A stretch of 64,000 nucleotides of DNA from Aliarcobacter cryaerophilus (GTDB lineage Bacteria > Campylobacterota > Campylobacteria > Campylobacterales > Arcobacteraceae), in contig NZ_CP060694.1 of the NCBI RefSeq assembly GCF_014352935.1, positions 1,116,001 through 1,180,000 of the forward strand, written 5' to 3'. Below, piece by piece: positions 1 through 64,000 of this stretch. The notes under the pieces were generated by a model that was not told where the DNA came from, did no database searches, and saw only the letters and a program-made list of their open reading frames with translations. The translations under genes and the position numbers were made by a program. How positions within the stretch are numbered: position 1 is the stretch's first letter; the number at the start of each line of letters is the position of its first letter.

Positions 1-941
1 TAAAGCTAAAAGCCCAATTGACCACATAGCACCATGCTCAAGATATATATATTTTGCAACAACCTCTCTTTCAACCATAAAAATAGTAAGACTTCTTACT
101 GCCATAGCTCCAATACCAAGTCCTAACATAATTATCACAACATTTTGAGTAATAGCAAATGCTCCTAAAACTCCATCTAAAGAGAAACTCATATCAACTA
201 CTTCAAGATACATAAAAGATATAAAACCTCCACTTAATTCTGTAACTTTTAAATCTGAGTTTGAATCTGTTTTAAGTTCTATAACACCCTTCAAAAGCTC
301 TAAAAGATAAAAAGCAATCACACCAATAATCATTGGAACTAAAATTTCTAATTTATTTACAGTTACTAATTGCTCTCCCATAACTACTTCATTTGGAGCA
401 ACATATGTAATTACAAGCATTAAAAACATTATAAATAGAGCTTTAATATCACCTACTTTTGATAATTTTGTAGCAAAAGATTCTATGTATTTAACCCAGT
501 GAGTATCTTTGTTTTCATCAAAAATGAATTTTAAAAATAACATTAATAGAAACATTCCACCAAAAGACATAATTACGTGGTGAGAACTTTGAATAATTTT
601 TTCATACTCTTGAGGATTTTTAATAGCTAATTCAAAAGAATCAATAAATCCCATAGATGTTGAAAAATATACTATTAAAATAGGAAATACAAATCTAACC
701 CCAAATACTGCAATAATCATACCCCAAAGAAGAAATCTTCTTCTCCAAACAAGAGCCATTGTTGCCAAAATAGTAGCATTTACAACTGCATTATCAAAAG
801 ATAAACTAAGCTCCAAAACAGATAAAATGGTACCTTGATAAAGTGCAAAAAAGCCACCATATAAAAATAGTAACACTGAAGCTACAAACCAAACAGCAAA
901 AAAGCTGTAAAAATAAGATATTAGAGGTTTTTGTTTCAATA
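1..941 (-). CDS. DUF475/TerC-like integral membrane protein (3' end outside window)
   Basis: A long hydrophobic reading frame runs leftwards off the window edge, so the C-terminus is missing; about 313 residues are visible. It contains two TerC-type repeats with acidic residues inside membrane helices: ELSLSFDNAVVNAT near residue 47 and VVDMSFSLDGVLGAF near residue 250. This duplicated ExxLxxDN pattern is typical of the TerC/DUF475 superfamily, which is linked to metal ion (often manganese) homeostasis or tellurite resistance; the exact substrate is unknown. I chose the TTG at 941 because an AAGGGA ribosome binding site lies six bases upstream and no better start is near. It has its own -10 box and is transcribed apart from lpxK upstream. 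Confidence 0.8.
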
Positions 942-968
942 TAATCCCTTGATTTATAAATTTTTGCG

Positions 969-974
969 ATTATA
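969..974 (-). promoter_or_regulatory. -10 promoter box of the DUF475 gene
   Basis: On the minus strand this reads TATAAT inside TTTTGATATAATCGC, 28 bases before the TTG start. Campylobacterota sigma-70 promoters typically have a strong TATAAT and no clear -35, which is what is seen here. The same GATATAATC form recurs before several genes in this window. Confidence 0.55.
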
Positions 975-999
975 TCAAAATCTAATAAATATTAGCTAT

Positions 1000-1938
1000 T
1001 TATATTTTTAAATAAGTATTTAATTCTTTCAAATCCAATTTTTCAGATATTTTAATTTTTAAATCCATAATATAAAGATTATTTAAATCGAACTGCTCTA
1101 GTTTAACAAAATCTTTTTGTGTTGTAACAATTCCAAAATCTTTGTATTTTTTTAAAATCGTATCTATATCATCTTTTGTAAAAGTGTGATGATCTTCAAA
1201 AAAGATAGTCTCTATATTTTTTGGTAAAAATTCTAAAAGCCTTTTTGGTTTTGAAATTGCAGTTAAAAGAATAGTTTTTTCTGGAAGTTTTGATTTCGTA
1301 CCATCTTTTTTTATCTCTACCTCTCTTTTAAAATCAATACCCTCTTTTAAAACTAAATTGGCTTTTTTATAAAAACTCTTTGGCTCTCTATAGGCTCCGC
1401 TTGGAATACAAAAGTTATTTGTTGGTTCATCTTTTGGTTTTAATAAAATATCAAATTTTTTAATATTGTATTTTGAAAATCCATCATCTAAAAAAATAAC
1501 TTTACAGCCTAACTCTTTAGCTTTTTTTATACCCAAAACTCTATCTTCACTAACTATTACTGTTGCATTTTTCAAAGATGATGCTAAAAGCATAGCTTCG
1601 TCACCACTTATATTTACATCAACTTTAATTTTTCCATTTAAACTAACTACAAAAAGCCCTTTTGAAGCTCTTCCATAACCTCTTAAAATGATGCAAACAT
1701 CTTTAATATTTTTTGCTAATTCAATTGTAATTGGTGTTTTCCCACTTCCTCCAACTGTTAAATTCCCAATAGATATTATAGGAATACCAAAATCAACTTT
1801 TGATGAAGTAACTCTTTTGATAAAAATAATAAAAATGTACAAAAAGCTAAAAGGTAAAAGTAAATAAGATAATATTTTTTGGAAAGAATTTGGAAAAAAG
1901 AGATAATCTTCAATCCAAAAAATAATTTTTTGCTTCAA
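1000..1938 (-). CDS. lpxK: Tetraacyldisaccharide 4'-kinase LpxK
   Basis: LpxK phosphorylates the 4' position of the lipid A disaccharide at the inner membrane face, late in the Raetz pathway. The protein has an N-terminal hydrophobic anchor (LSYLLLPFSFLYIFIIF) followed by SIGNLTVGGSGKTPITIEL, the P-loop signature of the family, and FLDDGF in the middle. An upstream in-frame ATG at 1986 would overlap the preceding gene by 44 bases. The TTG at 1938 gives MKQKIIFWIEDYLFFPNSF, the form I expect for relatives, and starts just after that gene's stop, with a weak GGA eight or nine bases upstream. About 312 residues, a normal length. Last gene of the nadE-DegT-lpxK run. Confidence 0.93.
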   Translation of the reverse strand: MKQKIIFWIEDYLFFPNSFQKILSYLLLPFSFLYIFIIFIKRVTSSKVDFGIPIISIGNLTVGGSGKTPITIELAKNIKDVCIILRGYGRASKGLFVVSLNGKIKVDVNISGDEAMLLASSLKNATVIVSEDRVLGIKKAKELGCKVIFLDDGFSKYNIKKFDILLKPKDEPTNNFCIPSGAYREPKSFYKKANLVLKEGIDFKREVEIKKDGTKSKLPEKTILLTAISKPKRLLEFLPKNIETIFFEDHHTFTKDDIDTILKKYKDFGIVTTQKDFVKLEQFDLNNLYIMDLKIKISEKLDLKELNTYLKI

Positions 1939-1942
1939 AATT

Positions 1943-3079
1943 TCAAATCCACTCTTGTGCAATTTGCACAACTTGGTCACAAACATAATTTACCTCTTCA
2001 TTTGTAAGCCCAGCATATATAGGTAAAGATAAAATTTGTTGGTAATTATTTAAAGCATTAGGAAATGCTGTTATTTTTATAGAATATTTATTTTTATAAT
2101 AAGTCAAAAGATGAAGAGGAATATAATTTAAAGCTGTAGAAACACCTTTTTCTTTTAAAGCTCTTGCAAAAGCATCTCTATTTCTAGATATTTTTATTAT
2201 AAATTGAGTGTATATATGTTCATCTTTATGTGGCAATATAGTAATATGTTTTATATCTTTTAATCTATCTTCATATAGTTTTGCTATCTCTTGTCTTCTT
2301 TTTATAAAACTATCCGTTTTTTTTAGCTGAGCTATTGCATAAGCAGCATCAAGTTCAGAAATATCAAATTTATGACCTATATCATCTACATCATAAACAT
2401 AATCTAAGTTTCCATAACTATCATATGCTGTTGTAATTGCATGGTTTCTTAAAAGTTTTGCTCTAGTTGCTAACTCTTCATTATTTGTAACTAAAACTCC
2501 TGAACGACTAATTGCATACCTAGATGGAGATGGATTTGTTGAAAATATTGTCATATCAGCACCTAAATTTCCAACTTTTTTTCCCTTATATGTAGTTCCT
2601 AACGCAGCTCTACAATCTTCAATAATTAAAATATTATATTTTTTACCTATTTCATAAATTTTGTCTAAATTTGGAGCAAGTCCACCAATAAAAGTGATAA
2701 TAGCTGCTCTTAATTTTTTTGATTTATTTGCAATAATTGCCTCTTCAAACTTCTCTATATCTAAATTCATATCTTCTAAATTTATATCTACAAATATAGG
2801 TTCTGCATCAAAATGTCTTACAGTTTCTGGTAAGTTTACAAAAGAGTTTACAGACATTAAAACCTTATCGCCTCTTTTTAATCTCATAGAACTAAGAGCT
2901 AAATGAAGAGCCGCTGTTGAAGTTGCTGTTGCAATAGCGTACTTTGCTCCAATATATTTAACCATTTTCTCTTCAAACTCTAAAACTTTTGATAAATCAT
3001 CTTTAGCTTGAAGAACTGACTTTAACTGATCAATCTCTTCGTTATCTAAAGTTGCTTTATATATTGCAATATTTCTCAT
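1943..3079 (-). CDS. DegT/DnrJ/EryC1/StrS family protein lacking the PLP lysine
   Basis: The fold of sugar aminotransferases (fold type I PLP enzymes) is clear: TATSTAALHLALSSM for phosphate binding near residue 52, IIEDCRAALG with the aspartate that contacts the PLP ring nitrogen, and VTNNEELATRAKLLRNHA after the active-site loop. Normal family members carry a Schiff-base lysine in that loop (FSF..xK). Here it reads FSTNPSPSRYAISRSGVL, so the aligned residue is Pro185 and neither lysine nor histidine is present. Catalysis as an aminotransferase is therefore doubtful. Length (378 residues) is normal and the frame is intact. It lies between nadE (14 bases upstream) and lpxK. Role unknown; a structural or modified PLP-dependent role is possible. 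Confidence 0.85.
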   Translation of the reverse strand: MRNIAIYKATLDNEEIDQLKSVLQAKDDLSKVLEFEEKMVKYIGAKYAIATATSTAALHLALSSMRLKRGDKVLMSVNSFVNLPETVRHFDAEPIFVDINLEDMNLDIEKFEEAIIANKSKKLRAAIITFIGGLAPNLDKIYEIGKKYNILIIEDCRAALGTTYKGKKVGNLGADMTIFSTNPSPSRYAISRSGVLVTNNEELATRAKLLRNHAITTAYDSYGNLDYVYDVDDIGHKFDISELDAAYAIAQLKKTDSFIKRRQEIAKLYEDRLKDIKHITILPHKDEHIYTQFIIKISRNRDAFARALKEKGVSTALNYIPLHLLTYYKNKYSIKITAFPNALNNYQQILSLPIYAGLTNEEVNYVCDQVVQIAQEWI

Positions 3080-3093
3080 CTTTACCTCAATTT

Positions 3094-3846
3094 CTATATT
3101 TTAGCAACTATTGGCAATCTTCTTTTGAACTCATTTATCTTTACTCTTTTTTTTATAGTCTCTATAAATTCATCTTCAAAACCAAGAGCCAAAAGCTCAT
3201 CTTTACTTCTATTTTCATCTATCATCTTCTTTAATAAAGAGTCTATTTTAGAATAACTATATCCCAAATCAGCCTCATCACTTTGACCTTCATAAAAATC
3301 AGCGCTAGGTGCCTTTATTAATATACTATCATTCACACCTAAATATTTTGCTAACTCAAACAAATCACTTTTATAAATATCTCCTATTGGATTAATTGCA
3401 CAAGCTAAATCACCAAAAATAGTTCCATATCCTAAAAGTAATTCACTCTTATTTGAAGTTCCAACTACCAAAGAGTTTTCTCTTGCACTAATATCATATA
3501 AAACTGACATTCTTAATCTTGCACTAAAATTTCCAATTCTAAGGCTATTTTCTTCCATATTCTTTAGATATGCGCTTAACATTGGTTCAATTGAAACAAT
3601 CTCATGCTTTATATCAAACTTTTTACAAAGCTCTATCGCATCTTCAACAGATGATTTTGATGAGTATTGTGATGGCATTAAAACACAATTTAAATTATCA
3701 TCAAACACCTCTTTACATAAAACTGCTACAACAGCTGAATCAAGTCCACCAGAAAGACCTAAAGTAACTTTTTTTAATCCAGTTTTTAAAACTTCTTCTT
3801 TTAAAAAACTCATTAAATTTTGCTTAATATTTTTTATTTTATTCAT
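3094..3846 (-). CDS. nadE: NAD+ synthetase
   Basis: NadE converts deamido-NAD to NAD using ATP and, in this short form without a glutaminase domain, free ammonia. LSGGLDSAVVAVLCKE near residues 31-46 is the adenylate-forming PP-loop (SGGxDS), and GTSNKSELLLGYGTIFGDLACAINPIGD, described here only as a region, is the conserved second half that binds substrate. At 250 residues it matches the ammonia-dependent class. It follows the small 73-residue gene by about 20 bases and precedes the DegT-like gene, so all are probably co-transcribed. Confidence 0.95.
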   Translation of the reverse strand: MNKIKNIKQNLMSFLKEEVLKTGLKKVTLGLSGGLDSAVVAVLCKEVFDDNLNCVLMPSQYSSKSSVEDAIELCKKFDIKHEIVSIEPMLSAYLKNMEENSLRIGNFSARLRMSVLYDISARENSLVVGTSNKSELLLGYGTIFGDLACAINPIGDIYKSDLFELAKYLGVNDSILIKAPSADFYEGQSDEADLGYSYSKIDSLLKKMIDENRSKDELLALGFEDEFIETIKKRVKINEFKRRLPIVAKI

Positions 3847-3866
3847 TTTTAAACCTTAGTTTAAGA

Positions 3867-4088
3867 TTATATATCATCTTTCTTTGTTTTTTGATAAATC
3901 TCATCCAAATAAGCCGAATTTCCCTCTTTTTGTTCAACTTTTTTTTCTATTAATCTAAATACAATATCTTTTAGTTCATCTTCATCAAAGTAGTTTAAGT
4001 AGTTTGGATTTATATCTATCTTCTCATTTTCATCTGTTTTTAAAAGCTCTTTTATCTCTTTTATTAACTCTTCTTTTATATCTATCAA
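3867..4088 (-). CDS. Small acidic hypothetical protein (73 aa)
   Basis: A short charged protein rich in Glu, Lys and Asp with no cysteine, signal peptide or membrane segment. It looks mostly helical (IKEELIKEIKELLKTDENE, then DEDELKDIVFRLIEKK). I do not recognise a domain. It sits four bases after the BFD-like gene and 20 bases before nadE, so it belongs to that operon; the spacing and codon use support a real gene. A TATAAT-like element overlaps its stop codon (3866-3871) and could give nadE an extra promoter. Confidence 0.65.
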   Translation of the reverse strand: MIDIKEELIKEIKELLKTDENEKIDINPNYLNYFDEDELKDIVFRLIEKKVEQKEGNSAYLDEIYQKTKKDDI

Positions 4089-4091
4089 CTC

Positions 4092-4322
4092 TTACTCTTT
4101 ATTAAACTTTTTTAAAATCTCATCTAAATATAGTTCCATTTTTTGCTCACCAATATCAGTTTCACCACACTTACAACAACCACATGAACTTCCAGCATCT
4201 GTTAAATCTTCTAAATCTTCAAGTGTTTTAGCACCTTTTTCTTTAATTGCATGTATTATTTCGCCAAGGCTTACTTGTTTGCAATCACAAACAATAAATG
4301 AGTGAGGAAAATTTCTTGCCAT
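4092..4322 (-). CDS. BFD-like [2Fe-2S]-binding protein
   Basis: A 76-residue protein with CDC at residues 12-14 and SCGCCKCG near residue 47, the C-x-C...C-x-x-C pattern of BFD-like ferredoxin domains, which carry a [2Fe-2S] cluster. Stand-alone members include bacterioferritin-associated ferredoxin; others are electron carriers of unknown partner. One additional cysteine in the second motif is notable. It shares one base with the DnaJ-like gene upstream (ATG overlaps that stop), which suggests translational coupling. Function beyond cluster binding is inference. Confidence 0.8.
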   Translation of the reverse strand: MARNFPHSFIVCDCKQVSLGEIIHAIKEKGAKTLEDLEDLTDAGSSCGCCKCGETDIGEQKMELYLDEILKKFNKE

Positions 4323-5077
4323 TAAATACCTCTTTGTTTTTTAATAATTTCATAAGCTTCATTTATCTCTTGAAGTTTTGTTGTAGCTTCATCAATAATA
4401 TTTTGAGAAGCACCCTGTCCTGTAATAATATCTGGATGATATTTTTTAACTAAATTTCTATAATTTTTCTTTAAAGTTAAATCATCATCATTTGGATTAG
4501 ATTCTAATATTTCATAAGCTTTTTCTAGTGATAATGCTTTTTCATTTGCTCTATTTTTATAAAAATTCTCAAAATTTGATATAAGATTTATATAATCTTT
4601 TTGTTCAATTTTTAAAGCTTGAGCAATATCTTCAGTTATCTCTTGTTCTTGTTTTGAAAAATCACCATCAATAAAAGAAAGATTTAATAAATACTCCATA
4701 TATTTTAATCTTTTAGAGTAATCTGTTTTTGTTAAACTATATAATCTTTCACAAATAGTAATAAGATTTGCAAAGCTATCTTTCTCTTGATCATATAATT
4801 TGTTTAGATTTTCTCGAACTTCTTGTGAGTTTTGAAAATGAGTTGAAATATCTGTAAATGTATGTTTTATAATCTCAGCTTCAAGCTCTCCTACTTTTCC
4901 ATCAGCTTTTGCAACTTTTGCCATAAGTGCAACCAAAAGCCCTGCTTCATGGTTTAATAAATCACCTCTAAAAATCTCTTTTTGTTTTAGATTAATATTT
5001 TTAAACTCTTCTGTTTTATAATTTTTTCCTATAATAAATAAAATCGCTATTACGACAGCTAAAACTATTAATTCCAT
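4322..5077 (-). CDS. DjlA-like membrane co-chaperone (TerB-like plus J-domain)
   Basis: An N-terminal membrane anchor (LIVLAVVIAILFIIG) is followed by a helical TerB-like region (LMAKVAKADGKVGELEAEII, residues about 50-70) and a C-terminal J-domain with the YHPD motif near residue 212 needed to stimulate DnaK ATPase. This order is that of DjlA/TerB-DnaJ co-chaperones, which recruit DnaK to the membrane. 251 residues. The start has AGGAC six or so bases upstream. It is the first gene of the run leading to nadE, the DegT-like gene and lpxK; the client is not evident. Confidence 0.82.
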   Translation of the reverse strand: MELIVLAVVIAILFIIGKNYKTEEFKNINLKQKEIFRGDLLNHEAGLLVALMAKVAKADGKVGELEAEIIKHTFTDISTHFQNSQEVRENLNKLYDQEKDSFANLITICERLYSLTKTDYSKRLKYMEYLLNLSFIDGDFSKQEQEITEDIAQALKIEQKDYINLISNFENFYKNRANEKALSLEKAYEILESNPNDDDLTLKKNYRNLVKKYHPDIITGQGASQNIIDEATTKLQEINEAYEIIKKQRGI

Positions 5078-5174
5078 TAATGTCCTATTTTTAATTTAAA
5101 AATTTTGAGTTTTTATTTTATCAAATTTAGACTGAGAGTATAAAGAGCTTAATTAATTATTTTTTTATTAATAT

Positions 5175-5915
5175 TTAATTTTTTAAAACCATATTTAAAG
5201 TATATTGCATATCTTCATCAAGTTCCATATTTTTAATCATCCAGTTTAGGTAGTTTGCATCTTTTTTAGCAACATCTTCTATGTTTTCACCTTTATATTT
5301 CCCAAATTTAAAAGTCTGTACAAAAACTGGAGTAGAAGTTAATTCAACTAATTTTTTCATAGGATTTACCTCTGGAAAAATTTCTTTTACTTTTGCTACA
5401 AGTTTTGATAAAAATAACTTCATCACTAATACATCACCTATTGCATCATGAGCTTTTATAGTTATATTATATTTTTTTGCTTCACTCTCTTCTTGTTTGA
5501 AAAGTTCCAAAGCGTATCTTAGATACTGTAATCTATGGTATGGAAGCTCACTAAAAAGATGTTTAGCGCATCTTAAAGTATCAATTAATTGAAAATTATT
5601 AATAAAACCCTCTTTTTTTATCATATCTAAATCAAAATTTATATTGTGTGCTATTAAAAAATTTTCACTACTATTTAGTTCTTGTAATCTTTTATAAAAT
5701 TTAGTATCAACAGCTTTTGGCTTATTTTCTAGTAAATTTGGTGTGATATTGTGAACTTCCATAGCTTCAAGTTTTATTGGTACATCACTACTACAAAGTT
5801 CATCAAAAACTTCAATATTTCCTCTTTGATCTACAATTAAGCTTCCAAACTGAATAACTCTATCTTCTTGCGAAGCACCTGTTGTTTCTGTATCAAATAG
5901 TACATAATAAGCCAA
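5175..5915 (-). CDS. DEDDh 3'-5' exonuclease (DnaQ/exonuclease X-like)
   Basis: VLFDTETTG at the N-terminus is ExoI motif with the Asp-Glu metal ligands, HNINFDLDMI is ExoII, and HDAIGDVLV is ExoIIIepsilon with the catalytic His-Asp, so this is an active-looking DEDDh nuclease. After the nuclease domain, residues about 200-246 (FGKYKGENIEDVAKKDANYL) match the small DUF3820-like domain often attached to DnaQ-like exonucleases. It may proofread or trim DNA or RNA ends. It is the last gene of the tatB-tatC-queA operon, starting 10 bases after queA. Confidence 0.87.
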   Translation of the reverse strand: MAYYVLFDTETTGASQEDRVIQFGSLIVDQRGNIEVFDELCSSDVPIKLEAMEVHNITPNLLENKPKAVDTKFYKRLQELNSSENFLIAHNINFDLDMIKKEGFINNFQLIDTLRCAKHLFSELPYHRLQYLRYALELFKQEESEAKKYNITIKAHDAIGDVLVMKLFLSKLVAKVKEIFPEVNPMKKLVELTSTPVFVQTFKFGKYKGENIEDVAKKDANYLNWMIKNMELDEDMQYTLNMVLKN

Positions 5916-5925
5916 TTATTATCCT

Positions 5926-6957
5926 TTATATTATTAACATTCCATCACCATAAGAGTAGAATCTATAATTCTCTTTTATAGCAATATTATAAAGCTCCAA
6001 AGTTTTTTCTAATCCAATAAAAGAAGCAACAAGCATAATCAAAGTAGATTTTGGAAGATGAAAATTTGTAAGTAAATAATCAACTTTTATAGGTTTATTC
6101 ATAGGATTTAAAAATAGATCACACTCACCTTGAATCTTATTTGTTCTTGCATAATACTCAATAGTTCTAGTAACCGTAGTACCAACTGCTAATACTTTTT
6201 TAGCATTATCTAAATTTTTTTTTGCATCAATTCCTATTTCAAAATATTCACTATGCATTGGATGAGATAAAATATCTTCAACATCTACAGGTTTAAATGT
6301 ACCTGCACCCACATGAAGTGTAAGATAATTTAAACCATATTTCTTCTCAATTTCTTCTAATAACTCTTTTGTAAAATGTAACGATGCAGTCGGAGCAGCA
6401 ACTGCTCCATAATTCTTTGCAAAAAGTGTTTGATAATTTACTTCATCCTCTTTTTTATCATCTCTTTGCATATATGGAGGAAGTGGAATATGTCCAATTT
6501 TATTTAAAATCTCAACCAAAGATAAAAAATCAACTCTTTTATTACTATTTTCATCTTTAAAAAATGATACAACTCTTGTACCATCTTCATTTAATTCTAA
6601 AACCTCTGCTATTAGATTTTCATCAAAAAATATTTTAGTACCAATTTTTACTTTTCCTTTTATCATAACTAAATATCTATCCATAAAAAGAGGTTTATTT
6701 AAAAGAAGTTCTAACTTAGCACCTGTAGATTTTTGTCCAAATATTCTAGCTTTTATAACTTTTGTATCATTTAAAAATATTGTTAAATCTTGCGGTAAAA
6801 ACTCTAAAATATTCTCGAAAGTAGAGTGAAAAATCTCATTTTTCTCTCTATTATAAACTAGCATTTTTGCACTACTAGGAGGATTTACGGGAAAAGTAGC
6901 AATTTGACTTGCAGGAAGATTAAAATCGTAACTTGAAGTTTTTAAAACATCTATCAA
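5926..6957 (-). CDS. queA: S-adenosylmethionine:tRNA ribosyltransferase-isomerase QueA
   Basis: QueA transfers and isomerises the ribose of SAM onto 7-aminomethyl-7-deazaguanine in tRNA, giving epoxyqueuosine at the wobble position. Recognisable stretches are YDFNLPASQIATFP at the start, NYGAVAAPTASLHFT near residue 185, LHVGAGTFKPV near 216 and TNFHLPKSTLIMLVASF near the end. 343 residues is the normal length. It begins two bases after the tatC stop, so it is translationally close to the Tat genes, although the functions are unrelated. Confidence 0.96.
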   Translation of the reverse strand: MIDVLKTSSYDFNLPASQIATFPVNPPSSAKMLVYNREKNEIFHSTFENILEFLPQDLTIFLNDTKVIKARIFGQKSTGAKLELLLNKPLFMDRYLVMIKGKVKIGTKIFFDENLIAEVLELNEDGTRVVSFFKDENSNKRVDFLSLVEILNKIGHIPLPPYMQRDDKKEDEVNYQTLFAKNYGAVAAPTASLHFTKELLEEIEKKYGLNYLTLHVGAGTFKPVDVEDILSHPMHSEYFEIGIDAKKNLDNAKKVLAVGTTVTRTIEYYARTNKIQGECDLFLNPMNKPIKVDYLLTNFHLPKSTLIMLVASFIGLEKTLELYNIAIKENYRFYSYGDGMLII

Positions 6958-6958
6958 A

Positions 6959-7690
6959 CTACTCTTCTTCCTCTTCTTCTTTTTGCGCTGGATTAAATAC
7001 TTTTGCTATATAAATAGATACTCCATAAAGAATCAACAAAGGAGCCGCCATTAAAACTTGGCTAATAACATCTGGTGGAGTTAAAACTGCAGCAACAATA
7101 AAGATTAAAACAACAGCATATCTAAAAAAATCTTTAAGCATTTGATCATTTACAAGACCAATTTTTGCAAGGAAAAATGTAATAACAGGTAATTCAAATG
7201 CAATACCAAAACCAATCAAAAGTTTTGTAAAAAATCCAACATATTTTCCAATACTAGGTAAAACACTAACAACACTATTACCAAATGCAATTAAAAAATC
7301 AAATCCTACAGGAACAACTATATAATAAGCAAAAGATGCTCCTAGTAAAAACATTAAAGTTGCAAAAAATACAAAAGGAACAACAAGTTTTTTCTCATGG
7401 TCGTACAAACCAGGAGCTAAAAACAACCATAATTGCCAAAAAATTACAGGTAAAGAGATAATAAATCCTCCAAAAAATGCAACTTTCATAGCTGTAAAAA
7501 ATGTCTCTTGAATTTCAACTGCTATCATTGAAGTCCCAGCTGGAAGAGCGTGTTTAACAGGAGCCATCATCCACTCTAAAATAGGTTCATAAAAAGAGAA
7601 ACAAGCAAAAAACATAATAACTACAGTAATACTAGAAATAACCAATCTCTTTCTAAGATCTGCTATATGGGGTTTTAAATCATCAAACAT
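6959..7690 (-). CDS. tatC: Sec-independent protein translocase TatC
   Basis: The multispanning receptor of the twin-arginine translocon, which binds RR signal peptides of folded cofactor-bearing proteins. Six membrane helices can be seen; the family regions HIADLRKRLVIS near the N-terminus, FETFFTAMKV-type loop (IQETFFTAMKV), and FGIAFELPVITFFLAK are present. The tail ends in six glutamates after KVFNPAQ. It overlaps tatB by one base. A Tat substrate with an RRSFLK signal is encoded in this window at 30254-32734. Confidence 0.95.
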   Translation of the reverse strand: MFDDLKPHIADLRKRLVISSITVVIMFFACFSFYEPILEWMMAPVKHALPAGTSMIAVEIQETFFTAMKVAFFGGFIISLPVIFWQLWLFLAPGLYDHEKKLVVPFVFFATLMFLLGASFAYYIVVPVGFDFLIAFGNSVVSVLPSIGKYVGFFTKLLIGFGIAFELPVITFFLAKIGLVNDQMLKDFFRYAVVLIFIVAAVLTPPDVISQVLMAAPLLILYGVSIYIAKVFNPAQKEEEEEE

Positions 7691-8100
7691 TATTTAACTT
7701 CCTCACTATTTTTTAAAGAGAACTTTTCATCTTTACTTTTTTGAGCTTTATCTTCATTTACTTTTGCAAATTTTTCTTTAATTTTTTCAACCTCATTATC
7801 ATTTTTTGAAGCTTCTAAATCATCTTTTAAAATATCATCTAGACCTAAATCAAACTTATTTTCAATACTTAAAGATGATTTTGTATCTTCAATTTGAGCT
7901 TTAAATTTATTTGCCTCTTCTTTTAATTCTGCTATATTTAGCTCATTATCCAAAGTTGTTTTTGCATCGCTTATCCCTTTTTTAATACTGTTAAACATTT
8001 TTGCTATTTTTACCATAGCATCTGGCAGTTTTTCAGGACCTAATGCGATAACTGCAACTATTGCGATTAGAAGAATTTCAGTTATTCCCATTCCAAACAT
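7690..8100 (-). CDS. tatB: Sec-independent protein translocase TatB
   Basis: A single N-terminal helix MFGMGITEILLIAIVAVI, then the hinge ALGPEKLPD and an amphipathic helix, followed by a long charged tail: the TatA/B plan, with the glutamate in the membrane helix typical of TatB. An upstream ATG at 8166 is in frame, but the ATG at 8100 is preceded by GGAG six bases away and yields the normal N-terminus, so I use it (136 residues). tatA is not next door. Forms an operon with tatC, queA and the exonuclease. Confidence 0.9.
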   Translation of the reverse strand: MFGMGITEILLIAIVAVIALGPEKLPDAMVKIAKMFNSIKKGISDAKTTLDNELNIAELKEEANKFKAQIEDTKSSLSIENKFDLGLDDILKDDLEASKNDNEVEKIKEKFAKVNEDKAQKSKDEKFSLKNSEEVK

Positions 8101-8205
8101 TTTTTGCTCCATTTTTTTATAAGGTTGTGATTTTATCAAAATAGAACAAAGATAGTGATTAATCAAAAAATCTAAACTACTAAAAAAGTTCTAATTTATC
8201 TAAAT

Positions 8206-9225
8206 TTAACCCATAGGATATAAAATATCTTTTTGAATTATCTCAATTTTTTTCAACAATTCACTTGATATCTTAAAATCAAAAGCTTTCAAAGAGTCAT
8301 CAAGTTGCTCTATTTTTCTTGCCCCTACAATTGTAGAAGCTACAAAATCAAAATGCTTTGAATAAGAAATTGCTAAAGTAACAGGACTTACTTCATACTC
8401 TTTTGCAAGTTCTAAATATTTTTTAGTAGCCTCTAGAGTTCTTTCATTTACAAATCTATATGCCATAGCTTGAACTCTTTTATTACTCTCTTTTAAATAT
8501 GTTTCAAATCTTGAACCTTCTGGATAAAATCCACCACAATATTTTCCACTTAAAACTCCACCCGCCATTGGTGAATATGGTAATAAAGATATGTTTTCAA
8601 GCCTACAAACATTTGCTAACTCATCATGAAATCTTGGATTTAAAAGTGAAAAATTATTTTGAATAGACTCAAATCTAGTATATCCTTTATATTTACTTAT
8701 TTCATTTGCTTTTGTAAGCCCATAAGCACTATCATTTGAAGTTCCTATATATCTTACTTTTCCCTCTTTTACGAGTGCATCAAAAGCTTTTAGACTCTCC
8801 TCTATCGGAACAATAGTATCTGGCCAATGCATTTGATAAAGATCTATATAATCTGTTTGAAGTCTTCTTAAACTATCTTCAATAGCTTTTTTTATATGAA
8901 AACTATCAATTGCTGTCAAACCATGTCTTACAGGTGGAACAAACCAACCTGAAGCAGCTCCTGCAATTTTTGTTGCTAGTATTACACTATCTCTTGGCTT
9001 TGTTTTAAGCCACTCTCCTACTATTTTTTCAGTATTTCCAATAGTCTCTTTTTTAGGACTAACAGGATATAGTTCTGCCGTATCAAAAAAATTTATTCCT
9101 CTATCATAAGCCTTATCCAATATCTTAAACGCTTCATCTTTTGATGTACTACTTCCAAAAGTCATAGTTCCCATACAAATAGAACTTACTCTAAGACCTG
9201 TTTTTCCAATATATCTATATTCCAT
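8206..9225 (-). CDS. Aldo/keto reductase (Tas-like)
   Basis: NADPH-dependent TIM-barrel oxidoreductase. The catalytic tetrad is in place: Asp in FFDTAELYPVSP, Tyr in the same stretch, Lys in VILATKIAG and His in DLYQMHWPDT. LYPVSPKKET and RRLQTDYIDLYQ resemble the E. coli Tas protein more than the AKR1/AKR5 groups. 339 residues. Physiological substrate unknown. Single gene with its own -10 box, about 40 bases from tatB. Confidence 0.88.
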   Translation of the reverse strand: MEYRYIGKTGLRVSSICMGTMTFGSSTSKDEAFKILDKAYDRGINFFDTAELYPVSPKKETIGNTEKIVGEWLKTKPRDSVILATKIAGAASGWFVPPVRHGLTAIDSFHIKKAIEDSLRRLQTDYIDLYQMHWPDTIVPIEESLKAFDALVKEGKVRYIGTSNDSAYGLTKANEISKYKGYTRFESIQNNFSLLNPRFHDELANVCRLENISLLPYSPMAGGVLSGKYCGGFYPEGSRFETYLKESNKRVQAMAYRFVNERTLEATKKYLELAKEYEVSPVTLAISYSKHFDFVASTIVGARKIEQLDDSLKAFDFKISSELLKKIEIIQKDILYPMG

Positions 9226-9253
9226 TTTTAGCCTTTTATATCGAATTTTATAG

Positions 9254-9259
9254 ATTATA
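9254..9259 (-). promoter_or_regulatory. -10 promoter box of the aldo/keto reductase gene
   Basis: Minus-strand TATAAT, 29 bases upstream of the ATG, in an AT-rich region without a -35 match. Consistent with Campylobacterota sigma-70 promoters. Confidence 0.5.
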
Positions 9260-9349
9260 CAAATCTCTTTCTTAAAAATATAAATAAAAAAAGAAATTTA
9301 TTTTAATACTATTTGAGTAGAATTTAAAAAATATTTTTAGGATTTAATT

Positions 9350-9553
9350 TTGATAAAAAAGAAAATAGTAGATTTAAAAGATAAAAATCTTGAATTTATA
9401 CAAAAAGATGAAACAATAAAACTACTTAGTTTTAATACTTTAAAAATGAGTTTAGAAATAGCTATTTTTAAAAATGATAAGCTTATAAAAAATAGCTCTA
9501 TGGTTTTTGCCCATCTTCCAAAAAGCTTAAAAGCAAAACTAAACCCTAAATAA
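9350..9553 (+). CDS. Small hypothetical protein (67 aa)
   Basis: Begins with TTG at 9350, with AGGA seven bases upstream (9339-9342), which decides the start. A basic protein with no cysteine, signal or membrane helix; the C-terminus FAHLPKSLKAKLNPK looks conserved-like in style but I do not recognise the family. It stands alone between two minus-strand genes and converges on the dUTPase gene 27 bases away. A real gene is likely from the good ribosome binding site, but function is unknown. Confidence 0.6.
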   Translation: MIKKKIVDLKDKNLEFIQKDETIKLLSFNTLKMSLEIAIFKNDKLIKNSSMVFAHLPKSLKAKLNPK

Positions 9554-9580
9554 AAGGAGATAAGTTTTACTTTTTATAAA

Positions 9581-10504
9581 TTAATTTTGATTATATTTTA
9601 ATTTTAATTGTTCATAAAGTTCATCAAAACTTACATCTTCTATTGTTTTGAGTAATTCAACCATCACAACATTATCTTCGCTTCCATTCCAAACTTTTTT
9701 ATACGTTCCCTCTTTGTAGCCATTATCTTGTCTAAATTGATTTAAACAATTTTTACCAATATATAATTTTTGAAGCCAAGAAAAAGATAATCCAGCACTT
9801 TTACAAGCTCTAAAAAACTGCTCAATGAATCTCTCTATTCCACTAAAAGATGGCATATTTTTTGTCTCAATAGCAAGTGCTATATATGAAAGTTTTTCAG
9901 ACTCTTTTATTATTAAATTTACATCAATATTTTGTGCTGCTTCATAAATACAGTGTGTATTTACTAAAGATACAGCTTTTGGAACATTTGTTTCTTGTAA
10001 AATATAACTCATTAAAAAGTGCCAAATATCTACAAGCTCAACATGAATATTATTCATATCAGGAGCTGAATTGATATTTTTCCAGTGCTTCCAAGGAGTT
10101 GAATCAATTAGTTCAGCCACTTCCATATGAATACATCTAAGCCAATTTATCTCTTTATTAAATTTGTTTAGACCCAACTCCCAATTTTTACCATTTGTAC
10201 TATCATTTAATTGTTTTTGCAATAAAAACATCTCTTCAAGTTTTGAAGGGAAAGATGAAGCCTCTTCAAGTAAAGAAGCAAGAGGTAAACACTCCTCAAC
10301 AATACTTTGTAAACTTAAACTTGATGGTAAAACCTCTTTATCACCTTTTAAAATATGTAAAAGTAATGATACAAAATATGGAATTTCATCTTTTGCTTCC
10401 CAAGTTAATACATCATTTGAGTCTAACTTTGCATATTTTACAAACTCATCAACTGAAGTAAATCCAACAACTTTTACAGCCTCTTTAAAATCTTTATATA
10501 ACAA
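9581..10504 (-). CDS. dut: dUTP diphosphatase (dimeric all-alpha type) with N-terminal HTH-like domain
   Basis: The C-terminal two thirds is a dimeric dUTPase as in Campylobacter: INWLRCIHMEVAELIDSTPW and HVELVDIWHFLMS give the glutamate/aspartate metal-binding motifs of the MazG-like NTP pyrophosphohydrolases. It hydrolyses dUTP to dUMP, keeping uracil out of DNA. Before it is an extra region of about 90 residues. Its segment FTSVDEFVKYAKLDSNDVLT, then WEAKDEIPYFVSLLL, resembles CI-repressor-type helix-turn-helix domains. A longer start at 10558 would overlap the previous gene by 53 bases; the TTG at 10504 has a perfect AGGAG five bases upstream, so I prefer it (307 residues). Operon: recR, zinc peptide, dut. 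Confidence 0.87.
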   Translation of the reverse strand: MLYKDFKEAVKVVGFTSVDEFVKYAKLDSNDVLTWEAKDEIPYFVSLLLHILKGDKEVLPSSLSLQSIVEECLPLASLLEEASSFPSKLEEMFLLQKQLNDSTNGKNWELGLNKFNKEINWLRCIHMEVAELIDSTPWKHWKNINSAPDMNNIHVELVDIWHFLMSYILQETNVPKAVSLVNTHCIYEAAQNIDVNLIIKESEKLSYIALAIETKNMPSFSGIERFIEQFFRACKSAGLSFSWLQKLYIGKNCLNQFRQDNGYKEGTYKKVWNGSEDNVVMVELLKTIEDVSFDELYEQLKLKYNQN

Positions 10505-10505
10505 A

Positions 10506-10688
10506 TCAACTCCTATTTTCAAATTTTTTTTCAACAAAAAGCTTACAATTTTCTCCACTACTATTTTTTACAACAATACTAGGAATTGCCTTTGACTTAA
10601 ATCCATAAGCCTTACAACCATGAGGTTTTCCTGCTTCCCAAGTTACAAAATAGTTTGTACATTTTTGACAGATTATTTTTTTCTCCAT
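10506..10688 (-). CDS. Small four-cysteine protein (60 aa), possible zinc protein
   Basis: Cysteines at 7 and 10 (ICQKC), 25 (HGCKAYGF) and 48 (SGENCKLF) could bind one zinc. The pattern TWEAGKPHGCKAYGFKSK is shared, from memory, by small conserved proteins of Campylobacterota and other proteobacteria, some of which carry a misleading uracil-DNA glycosylase label; nothing here resembles a glycosylase fold. It lies one base after recR and just before dut, so it may belong to a DNA repair or nucleotide-pool operon. The end of the gene contains the AGGAG that serves dut. Confidence 0.75.
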   Translation of the reverse strand: MEKKIICQKCTNYFVTWEAGKPHGCKAYGFKSKAIPSIVVKNSSGENCKLFVEKKFENRS

Positions 10689-10689
10689 C

Positions 10690-11262
10690 TTATATTCCTA
10701 CTTGACTTTGAATAGCTTTCGATAAAGACATTAAATCTACATTTTCTAAACTAACTCCAGTAGGAACACCTTGAGCTATTTTTGTAAAACTTATATCGAA
10801 ATCTTTTAATTTATCTTCAATATATAGTATAAAAGCATCATTTGCAATAGATGGAGTAATAGCAAATAAAATATTTTTTACCCCACTATTTTTTATATAC
10901 TCTTGAAGCTTAATTATCAAATCAATTTCAAGCTCATCAATTACAAAATATCTTCCATCAAACTCTTTTGAATCTTCAATAATAAAAATATCTTTTGCAC
11001 TTTGTACAATACACAATTTACTACTATCACGACTCTCATCTAAGCAATATTCGCAAATCTCATTCTCACTCATACTTTGACATCTTTTACATTTTTTAAT
11101 ACTTTTTAATGCATTTTCTATACTATGAGATAGTTTTATTCCACAATAGTTGTCATTCATTACAATGTGATAAGCAAGTCTTAAAGCCGATTTTTTTCCA
11201 ATAGTTGGTAAAGATTCAAAAGCTTCTACTAGTTCATAAAATTTTTCTAACTCTCTATTCAT
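10690..11262 (-). CDS. recR: Recombination protein RecR
   Basis: RecR binds DNA with RecO/RecF and helps load RecA at gaps. The order is typical: an N-terminal helix-hairpin-helix (FESLPTIGKKSALRLAYH), a zinc finger with Cys58, Cys61, Cys70 and Cys73, then a Toprim domain (LCIVQSAKDIFIIEDSKEF). 190 residues, the usual length. No Shine-Dalgarno sequence precedes the ATG and a TATAAT lies only six bases upstream, so the transcript may be leaderless. First gene of the recR-zinc peptide-dut operon. Confidence 0.95.
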   Translation of the reverse strand: MNRELEKFYELVEAFESLPTIGKKSALRLAYHIVMNDNYCGIKLSHSIENALKSIKKCKRCQSMSENEICEYCLDESRDSSKLCIVQSAKDIFIIEDSKEFDGRYFVIDELEIDLIIKLQEYIKNSGVKNILFAITPSIANDAFILYIEDKLKDFDISFTKIAQGVPTGVSLENVDLMSLSKAIQSQVGI

Positions 11263-11268
11263 TTTGGG

Positions 11269-11274
11269 ATTATA
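11269..11274 (-). promoter_or_regulatory. -10 box directly abutting recR (leaderless start candidate)
   Basis: Minus-strand TATAAT followed by CCCAAA and then the recR ATG at 11262. Transcription from this box would begin at or next to the ATG, leaving no leader. There is no Shine-Dalgarno sequence in between. Confidence 0.45.
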
Positions 11275-11352
11275 TTCTAATATTTATATTAAATTTATTA
11301 AAAGGTTTTTTGGATAAACTATATACTTTTAAATTTAAAAGGTTTTTTTATA

Positions 11353-13302
11353 ATGGCACTAATCGACTTACAAAACATTTCCAAACAATACGATATTAAA
11401 GTTATTTTAAAAGATGCAAACTTCACTCTTCAAGCTGGGCAAAGAGTTGCAGTTATTGGTCAAAATGGACAAGGAAAATCAACACTTTTCAAAATAATTA
11501 TGAAAGCAGTTGAACCTGATAGTGGTGAAATAGCGATAGATAGAAGTATCAAAATAGAGATGCTAGACCAACAACCAAAATTTAAAGCAAATTTGAGTGT
11601 AAGAGATGCTATTGAAAATCAGCTAGTTGAGTTAAAAAATGCAAAACTAGAGTATGAAAAAATTACAAATGAGTTAATGACAAATTATGAAGATGAAAAT
11701 TTACTAAGAAGACAGAGTGATTTAGCATCTTTTATAGATTTTCATAATGCTTGGGATTTAGACAATATGATTGAGAGAGTTTTAATTGAATTCCAATTAA
11801 AACAGTATGAACACAAAGATGTAAATTTACTAAGCGGTGGAGAGCAACGTCGTGTGAGTTTAGCTGGTTTGATTTTAAAAAAACCAGATGTTCTACTTCT
11901 TGATGAGCCTACAAACCACCTTGATGTTTACATGGTTGAGTTTTTAGAAGAGTTACTTTTAAAAAATAACTTTACCCTACTTTTTATCTCTCACGATAGA
12001 TATTTTATTGATAATATTGCTACAAATGTTGTTGAAGTTGATGGTGGAGAATTAAGAAGATTCAACGGAGGTTATTCTTCATACTTAGAACAAAAAGCGC
12101 AAATTTTATCAAATTTACAAAAAGAGCATGAAAATCTTTTAAGACTTGTAAAACAAGAAGCTCACTGGATGCAACACGGTGTTACGGCAAGAAGAAAAAG
12201 AAATGAAAGAAGAAAAGCTGAATATTTTGATTTAAAACAAAAAGCAAAATCAAATCCAGCATATATCAAAAAAATGAGTATAGAGCTTCAAAGAGAGCAA
12301 AAATCTTTTAATAGTGAAGAGAAACAACAAAATAAGAAAAAAATGCTTTATGAGCTTGATAATATTTATAAATCTTTAGGTGAAAAGGATTTAATAAAAG
12401 ATTTCACTGCTAGAATCTTACAAAAAGATACAATTGCAATTGTTGGTCCAAATGGAAGCGGAAAATCAACACTGCTTAAAATTTTTATGGAAAAAATGAA
12501 AATTGATAAAGGAAGTTTTAAAAAAGGTGATTTTCAAATAGGTTATTTTGATCAACAAAGAGATATGCTTGATGATGATAAAACTATTATGGAGATTTTC
12601 TGTCCAAATGGTGGAGATAGAGTTGTTTTAGATGATGGAAGGAATATGCATGTTTTTGGATATTTAAAAAATTTCCTATTTCCAAAAGAGTATTTAGATA
12701 AAAAAGTTGGTGTTTTAAGTGGTGGGGAGAAAAATAGAGTTGCACTTGCCCTACTTTTTACAAAAAGAGTTGATTGTATGATTTTAGATGAACCTACAAA
12801 TGATTTAGATATTCCTACAATTAATATTTTAGAAGAGTACTTACAAAACTTTCAAGGTGCTTTAATATTTGTATCACATGATAGATATTTTGTAGATAAA
12901 ATTGCTAAAAAACTTTTTGTATTTACTGGAAATGGTCATATTATGGAGAGTTTCCAACCATATAGTGAATATTTACAAATTGAAAAAGAGTTAAAAGAGC
13001 TGGATAATTTAGAAGTTGAATTAGAAAAAGAGAAAACATCTGTAAAAGTTGTAAATGAACCTAAAAAACAGACAAAATTATCATATAAAGATCAAAGAGA
13101 ATATGATAGTTTACCAAATGAGCTTGAAGAGCTTGAAGCTAAAATAGAAGAGTTAAACAGCTGTTTAGCAGATCCAAAATGTTATGAAAAAATTGGAATT
13201 GTAGCACTTTCAAAAGATTTAGAAGAGAAAAAAGCTATTTATGAAGAGAAAGTTGAGAGATTTTTAACTCTTGAAGAACTAGTTGAGAGTTTTAATTCTT
13301 AA
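11353..13302 (+). CDS. ABC-F family ATPase (Uup-like)
   Basis: Two ABC domains in one soluble chain without membrane segments. Walker A motifs are GQNGQGKST (residues 36-44) and GPNGSGKST (near 365); signature motifs LSGGEQRRVSL and LSGGEKNRVAL; Walker B DEPTNHLD and DEPTNDLD. The linker is rich in charged residues, and the C-terminus after residue 560 is a coiled coil (LPNELEELEAKIEELNS), as in Uup. ABC-F proteins act on ribosomes or, for Uup, in DNA-related processes; which role applies is not decided by the sequence. Diverges from recR. Confidence 0.9.
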   Translation: MALIDLQNISKQYDIKVILKDANFTLQAGQRVAVIGQNGQGKSTLFKIIMKAVEPDSGEIAIDRSIKIEMLDQQPKFKANLSVRDAIENQLVELKNAKLEYEKITNELMTNYEDENLLRRQSDLASFIDFHNAWDLDNMIERVLIEFQLKQYEHKDVNLLSGGEQRRVSLAGLILKKPDVLLLDEPTNHLDVYMVEFLEELLLKNNFTLLFISHDRYFIDNIATNVVEVDGGELRRFNGGYSSYLEQKAQILSNLQKEHENLLRLVKQEAHWMQHGVTARRKRNERRKAEYFDLKQKAKSNPAYIKKMSIELQREQKSFNSEEKQQNKKKMLYELDNIYKSLGEKDLIKDFTARILQKDTIAIVGPNGSGKSTLLKIFMEKMKIDKGSFKKGDFQIGYFDQQRDMLDDDKTIMEIFCPNGGDRVVLDDGRNMHVFGYLKNFLFPKEYLDKKVGVLSGGEKNRVALALLFTKRVDCMILDEPTNDLDIPTINILEEYLQNFQGALIFVSHDRYFVDKIAKKLFVFTGNGHIMESFQPYSEYLQIEKELKELDNLEVELEKEKTSVKVVNEPKKQTKLSYKDQREYDSLPNELEELEAKIEELNSCLADPKCYEKIGIVALSKDLEEKKAIYEEKVERFLTLEELVESFNS

Positions 13303-13354
13303 AAAAGTATAATCGAGTTTCAAAAAATTTATATTTAAAAAGAGGAGTTTAAAA

Positions 13355-13798
13355 ATGAGCTTAAAAGAGAAATTAAACGAAGATTTAAAACAAGCAATGA
13401 GAGATAAAGAGGTTGTAAAAAGAGACTCTATACGAGCCATAAATACAATGATTAAACAAGTTGAAGTAGATGAAAGAAGAGTTTTAGATGATGCTGAAGT
13501 TATAAAACTTGTTCAAAGAGGAATAAAACAAAGAGAAGAGGCAATTTCTCAATATAGAGCTGCTTCAAGAGATGATTTAGTTCAAAAAGAGCAAGAACAA
13601 GTTGATGTTTTTATGCTTTATCTTCCTAAACAATTAAGTGATGAAGAGCTTGAAAATGGAATGAAAGAGATAATAAGTGAAGTTGGAGCAACTAGCTTAA
13701 AAGATATGGGTAAAGTTATGGGAGTTGCTTCTAAAAAGTTTGCTGGTGTTGCCGATGGAAAAAGAATAAATGAGATGGTGAAAAAATTATTATCATAA
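13355..13798 (+). CDS. GatB/YqeY domain protein
   Basis: A 147-residue YqeY-like protein with the helical tail domain seen in GatB (VKRDSIRAINTMIKQVEVDE, QREEAISQYRAASRDDL, SLKDMGKVMGVASKKFAGVADG). The domain in GatB helps tRNA binding; the stand-alone protein has no firmly established function. The start is preceded by AAAGAGGAG. Lies between the ABC-F gene and the M23 peptidase gene, same direction. Confidence 0.9.
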   Translation: MSLKEKLNEDLKQAMRDKEVVKRDSIRAINTMIKQVEVDERRVLDDAEVIKLVQRGIKQREEAISQYRAASRDDLVQKEQEQVDVFMLYLPKQLSDEELENGMKEIISEVGATSLKDMGKVMGVASKKFAGVADGKRINEMVKKLLS

Positions 13799-13826
13799 TG
13801 CTATTACCTAAAGTTTAAGAGGATTA

Positions 13827-14768
13827 ATGGATAAATATGCAAACAAATATATAACATTTACAATAAATGATGATAATGGTATAAAACAGATAAAACTAAG
13901 AAAAAAGCCTTTCTTTTATACTTTATATACATTTATTGGACTATTTTTTATATTTGTAGCAGCATTTATTTTTATAAATCTTTCGTTAATTCAAATGGAT
14001 AATGATAGATTAGATATTGAACTTGAATTAGTAGAGTTTAAAAGAATAAACGAAGAGCTAAATAATTTAGTCAGTCAAACTCAACTAGAACTTCATGAAA
14101 AAAATGAAGAGATAAGTGAAGCTACTGATTATTTCAATAAAATGGAAAACATCATAGGAATTCCAACTGAAAATGAACTTCCACTAAAACAAAGAGTAGA
14201 TATTGCAAGACTTAATACAGAAGAGAGAACAACACTTTTACAACTAATTCCTAGTGGTTCTCCTGTAGAAGATAGGGTTATAAATAGCTACTTTGGATAT
14301 AGGCATCATCCTGTTTTAAATAGGAAAGCTTTGCATATGGGGATTGATTTAAAAGCATCTGTTGGAACGCCTGTTTATGCAACAGCAGATGGTATTGTTG
14401 AGACTTCAAGTTTTGATAGATTTAATGGAAATTTAATAGCAATTCAACATATATATGGGTTCAAATCCTATTATGCCCACTTAAACAAAACTTTGGTAAA
14501 ATCTGGCTCTTTTGTTAAAAAAGGGGATTTAATAGCATATTCAGGAAATACAGGGATAAGTAGCGGACCTCATTTACACTATGAAGTTCGTTTTTTATCA
14601 AGATCTCTTGATCCACTTACTTTTGTAATGTGGGACATGAAAAATTATACAGAAATTTTTGAAAAGGAAACAGAAATATCATGGGATTCTTTAATAACAG
14701 CAATCAGTCACATAAAAATACAAAATCCGACTCCACAACCACAATTATCACTGCAGGCACAAAAATAA
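13827..14768 (+). CDS. M23 (LytM) peptidoglycan endopeptidase, Csd1-like
   Basis: One N-terminal membrane helix (residues about 29-52), a coiled coil (ELVEFKRINEELNNLVSQ), then a LytM domain from about residue 150. The zinc ligands are present: HMGID (His and Asp) and GPHLHYEV (second His), so the enzyme looks active and should cut peptide cross-links in the periplasm. It overlaps the following bactofilin gene by 88 bases. This csd1-ccmA pairing is known from Helicobacter pylori, where both shape the cell; by context this is the Csd1 counterpart. Start ATG has GAGGA close upstream. Confidence 0.88.
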   Translation: MDKYANKYITFTINDDNGIKQIKLRKKPFFYTLYTFIGLFFIFVAAFIFINLSLIQMDNDRLDIELELVEFKRINEELNNLVSQTQLELHEKNEEISEATDYFNKMENIIGIPTENELPLKQRVDIARLNTEERTTLLQLIPSGSPVEDRVINSYFGYRHHPVLNRKALHMGIDLKASVGTPVYATADGIVETSSFDRFNGNLIAIQHIYGFKSYYAHLNKTLVKSGSFVKKGDLIAYSGNTGISSGPHLHYEVRFLSRSLDPLTFVMWDMKNYTEIFEKETEISWDSLITAISHIKIQNPTPQPQLSLQAQK

Positions 14769-15103
14769 CGGGGAATATAAACTTGTCTTGTAATTTATAT
14801 ATTGATGGTTACTTTGAAGGAAATATAAACTCAGAACAAGAGATAAATATTGGAAAGAATGGAAAAATAAAAGGAGAGATAACTGCTTTAAGAGTTATTG
14901 TTCAAGGCTTAGCAGAAGGCTCAATAAATGCAACAAGAGTAGATATAAAACCAGATGGAAAAGTTACAGGCTCAATTGAATCAGAAGAGTTTGTAATTGA
15001 AGCAAAAGGTATATTTGAAGGAAATAGTCTTGTAAAGACAAGTTTAAGCGAAAAATTAAAAGAGAAAAAAGAAGATTTTATTGAAAAAGAAGATATACAA
15101 TAA
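14681..15103 (+). CDS. ccmA: Bactofilin (CcmA-like)
   Basis: A polymerising cytoskeletal protein. The central region has the regular beta-helix repeats of bactofilins (TKITGNINLSCNLYIDGYFE, then repeating G.I.A.RVIVQG.AEG.I units), flanked by disordered ends. It starts inside the M23 peptidase gene in another frame, 88 bases before that gene's stop, so the two are tightly coupled. In Helicobacter the same pair, Csd1 and CcmA, sets helical curvature. AAGGA lies about 11 bases before the ATG; a slightly later start is possible since the N-terminus is low complexity. Confidence 0.9.
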   Translation: MGFFNNSNQSHKNTKSDSTTTIITAGTKITGNINLSCNLYIDGYFEGNINSEQEINIGKNGKIKGEITALRVIVQGLAEGSINATRVDIKPDGKVTGSIESEEFVIEAKGIFEGNSLVKTSLSEKLKEKKEDFIEKEDIQ

Positions 15104-15141
15104 TAAAAAACATATAAAATTATCTTTTATACATTTTTAGT

Positions 15142-15147
15142 TATAAT
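15142..15147 (+). promoter_or_regulatory. Candidate -10 box for the diguanylate cyclase gene
   Basis: TATAAT preceded by TTTTTAGT in the 100-base gap after ccmA, about 58 bases before the GGDEF gene start. No -35 motif is evident. Confidence 0.4.
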
Positions 15148-15205
15148 CACACTCATGCTCTTTGGTTTGCCACTCTTTTATTTTAGATAAATTAAAAAGG
15201 AAAAT

Positions 15206-16321
15206 ATGAAAAATTTTTTAAGTCAATTAAATGATATTGAATATAATGAAGCAATTTCAAATCAATTAGATACTCCTGAAAAACTAATACAGCTTCTGCT
15301 AAAAAGAGTTCATCCAAAAAATGTTGAAGTTATAATTGATATTTTAAAACAAGCTATTACTCCATCTATTAGCTCTGATTTAAACAATATTGCTGATGTT
15401 TTATTTGAACAACTTAAAAAAAATCCAAAAGATATTTTTGAAAAATCAGTACAGATACAAATAGAAAAATTAATATTTGAGAGATTTGAAAAAGATAAAA
15501 AATTAGTTATTCAAAAAACAGAAGATATATCAAAACTTGTTGTACTTATGGAAGAGTATTTCAATGAAGCTATTTTTAGTAGCGGAAATGGTTCTAAAAA
15601 AGTTTTAAATATAAAAGAGAAAATCCAAGCAATTAATCTAACAAATGGTGGAATCGAAGTTTTAAGCAAACTACAAAATGAACTTGTTGTTGCTGCTTCT
15701 TCTATTGAGCAAGAGATAAATAGTGTTACAAATAAACTAGAAAATGGAAAATCTAAAATAGAAGAGTTAGAAGAAAAAATAAATAGTTTAGAAAATGAAT
15801 TAAATAAAACAAAACAAGAAAATAGAAAAGATTTTTTAACTCAAGTTCTTACAAGAAAAGCATTTAATGAAGAGATGGTAAAAGTTGAAAACTCTTACAG
15901 TAGATTAAAAACTCAATATGCAGTAATATTTTTTGATATAGACCATTTTAAAAAAGTAAATGATACTTATGGTCATGAGTGTGGAGATGTAGTTCTTTCA
16001 ACTTTTGGAAAAATTTTAGAGAAAAGTATTAGAGATATAGATTTAGTAGCAAGGTATGGTGGAGAAGAGTTTATTGCTATTATACATTTTAATCTGGATA
16101 GAGAGCTATTAATGTTATTAAAAAGAATAAAATCAATAGTTACAGAAAATAGCTTTATTTATCAAGATAAAAAACTAAAAATCACTTTTAGCGCTGGAGT
16201 TACAATAAGAAATAAATATCCTACTTATGATATTGCTCTTCAAAAAGCAGACTCTTTATTATACAAAGCCAAAGATAGTGGAAGAAATAAAATTTTGTTA
16301 GATAATGGAATTGAGATTTAG
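15206..16321 (+). CDS. Diguanylate cyclase (GGDEF domain)
   Basis: The C-terminal half is a GGDEF domain: DFLTQVLTRKAFNEEM, FFDIDHFKKVNDTYGHE and RYGGEEFIAII with the active-site GGEEF at residues 285-289, so it should make cyclic di-GMP from two GTP. No upstream RxxD inhibitory site was clear to me. The N-terminal 170 residues are helical without a known sensor domain, and residues about 175-205 form a coiled coil (LENGKSKIEELEEKINSLE). No membrane helices, so cytoplasmic. AAAAAGGAAA lies before the ATG. Confidence 0.9.
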   Translation: MKNFLSQLNDIEYNEAISNQLDTPEKLIQLLLKRVHPKNVEVIIDILKQAITPSISSDLNNIADVLFEQLKKNPKDIFEKSVQIQIEKLIFERFEKDKKLVIQKTEDISKLVVLMEEYFNEAIFSSGNGSKKVLNIKEKIQAINLTNGGIEVLSKLQNELVVAASSIEQEINSVTNKLENGKSKIEELEEKINSLENELNKTKQENRKDFLTQVLTRKAFNEEMVKVENSYSRLKTQYAVIFFDIDHFKKVNDTYGHECGDVVLSTFGKILEKSIRDIDLVARYGGEEFIAIIHFNLDRELLMLLKRIKSIVTENSFIYQDKKLKITFSAGVTIRNKYPTYDIALQKADSLLYKAKDSGRNKILLDNGIEI

Positions 16322-16323
16322 AA

Positions 16324-16352
16324 AAGTAGAAAATCTCTACTTCTCTTTTCTT
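16324..16352. terminator. Hairpin between convergent diguanylate cyclase and tautomerase genes
   Basis: AAGTAGA (16324-16330) pairs with TCTACTT (16336-16342) across a five-base loop, followed by CTCTTTTCTTATTT on the plus strand. It ends the diguanylate cyclase gene and overlaps the tautomerase stop. Confidence 0.5.
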
Positions 16353-16543
16353 ATTTTTGTAACTGATTTTCCACCAATAAAGTAGTTATCTGTACTAATC
16401 TCTTCTATTAAAACTATTGCATTTGAGCTAGAACGATTAAATATCTTGCTAAAAAGTTCATTTATACCTTTTACTAACTCCTCTTTTTGCTCAACTGTTG
16501 CTCCGCCATCCTCATGAGTCATTTTTACATTTATTACTGGCAT
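16337..16543 (-). CDS. 4-oxalocrotonate tautomerase family protein
   Basis: A 68-residue tautomerase: after Met removal the catalytic Pro1 is exposed (MPVINVKMTHEDGG), and the EQKEELVKGINELFSKIF helix and IVLIEEISTDNYFIGG strand fit the family. These small hexameric enzymes use the N-terminal proline as a base; the natural substrate here is unknown. It diverges from a broken LysR-type gene about 90 bases away, which may once have controlled it. GGAG precedes the ATG by about seven bases. Confidence 0.88.
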   Translation of the reverse strand: MPVINVKMTHEDGGATVEQKEELVKGINELFSKIFNRSSSNAIVLIEEISTDNYFIGGKSVTKIRKEK

Positions 16544-16635
16544 TTTTGCTCCTTTTTTAAATTAAATTATACTATCATTAAAAGCGATAATATGTCAAAT
16601 CTTAAATTAATATATGAGATATAAGGAAAAGAGAT

Positions 16636-17463
16636 ATGGATTCAAATTTATTAAAAGTTTTTGTAGAAGTTGCAAATCAAAAAAGTATTTCAAAAGCTGC
16701 ATTAAATCTAAGATTTGCACAATCAAATGTAACTTCAAGAATATAACAACTAGAGAAATCTTTAGATATTTGTCTTTTTCACAGAGTTCCAAAAGGTGTT
16801 ATTTTAACAATCGAAGGTGAAAAGCTATACTCTTATGCAGTAGAAATTGTAAAAAAGATTGAACTTGCAAATTATGAAATGAAAAATATTAACTATCAAA
16901 AACATTTAATCATTGGTTCTACAGAATCAAATGCTAGCACAAGATTAATACCTTTTTTGCTAAAACTTAATAAAGATTTTCCAAATATGAATTTAGAATT
17001 AATTACAAATACAACAAAAGAAACACTTAAAAATGTTTTAAATTATAAAGTTGATATTGCATTTATAAGTGGTGAACCACAAAATGAAGAACTAATCGTT
17101 TTAAATAAAATAGATGAAAATATAGTTTTAGTAGAACCTAAAAATCAACCCGCTCCTAATACATTTTTATCTTTTAAAAATGGTTGTGCTTACAATGAAT
17201 ATGGTCAAAATTATTTAAAAAGTTTTTTAAGTGAAGATTATAAACATTTAGAATTTGGTAATTATGAAACTATATTAGGATGTGTCAAAGCTGGTATGGG
17301 AAAAAGTATTTTACCTCTTAGCATAATAGAAAAACTAAATTATAAAAAAGATTTAAAACTTACAAAAATATCAAAAAAAATTATAAATATCCCAACATAT
17401 CTTGTTTGTAGAAAAGACTATATCCCTAGAATTAAAGATTATTTAGAAAACTTTAAATTCTAG
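16636..17463 (+). pseudogene. LysR-type transcriptional regulator interrupted by an in-frame TAA
   Basis: Starting at the ATG at 16636 (AAGGAAAAGAG upstream), the frame gives a normal LysR DNA-binding domain: LLKVFVEVANQKSISKAALN, then FAQSNVTSRI, a TAA at 16744-16746, then QLEKSLDICLFHRVPKGV continuing in the same frame to a full effector-binding domain (ESNASTRLIPFLLKLNKDFP to the end). Total span 276 codons, a normal LysR size. A single base change explains the stop, and no frameshift is needed. Without suppression, only a 36-residue peptide is made; a re-start at 16879 would give the effector domain without DNA binding. Confidence 0.88.
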
Positions 17464-17473
17464 AAAAAATAGA

Positions 17474-18265
17474 TTAATTTAGAGCATTTTTAAATTTTTT
17501 CAATTCCTCTTTTATGCTTGGAACTCTCATAAAATGCTCTCCTATTAAAAAAGCATCAGCTCCAAGATTATGGAGTCTTTTTATAACTTCAATATCACTA
17601 ACTCCAGATTCAGCAACAATTATTTTACCTTCAGGAATAAGTGGAATTAGCTTCTCACATAAATTCATATCCATCTCAAAAGTTTTTAAATTTCTATGGT
17701 TTATTCCTATAATATCTGCTTTACTTTTTAAAGCTTTAGTCAAATCCTCAAAATCGTGAATTTCAACTAAAACTTCTAAATTCAAACCTCTAGCATAACT
17801 ATATAATTCATTTAACTCATCTTGACTCAGTGATTTTGCAATTAATAGTATAAAATCTGCTCCATATATCAAAGCCTCTGCAATTTGATATTTTGTAAGA
17901 ATAAAATCTTTTCTTAAAAGTGGAATATTTGTAATATTTTTTATCTCTTTTAAATAATCCAAATTCCCCAAGAAAAAGTGTGGTTCTGTTAATATAGAAA
18001 TTGCATTTGCACCAAAATCATTGTACTCTTTTGCTATTTGAAGATGATCAAAGTCTTCTTTTATAACCCCTTTACTAGGACTTGCTTTTTTTACTTCAGC
18101 AATTATTCGAATAGGTTCATCGATTGAAGATTTTAAAAATTTCTTTACATCTTTTGTGGGGAAATTACCATCTGCTATTATATTTTCAAGCTCATCTAAA
18201 GATATTTTCTCTTCTCTTTTTTTTACATCTTCTAAAGTTTTATTATTTATTTTTTCTAATATCAT
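17474..18265 (-). CDS. trpC: Indole-3-glycerol phosphate synthase
   Basis: TrpC closes the indole ring in tryptophan synthesis. Family regions are visible in order: [15 protein letters not shown] with the catalytic lysine, [55 protein letters not shown] and IVAESGVSD. 263 residues. Its start lies inside the end of the TPR lipoprotein gene (23-base overlap) with AAGGAG ten bases upstream, so translation is probably coupled. trpF is elsewhere in the window (24490-25083), so the trp genes are scattered. Confidence 0.95.
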
Positions 18266-19568
18266 TCTCTTTACACTCCTTAATTTTTTCCCAATGCATC
18301 TTTATCTCTTCATCATTTAAACCTATTTCATCTACAATCAATTTCATATTTTTATATGCATCTTTACAATTTTTACTCTTATAATCGCCCCATGCTAGAG
18401 TATCTATAAAAGCAATATTTGTAGGATCTTGCTCCAATGCTTTTTTTACCAAAACCAAACCTTTTGGTATATCAATATCATAATCAATTAATAAATATGC
18501 CAAATAATTTTGATAAATAGGATTTGAAGATGTTTTTAAAGAGATATTAAATTTTTCAATAACACTTGCTAAAACACTATTTTTATCTTCTGCTAATTCA
18601 AACTCAATAATAGCTTGCTGTGCTAAATAATCAGGATTTGAACTATTTGTATATAATTTTTTGAGTAAATTATATGCTTTTTCTGGCTGTTTTGTTCGTT
18701 TATAAAGCTCTAAAAGAAAATCATCTTCAAGATTATTTCCTTCTAAAAATATTATAATATCATTTGCTTCAAAATTTTGAAACATTAAATTTGCTGTTTT
18801 ATTTAATTGTAAAGCATCTTCACTATTTTTATAGTATAAAAACATCTCTTTTAACAAAGATTGTATATTTTGCTTATCATTTAATTGATTATAAAAAGTC
18901 AAAAGTTGAAGTGCAATATTAAAATCATATTGGCTTTTTGGTAGATAATCTTTAAGATTTTCTACTGCATCTTTTTGTCGATTTAATTGAAAAAACTCTA
19001 AACTTGCTTTTGTCTGTACAAGTGAGCTTGAAATGCCATATTTTAGAGCTTTATTAAAACTATCATAAGCTTTTTGAAACTCCTCTTTTGATATATATAT
19101 TGTTCCTAAAAGTTCATAGTTGATACTATTTTTATATAAATCTGTTAGAGTAATAGCATGTTTTAAAGCCAAATCAAACTCTTGAAGCTTTAAAAGAGCA
19201 AAACTATACAATCTTAAAAGTATCTCTTCTTCTTTAATATTTGGTATAAAATATTTTGAAATTTGTTCTTTTATCCCTTGATAATCTTGAAGTTGTGTAG
19301 CAATTGTTGCATAAGCAACCAAATATTCATATTTACTTGTATTTAAAAATAGTTTCAAGTATATCTCTTTTGCACTATCGTACATTCTTGAATTTTCCAT
19401 CTCTAAAGCGTAAATTATGTAGTAATCTTCTAGTTGAAAACTTTTCTCTTCTACTTTTAAATACTTTCTATTCTCTTTTTCATTTTTAAACTCTGCATCT
19501 TTAATAGTGCAAGAGACAAAAAAACTTAGAACTACTGTTATTATTAAATATTTTTTATAGCTGGGCAC
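18243..19568 (-). CDS. TPR-repeat lipoprotein
   Basis: The N-terminus [17 protein letters not shown] is a lipoprotein signal with Cys near residue 20. Many degenerate tetratricopeptide repeats follow, for example [20 protein letters not shown] and [19 protein letters not shown]. Likely a periplasmic scaffold anchored to a membrane; partner unknown. The start is uncertain: a GTG at 19568 overlaps the YkgJ gene by 25 bases and has AGAGG ten bases upstream; no better start precedes the signal peptide. The 3' end overlaps trpC. Confidence 0.82.
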
Positions 19569-19927
19569 TCTTTATATACCTCTTTTTCATTATTTTTAAA
19601 ATATTCCCAAAATGGAAAAGTCCTACACTGCGTTGGTCTATAATCATAAATAGAGCATTTTCTTTTTTCTAAATCAAAAAAACAGCAAGCAAAACTATTA
19701 TCTGCTAATTCTACCTCTTTTATGCTATATTTATACCCTACTTTAAAAAGATATTTTTCTCTAAAACTATCTAAAGTAAGTCCTAAATATTTTGATAAAG
19801 CTTCAATTTCAACAATATTTATCCAAATATATCCACTTTCACCTATGCAACAATTTCCAGCACAACTTTCACAAGCAGTAGGATTAAAAGAGAAATTGTA
19901 TCCATTTTTTTTGATTAAATTACTCAC
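19544..19927 (-). CDS. YkgJ family cysteine cluster protein
   Basis: A 127-residue protein with CESCAGNCC at residues 19-27 and later ACCFFDLEKRKCSIYDYRPT followed by QCRTFPFW, the pattern of the YkgJ/CxxCxxCC family, thought to bind zinc or an iron-sulfur cluster. Function of the family is not established. It overlaps the methyltransferase gene upstream by eight bases and the TPR gene downstream by 25, so three genes and trpC form one operon. Confidence 0.86.
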   Translation of the reverse strand: MSNLIKKNGYNFSFNPTACESCAGNCCIGESGYIWINIVEIEALSKYLGLTLDSFREKYLFKVGYKYSIKEVELADNSFACCFFDLEKRKCSIYDYRPTQCRTFPFWEYFKNNEKEVYKECPAIKNI

Positions 19928-20636
19928 AAAAAACCTTTATACTATGTGTTTGAGCCTCTTTATATATATTTTGTACAGTTTTCGTAAACTCATTGTTTTC
20001 ATCAAAAACAATCAAAGGATTTAAAATTTTCACCAAAGATTTAGAATTTTTCTTAGCATAAATCATCACCAAAGTTGCATCTTTTGAATCATTTGGATGT
20101 ACAAATTGTAAAGCTTCAAGGTTAAATTTAAACTCTTTTAAATATAAAATAATATCCGCTAACTGCTTACAATCATAACAGAAAAAAAATTTTCCATCAT
20201 TTTTCAAAACTTGTGAAGATTTTTTTATAAAATCTCTTAAAGGCATATAATCATTGTATCTTGCAATTTTAATATTCTCTTTTTCACTTTTTATTACATC
20301 ACTATGATAAAATGGTGGATTTGATATACAAATATCAAATTTTTTATCAAAATCAAGCTCCAAAAATGAGCCTTTGTGCATTGTTGAAGATATTTTATTT
20401 ATTTTTGCATTTTTTATTGAAAAAAATTGAAAAATATCTTGAATTTCAACTTGATTTAGATTTGTTTTTCTGTATTTATTAGAAAATAAAAGACCTAAAA
20501 TACCACTTCCACTTCCAATATCGAGAACTTCTCCACTTATATTTTTATATTTTTCTAAAGATTTACAAATAAAACTATGTAAAAAATGTGTATCACTATT
20601 GTAACAATAACCATTTTGAGGTTGATATAATACCAA
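19920..20636 (-). CDS. TrmN6-like tRNA (adenine-N6)-methyltransferase
   Basis: SAM-binding motif I VLDIGSGSGILG at residues 37-48 and the N6-adenine methylase motif NPPF at 106-109, with the N-terminal YQPQNGYCYNSDTHFL that resembles the substrate-binding start of TrmN6/YfiC, which modifies A37 of tRNA-Val. 238 residues. A related rRNA or protein methylase cannot be excluded, but the motif order and size favour TrmN6. First gene of the operon with YkgJ, the TPR lipoprotein and trpC; AAGGAAG precedes the start. Confidence 0.8.
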   Translation of the reverse strand: MVLYQPQNGYCYNSDTHFLHSFICKSLEKYKNISGEVLDIGSGSGILGLLFSNKYRKTNLNQVEIQDIFQFFSIKNAKINKISSTMHKGSFLELDFDKKFDICISNPPFYHSDVIKSEKENIKIARYNDYMPLRDFIKKSSQVLKNDGKFFFCYDCKQLADIILYLKEFKFNLEALQFVHPNDSKDATLVMIYAKKNSKSLVKILNPLIVFDENNEFTKTVQNIYKEAQTHSIKVFCE

Positions 20637-20662
20637 AAAGCTTCCTTTTTTAAAATCTTTGG

Positions 20663-20668
20663 ATTATA
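20663..20668 (-). promoter_or_regulatory. -10 promoter box of the TrmN6-YkgJ-TPR-trpC operon
   Basis: Minus-strand TATAAT inside AGATATAATCC, 27 bases before the methyltransferase start, in the gap shared with divergent oorD. Confidence 0.5.
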
Positions 20669-20777
20669 TCTAAATTATTTATAGTTTTCTTTTAATAAAA
20701 TAAGCTAAATTATAGTAATATTGTTCCCAAAATTATAAAATTTATAAATTTTTATTATATTTTAGTAAAGGAAAATT

Positions 20778-21107
20778 ATGTCAAATGTTGAAGCTCCTTT
20801 AAATACACCTGTATGGGTAAATGAGAGTAGATGTAAAGCCTGTGATAGATGTGTATCTGTATGTCCAGCTGGAGTTCTTGGGATGAGACAAGATATTCAC
20901 TCAACTTTAGGTTCTATGGCAACTGTTATTCATCCTGAAGCTTGTATTGGATGCAATGATTGTGAATTATCTTGCCCTGATTTTGCTATTTTTGTCGCTG
21001 ATAAAAAAGAGTATAAATTTTCAAAATTAAGTGATGAAGCAAAGCAAAGACAAGAGAGAATTATAAAAAATAATTATAAAATATTAGATGAAGATAAAAA
21101 GGTTTGA
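20778..21107 (+). CDS. oorD: 2-oxoglutarate:acceptor oxidoreductase ferredoxin-like subunit OorD
   Basis: A 109-residue dicluster ferredoxin: Cys19, 22, 25, 29 (CKACDRCVSVCP) and Cys56, 59, 62, 66 (CIGCNDCELSCP) should bind two [4Fe-4S] clusters. It transfers electrons from the OorAB active site. The first of four genes oorDABC, which together replace the 2-oxoglutarate dehydrogenase complex in the TCA cycle of Campylobacterota. AAAGGA lies just before the ATG. Confidence 0.94.
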   Translation: MSNVEAPLNTPVWVNESRCKACDRCVSVCPAGVLGMRQDIHSTLGSMATVIHPEACIGCNDCELSCPDFAIFVADKKEYKFSKLSDEAKQRQERIIKNNYKILDEDKKV

Positions 21108-21109
21108 TT

Positions 21110-22240
21110 ATGTCAAGAGAATTAATATCAACAGGAAATGAATTAGCAGCATTAGCAGCTATTGATTCAAAATGTGAGTTTTTTGGTGGCTATCCAATAA
21201 CACCATCTAGTGAAATCATGCATGTATTATCATCAAAACTACCTGCAATTGGTGGAGTTTGTATGCAAATGGAAGATGAGATTTCTGGTATTTGTGCAAG
21301 TCTTGGTGCAGCTATGAGTGGAAAAAGAGCTATGACAGCATCAAGTGGACCTGGAATTTCACTAAAATCTGAGAATTTAGGATTAGGTTATATTTCAGAA
21401 GTTCCTCTTGTAGTTGTAAACGTAATGAGAGGAGGACCTTCAACTGGACTTCCTACAAGAGTTGCTCAAGGTGATATTTTACAAGCAAAAAATCCAACTC
21501 ATGGTGATGTAAAATCTATTACTTTAATGCCTGGAAATTTAACTGAGTGCTATACAGAAGTAGTACGTGCTTTTAATCTAGCAGATAGATTTATGCAACC
21601 TGTTTTTGTGCTTTTAGATGAAACTATTGGGCATATGGCTGGAAAAGTTGTACTTCCACCTTTAAGTGAAATAGAAAAAAATAGAGTTTTTAGAAAAAGA
21701 TTTGATGGAGATAAAAAAGAGTATCTTCCTTATGGTGCAAAAGATGATGAACCAGCTGTTTTAAACACAATGTTTGAAGGTTATAGATACCATTTTACAG
21801 GACTTCATCATGGACCAACAGGTCATCCAACTGAAGATGCTGTTGTTTGTAGTGCTTTGATGAGTAGATTATTTAAAAAAGTTGAAAATCATACAGATGA
21901 ACTTGAACTAAATGAAGAGTATATGATAGAGGATGCTGATATTTTAATTATTGCTTATGGTTCTGTTTCATTAGGAGCTAAAGAGGCTGTAAATCGTCTA
22001 AGAAAAGAAGGTATAAAAGCTGGAATGTTTAGTCCAAAAACTATTTGGCCAAGTCCTGAAAAAAGATTAAATGAACTTGTAAACAGATTTGAAAAAGTAT
22101 TAGTTGCAGAGCTTAATATGGGACAATACACTCAAGAGATACAAAGAGTTAGTGGAAGAAAAGAGTTTGATACTCTTTTAAAAGCAAATGGAAGACCACT
22201 TTCTCCACTTGAAATAATAGAAAAAGTAAAAGGAATGTAA
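21110..22240 (+). CDS. oorA: 2-oxoglutarate:acceptor oxidoreductase subunit OorA
   Basis: The large subunit with the pyruvate:ferredoxin oxidoreductase domain I fold: FFGGYPITPSSEIMHVL, MQMEDEISGICASLGAAMSG and TASSGPGISLKSENLG are the typical stretches, and the C-terminal part (LIIAYGSVSLGAKEAVNRL) is domain II. The ATG at 21110 has AAAAGG seven bases upstream; a TTG two codons earlier overlaps the oorD stop and is less likely. 376 residues. Works with OorB, C and D to oxidise 2-oxoglutarate to succinyl-CoA. Confidence 0.95.
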   Translation: MSRELISTGNELAALAAIDSKCEFFGGYPITPSSEIMHVLSSKLPAIGGVCMQMEDEISGICASLGAAMSGKRAMTASSGPGISLKSENLGLGYISEVPLVVVNVMRGGPSTGLPTRVAQGDILQAKNPTHGDVKSITLMPGNLTECYTEVVRAFNLADRFMQPVFVLLDETIGHMAGKVVLPPLSEIEKNRVFRKRFDGDKKEYLPYGAKDDEPAVLNTMFEGYRYHFTGLHHGPTGHPTEDAVVCSALMSRLFKKVENHTDELELNEEYMIEDADILIIAYGSVSLGAKEAVNRLRKEGIKAGMFSPKTIWPSPEKRLNELVNRFEKVLVAELNMGQYTQEIQRVSGRKEFDTLLKANGRPLSPLEIIEKVKGM

Positions 22241-22241
22241 T

Positions 22242-23075
22242 ATGGCTTTTAACTACGATGAATATTTAAGAACAGATAAAATGCCAACACTTTGGTGTTG
22301 GGGGTGTGGTGATGGAGTTATATTAAAAGCTTTAATAAGAGCAATCGATAAACTTGGTTGGAATATGGATGATGTTTGTGTAGTTTCAGGAATTGGTTGC
22401 TCTGGAAGATTTAGCTCATACATAAACTGTAATACTGTTCATACAACTCATGGAAGAACACTTCCTTATGCAACTGGAATAAAAATGGCGAATCCAAATA
22501 AGAAAGTTATAGTTGTAGGTGGAGATGGAGATGGTCTTGCAATTGGTGGAAATCACACAATTCACGCTGCTAGAAGAAATATTGATTTAACTTATATTTT
22601 AATAAATAACTTTATTTATGGACTTACAAACTCTCAAACAAGCCCTACAACTCCAAAAGGGATGTGGACAGCTACAATGGAAAGAGGAAATATTGATCCA
22701 ACTTTTGACTCTTGCAAACTTGTAGAAGCAGCGGGTGCGAGTTTTGTTGCAAGAGAAACTATGATTGATCCAAAAAAACTTGAAAGAACTTTAGTTAAAG
22801 CTCTTGAGCATAAAGGGTTCTCATATTTAGAAGTATTCTCAAATTGCCATGTAAATTTAGGAAGAAAAAATAAAATGGCAAGTGCAACATCAAATTTAGA
22901 GTGGATTGATTCTATCTCTTTAGCAAAAACAAAATTTGATATGCTAGAAGAGAGTGAAAAAATCGGTAAATATCCAACTGGAGTTTTAAAACAGGATGAA
23001 AATGCACTAGAATATTGTGAAGCTTATGAAAAAGTAAAAGAAGCACACAAAAATAAAACTATGGTAGAGCTTTAA
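22242..23075 (+). CDS. oorB: 2-oxoglutarate:acceptor oxidoreductase subunit OorB (thiamine diphosphate)
   Basis: The thiamine diphosphate-binding subunit. WCWGCGDGVILKAL near the start and VVGGDGDGLAIGGNH with the GDG...N motif for Mg-TPP are clear, as is INNFIYGLTNSQTSPTTPKG. The cysteines CWGC and GIGCSG probably bind the nearby [4Fe-4S] cluster as in relatives. 277 residues; starts two bases after oorA. Part of oorDABC. Confidence 0.95.
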   Translation: MAFNYDEYLRTDKMPTLWCWGCGDGVILKALIRAIDKLGWNMDDVCVVSGIGCSGRFSSYINCNTVHTTHGRTLPYATGIKMANPNKKVIVVGGDGDGLAIGGNHTIHAARRNIDLTYILINNFIYGLTNSQTSPTTPKGMWTATMERGNIDPTFDSCKLVEAAGASFVARETMIDPKKLERTLVKALEHKGFSYLEVFSNCHVNLGRKNKMASATSNLEWIDSISLAKTKFDMLEESEKIGKYPTGVLKQDENALEYCEAYEKVKEAHKNKTMVEL

Positions 23076-23084
23076 GGAAATAAT

Positions 23085-23651
23085 ATGTCAAATAGAACTT
23101 TAATGAGATTTACAGGAGTTGGGGGACAAGGTGTTTTACTAGCAGGTGAAATTTTTGCAGCAGCAAAAATAAGTAATGGTGGATTTGGATTAAAAACAGC
23201 AACTTATACTTCACAGGTACGTGGTGGACCAACTGTTGTTGATATTACACTTCAAGATGAAGAGATTATCTATCCATACGCAAATGATGGAGAGATTGAT
23301 TTTATGCTTTCTGTTGCTCAAATATCTTTTGATCTATTCAAAAATGGTGTAAAAGATGGTGCAACAATAGTTATTGAGCCAAACTTGGTACACCCTAGTG
23401 AAGAAGATAAAAAAAGATGGAATATTATTGAAATTCCAATTATTACAATTGCAAAAGATGAAGTAGGAAATGTTATTACTCAATCTATTTTAGCATTAGC
23501 AATAGCAAACTATTTCACAGGAGAAACTATTCCTAAAGAGGTTTTAAGAAGTACAATGCTCTCAAAAATTCCTCCAAAACTTCATGAACTTAACAACAAA
23601 GCTTATGATTTAGGTTATAAGTATGCAAAAGAAGCTGATAATAGAAAATAA
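23085..23651 (+). CDS. oorC: 2-oxoglutarate:acceptor oxidoreductase subunit OorC (gamma)
   Basis: The gamma subunit: RFTGVGGQGVLLAGEIFAAA at the start and YTSQVRGGPTVVDITL are the hallmark of this domain. 188 residues. Last gene of oorDABC, preceded by AAGGAAATA. A hairpin follows 10 bases after the stop and ends the operon. Confidence 0.95.
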   Translation: MSNRTLMRFTGVGGQGVLLAGEIFAAAKISNGGFGLKTATYTSQVRGGPTVVDITLQDEEIIYPYANDGEIDFMLSVAQISFDLFKNGVKDGATIVIEPNLVHPSEEDKKRWNIIEIPIITIAKDEVGNVITQSILALAIANYFTGETIPKEVLRSTMLSKIPPKLHELNNKAYDLGYKYAKEADNRK

Positions 23652-23660
23652 GAGTTTAAA

Positions 23661-23690
23661 CTAAGAAGTTTTTACTTCTTAGTTGTTTTC
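23661..23690 (+). terminator. Intrinsic terminator of oorDABC
   Basis: CTAAGAAG (23661-23668) pairs perfectly with CTTCTTAG (23675-23682) across a six-base loop, followed by TTGTTTTC. The stop codon of the convergent exonuclease gene lies in the hairpin, so it may act in both directions. Confidence 0.7.
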
Positions 23691-24503
23691 TTTAGGAATT
23701 TTTAAAATATTATTGGATTTACTAAAAGCTATCAAATCTTCAGTAGATTTTATCTTACTAAAATCTATATTTTCTAAACATCTTTCAAAAATAATCTCTG
23801 TTGATAGTGCATCAAAATATGCTCTATGATGATTTTGTACATCTATATTTAAAAGTTCTTTTAAAGTACTAAGACCATATTTTTGAGATTGTATGCATCT
23901 TTTTGATAAATCTATTGTACAAATTTTCCTATTTAAAAGTTTCCCTAAATTATACTTTTCAAAACTATCAGAGATAAAATTATAATCAAATTTGATATCA
24001 TGAGCTACAAATACATCATCACCTAAAAACTCTTTAAACTCTTTTAGAACTTTCTCTAGTCTTGGTGCAGTTTGAAGCATATCTAGACTTATATTTGTAA
24101 CTTCTTGAATATAAATAGGAATCTCTTTTGCAAAAACCAAAGAGTCAAATTTATCTAAGATTTGTCCATTTTTATACTTAACTGCTCCCAATTCTATAAT
24201 TTGATGACCATTCTTTGGACTTCCACCATTTGTTTCAATATCAACAAAACAAAAAGTTTGTTCACATATTGGAGTTTTTGTGGTTCTAAGATATACAAAA
24301 TCATCTTTTATATCTAAAGGAAACCCATTTATTAAAAGTAGCTCAAATTCTAGTTCACTATTTTCATAAAACTTATCACTTATATTTTCTAAAAGATCTA
24401 AAAATTCAGAAAATTCTATTGGCTCTTTTTTTAATCTTCTTACAATATCTAAAAAAGTCTGCTTTTGAGGTTTTAAAATATACTTTTTTTTAGGAGATTT
24501 CAT
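23679..24503 (-). CDS. DEDDh 3'-5' exonuclease (DNA polymerase III epsilon-like)
   Basis: CFVDIETNGGSPKNGHQIIE is ExoI with Asp and Glu, VFVAHDIKFDYNF is ExoII and HHRAYFDALST is ExoIIIepsilon with His and Asp, so the catalytic set is complete. An N-terminal region of about 85 residues with no known domain precedes it. In Campylobacterota such a protein is often annotated as the proofreading epsilon subunit; I cannot confirm that from sequence alone, and a second paralogue is at 5175-5915. Overlaps trpF by 14 bases; same operon as trpF and rpe. Confidence 0.85.
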   Translation of the reverse strand: MKSPKKKYILKPQKQTFLDIVRRLKKEPIEFSEFLDLLENISDKFYENSELEFELLLINGFPLDIKDDFVYLRTTKTPICEQTFCFVDIETNGGSPKNGHQIIELGAVKYKNGQILDKFDSLVFAKEIPIYIQEVTNISLDMLQTAPRLEKVLKEFKEFLGDDVFVAHDIKFDYNFISDSFEKYNLGKLLNRKICTIDLSKRCIQSQKYGLSTLKELLNIDVQNHHRAYFDALSTEIIFERCLENIDFSKIKSTEDLIAFSKSNNILKIPKENN

Positions 24504-25083
24504 TTGCAGCTTTCACAAAATCAAACATCTTTTGTTTATCTTTAACCCCTTTTTGCTTCTCAACTGAACTACTTACATCAACTCCAAAAAAATTAAAATT
24601 CTTTAACTCTTTTAAATTTTCAGGATTTAATCCTCCAGCAAGTATAAATTTAGAACAGTTTATATCTTTAAACCAATCCAGTGCTAATCTTTTACCAGCT
24701 CCACCAAATTCATCTACAAATGCATCAACTAAATAGTAATCATCTTTTAAACTGTTTAAGTCCTCTTTACTTTTTACTCTTAAAACTTTTAAATATTTAA
24801 CTTCTAGTTTAAAAAAATCTACTATATTCTCATCATCAATAATTTGAGCTAGTTGCATTTTCGACTCTTTACAGGTTTTGTTTATAAAATCTGTTGTTTC
24901 GTTCACAAAAAGTCCAACAGTTTGTACAAAAGGTGGTAAATTTTCAACTATTTTTAAAGCAAGAAGAGGTTCAATATATCTAGGAGATGGTTTATAAAAT
25001 ACAAATCCCAAGGCAGAAGCACCTGCATTTATGGCATTTAATGCATCTTCTAAATTTGTTATACCACAGATTTTTACTCTCAT
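24490..25083 (-). CDS. trpF: Phosphoribosylanthranilate isomerase
   Basis: TrpF converts phosphoribosylanthranilate to CdRP in tryptophan synthesis. VKICGITNLEDALNAINAGA at the start carries the catalytic cysteine, ALGFVFYKPSPRYIEP the substrate loop, and FILAGGLNPENL plus VDVSSSVE the phosphate-binding end. The catalytic aspartate is in YLVDAFVDEFGGAGK. 197 residues. Sits between rpe and the exonuclease, separate from trpC. Confidence 0.95.
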   Translation of the reverse strand: MRVKICGITNLEDALNAINAGASALGFVFYKPSPRYIEPLLALKIVENLPPFVQTVGLFVNETTDFINKTCKESKMQLAQIIDDENIVDFFKLEVKYLKVLRVKSKEDLNSLKDDYYLVDAFVDEFGGAGKRLALDWFKDINCSKFILAGGLNPENLKELKNFNFFGVDVSSSVEKQKGVKDKQKMFDFVKAANEIS

Positions 25084-25100
25084 ATTTTGAACTTCTTAAT

Positions 25101-25742
25101 TTATACTTTTAAACTATCTATAGCTTTTTTATAATCACCACTTCCAAAAACAAAGCTTCCTGCAACAACAACATCAACTCCAGCATCTTTTAACTCTTTT
25201 ATATTTTTATCACTAACTCCACCATCAACTTCAATTAGACAGTTTGGATTTCTTTTTTTAATTAACTCTTTTAATTTTTTTGCTTTTTCAATCACGCTTG
25301 GAATAAATTTTTGCCCACCAAATCCTGGATTTACAGACATTAGTAAAACCATATCTAAATCTTCGAGTAAATACTCAATATCTTCTACTTTAGTGTGAGG
25401 ATTAAGTGTAATTGCAGGACTTATTCCCAAACTTCTTATTTTTTGAATAAGTCTATGTGGGTGTTTTTCACTCTCAATATGAAATGATAGATATTTTGGT
25501 TTTAATGGAGCAAATAGATCTACAAAGAAGTTGTTATTTTCAACCATTAAATGAATATCAAGTGGTTTAGAACTAGCTTTACTAACAGGTTCTACAACAA
25601 CTGGACCAATAGTTAAATTTGGTACAAAATGCCCATCCATAACATCTACATGAACTAAATCACAACCAGCTTCACAAATAGCCTTAATCTCTTGTTCCAA
25701 ATTGCCAAAATCAGCTGATAGTATAGATGGAGCAACTAACAT
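25101..25742 (-). CDS. rpe: Ribulose-phosphate 3-epimerase
   Basis: TIM-barrel epimerase of the pentose phosphate pathway, interconverting ribulose-5-P and xylulose-5-P. VAPSILSADFGNLEQEI, LVHVDVMDGHFVPNLTIGP with the metal-binding His-Asp, MSVNPGFGGQKFIPSV and IEVDGGVSD are all present. 213 residues. First gene of the rpe-trpF-exonuclease operon; AAAGG and a -10 box lie upstream. Confidence 0.96.
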   Translation of the reverse strand: MLVAPSILSADFGNLEQEIKAICEAGCDLVHVDVMDGHFVPNLTIGPVVVEPVSKASSKPLDIHLMVENNNFFVDLFAPLKPKYLSFHIESEKHPHRLIQKIRSLGISPAITLNPHTKVEDIEYLLEDLDMVLLMSVNPGFGGQKFIPSVIEKAKKLKELIKKRNPNCLIEVDGGVSDKNIKELKDAGVDVVVAGSFVFGSGDYKKAIDSLKV

Positions 25743-25774
25743 ATTATTTACCTTTTTTATAAAAATTAGCCAAG

Positions 25775-25780
25775 ATTATA
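25775..25780 (-). promoter_or_regulatory. -10 promoter box of the rpe-trpF-exonuclease operon
   Basis: Minus-strand TATAAT in TTGATATAATCTTGG, 33 bases upstream of the rpe start, diverging from pldA. Confidence 0.5.
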
Positions 25781-25848
25781 TCAATTTATCGCTTTTAGAT
25801 AGTATAAATAAATTTTAGAGTAAAATTTGACCCATTATAAGGAATAAT

Positions 25849-26853
25849 TTGGAAAAGAAACTATTTATACTATTTATATTTACTCTATCACTATGTTTTT
25901 CAGAAGATTTAAACTCTATTTATAAAAAAGCAAAAGAGCTAGAAGATAATGGAGATTATAAATCTGCAATGCTTTTATATAAAAAAATAGCAAATGAGAG
26001 TTTAAAAAATCCTTCTTTAGATAAGAGTGAAGATTTAGTAATCAAAGAGATTAAAAAAGAGCCAAAAAAAGAGTTTTTTGAACATAATATAGATAAATCT
26101 AAAGATAAAGATACAAATGATAATTTAGAGCAACTAGTTACAAAAGATTTTGGTATATATCCTTATAAAAAGAACTATTTTTTACCAGCAACATATACTT
26201 TTAACAATATTTCAAATAGAGATAATTTTGAAACTTCTTTTCAAATTAGTTTAGAAAAACCAATTTCTAATGATTTTTTTGGTTTAAACGAGACAATAAG
26301 TATTGCATATACTCAAAAATCATTTTGGCAAACTGCTTCTAGTTCTGCTCCATTTCGTGAAACAAACTATGAACCAGAAATTTTTATGCAAATTCCTAAT
26401 GATGGTAAATACCTAAAGCTTTATAAAACATCATTTTTACACACTTCAAATGGAAAAGGTGGCGATGATTCAAGATCTTTAAATAGATTATATTTACAAA
26501 CATTTTTTCAATTTGATAATCTTTTTGTGTCTCCAAAAATTTGGTATAAAATTCCCCAAAATAGTAAAGATGATGATATGAAAGATTTTTATAAATATTA
26601 TGGGTATGGTGATATTTCATTTTTGTATGCTTATGGTAAACAAACTTTTGAACTACTTTTAAGAGATAATTTGAGATTAAATAGTTCAAACAAGGGGGCA
26701 ATTGAATTTAACTACACTTTTCCTCTTCCAGATTTTATATCTTCAAAAAATAGTTATGGTATTTTTCAAGTTTTCCATGGATATGGTCATAGTTTAATAG
26801 ATTATGATAGAGAAGTAACAAATATTGGTATTGGACTTACTTTTTCTAGATAA
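25849..26853 (+). CDS. pldA: Outer membrane phospholipase A
   Basis: An N-terminal signal peptide (LFILFIFTLSLCFS) and a spacer of about 100 charged residues precede a PldA barrel. The catalytic motif HTSNGKGG has His198 and Ser200, and YTQKSFWQTASSSAPFRET with NYEPEIF are the conserved parts around it. PldA hydrolyses outer membrane phospholipids when asymmetry is lost. The TTG start at 25849 is chosen for the AAGGA six bases upstream. The long linker between signal and barrel is more extended than in E. coli PldA. 334 residues. Confidence 0.9.
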   Translation: MEKKLFILFIFTLSLCFSEDLNSIYKKAKELEDNGDYKSAMLLYKKIANESLKNPSLDKSEDLVIKEIKKEPKKEFFEHNIDKSKDKDTNDNLEQLVTKDFGIYPYKKNYFLPATYTFNNISNRDNFETSFQISLEKPISNDFFGLNETISIAYTQKSFWQTASSSAPFRETNYEPEIFMQIPNDGKYLKLYKTSFLHTSNGKGGDDSRSLNRLYLQTFFQFDNLFVSPKIWYKIPQNSKDDDMKDFYKYYGYGDISFLYAYGKQTFELLLRDNLRLNSSNKGAIEFNYTFPLPDFISSKNSYGIFQVFHGYGHSLIDYDREVTNIGIGLTFSR

Positions 26854-26870
26854 AACTTATTTTATACTTT

Positions 26871-26978
26871 CTTATGGCGAGAGAGTAGAGGAATCGAACC
26901 TCTCACGGCGTTTACACAAAAACCGTCAATCAGGGTTGAAGCCTGTGGTGCTCACCAGATACACAAACTCTCCATAAG
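26871..26978. repeat. Inverted repeat flanking tRNA-Sec
   Basis: CTTATGG at 26871-26877 and CCATAAG at 26972-26978 are perfect 7-base inverted copies at the two ends of the tRNA. In the precursor the 5' leader could pair with the CCA end and trailer. Whether this matters for processing is inference. Confidence 0.6.
26875..26974 (-). tRNA. selC: tRNA-Sec (anticodon TCA)
   Basis: Next to selA-selB. On the minus strand the anticodon TCA (26937-26939) lies in loop CTTCAAC; a T-arm AGAGG-TTCGATT-CCTCT and an encoded CCA end (26875-26877) are clear, and a long variable arm (ACGG...CCGT with TTT...AAA inside) is present, as expected for Sec. The 3' acceptor strand ACTCTCTC pairs best with TGGAGAGT (26974-26967), which leaves a U-C mismatch at the outermost pair and a G-U next to it. 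Starting at G 26973 would shift the helix out of register. So the 5' end is uncertain by one base. Confidence 0.9.
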
Positions 26979-26986
26979 ATTAAAAT

Positions 26987-26992
26987 AGTATA
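26987..26992 (-). promoter_or_regulatory. -10 box for tRNA-Sec
   Basis: Minus-strand TATACT, 13 bases before the tRNA 5' end. It shares four bases with the oppositely directed TATAAT of selA. Confidence 0.45.
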
Positions 26993-26994
26993 AT
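26989..26994 (+). promoter_or_regulatory. -10 box for selA-selB
   Basis: Plus-strand TATAAT, 32 bases before the selA ATG. Overlaps the tRNA-Sec -10 box on the other strand, so the two promoters compete for the same bases. Confidence 0.5.
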
Positions 26995-27026
26995 AATACT
27001 CTTTAAAATAGTATAAAAGGTCTATA

Positions 27027-28376
27027 ATGTTACTAAAATCCATTCCAAAGGTTGATAAGTTTATCACAAACAAAGCTTTTGAAGGATTATCAAAAACTTT
27101 AATAACAAAAATCACAAAAGAAGTTTTAGAAAATCTGAGAGTTGAAATATTAAATAAAAAGATAGATAGTTTTGATGAACAAACTCTTATTTCAAATGTT
27201 TTAAGAAAGTACGAAAATCTTACACAATCTTCACTAAAACCAGTTATAAACGCAACTGGAATTATTGTGCATACAAACTTAGGAAGAAGTTTGCTTGATG
27301 AGAGCCTATTTAAAAATGCAATAACAATAGCAACATCTTATAATAATCTTGAATATAGTTTAGAAGAGGGAAAAAGAGGAGAGAGATACGAACACATCAC
27401 AAAATCTCTACAAGCACTCACTTCTTGTGAAGATGCTTTGGTTGTAAACAACAATGCAAGTGCTGTTTTTCTAATCCTTAATACATTTTGCAAAAATAAA
27501 GAGGCAGTTCTTAGCCGTGGTGAACTTGTTGAAATTGGTGGAAGTTTTAGAGTTCCTGAAGTTATGACTCAAAGTGGAGCTATATTAAAAGAGATTGGAA
27601 CTACAAATAAAACTCACCTAAGAGATTATGAAAATGCTATAAATGAAAATACAGCTATGCTTATGAAAGTTCATAAATCAAACTATAGTATTGAAGGGTT
27701 TTTTAGTGAAGTTAGCTTTGAAGATATATCAAAACTAGCACAAAAAAATGGCTTAATAGATTATTTTGATATGGGAAGTGGACATATTTTTGATTTACCT
27801 TTTAATTTAAGCAAAGATGAGCCATCTATTCTTGAGCTTATGAAATCAAATCCAAGTCTGCTTAGCTTCTCAGGAGATAAACTTCTAGGAAGTGTTCAAG
27901 CTGGAATTATAGTTGGGAAAAAAGAGTTAATAGCAAAATTGAAAAAAAACCAACTCTTAAGAATGTTAAGAGTTGATAAAATTACTTTAGCACTTTTAGA
28001 AGAGAGTTTGAATATCTATTTAAAAAATGAGTTAGATAAAATTCCAACTTTAAAAATGCTAAATACAAAGCTTGAAGTTTTAGAAAAAAGAGCAAATATT
28101 TTAAAAAATAGTATAGATAACTTTATAAAATGTGAAGTAATAAAAAGCTTTACAATGGTTGGAGGAGGAACAACTCCAAATAAAAAAATCCCTACTATTG
28201 CTTTAAGCCTTGAATATAAAAACCTAAAAGCAAATGAGATAGAAAAAATTTTAAGAAAAAATCTAATCATAAGTAGAATTGAAAATGACAAAGTACTGCT
28301 TGATTTTAGAACAATATTAGAAAAAGATATAGCTAATATTGAAGATATATTAAAAAAAGAGTTTAAAAATGTCTAA
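27027..28376 (+). CDS. selA: L-seryl-tRNA(Sec) selenium transferase
   Basis: SelA converts seryl-tRNA(Sec) to selenocysteyl-tRNA(Sec) using selenophosphate and PLP. The PLP lysine is Lys285 in FSGDKLLGSVQAG; NATGIIVHTNLGRS and EYSLEEGKRGERY are typical SelA stretches. 449 residues. AAAAGG precedes the ATG. It overlaps selB by eight bases and diverges from tRNA-Sec, so the machinery is complete except for selD, which is not in the window. No selenoprotein gene with an in-frame TGA was found here. Confidence 0.96.
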   Translation: MLLKSIPKVDKFITNKAFEGLSKTLITKITKEVLENLRVEILNKKIDSFDEQTLISNVLRKYENLTQSSLKPVINATGIIVHTNLGRSLLDESLFKNAITIATSYNNLEYSLEEGKRGERYEHITKSLQALTSCEDALVVNNNASAVFLILNTFCKNKEAVLSRGELVEIGGSFRVPEVMTQSGAILKEIGTTNKTHLRDYENAINENTAMLMKVHKSNYSIEGFFSEVSFEDISKLAQKNGLIDYFDMGSGHIFDLPFNLSKDEPSILELMKSNPSLLSFSGDKLLGSVQAGIIVGKKELIAKLKKNQLLRMLRVDKITLALLEESLNIYLKNELDKIPTLKMLNTKLEVLEKRANILKNSIDNFIKCEVIKSFTMVGGGTTPNKKIPTIALSLEYKNLKANEIEKILRKNLIISRIENDKVLLDFRTILEKDIANIEDILKKEFKNV

Positions 28377-30198
28377 TATTATAATTGGAACTGCTGGTCA
28401 TATTGACCATGGAAAAACTGCACTAATTCGTGCTTTAAATGGTTTTGAAGGTGATAGCACAAACGAAGAGAAACAAAGAGGAATAACAATAGATTTAAGC
28501 TTCTCAAATCTTACAAGAGCTGAGAGAAATATTGCATTTATAGATGTTCCAGGTCATGAAAAACTTATTAAAAATATGATTGCTGGAGCTTTTGGATTTG
28601 ACTATGTAATGTTAGTTGTAAGTGCTAAAGAGGGTCTTATGCCACAAACTATTGAGCATATTGAGATTTTATCACTTTTGGGAATAAAAAATCTTATTTT
28701 AGTAATTACAAAAAAAGATTTAGTAGATGAAAAAACATTAAAAGAGCAAGAGAAAAAAATTGTAGAGTTTTTAAATGAGTTTGAATTTAATATCAAATTT
28801 ATAAAAGCTGTATCTATTTATGATGAAAAATCTATTGAAGATTTAAAAAACACTCTATTTACAATATCAAATAGCACAAAAAATGAAGAAAACTTTTTTA
28901 GATTTTATGTTGATAGAGTATTTAGTGTAAAAGGTAGTGGAACAGTTGTAACAGGTACAGTTTTAGGTAAAAAAATTGAGCTTGAAGAGAAGGTTTTTAT
29001 TCCTCATTTGCAAAAAGAGACAAAAATAAAAAATATTCAAGTACATAATCAAAACGCAATAGAAGCAAATATTTCAAATAGAGCTGCACTAAATCTATCT
29101 TCAGTTGATATAAACTCACTTCAAAGAGGAGATATTATTACAAAAAAGGGGTTTTTAAGAGGTTTTGATACAATTGATATCTCTTTTAAGTGCTTAAAAA
29201 ACAAAAAACTAAACCATAATCAAACATACACTTTGTTTATTGGAGCTAAAAAGATAGATGCAAAAGTTCTACTTTTTGACTCTTTAACATCACTTGAAGA
29301 TGGTTTTGCAACACTAAAAATGGATGAAAAGATATTTACTGTTTTTGGAGAAAAAGTTATTTTAAGAAGTGCAAATGATACTATTTGTGGTGGAGTTATT
29401 TTAAATCCAATATATGACCCAATGAATAAAAATCAAAAAAGAGATCTTTTGAAAAATCTTTATAAAAGAGATTTTAAAAATGCTTTTAAAATACTTTTAG
29501 AAGCTCATAAAAGAGGTTTAGGAGTAGTATCTTCAACTCAAAGATTTGCTCTAAGCCATGATGAGTCTTTAGAGTTTGCAAACTCTTTAGAAGATGTTTT
29601 TGTAGATAAAAAAGAGCTAGTTATCTATCCAATTAAAACAAAAGATGAGATAGTTGAATTTATAAAAAATATCTATATAAAAAACTCTTACGCCCTACTT
29701 TCAAGCTCATCAATAAATTTAAGAGTTCCTTGGGCTAGTATTGAGTTTATAAATAGTGCTTTAGATGATTTGGTACAAAATGGCTTTTTAGTAAAAGAGG
29801 GGCAACTTTATAAAAATGCAAATATAAAAGAGGATATTACAAAAGAGCTTGAAAATATATTTTTAGAACGATTAAAAAGTGAAGATATAACGCCAACAGC
29901 TCCTTATAATATCTATGATGATTTAGATATAGATAGAAAACTTGGAGATGATATTTTAAAATCACTTACAGCAAAAAAAGATGTAATAAGGCTTCAACAC
30001 AATCTTTTTATTCATAGCCAAAGTTTAAATAAGATTATAAAATCTATGAGAGAGATTATAAAAGAAGATGGTTTTATAGAGATTTTTAACTTTAAACAGA
30101 GATTTGATTTAAGTAGAAAATATCTTGTTTGTTATTTGGACTATTTAGATAATTTTAGTGATATCAAAAAAGTTGAAAATAGAAGAGTTTTATCTTGA
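28369..30198 (+). CDS. selB: Selenocysteine-specific elongation factor SelB
   Basis: An EF-Tu-like GTPase that brings Sec-tRNA to UGA codons marked by SECIS hairpins. G-motifs: GHIDHGKTALIRAL, RGITIDLSF, DVPGHEKLI and ITKKDL. The second half (residues about 370-609) forms the winged-helix domains that bind SECIS RNA, for example LVIYPIKTKDEIVEFIKN and FIEIFNFKQRFDLSRKY. 609 residues, normal for SelB. Overlaps selA; followed by a strong hairpin. Confidence 0.96.
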   Translation: MSNIIIGTAGHIDHGKTALIRALNGFEGDSTNEEKQRGITIDLSFSNLTRAERNIAFIDVPGHEKLIKNMIAGAFGFDYVMLVVSAKEGLMPQTIEHIEILSLLGIKNLILVITKKDLVDEKTLKEQEKKIVEFLNEFEFNIKFIKAVSIYDEKSIEDLKNTLFTISNSTKNEENFFRFYVDRVFSVKGSGTVVTGTVLGKKIELEEKVFIPHLQKETKIKNIQVHNQNAIEANISNRAALNLSSVDINSLQRGDIITKKGFLRGFDTIDISFKCLKNKKLNHNQTYTLFIGAKKIDAKVLLFDSLTSLEDGFATLKMDEKIFTVFGEKVILRSANDTICGGVILNPIYDPMNKNQKRDLLKNLYKRDFKNAFKILLEAHKRGLGVVSSTQRFALSHDESLEFANSLEDVFVDKKELVIYPIKTKDEIVEFIKNIYIKNSYALLSSSSINLRVPWASIEFINSALDDLVQNGFLVKEGQLYKNANIKEDITKELENIFLERLKSEDITPTAPYNIYDDLDIDRKLGDDILKSLTAKKDVIRLQHNLFIHSQSLNKIIKSMREIIKEDGFIEIFNFKQRFDLSRKYLVCYLDYLDNFSDIKKVENRRVLS

Positions 30199-30220
30199 TA
30201 AATAATTTATAAATATTGAG

Positions 30221-30248
30221 TTTTATAAAGCCAAAAGGCTTTATAAAA
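30221..30248. terminator. Bidirectional terminator between selB and torA-like gene
   Basis: A perfect 12-base stem: TTTTATAAAGCC (30221-30232) and GGCTTTATAAAA (30237-30248) with an AAAA loop. It lies between convergent genes, and the T-rich stem ends serve both strands. Confidence 0.72.
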
Positions 30249-30253
30249 ACTTA

Positions 30254-32734
30254 TTAAGGCTGTTTAAAAATAGATATATCTTTAGCTTTTTTTGTATATT
30301 TTTCAATATTTACCAAAGCAGTATTTGAGCTATTTCCATTTGCTAGTTTTGAAGTTGGAATATCTTTTGTAAGAACATTAACATTTCCATTTAAACAAAT
30401 TGTTCCTATTTTTCCTCTTTCAAGAGGATCATACCAAGCACCTTCATCAACTCTTACAACTCCTCTTCTAATATCATCTGTAATAACAGCTCCAGCTAAT
30501 ATTTCACCTCGTTTATTGTAAACTCTTACAATATCTCCATTTTTTATACCCTTAGCCTTTGCATCTTTAGTGTTTATAAAAATTGGTTCTCTATTTGAAA
30601 CTGCATACTTATCTCTTAAGCTTGTGTTGTTTAATTGCGAATGGAGTCTATGATTTGGATGAGAAGTAATTAAAGCAAACTCTGCATCTTTATTTTTCAT
30701 TCCCAACCACTCATCTGGTTCAAACCAAGATGGATAAGCTTTGCAATCATCATAATTCATAGATTCTATTTTTTTTGAATATATCTCAATTTTACCAGAA
30801 GGAGTTCCTAAAGGTTCTAATATTGGATCTTCTCTAAAATCAGAATATCTTACAAATTCACTATTTTCTTGAGGAACTTCAAAAGTTATAGGTCTATTCT
30901 CTCTCCAGAAATCTTCAAAAGTAGGAATTTTTGTTCCTGCTTTTTCCATTTGAGTATAAGCTTGATTATAAAATCCTTTTATCCACTCAAGCGGTGTTTT
31001 ATTTTGTGAGTACTCTTCAAAAACTCCAAACTCTTTTGCTAAATCACAAAATATTTCATAATCATCTTTTGCTTCATTTTGCTTTTCTACTGCTTGTTTC
31101 ATTGGAACTATATTTAAATTTGAGTAATCTCCAGTCATTGTAATATCATCTCTTTCATAACTTGTAGTTACTGGCATTACAATATCAGCCATTCTAGCAG
31201 TAGGAGTCCAGAAAATTTCATTAACAACAATAGTTTTTGGTTTTCTAAAAGCTTTTACTAAAGTATTTGTATCTTGATGATGAACAAGTGGATTTCCACC
31301 TACCCAATAAACAAAATCAATATCAGGATAAGTTATTTTACTTCCATTATGATCTATTACCTTACCAGGATTTAATAAAGCATCTGCAATTCTAGCAACA
31401 GGAAAAGAGAATTTAGCAGTTTTTTCAAGCCAAGAAGAACCACCTGTATTTTGTGTAGAATTAACAGTTGAAGTTATCCCACCTATCTTTCCACCTTTTG
31501 TAGTTGGAGTACCACCATTTGAATAATGATATGAAAATCCAAAACCTCCACCTGGAAGTCCAATTTGACCTAGCATTGAAGCTAAAGTCACTATCATCCA
31601 GTGAGTTTGTTCTCCATATTGAGCTCTTTGTATTCCCCAACCAGCCATAATCATTGTTCTATTTTCATACATTAAAAGTGCTAACTCTTTTATAGTTTGT
31701 TCATCTATTCCAGAAATCTTTGAAGCCCATTTTGTATCTTTTACGATATTGTCTTCTTTTCCTAGAATATAATCTCTAAATTTATCAAATCCTTCAGTGT
31801 ATTCATCTAAGAATTTTTTATCATAATTATTTGTTTGTAATAACTGGTATGCCATTCCTAACATAAATGCTACATCTGTTCCTGGAATTATTGGTATCAA
31901 TTTTGCATTTAAATATGTACAAGTTTCATTTTTTTCAGGGTCTATACATATGATTTTTTTATTTGATTTTTTAAGTTCTTGAAGATATTTAAAACCTTGT
32001 TCATCTGTTGAAGTCCAAGCAATTTTTAAAGTACGCATTAAGTTAGCACCCCAAATTACTATAACTTTTGAATTTTCTAAAACCACTGGCCAAGAAGTTT
32101 GTTGCTCATACACTTCAATTGTACCTAATACATGAGGCATAATAACCTGAGCAGCACCAGTTGAATAATCACCCAAAGAGCCTGTAAATCCGCCAATACT
32201 ATTCATAAATCTATGCAATAAAACTCTTGAGTTATGCATATTTCCACTACTTTTCCAACCATAACTTCCAGCAAAAATACCTTCGGCACCTCTTTCATTT
32301 TTTGTTTTTTTAAGTTCTGTTGATATTAATTTAATAGCTTCTTCATAAGATACTCTTACCCATTCATCTTTTCCTCTTAGTTCTGGTTTTGAATTATTTG
32401 GATTTTCTAAATAAGATTTTCTAACCATTGGATACTTGATTCTATCTTTGGCATAAACTAAATCTTGTGTATAGTACTGTAAAGAGTTATAAATTTCAGA
32501 TGTTTTTTGATATGGCTCAGATTTTATAATTTTTCCATCTTTTAATGTAAGTTTTAACATACCCCAGTGAGCAGCTGTTAAAATTTCTCCATCTTTTATT
32601 AAAGTTGTAGAAAAATTTGATACAGTAGAAGCTAAAAGATTTGATCTACTTGATACAACATCAACAAAAGGAACAGCCGCAAATAAAAGTGCTACTTTTA
32701 AAAAACTTCTTCTTTTTTTATCTATATTTTTCAT
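30254..32734 (-). CDS. Periplasmic molybdopterin TMAO/DMSO-type reductase (TorA/BisC-like)
   Basis: The N-terminus KKRRSFLKVALLFAA is a Tat signal. The body is a DMSO reductase family enzyme: GSYGWKSSGNMHNS near residue 150, and GDYSTGAAQ with Ser191 as the likely Mo ligand, which marks the serine group (TorA, DorA, BisC). 826 residues, and no N-terminal Fe-S motif, as in TorA. It reduces TMAO and/or S-oxides with electrons from the cytochrome encoded just upstream. This pair matches, from memory, Cj0264c/Cj0265c of C. jejuni. Depends on tatBC (this window) for export. Confidence 0.9.
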   Translation of the reverse strand: MKNIDKKRRSFLKVALLFAAVPFVDVVSSRSNLLASTVSNFSTTLIKDGEILTAAHWGMLKLTLKDGKIIKSEPYQKTSEIYNSLQYYTQDLVYAKDRIKYPMVRKSYLENPNNSKPELRGKDEWVRVSYEEAIKLISTELKKTKNERGAEGIFAGSYGWKSSGNMHNSRVLLHRFMNSIGGFTGSLGDYSTGAAQVIMPHVLGTIEVYEQQTSWPVVLENSKVIVIWGANLMRTLKIAWTSTDEQGFKYLQELKKSNKKIICIDPEKNETCTYLNAKLIPIIPGTDVAFMLGMAYQLLQTNNYDKKFLDEYTEGFDKFRDYILGKEDNIVKDTKWASKISGIDEQTIKELALLMYENRTMIMAGWGIQRAQYGEQTHWMIVTLASMLGQIGLPGGGFGFSYHYSNGGTPTTKGGKIGGITSTVNSTQNTGGSSWLEKTAKFSFPVARIADALLNPGKVIDHNGSKITYPDIDFVYWVGGNPLVHHQDTNTLVKAFRKPKTIVVNEIFWTPTARMADIVMPVTTSYERDDITMTGDYSNLNIVPMKQAVEKQNEAKDDYEIFCDLAKEFGVFEEYSQNKTPLEWIKGFYNQAYTQMEKAGTKIPTFEDFWRENRPITFEVPQENSEFVRYSDFREDPILEPLGTPSGKIEIYSKKIESMNYDDCKAYPSWFEPDEWLGMKNKDAEFALITSHPNHRLHSQLNNTSLRDKYAVSNREPIFINTKDAKAKGIKNGDIVRVYNKRGEILAGAVITDDIRRGVVRVDEGAWYDPLERGKIGTICLNGNVNVLTKDIPTSKLANGNSSNTALVNIEKYTKKAKDISIFKQP

Positions 32735-32737
32735 ATT

Positions 32738-33319
32738 TTACTCCATATCTTTTGCATGTTTTTGTAAGTATTGAACAACCAAATAGTTCTCTTCTTTTGT
32801 AATTGCAGTTCTACTAAGCATTGATTTCATAACGCTTGGCCAAAGATTTGCTGTAAACTCTTTTTTGTCGTGAGCACTATGGCAAATTCCACAATTATTT
32901 TTATAAAGTTCATCTGCTTTTGTATATAAAGAGTTTAAATCTTTTGTAAGATTATCTTTATCAATAAACGCTATTATCTCTAGTTTTTTAAAGTTTTCAA
33001 ACTCTTTATCTTCAACTTTTTTAGAAGAGACTACATCAAAATTACTAGTTTTTGATAATCCAGCAACTAAAATTCTATTTTTATAACTATAATATAAAGC
33101 AAACTCCTCTTTATCTTTAGCAAAACCACTTATTTTTACTTTATATCTACCATCAACTTCATCCAAAACCTCTATTTTTGATGTAGGTAAAAGCCTTCCT
33201 TTAATATCACTACTTTTTGAATTTTCATATAAATTCTTTACAGAACCTACATACCAATCTTCACTTGAAAATAAGCTTGTAGTTATAAAAACTAAAGCAA
33301 ACATAACATACTTATTCAT
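32738..33319 (-). CDS. Monohaem cytochrome c partner of the TMAO/DMSO-type reductase
   Basis: A signal peptide (YVMFALVFITTSLFSS), a region of about 100 residues without a known domain, then a CGICH haem motif near residue 143 (NNCGICHSAHD) with a C-terminal methionine-bearing segment (WPSVMKSMLSR). The ATG at 33319 has AGGAGG seven bases upstream and gives a clean signal; an upstream ATG at 33340 does not. 193 residues. Stops three bases before the reductase start; the two are one operon, and it should deliver electrons to the reductase. Confidence 0.88.
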   Translation of the reverse strand: MNKYVMFALVFITTSLFSSEDWYVGSVKNLYENSKSSDIKGRLLPTSKIEVLDEVDGRYKVKISGFAKDKEEFALYYSYKNRILVAGLSKTSNFDVVSSKKVEDKEFENFKKLEIIAFIDKDNLTKDLNSLYTKADELYKNNCGICHSAHDKKEFTANLWPSVMKSMLSRTAITKEENYLVVQYLQKHAKDME

Positions 33320-33361
33320 AGATACTCCTCCTTTATGCATTATTTAATAGTTTCGAACCTG

Positions 33362-33367
33362 ATTATA
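33362..33367 (-). promoter_or_regulatory. -10 promoter box of the cytochrome-reductase operon
   Basis: Minus-strand TATAAT in GTATAATCAGG, 43 bases upstream of the ATG. Confidence 0.45.
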
Positions 33368-33455
33368 CTCTTAAAAAATTAATTAGTAAATATAAAACTA
33401 AAGTATATTTTGATTTAAATTTAATATAAATATCTAATTTTTATTCATTATAAAA

Positions 33456-33635
33456 TTAGTTACTTTTTTCCATAAGATTTGTTTTTTTACACCTAGGACA
33501 AGGATTTCCAGGATTTGAGTAGCAAGAGTAGCAAAACATTGTAGTACAAGTTTCACATGTAAGCTTACAATGTTTGCAGACATAAGTTTTTTCTCTTTTT
33601 CTTTTCTCTTTTTTTCTAAATAACCAATTAAACAT
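33456..33635 (-). CDS. Small protein with four CxxC motifs (59 aa)
   Basis: The frame is 59 residues: a basic N-terminus (FNWLFRKKEKRKREK) and then eight cysteines at 20, 23, 27, 30, 35, 38, 46 and 49, in four CxxC pairs (VCKHC, CETC, CYSC, CPRC). This suggests two zinc sites, zinc-ribbon like; binding of iron-sulfur clusters is a less likely alternative. AAGGA lies about five bases before the ATG and a -10 box is at 33660-33665, so it is a stand-alone gene. I do not recognise the family. It occupies most of the gap between the cytochrome and tyrA. Confidence 0.8.
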   Translation of the reverse strand: MFNWLFRKKEKRKREKTYVCKHCKLTCETCTTMFCYSCYSNPGNPCPRCKKTNLMEKSN

Positions 33636-33659
33636 AGCTATCCTTTTTAAATAAAAAGG

Positions 33660-33665
33660 ATTATA
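33660..33665 (-). promoter_or_regulatory. -10 promoter box of the four-CxxC gene
   Basis: Minus-strand TATAAT in AATATAATCC, 25 bases before the start codon. Confidence 0.45.
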
Positions 33666-33704
33666 TTTAATCTTTTTTACTTATAAGATGATATATATCA
33701 AAGC

Positions 33705-34535
33705 TTATAATATTTCATGTAAACTATTTGCTTTTTTCATCCAATTTTCTAAATCTTCATATCTCTCATCTTCAATCATTTTCTTAGCTTCATTCATTTG
33801 ATCTTCAAAAGATTTAATACTTTCTAGCATATTTTCTCTATTTTGCTTAAAAATATCTCCCCACATTCTTGGGCTTGATTTTGCAATTCTACTCATATCT
33901 TTAAATCCTCCAGCAGCAAGTGCAATAATCTCTTTTGGATTTTGATGACTCATAACAGTATTTGCTAATGAAAATGATATTAAATGAGGTAAATGTGATA
34001 TGTAACAAGCATTTACATCGTGTTCATGACTATTCATAACCACAATTCTCATGCCTATTTCTTGAAAAATTTTAAAAGCTTTATTAACATGCATATTTGC
34101 ATTATCTTCCAAATCACATAAAACTACAGTTTTCCCCTCATATAGATTATCAATTGCAGCTTTTGGTCCATTTTTCTCTGTTCCTGTCATTGGATGTGCT
34201 GCTATAAAATTTTTTCTTATTTTAGGAGGAATATTTTTTACAATATACTCTTTAGTTGAACCCATATCTATAATAGTTGTTTTCTCATTTATATCTAAAA
34301 AATTAGGAAACATAGAAATAATAGCATCAACAGGAATAGATAAAATAATAACGTCTGAAACTTTTTTTAAAGTTTCCAAATCAACAAGCTCATCAACAAG
34401 TCCTAACTCTTCTATCTCTTTTCTATTTTTTTCACTATTTGTAAATCCATAAACCTTTTTTGAAATACCATATCTTTTAACAGCCTTTGCCAAAGAACCA
34501 CCCATAAGCCCTAAACCAATAATTCCAATGTTCAA
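33705..34535 (-). CDS. tyrA: Prephenate dehydrogenase
   Basis: NAD-dependent oxidative decarboxylation of prephenate in tyrosine synthesis. The Rossmann start IGIIGLGLMGGSLA, then AAHPMTGTEKNGPKAA and HEHDVNACYISHLPHLISF with the catalytic histidine, are all typical. 276 residues, a monofunctional enzyme without chorismate mutase or ACT domain. Has its own promoter; diverges from bamA. Confidence 0.95.
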   Translation of the reverse strand: MNIGIIGLGLMGGSLAKAVKRYGISKKVYGFTNSEKNRKEIEELGLVDELVDLETLKKVSDVIILSIPVDAIISMFPNFLDINEKTTIIDMGSTKEYIVKNIPPKIRKNFIAAHPMTGTEKNGPKAAIDNLYEGKTVVLCDLEDNANMHVNKAFKIFQEIGMRIVVMNSHEHDVNACYISHLPHLISFSLANTVMSHQNPKEIIALAAGGFKDMSRIAKSSPRMWGDIFKQNRENMLESIKSFEDQMNEAKKMIEDERYEDLENWMKKANSLHEIL

Positions 34536-34565
34536 ATTTAACCTTTTTTTAGTAATTTTGCCAAA

Positions 34566-34571
34566 ATTATA
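34566..34571 (-). promoter_or_regulatory. -10 promoter box of tyrA
   Basis: Minus-strand TATAAT in GCTATAATTTTGG, 31 bases before the ATG. Confidence 0.5.
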
Positions 34572-34639
34572 GCTTACTTTAGATTTATATAAACTATATT
34601 TCGGTATATTATTGCTTTATTTTGACAACAAGGACATTT

Positions 34640-36889
34640 GTGAAAAATCGAATAACTTTTTTATCTTTAGCTTGTGCTACTGTTTTGAGTGCAAGTAGCA
34701 TCAAATCTATTGAATACTTAAATGTAAGTAAAGTATCGCCACAAGTTTTAGAAGAGACTTTGGGAATGAGAGCTGGTGATAGCTTAGATAGTAACAAGCT
34801 AAATGAAGCATTAATTAAATTTTATAGCTATGGTTACTTTGATGATATAGTAATAGATAATGATAATGGAAATATCAAAATTATCTTTAAAGAGAAACCT
34901 TCAATTGCAAATGTTGATATAAAAGGTTATAAAACTAGAAGTGAAGATACAGATGCTATTAAAAAAGTATTAAAGCTAAACAAAGGTTCTATGTATAGTG
35001 AAAAAAGAGTTAAAGAAGCAAAAGAACAACTTTTAGGAATGTTATCTAGTGAAGGGTTTATAAACTCTGTTGTTGAAGTTGAAACAGAGAAATTAAATGA
35101 TTCTTCTATAAAACTTACTTTTAATGTAAATAAAGGTGATGAGATTATCATAAGAGAAGCAAAATATCACGGTGCTAGTGAACTAGATGGAAGTGACTTT
35201 AAAAAAGTTACTGCAAATAAAGAGAAAGAGTTTGCTTCTTGGTGGTTTGGTCAAAGTGATGGTGAAATGAAAATTGATCAACTAAAATATGATGCAAGAA
35301 GAATAAATGACCTATATTTTGAAAAAGGTTACTTAGATGCAGATGTAAAAGAGCCATTTTTAGATATAGATTTTGCTTCAAATCAAGCAAAACTTGACTT
35401 CTTTGTTAAAGAGGGTGAAAAATATACTACAAATGATATAAAAATCTTTTTGGACTCTTCAATTGTAGATCCTGAAGAGATTTATTCAGATTTAAAACTA
35501 AAAGTTGATAGAACATTTAATATTAAAAAATTAAGAGATGATCAAGAGTATATTAGAACTTTAGTTGCAGATAAAGGTTATGCCTATGCAGAAGTTAAAT
35601 TTGATTTAAAGAAAAATGAAGCTGAGCATAGAGTTGATGTTATTTTTAGTGTTGTTCCAGGGCAACAAGTATATATAAATGATGTAAAAATATCTGGAAA
35701 TGCAAGAACTCTTGATAGAGTTGTAAGAAGAGATGTATATTTAGCACCTGGTGATATGTATAATCTTACAGATTTAAAAGATGCAAAAAGTAAGTTAAAA
35801 AGATCTAGCTTCTTTGAAGATGTTCAAATTGAAGAGAAAAGAATAAGTGAAGATAAAATGGATTTATCTGTAAAAGTAACAGAAGCACCAACTGGAAGTA
35901 TTATGCTAGGTGGGGGATATGGTTCTTATGATAAATTAATGATAAACGGATCTGTAAGTGATACAAATATATTTGGAAGTGGTCTAACTTTATCTTTAAG
36001 TGGTGATTTATCAAAAAGATCAAATAGATACGAAGTAGCTCTTAAAAATCCTGCTATAAACGATAGCGACTATAATGGTGAAGTTGAAGCTCACTCAACA
36101 AAAATTGAGTATAGAAGAAGTCACTATGATTCTGATGTAAAAACAAAAGGTTTCTCTGTTGCAGCGGGGAAAGAGGTAGTAAGAAATACTTATGTTGGAG
36201 CTAGATATGGACTTGATTTCATAAAAGAGGTTTATAATTATCAAAGTGGATTTACAGCACCAGCTGGTCAAAGATTATATACAGATCAAGACTATACAAA
36301 TAGCTCTATTACACCTTACATAAACTATGATAGTACAAATGATTTTTATTTTCCAACAGCTGGTATAAAAGCTGGGGCTTCTGTTGAATATGCAGGAGTT
36401 GGTGGAGATTCAAAATATATTAAACCAGGGGTAAATTTTAGATATTTCTACTCTTTAGAAGATTTAACAGAGCTTGACTGGATTTTAAGATTTAAAACTC
36501 AAGCAAAAATGTTAATAGATGAAGGTCAAATAAATCAAGGAGACTCTTTATATCTTGGAGGTCCAAAAACTTTAAGAGGATATAAATCTTATGCATTCCC
36601 AAATAATGAATCTGGATATTATCAAGACCCTTATGAAAAAATGTGGTCAAATCAAGCAGAAATTAGTTTCCCTCTAGTTCCATCTGCAAAAATGAGATGG
36701 GGACTATTTTATGATTATGGTATGATAGGTCAAAATAGCTTTAGTGAGATAAAAAGATCAGGAACAGGAGCTTTACTAGAGTGGATTTCTCCAATGGGTC
36801 CTTTACAATTAATATTTGCTAAACCAATTGGTGATAAACCAGGGGATGACACATCAAGTTTTGAGTTCTCTTTTGGAACAAGTTTCTAA
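34640..36889 (+). CDS. bamA: Outer membrane protein assembly factor BamA
   Basis: Signal peptide (KNRITFLSLACATVLSAS), a chain of POTRA domains from residue 20 to about 420, then a 16-strand barrel. TQDY-type loop 6 ends are seen as LGGPKTLRGYKSYAFPNNES, where the RGY motif is diagnostic. It folds outer membrane proteins. The GTG at 34640 has AAGGA five bases upstream; the TTG at 34622 gives no signal peptide. About 749 residues. The stop TAATG overlaps the mqnC start. Confidence 0.95.
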   Translation: MKNRITFLSLACATVLSASSIKSIEYLNVSKVSPQVLEETLGMRAGDSLDSNKLNEALIKFYSYGYFDDIVIDNDNGNIKIIFKEKPSIANVDIKGYKTRSEDTDAIKKVLKLNKGSMYSEKRVKEAKEQLLGMLSSEGFINSVVEVETEKLNDSSIKLTFNVNKGDEIIIREAKYHGASELDGSDFKKVTANKEKEFASWWFGQSDGEMKIDQLKYDARRINDLYFEKGYLDADVKEPFLDIDFASNQAKLDFFVKEGEKYTTNDIKIFLDSSIVDPEEIYSDLKLKVDRTFNIKKLRDDQEYIRTLVADKGYAYAEVKFDLKKNEAEHRVDVIFSVVPGQQVYINDVKISGNARTLDRVVRRDVYLAPGDMYNLTDLKDAKSKLKRSSFFEDVQIEEKRISEDKMDLSVKVTEAPTGSIMLGGGYGSYDKLMINGSVSDTNIFGSGLTLSLSGDLSKRSNRYEVALKNPAINDSDYNGEVEAHSTKIEYRRSHYDSDVKTKGFSVAAGKEVVRNTYVGARYGLDFIKEVYNYQSGFTAPAGQRLYTDQDYTNSSITPYINYDSTNDFYFPTAGIKAGASVEYAGVGGDSKYIKPGVNFRYFYSLEDLTELDWILRFKTQAKMLIDEGQINQGDSLYLGGPKTLRGYKSYAFPNNESGYYQDPYEKMWSNQAEISFPLVPSAKMRWGLFYDYGMIGQNSFSEIKRSGTGALLEWISPMGPLQLIFAKPIGDKPGDDTSSFEFSFGTSF

Positions 36890-37962
36890 TGACAAAAAAA
36901 GTATCGCTTGATTTAAAAAAAAGATTAAGTAAAGAAGATGCACTTGATTTAATAAAAAATGCATCTTTGTTAGATTTAGCGAAGATGGCAAGTGCAAAAA
37001 AAGATGAGCTTCATAAAGAAAAACTAACTACTTTTATAGTAGATAGAAATATAAACTATACAAATGTATGTTGGGTTGATTGTAAGTTTTGTGCTTTTTT
37101 TAGACACAAAAAAGATAATGATAGTTATGTTTTAAAATTTGATGAAATTGATGAAAAAATAGAAGAACTTTTAGCAATTGGTGGAACTCAAATACTTTTT
37201 CAAGGTGGAGTTCATCCAAATTTGAAAATTGATTATTATGAAGAGTTAGTAAACCACATTCATACAAAATATCCACAAATTACAATTCACGGTTTTTCAT
37301 CTATTGAAATTGATTTTATAGCAAAAGTTTCAAAAATCTCAATACTAGAAGTTTTAAAAAGACTTCAAGCAAAAGGTTTAAGCTCAATTCCAGGAGCTGG
37401 AGCTGAAATTTTAAGCGATAGAGTAAGAGATATAATTGCTCCAAAAAAAATGGATACACAAGAGTGGTTAGAAGTTCATAGACTAGCACACTCTATTGGA
37501 ATGAAAACAACTGCAACAATGATGTTTGGAACTGTTGAAACAGATGAAGAGATTATTGAACATTGGGATTTGATTAGAAAATTACAAGATGAGACTGGTG
37601 GATTTAGAGCATTTATTATGTGGAGTTTTCAAGGCGAAAATACAAAATTAATGGAAGAACATCCTCAAATAAAACCACAATCTTCAAATAGATATTTAAG
37701 ACTCTTAGCAGTTTCAAGACTATATTTAGATAATTTTGCAAATCTTCAAAGCTCTTGGGTTACTCAAGGCTCATACATTGGGCAAATGGCTCTTAAGTTT
37801 GGAGCAAATGATTTAGGTAGCACTATGATGGAAGAGAATGTTGTAAAAGCAGCTGGTGCAGCAAATAGAATGAATCAAGATGAAATGATAAGATTAATAA
37901 AAGATATAGGCGAAATTCCTGCAAAAAGAGATACTGCTTATAATATATTAGAGAGATTCTAA
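36889..37962 (+). CDS. mqnC: Cyclic dehypoxanthinyl futalosine synthase MqnC
   Basis: A radical SAM enzyme of the futalosine menaquinone pathway. Cys61, Cys65 and Cys68 (NVCWVDCKFCAF) bind the [4Fe-4S] cluster; TQILFQGGVHPNLKI and SSIPGAGAEILSDRVR are the MqnC form and distinguish it from MqnE. 357 residues. Its ATG overlaps the bamA stop (TAATG), so it is co-translated with it. Followed four bases later by an M16 gene. Confidence 0.94.
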   Translation: MTKKVSLDLKKRLSKEDALDLIKNASLLDLAKMASAKKDELHKEKLTTFIVDRNINYTNVCWVDCKFCAFFRHKKDNDSYVLKFDEIDEKIEELLAIGGTQILFQGGVHPNLKIDYYEELVNHIHTKYPQITIHGFSSIEIDFIAKVSKISILEVLKRLQAKGLSSIPGAGAEILSDRVRDIIAPKKMDTQEWLEVHRLAHSIGMKTTATMMFGTVETDEEIIEHWDLIRKLQDETGGFRAFIMWSFQGENTKLMEEHPQIKPQSSNRYLRLLAVSRLYLDNFANLQSSWVTQGSYIGQMALKFGANDLGSTMMEENVVKAAGAANRMNQDEMIRLIKDIGEIPAKRDTAYNILERF

Positions 37963-37966
37963 CAAA

Positions 37967-39256
37967 ATGAAAACTAGATATATTTTATATATTTTTTTAC
38001 TATTACAAGGAAGTTTAATGAGTGCAACAATAAAACATATAAATATAAGCAATGTTGATATTCCAGTGATTTTTGAAGAACAAAAATCGCTTCCAATTTT
38101 AAATTTACAACTAATTTTTAAAAATTCTGGATATATAAAAGATAATCAAAATTTAGGACTTGCTAGCTTATCAGCTAGAGTTTTAAATGAAGGAACAAAA
38201 AAATTAGGAAGTGTTAAATTTTCAGAGATTTTAGATGACAATGCTATTACTATTCATAGTGCTGTTGGTTTTGAAACTCTTACAATAGAACTTTCAAGCT
38301 TAAAAGAGAAATCAAATCTTGCAATTAAATCATTAAATGAACTTTTACAATCTCCAAATTTATCAGAAAATTCATTAGAAAAAGTAAAAACTTTGGCTAT
38401 TGGTAGTTTAAAAAGAAAAGAGAACGACTTTGATGATGTAGCAAGTAAGGGTTTAAATGCTCTTCTTTATAGTGGAACTGCTTTGGCAAATCCTGCTAGT
38501 GGAACAATAGAGTCTATTTCAAAAATTGAACTAAAAGATATAGAACAATTTTTAAAAAACTCTTTAACTTTAAATAATTTAACTATTGTTGCAGGTGGAG
38601 ATATTAGTTTCATTGAGCTAGAAAATGCTTTAAAACCTCTTTTGAAAGAGCTAAAAGTTGGAGAAAAAGAAGATATTCAAAAAATAGAGTTTGTATCTAA
38701 AAAAGAGGAAAAAGAAGTTTTAAAACAGACAGAACAAGCATATATCTATTTTGGTTCAAATTTTAATGCAAAAGCTAAAGATGAAGAGAATTACAAGGCA
38801 AAAGTTGCTTCATTTATTTTAGGTGGTTCTGGATTTGGATCAAGATTAATGGAAGAGATAAGAGTAAAAAGAGGTTTAGCATATAGTGCTTATGCTAATA
38901 TTGGAATTAATAGGCTTTACTCAAGTTTTAGTGGATATTTACAAACAAAAAATGAGAGTACTTCTCAAGCTATTAATATTGTAAAAAGTTTAGTTGATGA
39001 TTTTGTAAAAAGTGGAGTAACTCAAGAAGAGCTTGATGCTGCAAAAAATTTCCTATTAGGAAGTGAACCACTAAGAACTGAAACTTTAGCACAAAGATTA
39101 AATAGAGCATTTATGCTAGACTTTAAAGGTTTAAGTCTTGATTATCCAAAACTTGAACTAGAAAAAATACAAAATTTAAGTTTAGAAGATTTAAATAACT
39201 ATATAAAAACTCATACTGAGTTAAATAATTTAACATTTTTTATTGTAAGGAAATAG
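37967..39256 (+). CDS. M16-family peptidase homologue without the zinc motif
   Basis: A signal peptide (YILYIFLLLQGSLMS) and two M16 half-domains. The zinc motif HxxEH that should stand in the first half is replaced by ASLSARVLNEGT at about residue 65, so no metal site is seen. Later parts keep the fold: GGSGFGSRLMEEIRVKRGLAY is the conserved R/Y region of the second half. Inactive halves of M16 pairs are known (for example mitochondrial MPP alpha), and a catalytic partner may be encoded elsewhere. 429 residues. Between mqnC and gltX, same direction. Confidence 0.83.
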   Translation: MKTRYILYIFLLLQGSLMSATIKHINISNVDIPVIFEEQKSLPILNLQLIFKNSGYIKDNQNLGLASLSARVLNEGTKKLGSVKFSEILDDNAITIHSAVGFETLTIELSSLKEKSNLAIKSLNELLQSPNLSENSLEKVKTLAIGSLKRKENDFDDVASKGLNALLYSGTALANPASGTIESISKIELKDIEQFLKNSLTLNNLTIVAGGDISFIELENALKPLLKELKVGEKEDIQKIEFVSKKEEKEVLKQTEQAYIYFGSNFNAKAKDEENYKAKVASFILGGSGFGSRLMEEIRVKRGLAYSAYANIGINRLYSSFSGYLQTKNESTSQAINIVKSLVDDFVKSGVTQEELDAAKNFLLGSEPLRTETLAQRLNRAFMLDFKGLSLDYPKLELEKIQNLSLEDLNNYIKTHTELNNLTFFIVRK

Positions 39257-39259
39257 TTT

Positions 39260-40561
39260 ATGCTAAGATTTGCACCAAGCCCAACAGGAGATATGCATAT
39301 AGGGAATTTGCGAGTTGCAATTTTTAACTATATTGTATCAAAACAGTTAAATGAAGGGCTTATTATAAGAATTGAAGATACTGATAAAGAGAGAAATATT
39401 GAAGGAAAAGATAAAGAGATTTTAGAGATTTTAAATCTATTTTCAATAGAGTATAAATCTGTTTTTTATCAAAGTGAAAATCTAAAGTATCATCAAAAAA
39501 TGGCTCTTCAACTTATGACTCAAAAGAAGGCTTTTGCTTGTTTTTGTAGTGATAGCAAACTTGAAGAGTTAAAAGAAGAGTCTATAAAAAAAGGTATCGC
39601 TTTTAGATATGATGGATTTTGTGAGAATTTAAGTGATGAAACTGTTTTAAATACAAATGCACCTTTTACAGTAAGGCTTAAAAAACCAAATCATAATATA
39701 AAATTTACTGACCTTTTAAAAGGTGATTTTGAATATGCTCCTTTTGATGTTGATAGTTTTATTATTTTAAGACAAGATAAAACTCCTACATATAACTATG
39801 CTTGTAGTGTTGATGATATGCTAATGGATATATCTATGGTAATCAGAGGAGAAGATCATGTTTCAAATACTCCAAAACAGATACACATTAGAGAGAGTTT
39901 AGGCTATACAAAAGAGATAAAATATGTTCATTTACCAATCATTTTAAATGCACAAACTGGTAAAAAAATGAGTAAAAGAGATGATGCAAGTAGTGTAAAG
40001 TGGCTAATTGATGAAGGATTCCTACCAAGTGCAATTGCAAACTACCTTGTGCTTATGGGAAATAAAACTCCAACAGAGATTTTTACTCTAGAAGAGGCAA
40101 TTTCATGGTTTAAAATAGAAAATGTCTCAAAAAGTGGAGCAAAATTTGATATTGATAAGCTAAGATTCATAAATAGAAAACATATAGAACTATTAGACGA
40201 TATGAGACTATCAAAAATTTTAGGTTTTGCAGATAATGATATTGGAAAATTAGCAAAACTATATTTAGAAGAAGCAAGTACAATAAAAGAGATAAAATCA
40301 AAACTAAATAATATTTTTTCTCAAAAATCTACTCTTGAAGGTTTTGAACAAGAGAGTCAAACTATCAAAGAAGTGTTAAAAAATGCACCATATTTTGAAA
40401 ATTATGATGATTTAAAAGATTATGTTGTTCAAAAAACAGAACTTAAAGGTAAGAATCTATTTAAACCATTAAGATATATTCTAACAGGTGTTGAAAATGG
40501 ACCAAATCTAACAGATATTTATCCATTTATTAAAAACTATATTGGGGAGATTACAAAATGA
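39260..40561 (+). CDS. gltX: Glutamyl-tRNA synthetase
   Basis: A class I synthetase: [15 protein letters not shown] (HIGH at 13-16), [16 protein letters not shown] and KKMSKRDD near residue 235 (KMSKS). 433 residues. Campylobacterota often carry two GltX copies, one charging tRNA-Gln with glutamate; which copy this is cannot be decided without the other. Starts three bases after the M16 gene and overlaps yggT by four bases. Confidence 0.94.
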
Positions 40562-40830
40562 TAGATGCACTTTTTAGCTCATTTTTAACTATTTTTTTTA
40601 GTGTTATTTTTCTTTACAAGTGGATTGTTATTATTTCAGCACTTTTAACTTGGGTTAGACCAGATCCATACAATCCAATAGTTCAAATGCTTTATAGATT
40701 AACAGAGCCTGTTTATGCAAAAATGAGACAATATATTCCAACAACTTTTGGAGGAATGGATTTGGCTCCACTTATTTTGATTTTTGCTCTTATATTTTTA
40801 GAGACATTCTTACAAAAAGTTCTTCTATAG
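40558..40830 (+). CDS. YggT family membrane protein
   Basis: A 90-residue protein with two membrane helices ([20 protein letters not shown] and [18 protein letters not shown]) around a short loop, [20 protein letters not shown], which is the YggT signature. Its function is not established; YggT-like proteins are linked to ion homeostasis or cell division in some bacteria. Overlaps gltX by four bases and is followed by slt. Confidence 0.88.
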
Positions 40831-40834
40831 ATTT

Positions 40835-42495
40835 ATGTTAAAAATATTTAAGTTTTCTCTTTTATTTACGCTTAGTCTAAATCTTTTTGCAAATAGTATA
40901 ACTACTGATTTTATGCAAAAAGATTTCAAAATAACTTATGAATGGCTTGCAGAAAAACCAAAATCAAGTGCTAAAGATTTTTTTATATTACAATATCTTG
41001 AAAATGAAGATTTAAGTTATGAAAATGCAAAAAAAGCTTATGATATGAGGAATGGAAGAAATGCTCTTCTTGATAAAGCCTTTAAACAAAAATTCAATGA
41101 AAAAATATCTCCAGAAGATAGGTTTTGCTACAATGCTTCTATTTTAGAACTTAAAAATAGCGATTCAAGATGTATTGCTCTTGGTTTAGCTTCACTCAAA
41201 AAAGCATCTGACTTATCAAAAGAGGATCTTACTTTTTTTATATCAAAGCTTGATATTTACCCTACTTTAAAAAATAATCTTATACTTATATCATCAAATG
41301 ATATTTATAAAAAACTTATAAATGGCTCTACTGATAAATTTTTAGAAATTTTTTTGAAGTTAGTGATACATATAGATATAAATATTTAAATCAATCTATA
41401 AATCCAACTTTTTTACATAAAATTGCTATGCATAAAGATTTTGAAAAATTTTTACGAACAGTTGTTTATGATAAAAAATTAAAAAATATACAAAAATCTC
41501 TTGATAATCTAAAAACTGAAAGAATGTTAACAACAAATCTTCAATTTTTATTAGGTATCAATGCTGTAAATAATCGTAAATTAGAGAGTGCAAAGCAGTT
41601 TTTTCAAAACTCTTATGATATAGCACTTTTAAGAGGTGATAAAGATAGAGCAATCTTTTGGCTATATTTACTATCAAAAAACACTATTTATCTTGAAGAA
41701 TTAGCAAAAAGTTTTGAGGCAAATATCTACTCTTTATATGCAAAAGAGCTTTTAAATATAACTCCAGATAATCTAGTTTTCAAAATTGATATGAAAATAA
41801 AACCTAGTTCTTATGATATTTATGATGCTTTTAGCTGGTTGGAAGTTACAGAAGATAGCAAAAAAAATTTAGATGATGCAAAGATGGAAAAATATTCAAA
41901 TCTTTTTACTCAAAAAAGTATGGAACCACATTTAGCTTTTATTCTTGAAAGATATAATAGATTTAAAAATCAATATTTTATAACTCCTTATGAGGATTTA
42001 TTAAACAATTATGGAATATATAAAAAAGTTTTAATCTACTCTATTGCAAAACAAGAAAGTAGATTTATTCCATCTTCAATCTCATTTTCAAGTGCCATGG
42101 GAATAATGCAAATTATGCCATTTTTATCAAAAGATATAGCAAGTAAGTTAGGTGATGATTACAATATTTATGATCAATTTTTACCTGAAAAAAATATACA
42201 ATATGCAAGTTTTCATCTTGACTCATTAATTAAACAATTCGATAGTAATCCTCTTTTTATCGCCTATGCTTACAATGGTGGAGCTGGATATGCTAGAAGT
42301 CAATTGCAAAAAGGTTTGTTTAAAGATAAATCAGAGTTTGAACCATTTTTAAGCATGGAGATGATTTCATATAATGAAACAAGAGAGTATGGAAAAAAAG
42401 TTTTAGCTAATTTTTATATATACAACAACTATTTAAATAGTGAGAATAAAATCTCACTATCTTCTATTTTTCAAAATTTAGTGTGGCATCACTAG
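40835..42495 (+). pseudogene. Soluble lytic transglycosylase (Slt), frameshifted at a T7 run
   Basis: Two frames together make one Slt. The first (40835-41389) has a signal peptide (KIFKFSLLFTLSLNLFA) and helical superhelix; the second (continuing to 42495) has the rest and the GEWL-like catalytic domain, with the Glu in IAKQESRFIPSS and AMGIMQIMPF. At 41345 GAA-ATT-TTT-TTG in T7 (41349-41355), a -1 shift gives FFEVSDTYRYKYLNQS and joins the halves with nothing lost. So there is one T too few for a straight frame, or the ribosome slips. Slt cuts glycan strands in the periplasm. Neighbours (gltX, yggT, lipoprotein, mobB) are as in C. jejuni. Confidence 0.86.
42439..42458 (-). terminator. Hairpin downstream of the lipoprotein gene
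   Basis: AGTGAGA (42439-42445) and TCTCACT (42452-42458) form a perfect 7-base stem with six-base loop, ending six bases beyond the stop of the minus-strand lipoprotein gene. It lies inside the end of slt. There is no clean T-run, so the role as terminator is tentative. Confidence 0.4.
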
Positions 42496-42943
42496 ATTTT
42501 GGTTTTAAAGTTATATTTAAATTCTGTACTAACTCTTGATTACTAAATTTTACTAAATAGTAGCTACCCCAAAAGTTTCTAAGCATCATATCTTCATACT
42601 TTTTATCATCTCTATCTAATTTTTCAATAGATATTGGAGTTTTTCCATTTAAAAGAAGTTCATATTCATTTTTAGTAAAATCTGTCTGTTCTTCTAAATT
42701 TGGGAAATAGATATAAATCAAAAAATTCTCTTCTTTTGGGCTTATTTTTGGATCAAATTTATTTAAATATGTTGCCATAAATGTAACTTCTATTGCATCA
42801 TTTTTTATAATATCAGCTTTTTTTGTATTTCTAACTGCATTTGTTTCAATATCACCTTTATCAAAATATCTAAATGCACTATTTTTTGGTGTACAAGCTA
42901 CAAATAAAATTGAAATTGCAACTAAGAATAAACCTTTTTTCAT
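42464..42943 (-). CDS. Hypothetical lipoprotein (159 aa)
   Basis: A lipoprotein signal KKGLFLVAISILFVACTPK with Cys near residue 17. The rest is a beta-rich domain of about 140 residues that I cannot assign; FATYLNKFDPKISPKEEN-like surroundings and FWGSYYLVKFSN are the most structured parts. Its 3' end overlaps the 3' end of slt by 32 bases on the opposite strand. From memory a comparable lipoprotein sits beside slt in C. jejuni (Cj0842 region). Probably outer- or inner-membrane anchored, role unknown. Confidence 0.75.
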   Translation of the reverse strand: MKKGLFLVAISILFVACTPKNSAFRYFDKGDIETNAVRNTKKADIIKNDAIEVTFMATYLNKFDPKISPKEENFLIYIYFPNLEEQTDFTKNEYELLLNGKTPISIEKLDRDDKKYEDMMLRNFWGSYYLVKFSNQELVQNLNITLKPKSSDATLNFEK

Positions 42944-42969
42944 TAAAACTCCTCATATATAAGGTAGCG

Positions 42970-42975
42970 ATTATA
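42970..42975 (-). promoter_or_regulatory. -10 promoter box of the 159-aa lipoprotein gene
   Basis: Minus-strand TATAAT in TTGTATAATCGC, 27 bases before the ATG. Confidence 0.5.
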
Positions 42976-43032
42976 CAAAAACTACACTTTAAAATATATT
43001 TTTATATAAATAGAGTTTAACAATTCTTTGGA

Positions 43033-43038
43033 TAAAAT
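43033..43038 (+). promoter_or_regulatory. -10-like box abutting mobB (leaderless start candidate)
   Basis: TAAAAT in TTTGGATAAAATCC, seven bases before the ATG at 43046. A transcript from here would begin at or next to the ATG. No Shine-Dalgarno sequence lies between. Confidence 0.35.
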
Positions 43039-43045
43039 CCTAACC

Positions 43046-43543
43046 ATGAATAAAAAAAGATTAGTAGTGGCATTTTCAGGGCCATCAAATAGTGGTAAAA
43101 CAACAGCTATTGTTAAAGTTGCAAGTATTTTGCAGGATAGTGATTTTAAAGTGTGCATAGTAAAGCACGACCCAAAAGATAAAGCTATGTTTGATAGAGA
43201 GGGAAAAGACTCTTTTAAGTTCTCACAAACAGGAGCAGATGTTGCAGTTGTAAGCCCTAATAAAACAACTATATTTAAAAAAGATAGTTCAACTATTGAT
43301 GAATTAATATCTATTTTTAATGATTTTGATTATCTGCTAGTTGAAGGACTTAAAACTTTAGAACTTCCTAGAATCTCTATTTTTAGAAATAAGCTAGATG
43401 ATAGCTATTTTGAGGTTTCAAATGCTTTGGCTATTGATGATAGTATAAATAAAAAAGATATTCCAAAAAGTCTTGATGTTTTAGATTTAAATGACCCACT
43501 TGAAATTATAAAGTGGATAGATAAAAACGCAAAAAGGGTATAG
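43046..43543 (+). CDS. mobB: Molybdopterin-guanine dinucleotide biosynthesis protein MobB
   Basis: A P-loop GTPase, VVAFSGPSNSGKTTAIVKV at the start, with IVKHDPKDKAMFDREGKDSF and LLVEGLKTLELPRI as the typical MobB parts. It assists MobA in attaching GMP to molybdopterin, needed by enzymes such as the TorA-like reductase in this window. I use ATG 43046 rather than TTG 43028; neither has a good Shine-Dalgarno, and family members begin near KRLVVAFSG. The gene ends next to fbp with no gap. Confidence 0.88.
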   Translation: MNKKRLVVAFSGPSNSGKTTAIVKVASILQDSDFKVCIVKHDPKDKAMFDREGKDSFKFSQTGADVAVVSPNKTTIFKKDSSTIDELISIFNDFDYLLVEGLKTLELPRISIFRNKLDDSYFEVSNALAIDDSINKKDIPKSLDVLDLNDPLEIIKWIDKNAKRV

Positions 43544-44386
43544 ATGCAAGAGATAATAAAAGCAATAGAAGAAGCAAGTATAAAAATAAGACATCTAATA
43601 GAGACAGGTGATACTGGAAAATCTCAAAGCGAAAATAGTACAGGAGATACTCAACTTAAACTAGATATTCAAAGTGATGAGATAATTGAAGAGATTTTTT
43701 CAAAACTTTCAAGTGTAAAAGCAATAGTTAGTGAAGAGCAAGATAGTATAAAAAATATAAATGAAACTGGTGAATATTTAATAGCTTACGATCCACTAGA
43801 TGGTTCATCTTTAGTTGATGTAAACTTAAGTGTTGGTTCAATTTATGGAATATATAAAAATGAATTCAATGCAAAAAATATAATAGCTTCTATTTATGTA
43901 GTTTTTGGCCCAAGAGTTGAGATGGTTGTAACTACAAGTGATGTTAAAATGTACAGACTTTTAAATGGAGAGTTTAAATTTATTCAAAATATTAAACTTA
44001 ATGAAAAAGGTAAATTAAATGCTCCTGGTTCTACTCAAAACTGCTGGGCTCCTTTTCATAAAAAGCTAATTGATGATATTTTTAATGATGGATATAGACT
44101 AAGATACAGTGGTGGAATGGTTCCTGACTTACATCAAATTTTACTAAAAGGTGGTGGACTTTTCTCTTATCCAGGAACTACTGATAGACCAAAAGGGAAA
44201 TTAAGACAACTTTTTGAAGTTTTTCCTTTTGCATTAGCTTTTGAAAAAGCTGGAGGAGCTGCTGTTGATGGAGAAAAGAGAGTTTTAGAAGTTCCTACAA
44301 CTCATATTCATGATACAACTCCTTGTTTTTTTGGATCAAATATCGAAATAAACAGAGTTTTGGAAGTTTATAGTAAAAATGTCTAA
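43544..44386 (+). CDS. fbp: Fructose-1,6-bisphosphatase class I
   Basis: Gluconeogenic phosphatase. [20 protein letters not shown] holds the DPLDGSS metal and phosphate motif; [16 protein letters not shown] and [20 protein letters not shown] near the C-terminus bind substrate. 280 residues, shorter than enteric Fbp (about 330), as expected for this lineage. Directly follows mobB and overlaps the next small gene by eight bases. With pckA at 48415 it completes two key steps of gluconeogenesis in the window. Confidence 0.95.
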
Positions 44387-44582
44387 TGAAAATAAAGATT
44401 TAGACCAATGGGAAGAGAGACTTGAAGATATTTTACAAGAACTAAACTCTTGCCAAAACTCAAAAAATCTAAACTCTTGTAAACCTTGTGGTCAATTTTT
44501 TGAGTGTGTTTTAAGAAAAAAGTATGTAATAGCCGTTTATGAGTCAATGAATAAAGGCTCAAGCGGTGGATTTGAATTTTAA
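44379..44582 (+). CDS. Small conserved cysteine-containing protein (67 aa)
   Basis: A helical start ([20 protein letters not shown]), then [27 protein letters not shown]. Four cysteines (positions about 24, 33, 36 and 43) might form a metal or disulfide site. I recall a similar small gene between fbp and metG in C. jejuni (Cj0839c), with no known function. Overlaps fbp by eight bases and is followed by metG 15 bases on. Confidence 0.75.
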
Positions 44583-44597
44583 GAAAAAAGGTAGAAA

Positions 44598-46565
44598 ATG
44601 CAAAAAGAGTGTAAAAATGTTTATATAACAACTCCAATTTATTATGTAAATGATGTAGCACACATAGGTCATGCTTACACAACAATAATAGCTGATATGC
44701 TAGCAAGATACTCAAGATTAATTGGACATAATACATATTTATTAACAGGAACTGATGAACACGGACAAAAAATTGCTCAAAGTGCTGAAGCTAGAGGAAA
44801 AACTCCAAAAGAGTATGCAGATGAGATTTCTGGAAAATTTAGAGCGCTTTGGGATGATTTTGATATAACTTACGATAAATTTATTAGAACAACAGATGAA
44901 GAGCATAAAGTTGGTGTTCAACAAGCTTTTTTAAAGATGTATCAAAATCAAGATATTTACAAAGGTGAATATGAAGGTTTTTACTGTGTTCCTTGTGAGA
45001 CATTTTTTCCAGAATCTCAACTTGCAGATGGAGAGTTTTGTCCAGAGTGTGGTAGATCTACTATAGTTGTAAAAGAAGAAAGCTACTTTTTTAAATTATC
45101 AAAATATGAAGATAAACTTTTAAAATGGTATGAAGAGAATCCTGATTGCATATTACCAAGAGCTAAAAAAAATGAGATTGTAAATTTTGTAAAAAATGGT
45201 TTAAAAGATCTTTCAATTTCTAGAACATCTTTTGATTGGGGAGTTAAGCTTCCTGAATCTATGAATGAACCAAAACATGTTATGTATGTTTGGCTTGATG
45301 CACTTTTAAACTACACAACAGCTTTAGGATATGGAACGACTGAAAAAAATATGAATTTTTGGCCAGCAAATATTCATTTAGTTGGAAAAGATATTTTAAG
45401 GTTCCATGCTATTTATTGGCCAGCATTTTTAATGAGCTTAAATTTACCTCTACCAAAACATATTGCTGCTCATGGATGGTGGACTAGAGATGGTGAAAAA
45501 ATGAGTAAATCAAAAGGAAATGTAGTAAATCCAAAAGAGGTAGCAGATGCTTATGGATTAGATGCATTTAGATATTTCCTTTTAAGAGAAGTTCCTTTTG
45601 GGCAAGATGGAGATTTTTCACAAAAAGCACTACTAGATAGAATAAACTCTGATTTAGGAAATGATTTAGGAAATTTACTAAATAGAATTATGGGAATGAG
45701 TGGCAAATATTTTGACTTTAGTGTAAGCTCAAAAGATGTTCTTAAATTCCATAAAAAAGAGCTTAATGAAGTAAATAGTATTGTATCAACACTAGAAAAC
45801 TATATTTATAATATGCAAATAAATAGATACCTAGAAGAGATTTGGAAAATCTTAACTATTGGAAACAAAGCTATAAATGACTATGAACCATGGAATTTAA
45901 TAAAAGATGGTAAAAACGATGAAGCTATGGCTTTAGTTGCTCTAATTACAAACATTATGGCAAAAGTTGCTCTACTTCTTGATAGTGTAATGCCACATAA
46001 AATAAAAGATATTGCAACTTGTTTAGGTATTGAAATATCAACTCAAAATTATAATAAATTAATATTAAATAATGAACTTTTAAGTGATGTAAAAATAACA
46101 AAAATAGATGCCCTATTTCCAAGAGTTGAAGATATTTTACTAGCACAACCAGATGTTTCAGATATTACAGTTTTACAAAAAGATGAAAGTAAATATGAAT
46201 CAAAAGATGAGCCTGAAGCTCTTGATTTAGGAGATTTAAATCTTATAACTATTGATAAATTCTTTGAAACAACTATTAAAGTTGGAACTATCATAGAAGC
46301 TGTTGAAGTTCCAAAATCTTCAAAACTTCTAAAACTTCAAGTTGATTTAGGTGAAAATCGTCCAAGACAAGTTGTTGCGGGAATAAAAGAATTTTATAGT
46401 GCATCTGAACTTGTTGGAACTCAAGCTTGTGTTGTTGCAAACTTAAAACCTGCGAAATTAATGGGTCTTTTAAGTGAAGGTATGCTTTTAGCAGCAAAAG
46501 ATGAAAATGGATTAAGCCTAATAAGACCTGAAAAACCTAAAAAAATTGGTACAAAAATAAGCTAG
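44598..46565 (+). CDS. metG: Methionyl-tRNA synthetase
   Basis: Class I synthetase: TPIYYVNDVAHIGHAYTT (HIGH), a zinc region with CVPCETFF and CPECG, and EKMSKSKGN (KMSKS) near residue 297. The C-terminus FFETTIKVGTIIEAVEVPKS begins the EMAP-like tRNA-binding domain, which dimerises the enzyme. 655 residues. Preceded by AAAAAAGG. The stop TAG overlaps the next gene's GTG by one base. Confidence 0.96.
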   Translation: MQKECKNVYITTPIYYVNDVAHIGHAYTTIIADMLARYSRLIGHNTYLLTGTDEHGQKIAQSAEARGKTPKEYADEISGKFRALWDDFDITYDKFIRTTDEEHKVGVQQAFLKMYQNQDIYKGEYEGFYCVPCETFFPESQLADGEFCPECGRSTIVVKEESYFFKLSKYEDKLLKWYEENPDCILPRAKKNEIVNFVKNGLKDLSISRTSFDWGVKLPESMNEPKHVMYVWLDALLNYTTALGYGTTEKNMNFWPANIHLVGKDILRFHAIYWPAFLMSLNLPLPKHIAAHGWWTRDGEKMSKSKGNVVNPKEVADAYGLDAFRYFLLREVPFGQDGDFSQKALLDRINSDLGNDLGNLLNRIMGMSGKYFDFSVSSKDVLKFHKKELNEVNSIVSTLENYIYNMQINRYLEEIWKILTIGNKAINDYEPWNLIKDGKNDEAMALVALITNIMAKVALLLDSVMPHKIKDIATCLGIEISTQNYNKLILNNELLSDVKITKIDALFPRVEDILLAQPDVSDITVLQKDESKYESKDEPEALDLGDLNLITIDKFFETTIKVGTIIEAVEVPKSSKLLKLQVDLGENRPRQVVAGIKEFYSASELVGTQACVVANLKPAKLMGLLSEGMLLAAKDENGLSLIRPEKPKKIGTKIS

Positions 46566-47563
46566 TGAAAATCTCTTCAATAGTTGATATAGTTGATGGA
46601 GAACTTCTAAACTCTCCATCTATCTCTTTTATAAACAATATAAGCAGTGATGCAAACAAAGTAAAAACTTCTGATATGTTTATTGCAAAAAATATTGAAG
46701 ATTTAAAAATAGCTTTACAAAATGGAGCTTATGCAGTTATATTTGAAAAAGATTTTGAAGTAATTGATAATGAAATTGCTTTTATAAAAGTAAAAAATCT
46801 AGAATTAGCTTTATTAAAAATAGTAAGATATAAACTATCTACTCTAAAAATCAAATCCTATTTTTGTAGTGATGAAACTTTTGATATGTTAAAGTTATAT
46901 CAAAACAATCATACAAAACCTATTTTTCTAATCTCTAAAAATATAGAAAAAGCATTTAAATTTATTGATGATATTAAAGATGGTGATATTTTAATATCAA
47001 AAAATAAAAAACTTTTAGAGAGCATCTATCCAGATAGCAAAGAGTTTGAGAAAAAATTAGATGAAAATAGTATAAAAAATCTAATAAAACACTCTTTATT
47101 TGAACTTAGTTTTTCATACAAAGATATATACTTCTCAAAATTAAGATTATCTAAAATATATTTGAATAGTTTTTTGAATATTTATGATTTTTTTAAAGGA
47201 AATATTGATATTTCAAAACTAAAACTATATTCAAACTTTAAAGCAATATTTATTGATAAAGATTTTCAACCAATAGAGAGTGGGAAAAGTGATAGCTTTA
47301 TAATTTGCCAAACAAATAAAAATTTAATTCCTATAGAAATTGCCTATCTAAAAAATGAATTTAGATATGCAAAAACTATATTTGTTTCAAAATATAAAAT
47401 ATCTTTTTTAGATGAAAAAGAACAGATAATTATAAATAATATAGAAGATTTAAAAAATATTTTAAAAAATTTGAAATTTAACTGTGTTTATTTAATAGGT
47501 TTTACAAACCAAGAGATTTTTGAATTTCTACAAAACTCTCAAAAACTACAAGCTCTATTTTAA
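46565..47563 (+). CDS. Mur-ligase N-domain-like protein, otherwise unknown
   Basis: The N-terminal 90 residues look like the UDP-binding first domain of MurE/MurF: FINNISSDANKVKTSDMFIA, then ALQNGAYAVIFEKDFEV. The ATP-binding GTxGKTT domain that should follow is missing; the rest (residues 100-332) is Lys- and Ile-rich and shows no domain I know. GTG start, sharing one base with the metG stop. It meets the S24 regulator gene end to end with a four-base overlap. A degenerate Mur-like protein or a regulator of peptidoglycan synthesis is possible, but this is inference. Confidence 0.65.
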   Translation: MKISSIVDIVDGELLNSPSISFINNISSDANKVKTSDMFIAKNIEDLKIALQNGAYAVIFEKDFEVIDNEIAFIKVKNLELALLKIVRYKLSTLKIKSYFCSDETFDMLKLYQNNHTKPIFLISKNIEKAFKFIDDIKDGDILISKNKKLLESIYPDSKEFEKKLDENSIKNLIKHSLFELSFSYKDIYFSKLRLSKIYLNSFLNIYDFFKGNIDISKLKLYSNFKAIFIDKDFQPIESGKSDSFIICQTNKNLIPIEIAYLKNEFRYAKTIFVSKYKISFLDEKEQIIINNIEDLKNILKNLKFNCVYLIGFTNQEIFEFLQNSQKLQALF

Positions 47564-48216
47564 TATATTTTTCCAAATGAACTAATAACTTTTCCTAAAA
47601 TATTTAGTTCATCTTTTTTTAAAATTTGAACAGGATAATCTTTATTGTCAGAAATAATATCTAAAAGTCCATCTACTCTTTTTTGGACTCTTTTTACAAA
47701 AAGACCATGATTTGTTGTAAAGGCATAGATTCCATCCCTACTTATATCATTTTTAGTTTTATCAACAAAAATTATATTATTTGAGTTTAGTGTAGGTTCC
47801 ATTGAATCACCAACAACATTTATAGCATCTATATTTTTAAGATTTTCTTTTCCACCTAACATAGTTAAAAAACAATCAGGAAGCTCCAAACTTTCACAAT
47901 AATCTTCACTATCATAAGCTCCACCTCCAGCACTTACATTTACAGTTGGATAATATTTTATCCAGTATCTATCAGTGCTATCTATTAAAGAGTTTGGATT
48001 TTGATTATACAAAAGCCAATTTATTGAAATTTTTCTCTTTGCACAAAAATTTAAAATATTTGTATATGGAATTTTCCCTCTATTTTTCATTGTTGCAAAA
48101 TTTGCTTGAGTTAAATCCAAAGCCTCAGCCAACTCTTTATCAAAAACTTTTTTTGTTTTACTATCAGTTTTTAAAATATTTTTTAACTTATTAAGAATAT
48201 CTTCAACTATAAACAT
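47560..48216 (-). CDS. CI-like transcriptional regulator with S24 protease domain
   Basis: The N-terminus (FDKELAEALDLTQANFATMK, then NRGKIPYTNIL) is a phage CI-type helix-turn-helix. The C-terminal half is a LexA/CI-like S24 domain with GDSMEPTL (Ser138) and FVKRV (Lys175) as catalytic dyad, and an Ala96-Gly97 bond in VSAGGGA that could be the self-cleavage site. 218 residues. Such proteins switch off repression on RecA or stress signals. No phage genes are nearby, so it seems resident. AAGGAA lies just before the ATG, and candidate half-sites lie upstream. Confidence 0.87.
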   Translation of the reverse strand: MFIVEDILNKLKNILKTDSKTKKVFDKELAEALDLTQANFATMKNRGKIPYTNILNFCAKRKISINWLLYNQNPNSLIDSTDRYWIKYYPTVNVSAGGGAYDSEDYCESLELPDCFLTMLGGKENLKNIDAINVVGDSMEPTLNSNNIIFVDKTKNDISRDGIYAFTTNHGLFVKRVQKRVDGLLDIISDNKDYPVQILKKDELNILGKVISSFGKIY

Positions 48217-48227
48217 TTTATTCCTTC

Positions 48228-48274
48228 TTTTGAATTATTTTTGAAATTATATTACATTTTGAAATATTTTTCAA
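48228..48274. promoter_or_regulatory. Candidate operator: repeated TTTTGAA(A) with a palindrome
   Basis: Three half-sites of form TTTTGAA(A) lie at 48228, 48239 and 48257, and the last is part of a perfect palindrome TTGAAA-TATT-TTTCAA at 48259-48274. They sit 12-58 bases upstream of the S24 regulator and 140 bases upstream of pckA. Autoregulation is a guess from position and symmetry. Confidence 0.4.
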
Positions 48275-48375
48275 CTATTTTTTTGCTTTTTTTTATATTT
48301 TTTTATAAAAGACAAGAAATATTCAATTTGTTATGAAATTTACTCATCTTTCAGAAAGTTTTATATTTTTTTGGA

Positions 48376-48381
48376 TAAAAT
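48376..48381 (+). promoter_or_regulatory. -10-like box of pckA
   Basis: TAAAAT in TTTGGATAAAATTTCGC, 34 bases before the pckA ATG, with no -35 motif. Confidence 0.4.
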
Positions 48382-48414
48382 TTCGCATTAAAAATTAGAA
48401 TAGGAATTTGAATT

Positions 48415-49992
48415 ATGTCTAATATTAAAGACTCATTAGGTTTAGAAAACATTGGTACGATATTTAGAAATTCGGATGTCGATTTTTTAATCGATTTTGC
48501 GGTAAAAAATGAGAAGGCAAAAATATCTTCTACTGGTGCTTTAATGATTGATACAGGTATTTTTACAGGTAGAAGTCCAAAAGATAAGTTCTTTGTAAAT
48601 CAAGACCCATCAAATAAATATATTGCTTGGGGAGATATAAATAGAAAAGTTTCAAAAGAGGTTTATGTTGATTTACTTGCAAACTCAAAAAAACAACTAA
48701 GCAATAAAGATATTTTTGTAACAGATGTTTTTTGTGGTTCTTCATTAGATTCAAGAAGAGCAGTAAGATTTATTACTGAAGTTGCTTGGCAAGCTCATTT
48801 TATTCAAAATATGTTTATTCTTCCTACAAAAGAGGAGCTTGAAAACTTTAAACCTGATTTTACAATTTACAATGCATGTAAAACTGTTGATATGGCTTAT
48901 GTAAGTCATGGGTTACACTCAGAGGTTTATGTTATATTTAATGTGGAAGAGAATCAAGCTATTATTGGTGGAACTTGGTATGCTGGTGAGATGAAAAAAG
49001 GTGTGTTCTCTATGATGAACTACTGGCTTCCACTAGAAGGAAAACTTCCAATGCACTGTTCTGCAAATATTGGGAAAGATGGTGACACTGCACTATTCTT
49101 TGGACTTTCTGGAACAGGAAAAACTACGCTTTCAACAGATCCAAATAGAGCATTAATTGGTGATGATGAGCATGGTTGGGATGATAACGGAGTATTTAAC
49201 TTTGAGGGTGGTTGTTATGCAAAAGTAATTAACCTTGACCCAGAAAGCGAACCTGAAATCTTTGGTGCTATTAAAAAAGGTGCTATTTTAGAAAATGTTG
49301 TTGCAGATGAAAATGGAGTTGTAGATTACTCTGATAAATCAAAAACAGAAAATACAAGAGTTTCTTACCCAATAGATCATATAGAAAATCACACTCCATC
49401 TATGAGAGGTGGGCATCCAAAAAATATTATATTCTTATGTGCTGATGCTTTTGGTGTTTTACCTCCAGTTGCTAAACTAGATAAACAACAAGCTATGTAC
49501 TACTTCTTAAGTGGTTATACTGCAAAAGTAGCAGGAACTGAAAGAGGAATAAACGAGCCAATGGCAACTTTCTCTTCTTGTTTTGGAGAGGCCTTTTTAC
49601 CACTAAACCCAACTGTTTATGCTGAGCTTTTAGGTAAAAAAATAGATGAACATAATGTAAATGTATTTTTAGTAAACACAGGATGGACAGGTGGTCCTTA
49701 TGGTGTTGGAAAAAGAATGAGTATTAAAAATACAAGAGCTTGTATAAATGCTATTTTAGATGGTTCTATAAATGAATCTGAATTCCAAAATATGACAATA
49801 TTTAATATACAAATTCCAAAAACACTAAAAGGTGTAGATACTCATGTATTAACTCCTAGATATACATGGTCTGACCCCCTAGAGTATGACAAAGCAAAAA
49901 GAAAATTAGCAGAGATGTATATAGAAAACTTTAAAAAATATTTAACTCTTGAGAGTGAATATGATTTTACAGCTGCTGGTCCACAGTTATAA
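48415..49992 (+). CDS. pckA: Phosphoenolpyruvate carboxykinase (ATP)
   Basis: Converts oxaloacetate and ATP to [18 protein letters not shown] is the P-loop, with GDDEHGWDD and [11 protein letters not shown] following as kinase-specific motifs, and TGRSPKDKF near the start. 525 residues, a normal length. AATAGGAA precedes the ATG. A strong terminator follows. Feeds gluconeogenesis with fbp. Confidence 0.96.
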
Positions 49993-50014
49993 TAAAATTT
50001 TGTTTTAGATAATC

Positions 50015-50049
50015 AAAAAGCTAAGGATAAAAATCCTTAGCTTTTTTTA
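50015..50049 (+). terminator. Intrinsic terminator of pckA
   Basis: AAAAAGCTAAGGAT (50015-50028) pairs with ATCCTTAGCTTTTT (50033-50046) around an AAAA loop and is followed by more T. A classical rho-independent terminator. Confidence 0.85.
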
Positions 50050-50094
50050 TGTAGATATATTTATACTAAAAGTTCTTTTTAACAAAGTATTATT

Positions 50095-50154
50095 TTATTT
50101 TACAGGTTTATCATCTGGTGTTACTATTACAGGATCTAATACTGATGTTGCCAT
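50095..50154 (-). CDS. Possible micro-ORF (19 aa)
   Basis: Starts with ATG at 50154, four bases after the stop of the 219-residue membrane protein, with GAGGG eight bases upstream. The peptide MATSVLDPVIVTPDDKPVK has no membrane helix or cysteine. The good ribosome binding site and tight spacing make translation plausible, but such a short frame can occur by chance. It might be the remnant of a longer gene. About 45 bases on is the pckA terminator. Confidence 0.4.
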   Translation of the reverse strand: MATSVLDPVIVTPDDKPVK

Positions 50155-50157
50155 TTT

Positions 50158-50817
50158 TTACCCTCTATTATTTTTTTGTGGTATAAACCAAGTTGTTTGT
50201 AAATTTTTTATATCAAAATCATAATACTTGAGAAAATAGTTTTCTATAACTATTTCTTTATCTTTTTCAACTAAAATAGAAATTATTTCAAAATCATCAA
50301 TGCCTATTAAAAATAAACCATAACCATAATTTAATTTTCTAAAAAAAAGAACTGATGATAAATATAAAAAAAATAATCCAATAAATGTTATTGGGAAAAA
50401 TAATAATAAAAAGAATCTAGCAAAAATACTTACTCTTTTAACTTTTCCCTTAAAATCAATAATTATTGGTCTTTTATATATTTCATTTATGGTAGAAATA
50501 CTTTTCTCTTTACTAGAAGATATTTTCATTATCTTATGTTCATAAAAAAGTATCTTATGTGGTTCTTTAGCATGTTTTAGTATCTTATAAATAGAATAAA
50601 TAGAACTTACAATAAGAATACTAGTTCCGCTAGTTCTATTGTAAATATCTCCTTTACTTAACTCTAATCCTTCTCCGATACCAAATACCCAGATTGCAAT
50701 CAATCCTACAAAGGATACTAAAAGAACCATTATATGCTGAGTAATTTCAATATTATCTTTTATTTCAAATAAAAATCCATCTTTATCTGGTATTAATTCT
50801 AAGTTTTTATCATTCAT
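50158..50817 (-). CDS. Hypothetical membrane protein (219 aa)
   Basis: Four likely membrane helices in two pairs: MVLLVSFVGLIAIWVFGIG, then TSILIVSSIYSIYKIL, and FFLLLFFPITFIGLFFLYL. No cysteine or known domain. N- and C-terminal parts look cytoplasmic and charged. Begins four bases inside the end of a 57-residue frame (ATGA overlap), and is followed by a 19-residue frame. No link to ribBA or pckA is apparent. I do not recognise this protein; an effector, immunity or transport accessory role cannot be told apart. Confidence 0.7.
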   Translation of the reverse strand: MNDKNLELIPDKDGFLFEIKDNIEITQHIMVLLVSFVGLIAIWVFGIGEGLELSKGDIYNRTSGTSILIVSSIYSIYKILKHAKEPHKILFYEHKIMKISSSKEKSISTINEIYKRPIIIDFKGKVKRVSIFARFFLLLFFPITFIGLFFLYLSSVLFFRKLNYGYGLFLIGIDDFEIISILVEKDKEIVIENYFLKYYDFDIKNLQTTWFIPQKNNRG

Positions 50818-50987
50818 TTTATTTCTCTATATAAAGTAATATTTTTTAAAGAATTATCATAATTTATTGAATTTGCAAAATATTTGATTGTTTTTAAATT
50901 TTGTAGTTTATTTATAGAAATTATATTAGTCATATAACTAAAGATAGTTAGTATACTGATAAGTTTAAATTTAATAAAAATCCCCAT
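50814..50987 (-). CDS. Small membrane peptide (57 aa) coupled to the 219-aa gene
   Basis: ATG at 50987, with AAGGGA about 11 bases upstream, gives a 57-residue peptide whose first third (IFIKFKLISILTIFSYMTNI) is hydrophobic, then a polar tail. Its TGA overlaps the ATG of the 219-residue gene (ATGA), a hallmark of translational coupling. No similarity I recognise. The gap of roughly 300 bases before ribBA otherwise holds only this gene and a dyad. Confidence 0.55.
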   Translation of the reverse strand: MGIFIKFKLISILTIFSYMTNIISINKLQNLKTIKYFANSINYDNSLKNITLYREIK

Positions 50988-51046
50988 TTTTATCTTATTC
51001 CCTTGTATAAATATTATTTTTATGCCTTGTGAAAATTCTATCAGAA

Positions 51047-51070
51047 ACTTGTCACATTTTTGTCACAAGT
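51047..51070. promoter_or_regulatory. Dyad and direct repeat of TTGTCACA between ribBA and the small membrane operon
   Basis: ACTTGT (51047-51052) and ACAAGT (51065-51070) are inverted copies, with ACA and TGT pairing inside and one mismatched C on each side. At the same time TTGTCACA is present twice as a direct repeat. It lies 60 bases upstream of the 57-residue gene and 48 bases after ribBA, so it is either an operator or a weak terminator. Confidence 0.4.
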
Positions 51071-51117
51071 CTCTCATACTATTTACAATTTAATTATTTT
51101 ATAAATTAAAATTATTT

Positions 51118-52149
51118 TTATCCCTCTATTTGTATCTCTTCTAAAATCTCTAAACCAAAACCTTGAAGTCCTACAAAAGAGTGTTTTCCTCCACTTGTCA
51201 TTAGCTTAATTTTTTTAATTTTTAAAGAATTTAATATTTGAGCCCCTATTCCATAGTTCTTTTCTAGTTCCTGATTTTTATTTGAGTTATTTAAAAATAT
51301 TAAAACTCCACCTTTACTTTGTAAAAAGTTTATAGTTTTTAACATAGAGTTTAATTTATTATCATGTAAAAATATTTTAATATCAGGTCTTATTGTATGA
51401 AATTTTACATGATTTACATCTTCTTCTTTTCCAAAAAGAATAACTGTATGAATATTTTCAAGATGGTCTTTAAACTCTTTTTTTATAGCTTCCTTACCAA
51501 AGAATAAAATTTCATTACTAGAAACTTCAGAAACTAAAGTTTCATTTGCAAGTCTATATTCAACTAAATCTGATATATAAATCTGTTTTAAATTATGTTT
51601 AGCAGCAAAAATATCTAAATCATCTCTTCTTGCCATTGTTCCATCTTCTTTTAGAATTTCACAAATAACAGCTTCACCTTTTAGCCCAGCTAACTTACAT
51701 AAATCAACACTTCCTTCTGTGTGACCTGTTCGAACTAATACTCCACCATCTTTTGCAATAAGTGGAAATATATGCCCTGGTCTTACAAGCTCTGTAGCTT
51801 TAGATATTGGATTTGCTAAAATCTTAATAGTATTGTCTCTTTCTATTGCACTAATTCCAGTAGCTGCATTTACATCATCAACCGAAACTGTAAAAGCTGT
51901 TTCATACGATGATGTATTATTTGAAACCATAGGAAAAAGTTCAAGCCTTTTTGCTGTTTCACTTGATACACTCACACAAACCAAACCTTTGGCATGAGTT
52001 ACCATAAAATTTACAAGTTCTGGGGTACTCAACGCTGCTGAATATACTAAATCTCCCTCATTTTCTCTATCTTCATCATCTAGCATTATTACCATATTGC
52101 CTTTTTTTATCTCTTCTATTGCCTCTTTTACTCTTGTTATTGCATTCAT
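51118..52149 (-). CDS. ribB: 3,4-dihydroxy-2-butanone 4-phosphate synthase with degenerate GTP cyclohydrolase II domain (RibBX-like)
   Basis: The N-terminal 200 residues are a complete RibB: MVIMLDDEDRENEGDLVYSA, FMVTHAKGLVCVS, GHIFPLIAKDGGVLVRTGHT and EGSVDLCKLAGL. The C-terminal part resembles GTP cyclohydrolase II only in outline (KNYGIGAQILNSLKIKKIKL) and lacks its zinc cysteines and the RCDCG and GRGIG motifs. This hybrid is known as RibBX in Proteobacteria, including Campylobacterota; a separate RibA should exist elsewhere. The 343-residue protein makes one riboflavin precursor. No FMN riboswitch upstream. Confidence 0.9.
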   Translation of the reverse strand: MNAITRVKEAIEEIKKGNMVIMLDDEDRENEGDLVYSAALSTPELVNFMVTHAKGLVCVSVSSETAKRLELFPMVSNNTSSYETAFTVSVDDVNAATGISAIERDNTIKILANPISKATELVRPGHIFPLIAKDGGVLVRTGHTEGSVDLCKLAGLKGEAVICEILKEDGTMARRDDLDIFAAKHNLKQIYISDLVEYRLANETLVSEVSSNEILFFGKEAIKKEFKDHLENIHTVILFGKEEDVNHVKFHTIRPDIKIFLHDNKLNSMLKTINFLQSKGGVLIFLNNSNKNQELEKNYGIGAQILNSLKIKKIKLMTSGGKHSFVGLQGFGLEILEEIQIEG

Positions 52150-52179
52150 ATTTTCTCTTTTAAATTATATTTTTTGTGG

Positions 52180-52185
52180 ATTATA
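52180..52185 (-). promoter_or_regulatory. -10 promoter box of ribB
   Basis: Minus-strand TATAAT in TAGATATAATCCAC, 31 bases upstream of the ATG. Confidence 0.5.
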
Positions 52186-52211
52186 TCTAAAAAGCCCTTG
52201 TGTCTTTACTA

Positions 52212-53197
52212 CTACTCAAATGGCAAAATACTATTTTGCTCTTCATATTTTTTTAGTTTTTGAATTAGATTAATCTTTGCATCATCAAAGTTATTTGATG
52301 ATGCACCTTTTAATTCAATAGTTTTACTAGATAATTGTCTATTATTTTTATCTTTTACTTTAATATTTAAAATATTTTCAATAATAAAAAAACCAGATGG
52401 TCTAATCTTACTTTGATTTGAGCTCAAATCTATCTCATAAATATTTTCACTATCTTTCTTTTCTACAACTTTGTATGATTTTTTGTTTAAGCTATTTTTG
52501 AAAACTTCTTTAAAAATTTCTGAATTATCATCATTTTTTATAAAAAAACTTATTTTTGAAATACTGCTTTTTATCTCTTCTTCTATTTTTTGAATAGTTT
52601 TTATATACCTATTTTCGCTCTTATTTTTATTTTGTAAACTCTCTAAAAGTTCTGCTTTGTTCAGATTAATATAAAATTTTTCTAAAAGCTCTTTATATTT
52701 TATATTTTTACTCAAAATATCATCATTGCTTTTTTTTAAAATTTCATATTCATCATAAAGATTTGATATTTGAGTATTTAAACTATTTATTAAATCACTT
52801 TTTTTATACTAATCAAATAAAAAATATCTTTTTGAAAACTATAAAAATCCTCTATTTTATAATCTTTAAAAGTTAATTTTTCACTCTTTGTATTTATATT
52901 AAAAGTTGTAGTTTTAGAAACATACTCTCTATAATCTCTAAAAGATTTTAAACTTATCTCTTGATTTGATTGTATTGTTAGCATTAATCTTGAAGATAAA
53001 TCATCTAAAGCATTTAAAATAGCCTCTTGTTTTGTATTCGCAACTCCTACTCCATAAAGTATAATTCCCTCATTTAAAGGTGGGTTTAAGTACCAAGAAG
53101 GATATTTTAAAGAGTTATTTTGTGAAATTTCATCTTTGTTTATTCCAAAACAAGCTACAAAAAAAATTGAAAAAAATATAGGTAATAAATATTTCAT
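52212..53197 (-). pseudogene. Lpp20-type lipoprotein with coiled-coil tail, frameshifted at an A7 run
   Basis: The first frame (53197-52790) is a lipoprotein (YLLPIFFSIFFVACFG) with a Lpp20-like domain: YPSWYLNPPLNEGIILYGVG and KQEAILNALDDLSSRLML. On the minus strand it reads ATA-AAA-AAA-GTG and soon stops. A -1 shift at A7 (52799-52805) instead gives KKSDLINSLNTQISNLYDEY, which runs into the second frame (to 52212), a coiled coil and a beta-rich domain. Together they span 328 residues. Either one A is missing or the ribosome slips at A-AAA-AAA. It overlaps the CsgG-like gene by four bases. Confidence 0.8.
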
Positions 53198-54201
53198 TTT
53201 TCAGCTTCTATTTGATTGTTTAATCTATTTCTTTCTTCAATTCTCTGTTTTATTCTACTTATGGCTTCTATTACAGTTTTATTTGGTTTTAGTGTTAATT
53301 TATCAGATAAATCATAAAGTTCTTTTGCATTTTCATACTCTCCTAAACTCTCTTTTATAACACCTAAATTATACGAAGCAACATAACATTTATCATCTGT
53401 TGAATCCAAAAGTTTACTAAAAATCTCCATACTTCTATCTAACTCTCCAAGTTTCAAATACTCTAAACCATTTTCTAAAAGAAGATCTTGCTCTTTTGTA
53501 TATGAAATATCAGGTTCATCAAAAAGCTCTAAATAGTAACTTTGCTTTGTAGGAGCAATATATGGCAAAAATTCATCTACAATACTATTTGCAAATAGAT
53601 CATAAACAACATTTGCTTGAGGTAAACCACCGCTTTCATCTGAACATTTTTTATAACTTCTATTTCTTGTGTAATTATTTGTATATATTACATCACCTTT
53701 TTGTACATCAATCATTGAAATATTTGCTATTAATGAATACTTTGCATTTGTACAAGCTACTCTATACTCTTGTGTATATTGACATTTTCTATCAATACAT
53801 CTATATCTTGTTTCATAATAGTTATCTCTTTGTACATTTGCACTATCAATCTTTCCACTAATTAATGCTTGAGCACCTAAAAGTTCTCCTATTTCAACAC
53901 TGTTTGTTTTATTTGCAAGTCCTGAATATTGAAATTTTTGTTCATTTAAAATATTTTCTCTATTATTTTTACTAATAACTGTAAAATATGATTTATCATC
54001 TACTTTTACACTATATATTGCCGATTCAATTTTTGTAGAAAGTCCTACATTGTCATTTTCAAACTTTAAAACTGCAATCTTTTTTGTATTTGAAGCTCTA
54101 TCAATAATAGCTGGTTTAGTACTATTTATAAGTACTTTTTGGCTACATCCAGAGATAAAAAAAACAACAAATATAAAAAAAAGTGATGATTTTAATCTCA
54201 T
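53194..54201 (-). CDS. CsgG/LpoB-like lipoprotein with C-terminal TPR
   Basis: Lipoprotein signal with FFISGCSQK. Residues about 40-230 resemble the CsgG family: KIAVLKFENDNVGLSTKIES, SVEIGELLGAQALISGKIDS and NISMIDVQKGDVIYTNNYT. A C-terminal TPR segment follows (LELGEL-type, YNLGVIKESLGEYENAKELY). Cysteines at YRCIDRKCQYTQEYRVAC may form disulfides. 335 residues. It does not carry the transmembrane pore hallmark of CsgG that I can tell, so LpoB-like activator is as likely. In the middle of the Lpp20 cluster. Confidence 0.82.
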   Translation of the reverse strand: MRLKSSLFFIFVVFFISGCSQKVLINSTKPAIIDRASNTKKIAVLKFENDNVGLSTKIESAIYSVKVDDKSYFTVISKNNRENILNEQKFQYSGLANKTNSVEIGELLGAQALISGKIDSANVQRDNYYETRYRCIDRKCQYTQEYRVACTNAKYSLIANISMIDVQKGDVIYTNNYTRNRSYKKCSDESGGLPQANVVYDLFANSIVDEFLPYIAPTKQSYYLELFDEPDISYTKEQDLLLENGLEYLKLGELDRSMEIFSKLLDSTDDKCYVASYNLGVIKESLGEYENAKELYDLSDKLTLKPNKTVIEAISRIKQRIEERNRLNNQIEAEK

Positions 54202-54326
54202 AATCCTCTTAAAGCCTCTTTTGCATTTTGCTGTTGAGTTTTTGTATCTATTAAAGTATTATCTTTTGAAGAACAAGCACTAAAAAATATTAATAAAAAA
54301 ATCAAAAAAATAGATAAATATTTCAT
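54198..54326 (-). CDS. Small lipoprotein (42 aa)
   Basis: The frame runs from ATG 54326 to TGA at 54198. The peptide is nearly all signal: KYLSIFLIFLLIFFSACSS with a lipobox Cys at 18, then 24 polar residues (QQQNAKEALRGL). AGGA lies close before the ATG, and the TGA overlaps the ATG of the CsgG-like gene, so the two are coupled. Mature form would be a 25-residue lipopeptide. Related lipoprotein operons carry small members like this. Confidence 0.72.
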   Translation of the reverse strand: MKYLSIFLIFLLIFFSACSSKDNTLIDTKTQQQNAKEALRGL

Positions 54327-54335
54327 ACTCTTTTC

Positions 54336-54866
54336 CTATATTTTATCTAAAGAATCTAGTGCTTTTTGAACTTCACTATTGATTGTTTTTTCTATATTTG
54401 CTTTTGGAATTGCAACTAAAATATATATAAAATTATCATTTGGATTTTCCCAAGAGCTTATTTGCTTTGACTCTTTTAAAGTCATAGATGAAGTTTGTCT
54501 TGATACCATAGTTACAACTCTTTCTATACTTTCACTCTCTTTTAATCCTGTTGAATTCATATAGCTTTCAACTCTGTTTTTCACTTCTAGTTCTATATCA
54601 TTTACTAAATTTGTTCTAGCATTTGCCAAAGCTTCTCTTCTGCTAAAATCATGCCCTAGTTTTGACATAGGAGCAGATCCAACTGCTACAAATCTGTTCT
54701 CTTCACTATAGTTCCCACAAGCCCAAAGCGGAGCTTTTGCTCCCGCAATTGTACATTCAGTTACAGCTATCTCATTTATATCTTGAGTTTTAGAACTACA
54801 AGAAACAAAAAAGATTGAAACTAAAGAGATAAAAAAGATAATTGAAGTTTTTTTAAAAATATACAT
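54336..54866 (-). CDS. Lpp20-family lipoprotein
   Basis: Signal IIFFISLVSIFFVSCSSK with lipobox Cys23. The mature part has the Lpp20 domain: APLWACGNYSEENRFVAVGS and REALANARTNLVNDIELEVK, a helix-strand pattern also seen in flagellar outer membrane protein FlgP. 176 residues. First gene of the cluster small lipoprotein-CsgG-like-Lpp20-like, which resembles H. pylori lpp20 (HP1454-HP1457) and C. jejuni Cj0089-Cj0092 from memory. Probably outer membrane. Confidence 0.85.
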   Translation of the reverse strand: MYIFKKTSIIFFISLVSIFFVSCSSKTQDINEIAVTECTIAGAKAPLWACGNYSEENRFVAVGSAPMSKLGHDFSRREALANARTNLVNDIELEVKNRVESYMNSTGLKESESIERVVTMVSRQTSSMTLKESKQISSWENPNDNFIYILVAIPKANIEKTINSEVQKALDSLDKI

Positions 54867-54950
54867 ATTTTTCCTTAAGATTTTGATTTTAAAATAATAG
54901 TAGATATTTGTGAAAAAATAGTTAAAAAAAATACTATTTTTTATATTTAT

Positions 54951-55376
54951 CTACTTCATATTTTGAATATAGTAATAAATAGCTTCAATCTCCTCTTCAA
55001 CCATAAAATATGTAGGCATGACATTTGCTTTATATATTAATTTATCACAAACTTGATCTTTTTCAAATTTGAGATTGTCATTTTTTTTCAAATTAACTTT
55101 TTTTGAAAAAACATCATACTCTATATATTTTATATCAGGAGCAATTAAAGAGCAAAAATACTCTTCTTGATTTTGAACATGCTTAAACTCAACAAGTTTT
55201 TTACCTCTTGCATCATCTCCATGACAGTTGTTACACCCTATTCCTCTAGGGTTGTTATATAACATTTTTCCATACTCATATTTAGTAATAAAAGAGTTGT
55301 TAATATCCATATCATTTGGATTTTCTTCAGCAAATGAGTTTAAAATTATAAGTAGAGATAAAATAAGAATTTTCAT
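54951..55376 (-). CDS. Small monohaem cytochrome c
   Basis: A short signal peptide (KILILSLLIILNSFA) followed by one haem-binding motif at Cys48-Cys51-His52 (GCNNCHGDDARGKK). The axial methionine is probably in VMPTYFMVEEE near the end. Periplasmic electron carrier with no obvious partner. 141 residues. It lies four bases from the NUDIX gene and shares its operon. Confidence 0.85.
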   Translation of the reverse strand: MKILILSLLIILNSFAEENPNDMDINNSFITKYEYGKMLYNNPRGIGCNNCHGDDARGKKLVEFKHVQNQEEYFCSLIAPDIKYIEYDVFSKKVNLKKNDNLKFEKDQVCDKLIYKANVMPTYFMVEEEIEAIYYYIQNMK

Positions 55377-55957
55377 TTTAATTCAAGCTCATTTTGATTT
55401 TTCAAAAACCAATATAGACTAAAAATTAATCCAGGAGTTTTTGCTTTTGTTTCATCAAAAATAAAACTATCCATATCATCTTTATTTAAAAAGTACAACT
55501 CTATTTGCTCATCATTTATTCCTCCACCACTATGAAGCTTTTGGTTTTCACAAATTGTTGCAAAATATAGATGCTGTTTTGCTCCACTAATTCCTACATT
55601 TGTAAAAAAAGAGGTGATTTTTTTGATATCTTTTTTATCAACTTTATAACCACACTCCTCATCTATCTCTTCACTTACAATCTCTTCAAGAGTCATATTT
55701 TTATCTACAAGACCAGCACAAAGTTCATAAGTATAAGTGATATTTTTATCATTTAAATAGACAGGGACTCTAAACTGTTTTACAAATAAAAACGACTCTT
55801 TTTCTTTGTGATAAAGTAAAACAGCCACACTATCATGGCTTCTTACTGCTTCCCAGCTCTTTTTTATACCATTTAAAGTAAAGTTTACTTTTAAAGGTTT
55901 TATATAATTTGTCTCTTTTAGTGGACTGATTCTTAAATCTTCAATAATGTTATTCAT
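55373..55957 (-). CDS. NUDIX hydrolase (NUDT14-like)
   Basis: The Nudix box is present in altered form: GLVDKNMTLEEIVSEEIDEE, where the first Glu of the consensus is Met and the Arg is Glu. The core EExG glutamates that bind metal are kept (DEECGY). A box like this is found in NUDT14-type UDP-glucose/ADP-ribose hydrolases, which fits QLIEHKEK-like flanks less clearly. 194 residues. Substrate could be ADP-ribose or a nucleoside-diphosphate sugar; I cannot decide. Confidence 0.8.
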   Translation of the reverse strand: MNNIIEDLRISPLKETNYIKPLKVNFTLNGIKKSWEAVRSHDSVAVLLYHKEKESFLFVKQFRVPVYLNDKNITYTYELCAGLVDKNMTLEEIVSEEIDEECGYKVDKKDIKKITSFFTNVGISGAKQHLYFATICENQKLHSGGGINDEQIELYFLNKDDMDSFIFDETKAKTPGLIFSLYWFLKNQNELELK

Positions 55958-55966
55958 AAAAATCCA

Positions 55967-56467
55967 CTATTTAAAATTATCAAAAACCAAAGGAGCTTTT
56001 AAATCTAAACTTTTTAAATGTCTCATAACTGCTTGTAAATCATCAATATTTTTTCCAGTAACTCTTATTGTATCACCTTGATTTACAGCAGTTACTTTTA
56101 GTTTCAAATTTTTAATCTCTGTTTGAATTCTTTTTGCTTCATCTTTTTCTATACTATCAATTATTTTATAGCTATATTTTCTATTTCCACCGCTACTATC
56201 CTCTTTTTTAAGCTCTTCAAGTGAATTGATACTTATATCTCTTTTATTCATTTTTGAAATCATAATATCAAGCATTGCATCAATTTTATTATCACTTGAA
56301 GATATAAGAGTTAAAGTCTTTGCTCCAACATTTAAATCTATCTCTTTGCTTATACCTTTAAAATCGTATCTATTATCTATCTCTTTTTGTGCTTGAATAA
56401 CTGCATTTTTCATCTCTTGCATATCAAGTTTTGCTGAAATATCTAGTGAATGTTCTTTTACTGCCAT
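55967..56467 (-). CDS. YajQ family protein
   Basis: EHSLDISAKLDMQEMKNAVI, RYDFKGISKEIDLN and IRVTGKNIDDLQAVM are the conserved stretches of the YajQ/UPF0234 family, which bind nucleotides and, in Xanthomonas, cyclic di-GMP. 166 residues. Whether it senses the product of the diguanylate cyclase at 15206 is unknown. GGAG precedes the ATG. Confidence 0.92.
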   Translation of the reverse strand: MAVKEHSLDISAKLDMQEMKNAVIQAQKEIDNRYDFKGISKEIDLNVGAKTLTLISSSDNKIDAMLDIMISKMNKRDISINSLEELKKEDSSGGNRKYSYKIIDSIEKDEAKRIQTEIKNLKLKVTAVNQGDTIRVTGKNIDDLQAVMRHLKSLDLKAPLVFDNFK

Positions 56468-56483
56468 TTTTATTTTCTCCTTT

Positions 56484-56876
56484 TTATTGATTATCTTTTA
56501 ATATTGCATAAGCCAAAAGAACATATGCAATAATTTGTAAAGTTCCACCTATTGGTGTAATTGCACCTAAAATTGGAAGATTTAAAATTGTAAGAAGATA
56601 TAAAGATATACTAAAAATAAGTGTTCCAATTAAAATTAATAGTTGAGCAACTTTTAATTTTTTATTGTATGGTCTTAACATTGTCAAAACTGTTGTCATA
56701 AACAACCCAAAAGTGTTATAAAATTGATATTCAACGCCTGTATGAAATACTTTCAACATCTCTGCAGTTAAAATCTTTTTTAATCCATGAGCTCCAAAAG
56801 CTCCAAAAGCTATTGCACTTGCCATAAGTAAAGCTGTAATTGCTAAAAAAATTCTAGCTCTTCTATCAAAAATCAT
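56484..56876 (-). CDS. DUF423 membrane protein
   Basis: Four membrane helices in 130 residues. The first, FLAITALLMASAIAFGAFGA, continues into HGLKKIL, followed by VFHTGVEYQFYNTFGLF; this matches the DUF423 family of small inner membrane proteins of unknown function. Starts two bases from the phosphoribosyltransferase stop. Confidence 0.88.
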   Translation of the reverse strand: MIFDRRARIFLAITALLMASAIAFGAFGAHGLKKILTAEMLKVFHTGVEYQFYNTFGLFMTTVLTMLRPYNKKLKVAQLLILIGTLIFSISLYLLTILNLPILGAITPIGGTLQIIAYVLLAYAILKDNQ

Positions 56877-56878
56877 AT

Positions 56879-57340
56879 CTATCTCTCTTCTTTAATTTGT
56901 ATATCAACTTCCCAAAAAAACTCAATCCACATATCCGTCTGCTTTATATAAAAATCTGGTTTTATCAAAGCTGTTTTTTTATAAAAAAGTGTAGCTAATT
57001 TAAACTCTGTATTTGGAAATTTTTCATTTAATATTTTAAAAACTTCTATCATCGTTTTACCACTATCAACTATATCATCAATAATCAAAACTTTTTTGAA
57101 ACTACTTAAATCTGGAATATTAAAAATCTCTATACTATCTTTTTGATTTTTTCTATCATAAGATATTGAATTTATAGTAAAAACATTTCTTTGATTAAGT
57201 GCTTGTGACATAAGATGAGATAGAGTTAATCCACCTCTTGCAATACTTAAAAATGCATCTGCTTTGAAACTTTTAGAAATATCTACTAGTTTTTGAGTAT
57301 CTTCTTTACACATTTCATAACTATAATATATTTTATTCAA
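56879..57340 (-). CDS. Phosphoribosyltransferase (Gpt-like)
   Basis: A type I phosphoribosyltransferase: VLIIDDIVDSGKTMIEV is the PRPP-binding loop, and FLSIARGGLTLSHLMSQAL the pyrophosphate loop. 153 residues, near the size of xanthine-guanine phosphoribosyltransferase (Gpt); the last helix WIEFFWEVD matches. Purine salvage is likely, but the base specificity is not certain. Confidence 0.88.
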   Translation of the reverse strand: MNKIYYSYEMCKEDTQKLVDISKSFKADAFLSIARGGLTLSHLMSQALNQRNVFTINSISYDRKNQKDSIEIFNIPDLSSFKKVLIIDDIVDSGKTMIEVFKILNEKFPNTEFKLATLFYKKTALIKPDFYIKQTDMWIEFFWEVDIQIKEER

Positions 57341-57411
57341 AAAAATATCCTTTATTTAAAAAAGATATATTAACAATTTATTGCTTATTTTGTGGTTTTG
57401 TGAGTTTAATT

Positions 57412-57442
57412 TATATAAAAAGAGGAACCCTCTTTTTATATA
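57412..57442. terminator. Hairpin downstream of acnB
   Basis: A 14-base perfect stem, TATATAAAAAGAGG (57412-57425) with CCTCTTTTTATATA (57429-57442) and a three-base loop. It lies 12 bases beyond the acnB stop and 70 bases before the phosphoribosyltransferase start, so it should end acnB transcripts. Confidence 0.68.
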
Positions 57443-57453
57443 TTTATATTTTC

Positions 57454-60030
57454 TTATCTTGAAGTTAAAAGTGTAGTTAAGTGTTCAGATGTAACTTGGT
57501 GGAAGTTTAAGTATTTGTAAACTCCATCTTTGTTGCTTTCATTGATTTTTTTAGCAACGATATCTAAATACTCTTGAACAGATGGTAATCTTCCTAAAAG
57601 TGCAGCAACAGCAGCAACTTCAGCAGAACCTAAATAAACTTTAGAGTTTTTACCAAGTCTGTTATCAAAGTTTCTTGTAGATGTAGAGAATACTGTTGAA
57701 CCTTCACTTACTTGTGCTTGGTTACCCATACATAATGAACATCCTGGAATTTCTATTCTAGCACCTGCTGCTGCAAATGCTGCGTAGTATCCCTCTTCTG
57801 TTAATTGAGCTTCATCCATTTTTGTTGGAGGTGCAACCCATAGTTTTGCTTTAGCAACACCTTCACCTTTTAATACTTCTCCTAAAGCTCTGAATAATCC
57901 GATATTTGTCATACAAGAACCAACGAATACTTCATCAATATTTTTAGGTCTTGAGTCATCAGCTAAAATTTCTGATAATGTTGCAACATCATCTGGATCG
58001 TTTGGACAAGCTAAAATTGGCTCTTTAATATCATCTAGGTTGATATTAATTGTAGCTAAATACTCAGCATCAGAATCTGGCTCTAATAATTGAGGATTTT
58101 TAATCCACTCTTTCATTTTATCCGCTCTTCTTTGAAGAGTTTTAGAATCTTCATAACCCTCTTCTATCATTTTTTCAATTAAAGCAATGTTTGAAGATAA
58201 ATATTCAATAATTGGCTCTTTGTTTAATTGAACAGAACAAGCCGCAGCACTTCTTTCAGCAGATGCATCTGATAATTCAAACGCTTGCTCAACTTTTAGG
58301 TCTGGTAAACCTTGAATTTCAATAATTGTTCCAGCAAAAATATTCTTTTTATTTTTCTTAGGAACAGTTAATAATCCTTGTTTAATTGCATAGTATGGAA
58401 TAGCATTTACTAAATCTCTTAAAGTAATTCCTGGTTGCATTTTTCCACTAAATTTAACTAAAACAGATTCTGGCATAGTTAAAGGCATCATACCTGTAAC
58501 ACCTGCAAATGCAATAAGACCTGAACCAGCTGGGAAAGATATACCAATTGGGAATCTTGTATGTGAATCTCCACCAGTTCCAACAGTATCTGGTAAACAT
58601 AATCTATTTAACCATGAGTGAATAACACCGTCACCTGGCTTAAGTGTAACTCCACCTCTTGAGTTGATGAAATCTGGTAAAGTATGTCTTAATTTAATAT
58701 CTGCTGGTTTTGGATAAGCAGCTGTATGACAGAATGATTGCATAACCATGTCAGCACCAAAAGATAATGCAGCAAGTTCTTTAATCTCATCTCTAGTCAT
58801 TGGTCCTGTTGTATCTTGGCTTCCTACAGTAGTTGCAATTGGTTCAACATACATTCCTGGTTTAACACCTTCAACACCACAAGCACGTCCTACCATTTTT
58901 TGTGCTTGAGTATAACCTTTACCATTGTTTGCAGGTTGCTCAGGAGCAATAAACGCAGTTGAAGCTGATAATTTTAAAGCTTCTCTAGCTTTTGCAGTTA
59001 ATCCTTTTCCAATAATTAAAGGAATTCTTCCACCTGCTCTCATCTCATCTGTTAAAGTGTTTGGACTTAATTTAAATGTAGAAACAACTTTTCCATCTTT
59101 TAAGATTTCACCAGCATATGGTTTAACTGTGATAACATCACCAGTTTCTAAATTATCAACATTTGCTTCGATTGGTAAACATCCTGAATCTTCTGCTGTG
59201 TTAAAGAAAATTGGAGCAATGATAGATCCAATTACAACTCCACCTGTTCTTTTATTTGGAACACCTGGAATATCTCTTCCCATATGCCATTGAACAGAGT
59301 TGATTCCTGATTTTCTTGAAGATCCAGTTCCAACAACATCACCAACATATGCCAAAGGGTAACCTTTTGCTTTTAATTCTTCCATTTTTTCTAAAGGTTT
59401 TTCCATTCTTGATTGTAACATTGCAGTTGCGTGTAATGGAATATCTGCTCTTGTAAATGCAACAGTTGCTGGAGATAAATCATCTGTATTTGTTTCACCT
59501 GGAATTTTATAAACTGTTAATGTAATCTCTTCTTCTAAAGCTGGTTTATTTGTAAACCACTCAGCATTTGCCCATGATTCAATAACTTCTTTAGCTTTTG
59601 CATTTCCAGAATCCATTAATGATTTTACATCATTAAATGAGTTGTAAACAAGAATTGTATTTTTTAACTCTTTAGCAGCTGCATCTGCAACTTCAGCAAC
59701 TTTTAGTGCTTCAACAAGTGGTGGTACATTATATCCTCCCATCATTGTTCCTAAAATTTCAACAGCTTCAACTTTTGAAATAACAGAACATGCAACTTTA
59801 CCTTGAACTATATCATTTAAAAAAGCAGCTTTAACATAAGCAGCATCATCAACACCTGGGTTAATTTTGTTTTTAAATAGATTTAATGCATATTGTGCAT
59901 CTTCAACTTTACTAGCTTTTAAAATCTCCACTAAATCAGCAGTTTGAGCAGCTGTAAGAGCAAGACCTGGTAATCCACCTTCGCTTTGTCTTTGTGCTTC
60001 GTGTGCTTTATACTCTTGTAATAAACTCAT
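57454..60030 (-). CDS. acnB: Aconitate hydratase B
   Basis: AcnB interconverts citrate and isocitrate. The N-terminal HEAT-like domain ([17 protein letters not shown]) is followed by the swivelling domain, and the cluster cysteines occur in [10 protein letters not shown] and [29 protein letters not shown] is at the C-terminus. 858 residues, as in E. coli AcnB (865). Two TTGTACAA motifs lie 20-50 bases upstream of its -10 box. Confidence 0.97.
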
Positions 60031-60064
60031 TTTTTCTCCTATTAAATTTTAAGAATTTGGTTGA

Positions 60065-60070
60065 ATTATA
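60065..60070 (-). promoter_or_regulatory. -10 promoter box of acnB
   Basis: Minus-strand TATAAT in GTGATATAATTC, 35 bases before the acnB start, with TTGTACAA beginning 21 bases further upstream. Confidence 0.5.
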
Positions 60071-60090
60071 TCACAAAGTTCTAAATATCT

Positions 60091-60119
60091 TTGTACAATT
60101 ATTGTTTATAGTTGTACAA
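60091..60119. promoter_or_regulatory. Pair of TTGTACAA palindromes upstream of acnB
   Basis: TTGTACAA at 60091-60098 and again at 60112-60119, with starts 21 bases apart, which is two helical turns. The first is close to the -35 region of the acnB promoter. An operator for an unknown regulator is likely by symmetry and spacing. Confidence 0.45.
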
Positions 60120-60187
60120 ATTTATATTTTGTAAATAAAAGTTACACTTGTAGTTTATATAAACCCTTTATAGATTTTGGTATCTTA

Positions 60188-60214
60188 AATATTGTACAAT
60201 TTATGTACAATATT
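60188..60214. promoter_or_regulatory. 11-bp inverted repeat with TTGTACA upstream of the M48 gene
   Basis: AATATTGTACA (60188-60198) and TGTACAATATT (60204-60214) are perfect inverted copies with a five-base spacer. They stand just upstream of a TATACT (60230-60235), a possible -10 box of the M48 gene. The core is the same as in the pair near acnB. Confidence 0.5.
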
Positions 60215-60279
60215 AAATTAAACTATTTTTATACTTTTTTTTGATTAAATAGTAAAATTTTATTTCAAAGAGGAAAAAA

Positions 60280-61044
60280 ATGAGATATTTTAAAATTGTT
60301 ATATTTGCTACATTTGTGGCTATTTTATTTTCAGCTTGTACACACAAAACTCCATATACAAACCGTTCACAACTAATTCTTATGTCATCACAAGAAGAGT
60401 TAGCTTTGGGTGAAAAATCATATAAAGAGTCTTTAAGTGAACTAAAAGTTATAACAGGCACAAAAGATGCTTTAAGAGTTCAAACAATTGGTCAAAAAAT
60501 TGCAGTTGCTGCAAATCAACCAAATTATAAGTGGGAATTTAATTTAGTTGAAGATAACCAAGCAAATGCTTTTTGTCTTCCTGGAGGAAAAGTTGTTGTA
60601 TATACAGGAATTTTAAAATATGCAAAAAATGATGACCAATTAGCAACTGTAATATCACACGAAGTAGCTCATGCACTAGCGCGTCATGGAGCTGAAAGAG
60701 TAACACAAGGAATGATACAACAAGGTGTTGGATTAATTGGAAGTGTAGCAGTTGCAGCAACTGCTCCACAATATCAAAATGCATTTAATCAAGCCTATGG
60801 TTTAGGTTCAAATTTGGGAGTTATGCTTCCTTATGGAAGAATGCAAGAGAGTGAAGCTGATGAAATAGGTATTTATCTAATGCATAAGGCTGGATACAAC
60901 GTAAATGAAGCTACTAAATTTTGGGAAAATATGAGCGAGGGTAAAAGTGGAGGAAATGACTTTTTCTCTACGCATCCAAGTTCACAAAATAGAACAAAAG
61001 ATATTCAAACTGTAATAAATAAGATTGGAAATGAAGCAAAATAG
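60280..61044 (+). CDS. M48-family metalloprotease lipoprotein (LoiP/YcaL-like)
   Basis: Lipobox in FVAILFSACTHK with Cys20. The zinc motif HEVAH has His127, Glu128 and His131, and the third ligand lies in ESEADEIGIY, as in Oma1/BepA/LoiP proteases. GGKVVVYTGILKYAKNDDQL is typical before it. 254 residues, with no TPR domain as in BepA, so nearer LoiP/YcaL. A periplasmic envelope quality-control role is likely. AAAGAGGAAA precedes the ATG. Diverges from acnB with shared TTGTACAA sites. Confidence 0.88.
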   Translation: MRYFKIVIFATFVAILFSACTHKTPYTNRSQLILMSSQEELALGEKSYKESLSELKVITGTKDALRVQTIGQKIAVAANQPNYKWEFNLVEDNQANAFCLPGGKVVVYTGILKYAKNDDQLATVISHEVAHALARHGAERVTQGMIQQGVGLIGSVAVAATAPQYQNAFNQAYGLGSNLGVMLPYGRMQESEADEIGIYLMHKAGYNVNEATKFWENMSEGKSGGNDFFSTHPSSQNRTKDIQTVINKIGNEAK

Positions 61045-61072
61045 ATAGATTCTCACATCTATCTATTTTTTG
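61040..61072 (+). terminator. Intrinsic terminator of the M48 gene
   Basis: AATAGATAGAT (61040-61050) pairs with ATCTATCTATT (61057-61067) over a six-base loop, then TTTTG. The stop codon lies in the left arm. Confidence 0.75.
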
Positions 61073-61137
61073 TTACATTCAAGTTATATTAATAAGCTAC
61101 CATTCTTTATATCATTAAATAGTAGGAGGAGTTATTT

Positions 61138-62136
61138 ATGAAAAAGATTTTAACGGTTGCAGTTTGTAGTGCATTAAGCATTAGTTCGCTGTTTGCTTCT
61201 GAAGTTGTGAAGTTTGATAAAAAACTTATACAAGAAAGAAACAATATTGGTTACAAATATGAAGGTGAAAAACTTGATTATAAAATTCCAGATGAAAGTA
61301 CAATCCCAAATAACCAATTTGGAGATTTAATTAAATATGGAAAAGAGCTAGTAGTTCATACTTATAAACATATAGGTCCTGAAGTTAAAGACAAAAATAT
61401 GAGATATGCTGGAAATAATCTTTCATGTCAAAGTTGTCACTTAGACGCAGGCACAAAAGAGTATTCTGCACCATTTGTAGGAATTTACGGAAACTTTCCA
61501 CAGTATAGACCTAGAGAGAATGTAATAGGTTCTTTATCTGATAGAATAAATGGTTGTATGGAAAGAAGTATGAATGGAAAACCACTGCCAAATTCAAGCA
61601 AAGAGATGAAGGCTATGGAAGCTTATATTTATTGGTTAAGTCAAGGAGTACCTATTGGTGCAAAAGTTCAAGGAATTGGTTTGGCTGAAGTAAATAGAAA
61701 AATGATACAAACAACAAAAGCAGATCCTGTTAAAGGAAAAGCTGTATATGATGTTCATTGTGCTTCTTGTCATGGAGTAAATGGAGAAGGTATTAAAAAC
61801 GAAGGTCTTGCAAATGGTTATTTATATCCACCACTTTGGGGGAAAGATAGCTACAATAAAGGCGCTGGAATGTACAGAACTTTAAAAGCTATGGATTTTA
61901 TAAAAGCAAATATGCCTTTAGGAGCAACTCATCAAAATCCAATTTTAACTGATGAAGAGGCTTATAATGTTGCTGTTTATATGAATTTAAACGAACACGA
62001 AAGACCAGAAAAGGCAAATAGAGAAAAAGATTTTCCAGATGCTGCTGTAAAAGCTCCTGATGCTTATATACAAGGAAAAGATTCAGATGATAGAAGATTT
62101 GGACCATTTGGACAATTTATCAAAACTAATAAATAA
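61138..62136 (+). CDS. tsdA: Dihaem thiosulfate dehydrogenase/tetrathionate reductase (TsdA-like)
   Basis: A signal peptide (ILTVAVCSALSISSLFA) and two haem motifs, Cys97-Cys100-His101 (CQSCHLDAG) and Cys208-Cys211-His212 (CASCHGVNG). Cys140 in DRINGCMERSMNGKPLP is the unusual cysteine haem ligand that marks TsdA. The enzyme interconverts thiosulfate and tetrathionate in the periplasm; in C. jejuni it acts as a tetrathionate reductase. 332 residues. AGGAGG precedes the start. Next to a sensory cassette that may control it. Confidence 0.92.
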   Translation: MKKILTVAVCSALSISSLFASEVVKFDKKLIQERNNIGYKYEGEKLDYKIPDESTIPNNQFGDLIKYGKELVVHTYKHIGPEVKDKNMRYAGNNLSCQSCHLDAGTKEYSAPFVGIYGNFPQYRPRENVIGSLSDRINGCMERSMNGKPLPNSSKEMKAMEAYIYWLSQGVPIGAKVQGIGLAEVNRKMIQTTKADPVKGKAVYDVHCASCHGVNGEGIKNEGLANGYLYPPLWGKDSYNKGAGMYRTLKAMDFIKANMPLGATHQNPILTDEEAYNVAVYMNLNEHERPEKANREKDFPDAAVKAPDAYIQGKDSDDRRFGPFGQFIKTNK

Positions 62137-62151
62137 AAAAGGAGTATCTTT

Positions 62152-63096
62152 ATGATACTTCCTTTTATAAAAACTTACAAAAAAATAGCTACACTTTTTA
62201 TTATCTTGGTTATTTTTTTTATATACTTTTTAAATAAATACAATAATATTTTAGATAAAAAAAATCTTGACATATTTGTATCAAATCAAATCCAAATTAT
62301 TGAAAATGAGTTAGAAAACCAAAAAAATCAAGCTTTGTCTTTAGCTTTAATGTTTTCACGAAATCAAGAGATTATTAAAAGTTTAGAAAATAAAAATAGT
62401 ATAGAGTTAAAAAAAGAGCTTTTAAAATTTTTAAATATTATAGAAACATATACGAAAAATAGAATAGATGTTCAAATTCATACAAAAGATTTAGAGGTAT
62501 TTACAAGAAGTTGGGAAGATAAAGATTTTGGATTAAAACTTGATAGTTTTAGAGAGGGTCTTGTAAAGGTTAAAAACCAAAAGGAACCTTATGTTTCAAG
62601 TGAATTAGGAAAACGATTTAACATAAAAGCGATTGTACCAATTTATAATGATAAAAATATATTTATAGGTTCTCTTGAAGTAATAGTTGATTTTAAATCT
62701 CTTGTAAATAGGCTTAAAACTTTAGGGATAGACTCTATAGTTATGCTAGAGAAAGATTATTTAAAAATTGCAACTTATCACCAAAATAATCAAAAGTTTA
62801 AAGATTACGCTATTTTGGAGAGTAGTTTTACAAAAGGATTATTAGATATTTTAGAAAAAAATCCACAATTTTTAAAAAAAGATAAGTTTTATTATGAACT
62901 AGATAGTAGGATTTTTACTCAAATTCCTTTAGGAGAGTTTGAAAATAGTAGTGTTGGAGTTTTGTTTATTAGTTTTGATAAAAATATAAACAACTTTAGA
63001 TATTTACCAAAATATGATTACTTTATAGATGTTGAAATAAAAGATGAAAAAAATGATAATAAAGATATTTTAAAAAAAGAGATAATAATTAGATGA
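62152..63096 (+). CDS. Stand-alone Cache-domain sensor protein
   Basis: One N-terminal membrane helix (FIILVIFFIYFLNKYNN) and then a large periplasmic-type domain of about 250 residues with Cache features: IEVYTKNRID-like helix, IKAIVPIYNDKNIFIGSLEV and YVSSELGKRF. There is no HAMP, kinase, GGDEF or methyl-accepting part; the C-terminus ends in a charged tail. It stands 15 bases after tsdA and overlaps the response regulator by four bases. It may sense a sulfur compound and pass the signal to the kinase after it. Confidence 0.75.
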   Translation: MILPFIKTYKKIATLFIILVIFFIYFLNKYNNILDKKNLDIFVSNQIQIIENELENQKNQALSLALMFSRNQEIIKSLENKNSIELKKELLKFLNIIETYTKNRIDVQIHTKDLEVFTRSWEDKDFGLKLDSFREGLVKVKNQKEPYVSSELGKRFNIKAIVPIYNDKNIFIGSLEVIVDFKSLVNRLKTLGIDSIVMLEKDYLKIATYHQNNQKFKDYAILESSFTKGLLDILEKNPQFLKKDKFYYELDSRIFTQIPLGEFENSSVGVLFISFDKNINNFRYLPKYDYFIDVEIKDEKNDNKDILKKEIIIR

Positions 63097-63752
63097 TAAA
63101 AATATTGTTGCTAGAAGATGACTATTTATATAAAATTTCAATTAAGGAGTTTTTAGAAGAGCTTGATTTTGTAGTTGATGATTTTGATAATGGAGAAGAT
63201 GCTTTAAACTCAATTTTTGAAAAAAGGTATGATCTGTTGTTACTTGATATAAGAGTTCCAAAGATGGATGGATTTGAGCTTGTAAAGCATGTAAGAGAAG
63301 CCTCTATTGATACTCCAATTATAATTTTAACTTCACTTACAGATATAAAAGATTTAAGCCGTGGATACACTCTTGGTTGCAATGATTATATTAGAAAACC
63401 TTTTGATATGATTGAGCTAAAATTTAGAATAGAGGCACTTATAAAAAATCATTTTAATTCAAGTGATGATTGCATTGAGCTTGAGTTAGGATTTAAATAC
63501 AACATAAAGAAATCTCTTCTTTATAGAGATGAAGAGGTGGTTGATTTATCAGCAAAAGAGCTTGAACTTCTATCTTTTTTGGTACAAAATAGAGGTTTTT
63601 TTGTATCTATTGAGTCTTTACATGAAAATGTTTGGGAGAATAAAGATATATCTTATGCAGATATTAGAATGTGTATAAAAAGAGTTAGAGAAAAAACAGA
63701 CAAAGATTTTATTAAAACAAAGAGATTTTTAGGTTATAAAATTGATAAATAG
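63093..63752 (+). CDS. OmpR-family response regulator
   Basis: Receiver domain with acidic Asp9/Asp10, phosphoryl acceptor Asp52 (LLLLDIRVPKMDG), Thr in IIILTSLTD and Lys in YIRKPFDMIE. A winged helix follows (LSAKELELLSFLVQNRGFFV) with YADIRMCIKRVREK as the recognition helix. 219 residues. Overlaps the sensor gene by four bases and the kinase by 11, so it is part of the tsdA-adjacent regulatory cassette. Confidence 0.92.
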   Translation: MIKILLLEDDYLYKISIKEFLEELDFVVDDFDNGEDALNSIFEKRYDLLLLDIRVPKMDGFELVKHVREASIDTPIIILTSLTDIKDLSRGYTLGCNDYIRKPFDMIELKFRIEALIKNHFNSSDDCIELELGFKYNIKKSLLYRDEEVVDLSAKELELLSFLVQNRGFFVSIESLHENVWENKDISYADIRMCIKRVREKTDKDFIKTKRFLGYKIDK

Positions 63753-64000
63753 TAAATCAGAACTAAAATATATTGTAATTCAAGTAACAATTACTCTTTT
63801 AATAGCTCTAATTCCAATATATTTTTATATAGATGCAACAAAAAATAATCAAGATATAAAAGATAAGATAGATTTACAAAATTATGCAAATCAAATTGTT
63901 TTGAAAATAGATTATTTTGAAAGACAGAACAACAATATATTTTATTATCCAAGATCAAACATATATTTCTCTTCAATTTTTGATAAAAATAAAAATGAAA
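63742..64000 (+). CDS. Sensor histidine kinase, N-terminal part (cut by window end)
   Basis: A TTG at 63742, with AGG eight bases before it, gives a frame open to the window end: a membrane helix (YIVIQVTITLLIALIPIYFYI) and the start of a periplasmic domain (DLQNYANQIVLKIDYFERQN). This is the layout of a two-component kinase directly after its regulator, but the catalytic domains lie beyond the window, so the call rests on position and the helix. Its start overlaps the regulator gene. Confidence 0.7.
   Translation, partial: MINSKSELKYIVIQVTITLLIALIPIYFYIDATKNNQDIKDKIDLQNYANQIVLKIDYFERQNNNIFYYPRSNIYFSSIFDKNKNE

Follow-up and report, generated by a model that had tools for sequence, protein, structure and literature searches.

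An HP1454-like LPP20-domain lipoprotein gene of Aliarcobacter cryaerophilus interrupted at an A7 run: recoding site, real contraction or probable assembly miscount

In the stretch of 64,000 nucleotides analysed here (the window, G000:C1:1116001-1180000 of the source genome G000, a single contig of 2,020,388 bases), a reading frame on the minus strand begins like a lipoprotein and stops just after a run of seven adenines, and the same protein continues in the −1 frame. The locus raises the question of whether the two frames are joined during decoding, whether they are two genes, whether the isolate has lost a base, or whether the base is missing only from the assembled sequence. We conclude that the break is most likely not a real feature.

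The interrupted gene and its intact relatives

The frame opened by the ATG at 53197 (minus strand) ends ...ATT AGT ATA AAA AAA GTG ATT TAA, with its stop at 52792-52790. Past the A7 run, the −1 frame reads SDLINSLNTQISNLYDEY... and remains open until the stop at 52214-52212; a 167-aa ORF (52212-52715, with a TTG start at 52715) sits inside it. Direct reading confirmed the coordinates and letters given in an earlier note on this DNA; the frame from 53197 to 52790 has 135 aa and ends just past the run. The window contains about 177 A7/T7 runs per 100 kb, and the run itself is not special.

Table 1. Coordinates of the interrupted gene, its neighbours and the other loci discussed (window positions, or positions on the contig where G000:C1 is given)
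Feature	Coordinates	Strand	Remarks
Upstream open frame	52790..53197	-	135 aa; carries a lipoprotein-like signal, its Cys and an LPP20 domain (PF02169)
A7 run at frame break	52799..52805	-	eight bases in G025 and G023
Downstream frame, same protein continued	52212..52799	-	at least 194 aa; dN/dS 0.17-0.21 vs four relatives
CsgG/LpoB-like lipoprotein gene with TPR	53194..54201	-	upstream; its stop and the broken gene's start overlap
LPP20 lipoprotein gene	54336..54866	-	176 aa; same strand, upstream
SLT-domain transglycosylase gene	40835..42495	+	553 aa in relatives; T run 41349-41355 lacks one base present in G016 and G023
118-aa ORF	44383-44736	-	open here; a run of different length breaks it in G016; the run in the window is shorter
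murF	G000:C1:623786-625225		three one-base run losses within ~105 bases
pseG-looking gene	G000:C1:170617-171521		one-base A/T-run loss; no Pfam match at 1e-5
Histidine kinase	G000:C1:287099-288359		one-base A/T-run loss
Sensor-kinase-looking gene	G000:C1:707725-706260		loss seen vs G012; no Pfam match at 1e-5
YhdP-like gene	G000:C1:1098119-1101004		one-base A/T-run loss
23S rRNA copies with CCCC	G000:C1:142591-142611 and 564348-564368		

The upstream and downstream parts were each searched in 60 relatives (G000 counted among them), and an alignment of the nine intact copies was used to search 31 genomes of the genus (G000 included). The gene is present in 10 of the 31, in one frame in nine and in two pieces in G000. 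The nine intact copies are 317-345 aa long and free of stops, and that of the nearest relative has exactly 328 aa. Named relatives found through the gene are Aliarcobacter sp. MAG Gw_Bodden_bin_71, Arcobacter cryaerophilus gv. crypticus LMG 9065 and Aliarcobacter vitoriensis. The A run is one base longer (eight) in the two genomes nearest to G000, G025 and G023, whereas a G breaks it up in G016 and G012, where the gene is nevertheless intact; all four genomes read across the site in one frame. A search of phage records found nothing.

Since all nine other carriers keep a single open frame, the join of the two frames is no coincidence and one protein is intended, as the earlier note proposed when it postulated a product of 328 residues. 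The continuous gene that it suggested seeking among relatives was found in every other carrier, and two separate genes, the arrangement it set against this proposal, were found in none of the nine. The TTG at 52715 could in principle serve as the start of a second, abutting gene. However, the homology to relatives spans the junction, and the stretch from the A run to this TTG is also conserved in them. With one frame across the junction in the relatives, two abutting genes are ruled out, and we give this reading practically no credence.

The two halves are under similar constraint, with dN/dS against four relatives of 0.15-0.35 upstream and the values of Table 1 downstream. The break is therefore either recent or not real.

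The N-terminal part matches Pfam LPP20 (PF02169; residues 33-128, E 1.1e-8, 35.9 bits against a cut-off of 25.9). In the alignment, Cys16 follows a hydrophobic stretch, as in a putative lipobox, and is invariant in the nine relatives. The intact copy of G025 was modelled with a mean pLDDT of 78.8 and a pTM of 0.67, and the model is closest to PDB 4kzs (290 columns, E 6.7e-8), with a TM score of 0.61 by target length but only 0.48 by query and 13% identity in the structural match. A profile of the nine copies also finds 4kzs by sequence (E 7e-6), over profile positions 32-154 only. The gene thus resembles HP1454 of H. pylori (4kzs), an LPP20-domain protein, in structure and in profile sequence, and differs from it in that the C-terminal part has no sequence match to 4kzs. 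In the G025 model the break falls between the strand 124-132 and the helix 133-156; by this model a product of the short frame would lack the helices of 133-213 as well as the alpha/beta domain at the C terminus.

A published account describes HP1454 as a secreted protein of three domains, the first of them similar to HP1456, and reports interactions with FlgP and FapH from two-hybrid and pull-down assays, the meaning of which is unclear (PMC11756786). The same account places HP1454 in one operon with HP1456 (Lpp20), and here too an LPP20 gene lies close by. Across 52212-54866, the window holds three lipoprotein genes (LPP20, CsgG/LpoB-like with TPR, and HP1454-like), an arrangement that recalls the HP1456-HP1454 operon. 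"HP1454-like" is a better name for the gene than "two ORFs".

Programmed frameshifting at the A run

Programmed −1 ribosomal frameshifting at A-AAA-AAA, in the manner of dnaX, would yield a 135-aa and a 328-aa form. The heptamer (52805-52799) is in the right frame for this, and the −1 product is the protein of the relatives. The −1 frameshift site of E. coli dnaX is A_AAA_AAG, and the A run here lies in the same phase. The site is not conserved, however: the relatives have the long form alone, obtained by plain reading, and a G breaks the run in G016 and G012. The heptamer is also at background: among the 795 ORFs in 864 kb of G000 that reach 100 aa, 507 hold at least one of this kind, and the in-frame total of 896 is made up of 732 A-AAA-AAA and 164 A-AAA-AAG. 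Unlike in dnaX, there is no structure downstream; the 80 nt 3' of the run fold worse than their dinucleotide shuffles (MFE −4.6 against a mean of −7.07, z +1.13). No Shine-Dalgarno-like stimulator was noticed upstream when the sequence was read. The heptamer here is moreover A_AAA_AAA, and in E. coli A_AAA_AAG is much more shift-prone, according to a review (PMC5009743).

A background heptamer without conservation or downstream structure, in the weaker variant, means that the likeness to dnaX is due to chance. The same observations do not support the short and long forms suggested in the earlier note. On these three grounds (a common heptamer, an unconserved site and no structure after it) programmed frameshifting was rejected, and we regard it as scarcely plausible.

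Other breaks at runs in the source genome

The comparison with relatives was made for a sample of 864 kb of G000 (43% of the genome). Eight of 484 aligned G016 ORFs read as broken in this sample, and six were kept after two were discounted, their indels lying before the likely start (G000 1050647-1051565 and 1207076-1208073); the row 1206983-1208073 was dropped on the same ground in a follow-up comparison. All six kept breaks, this gene among them, are one-base losses in A/T runs. The other five affect the SLT-domain transglycosylase, a gene that we take to be pseG-like, the histidine kinase, murF and the YhdP-like gene. With the sensor-kinase-looking gene, six genes besides this one are broken by such losses.

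In the reverse comparison, one of 495 ORFs was broken in G016, the 118-aa ORF of Table 1, and this break is itself at a run where G000 is shorter. The pair G016/G012 gave 1/236 and 1/239, neither being one clean run loss, and G000 against G012 gave 1/166. The excess of 6/484 over 1/495 is modest (one-sided Fisher p 0.058). The MCP row 1211671-1212593 is ambiguous, as the same gene is broken in G012 too. An ORF flagged twice in the first comparison lies in an rRNA operon and was treated as rRNA; it is absent from the later count, probably because the sample by then included another intact 23S copy.

Gross undercalling of runs was not seen. We counted 746 A8 runs over the 2.02 Mb of G000 and 812 over about 2.1 Mb in G016, a frequency near that of relatives, and non-coding run-length differences are balanced (21 shorter against 25 longer in about 42 kb, few sites with weak power). 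Only a low error rate is therefore compatible with these counts, if error it is, affecting a handful of runs among many.

The break in murF is the most telling sign. Two of its three losses appear as gaps, and the third is hidden in a longer insertion, as judged from reading the alignment; residues are conserved in each successive frame. The usual start codons give frames of 122 and 247 aa only, and the latter begins past the ATP-binding loop. In three relatives murF is open over 479 codons. A search of G000 with a murF model found no second copy; the other matches reach at most 45 bits, against 154, and look like other Mur or FolC-kind ligases. Because MurF is essential for peptidoglycan synthesis, the assembled sequence is difficult to credit at murF. 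The 23S rRNA genes also differ among themselves: two of the five copies in G000 have CCCC, and the other three have CCC, as do 27 of 27 copies in six relatives. When the C-stretch pattern was sought in G023, there was no match.

These lesions also bear on the idea that the frame is really broken and is partly rescued by slippage of RNA polymerase or the ribosome on the A run. Rescue of frameshifted genes at long poly(A) runs is described for Buchnera and Blochmannia (PMC5009743), and the conserved downstream half fits such a rescue, although recency or error explains this conservation equally well. The review names runs of nine A or T for clear transcription slippage in bacteria, more than this run holds, and three lesions in murF would make rescue very inefficient. 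We consider this explanation very unlikely, and even taken together, all recoding or two-gene readings have only a slim chance.

Miscounted base or contracted run, and known precedents

We propose that the locus holds one ordinary gene, whose HP1454-like product is a lipoprotein of about 328 aa with an LPP20 domain, and that its A run was probably recorded one base too short in the assembly. The lost base would bring in a stop two codons on, and no decoding event would be required. Homopolymer miscounts are reported to split genes in assembled bacterial genomes (PMC6742220; PMC12007338; PMC8011154). The single frame in nine of nine carriers, the run one base short, the other A/T-run losses and the triple lesion of murF make an assembly miscount the probable cause of the apparent interruption. 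Against it stand the lack of any gross undercount, the modest excess of broken genes and the 23S difference, which is an extra base rather than a loss and is common to two copies. The error is best shown at murF, not at the A run of this gene; for that particular base, we infer an error rather than a mutation of the isolate.

The main rival is that the isolate itself has lost the base by slipped-strand contraction of the run, a recent and possibly reversible change after which it would make either a 135-aa lipoprotein with the LPP20 domain or nothing stable. The nearest relatives have an eight-base run at this site, and some of the other broken genes (the sensor kinases and the pseG-looking gene) belong to types that may be lost in laboratory stocks. 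C. jejuni offers a precedent: in fliR, a one-base deletion in an eight-base run broke the gene, and the change was reversible and common in the stock, at about 70% of its reads; indels in 7-8-base A/T runs were also found in flgS, flgR, flhB and fliP (PMC7677240). However, the same pattern recurs at three places in murF, where real losses would be lethal. In addition, every accepted break goes in one direction, the 23S copies disagree, and the downstream half has no sign of decay. We regard a real contraction as less likely than a miscount, though a substantial possibility. There is a small chance that the seven-base run is real and that, in cryaerophilus-group Aliarcobacter, a reversible A/T-run switch toggles between a 135-aa LPP20-only and a 328-aa HP1454-like lipoprotein, with the seven-base run as its OFF (or short-form) state.

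The case is mainly a warning, since an apparent recoding candidate is here better accounted for by a run that differs by a single base in the assembly. The signs at murF and in the 23S genes suggest consulting the reads for frameshifted genes of G000 before any of them is labelled a pseudogene or phase-variable.

The locus is like C. jejuni fliR, flgR and flgS (PMC7677240) in the eight-base A/T run of the relatives, in a broken copy that is one base shorter, and in belonging to a related bacterial class. It is unlike fliR in not being a gene of flagellar secretion, and in that the shorter allele was seen there in reads and reverted (PMC7677240), whereas the present one is known from the assembly sequence. 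An assembly miscount, the reading we prefer, would differ from published miscounts (PMC6742220) in that the error here is one that we infer. It would share with known assembly homopolymer miscounts the one-base error in an AT-rich coding run, the stop soon after it and the whole gene in relatives.
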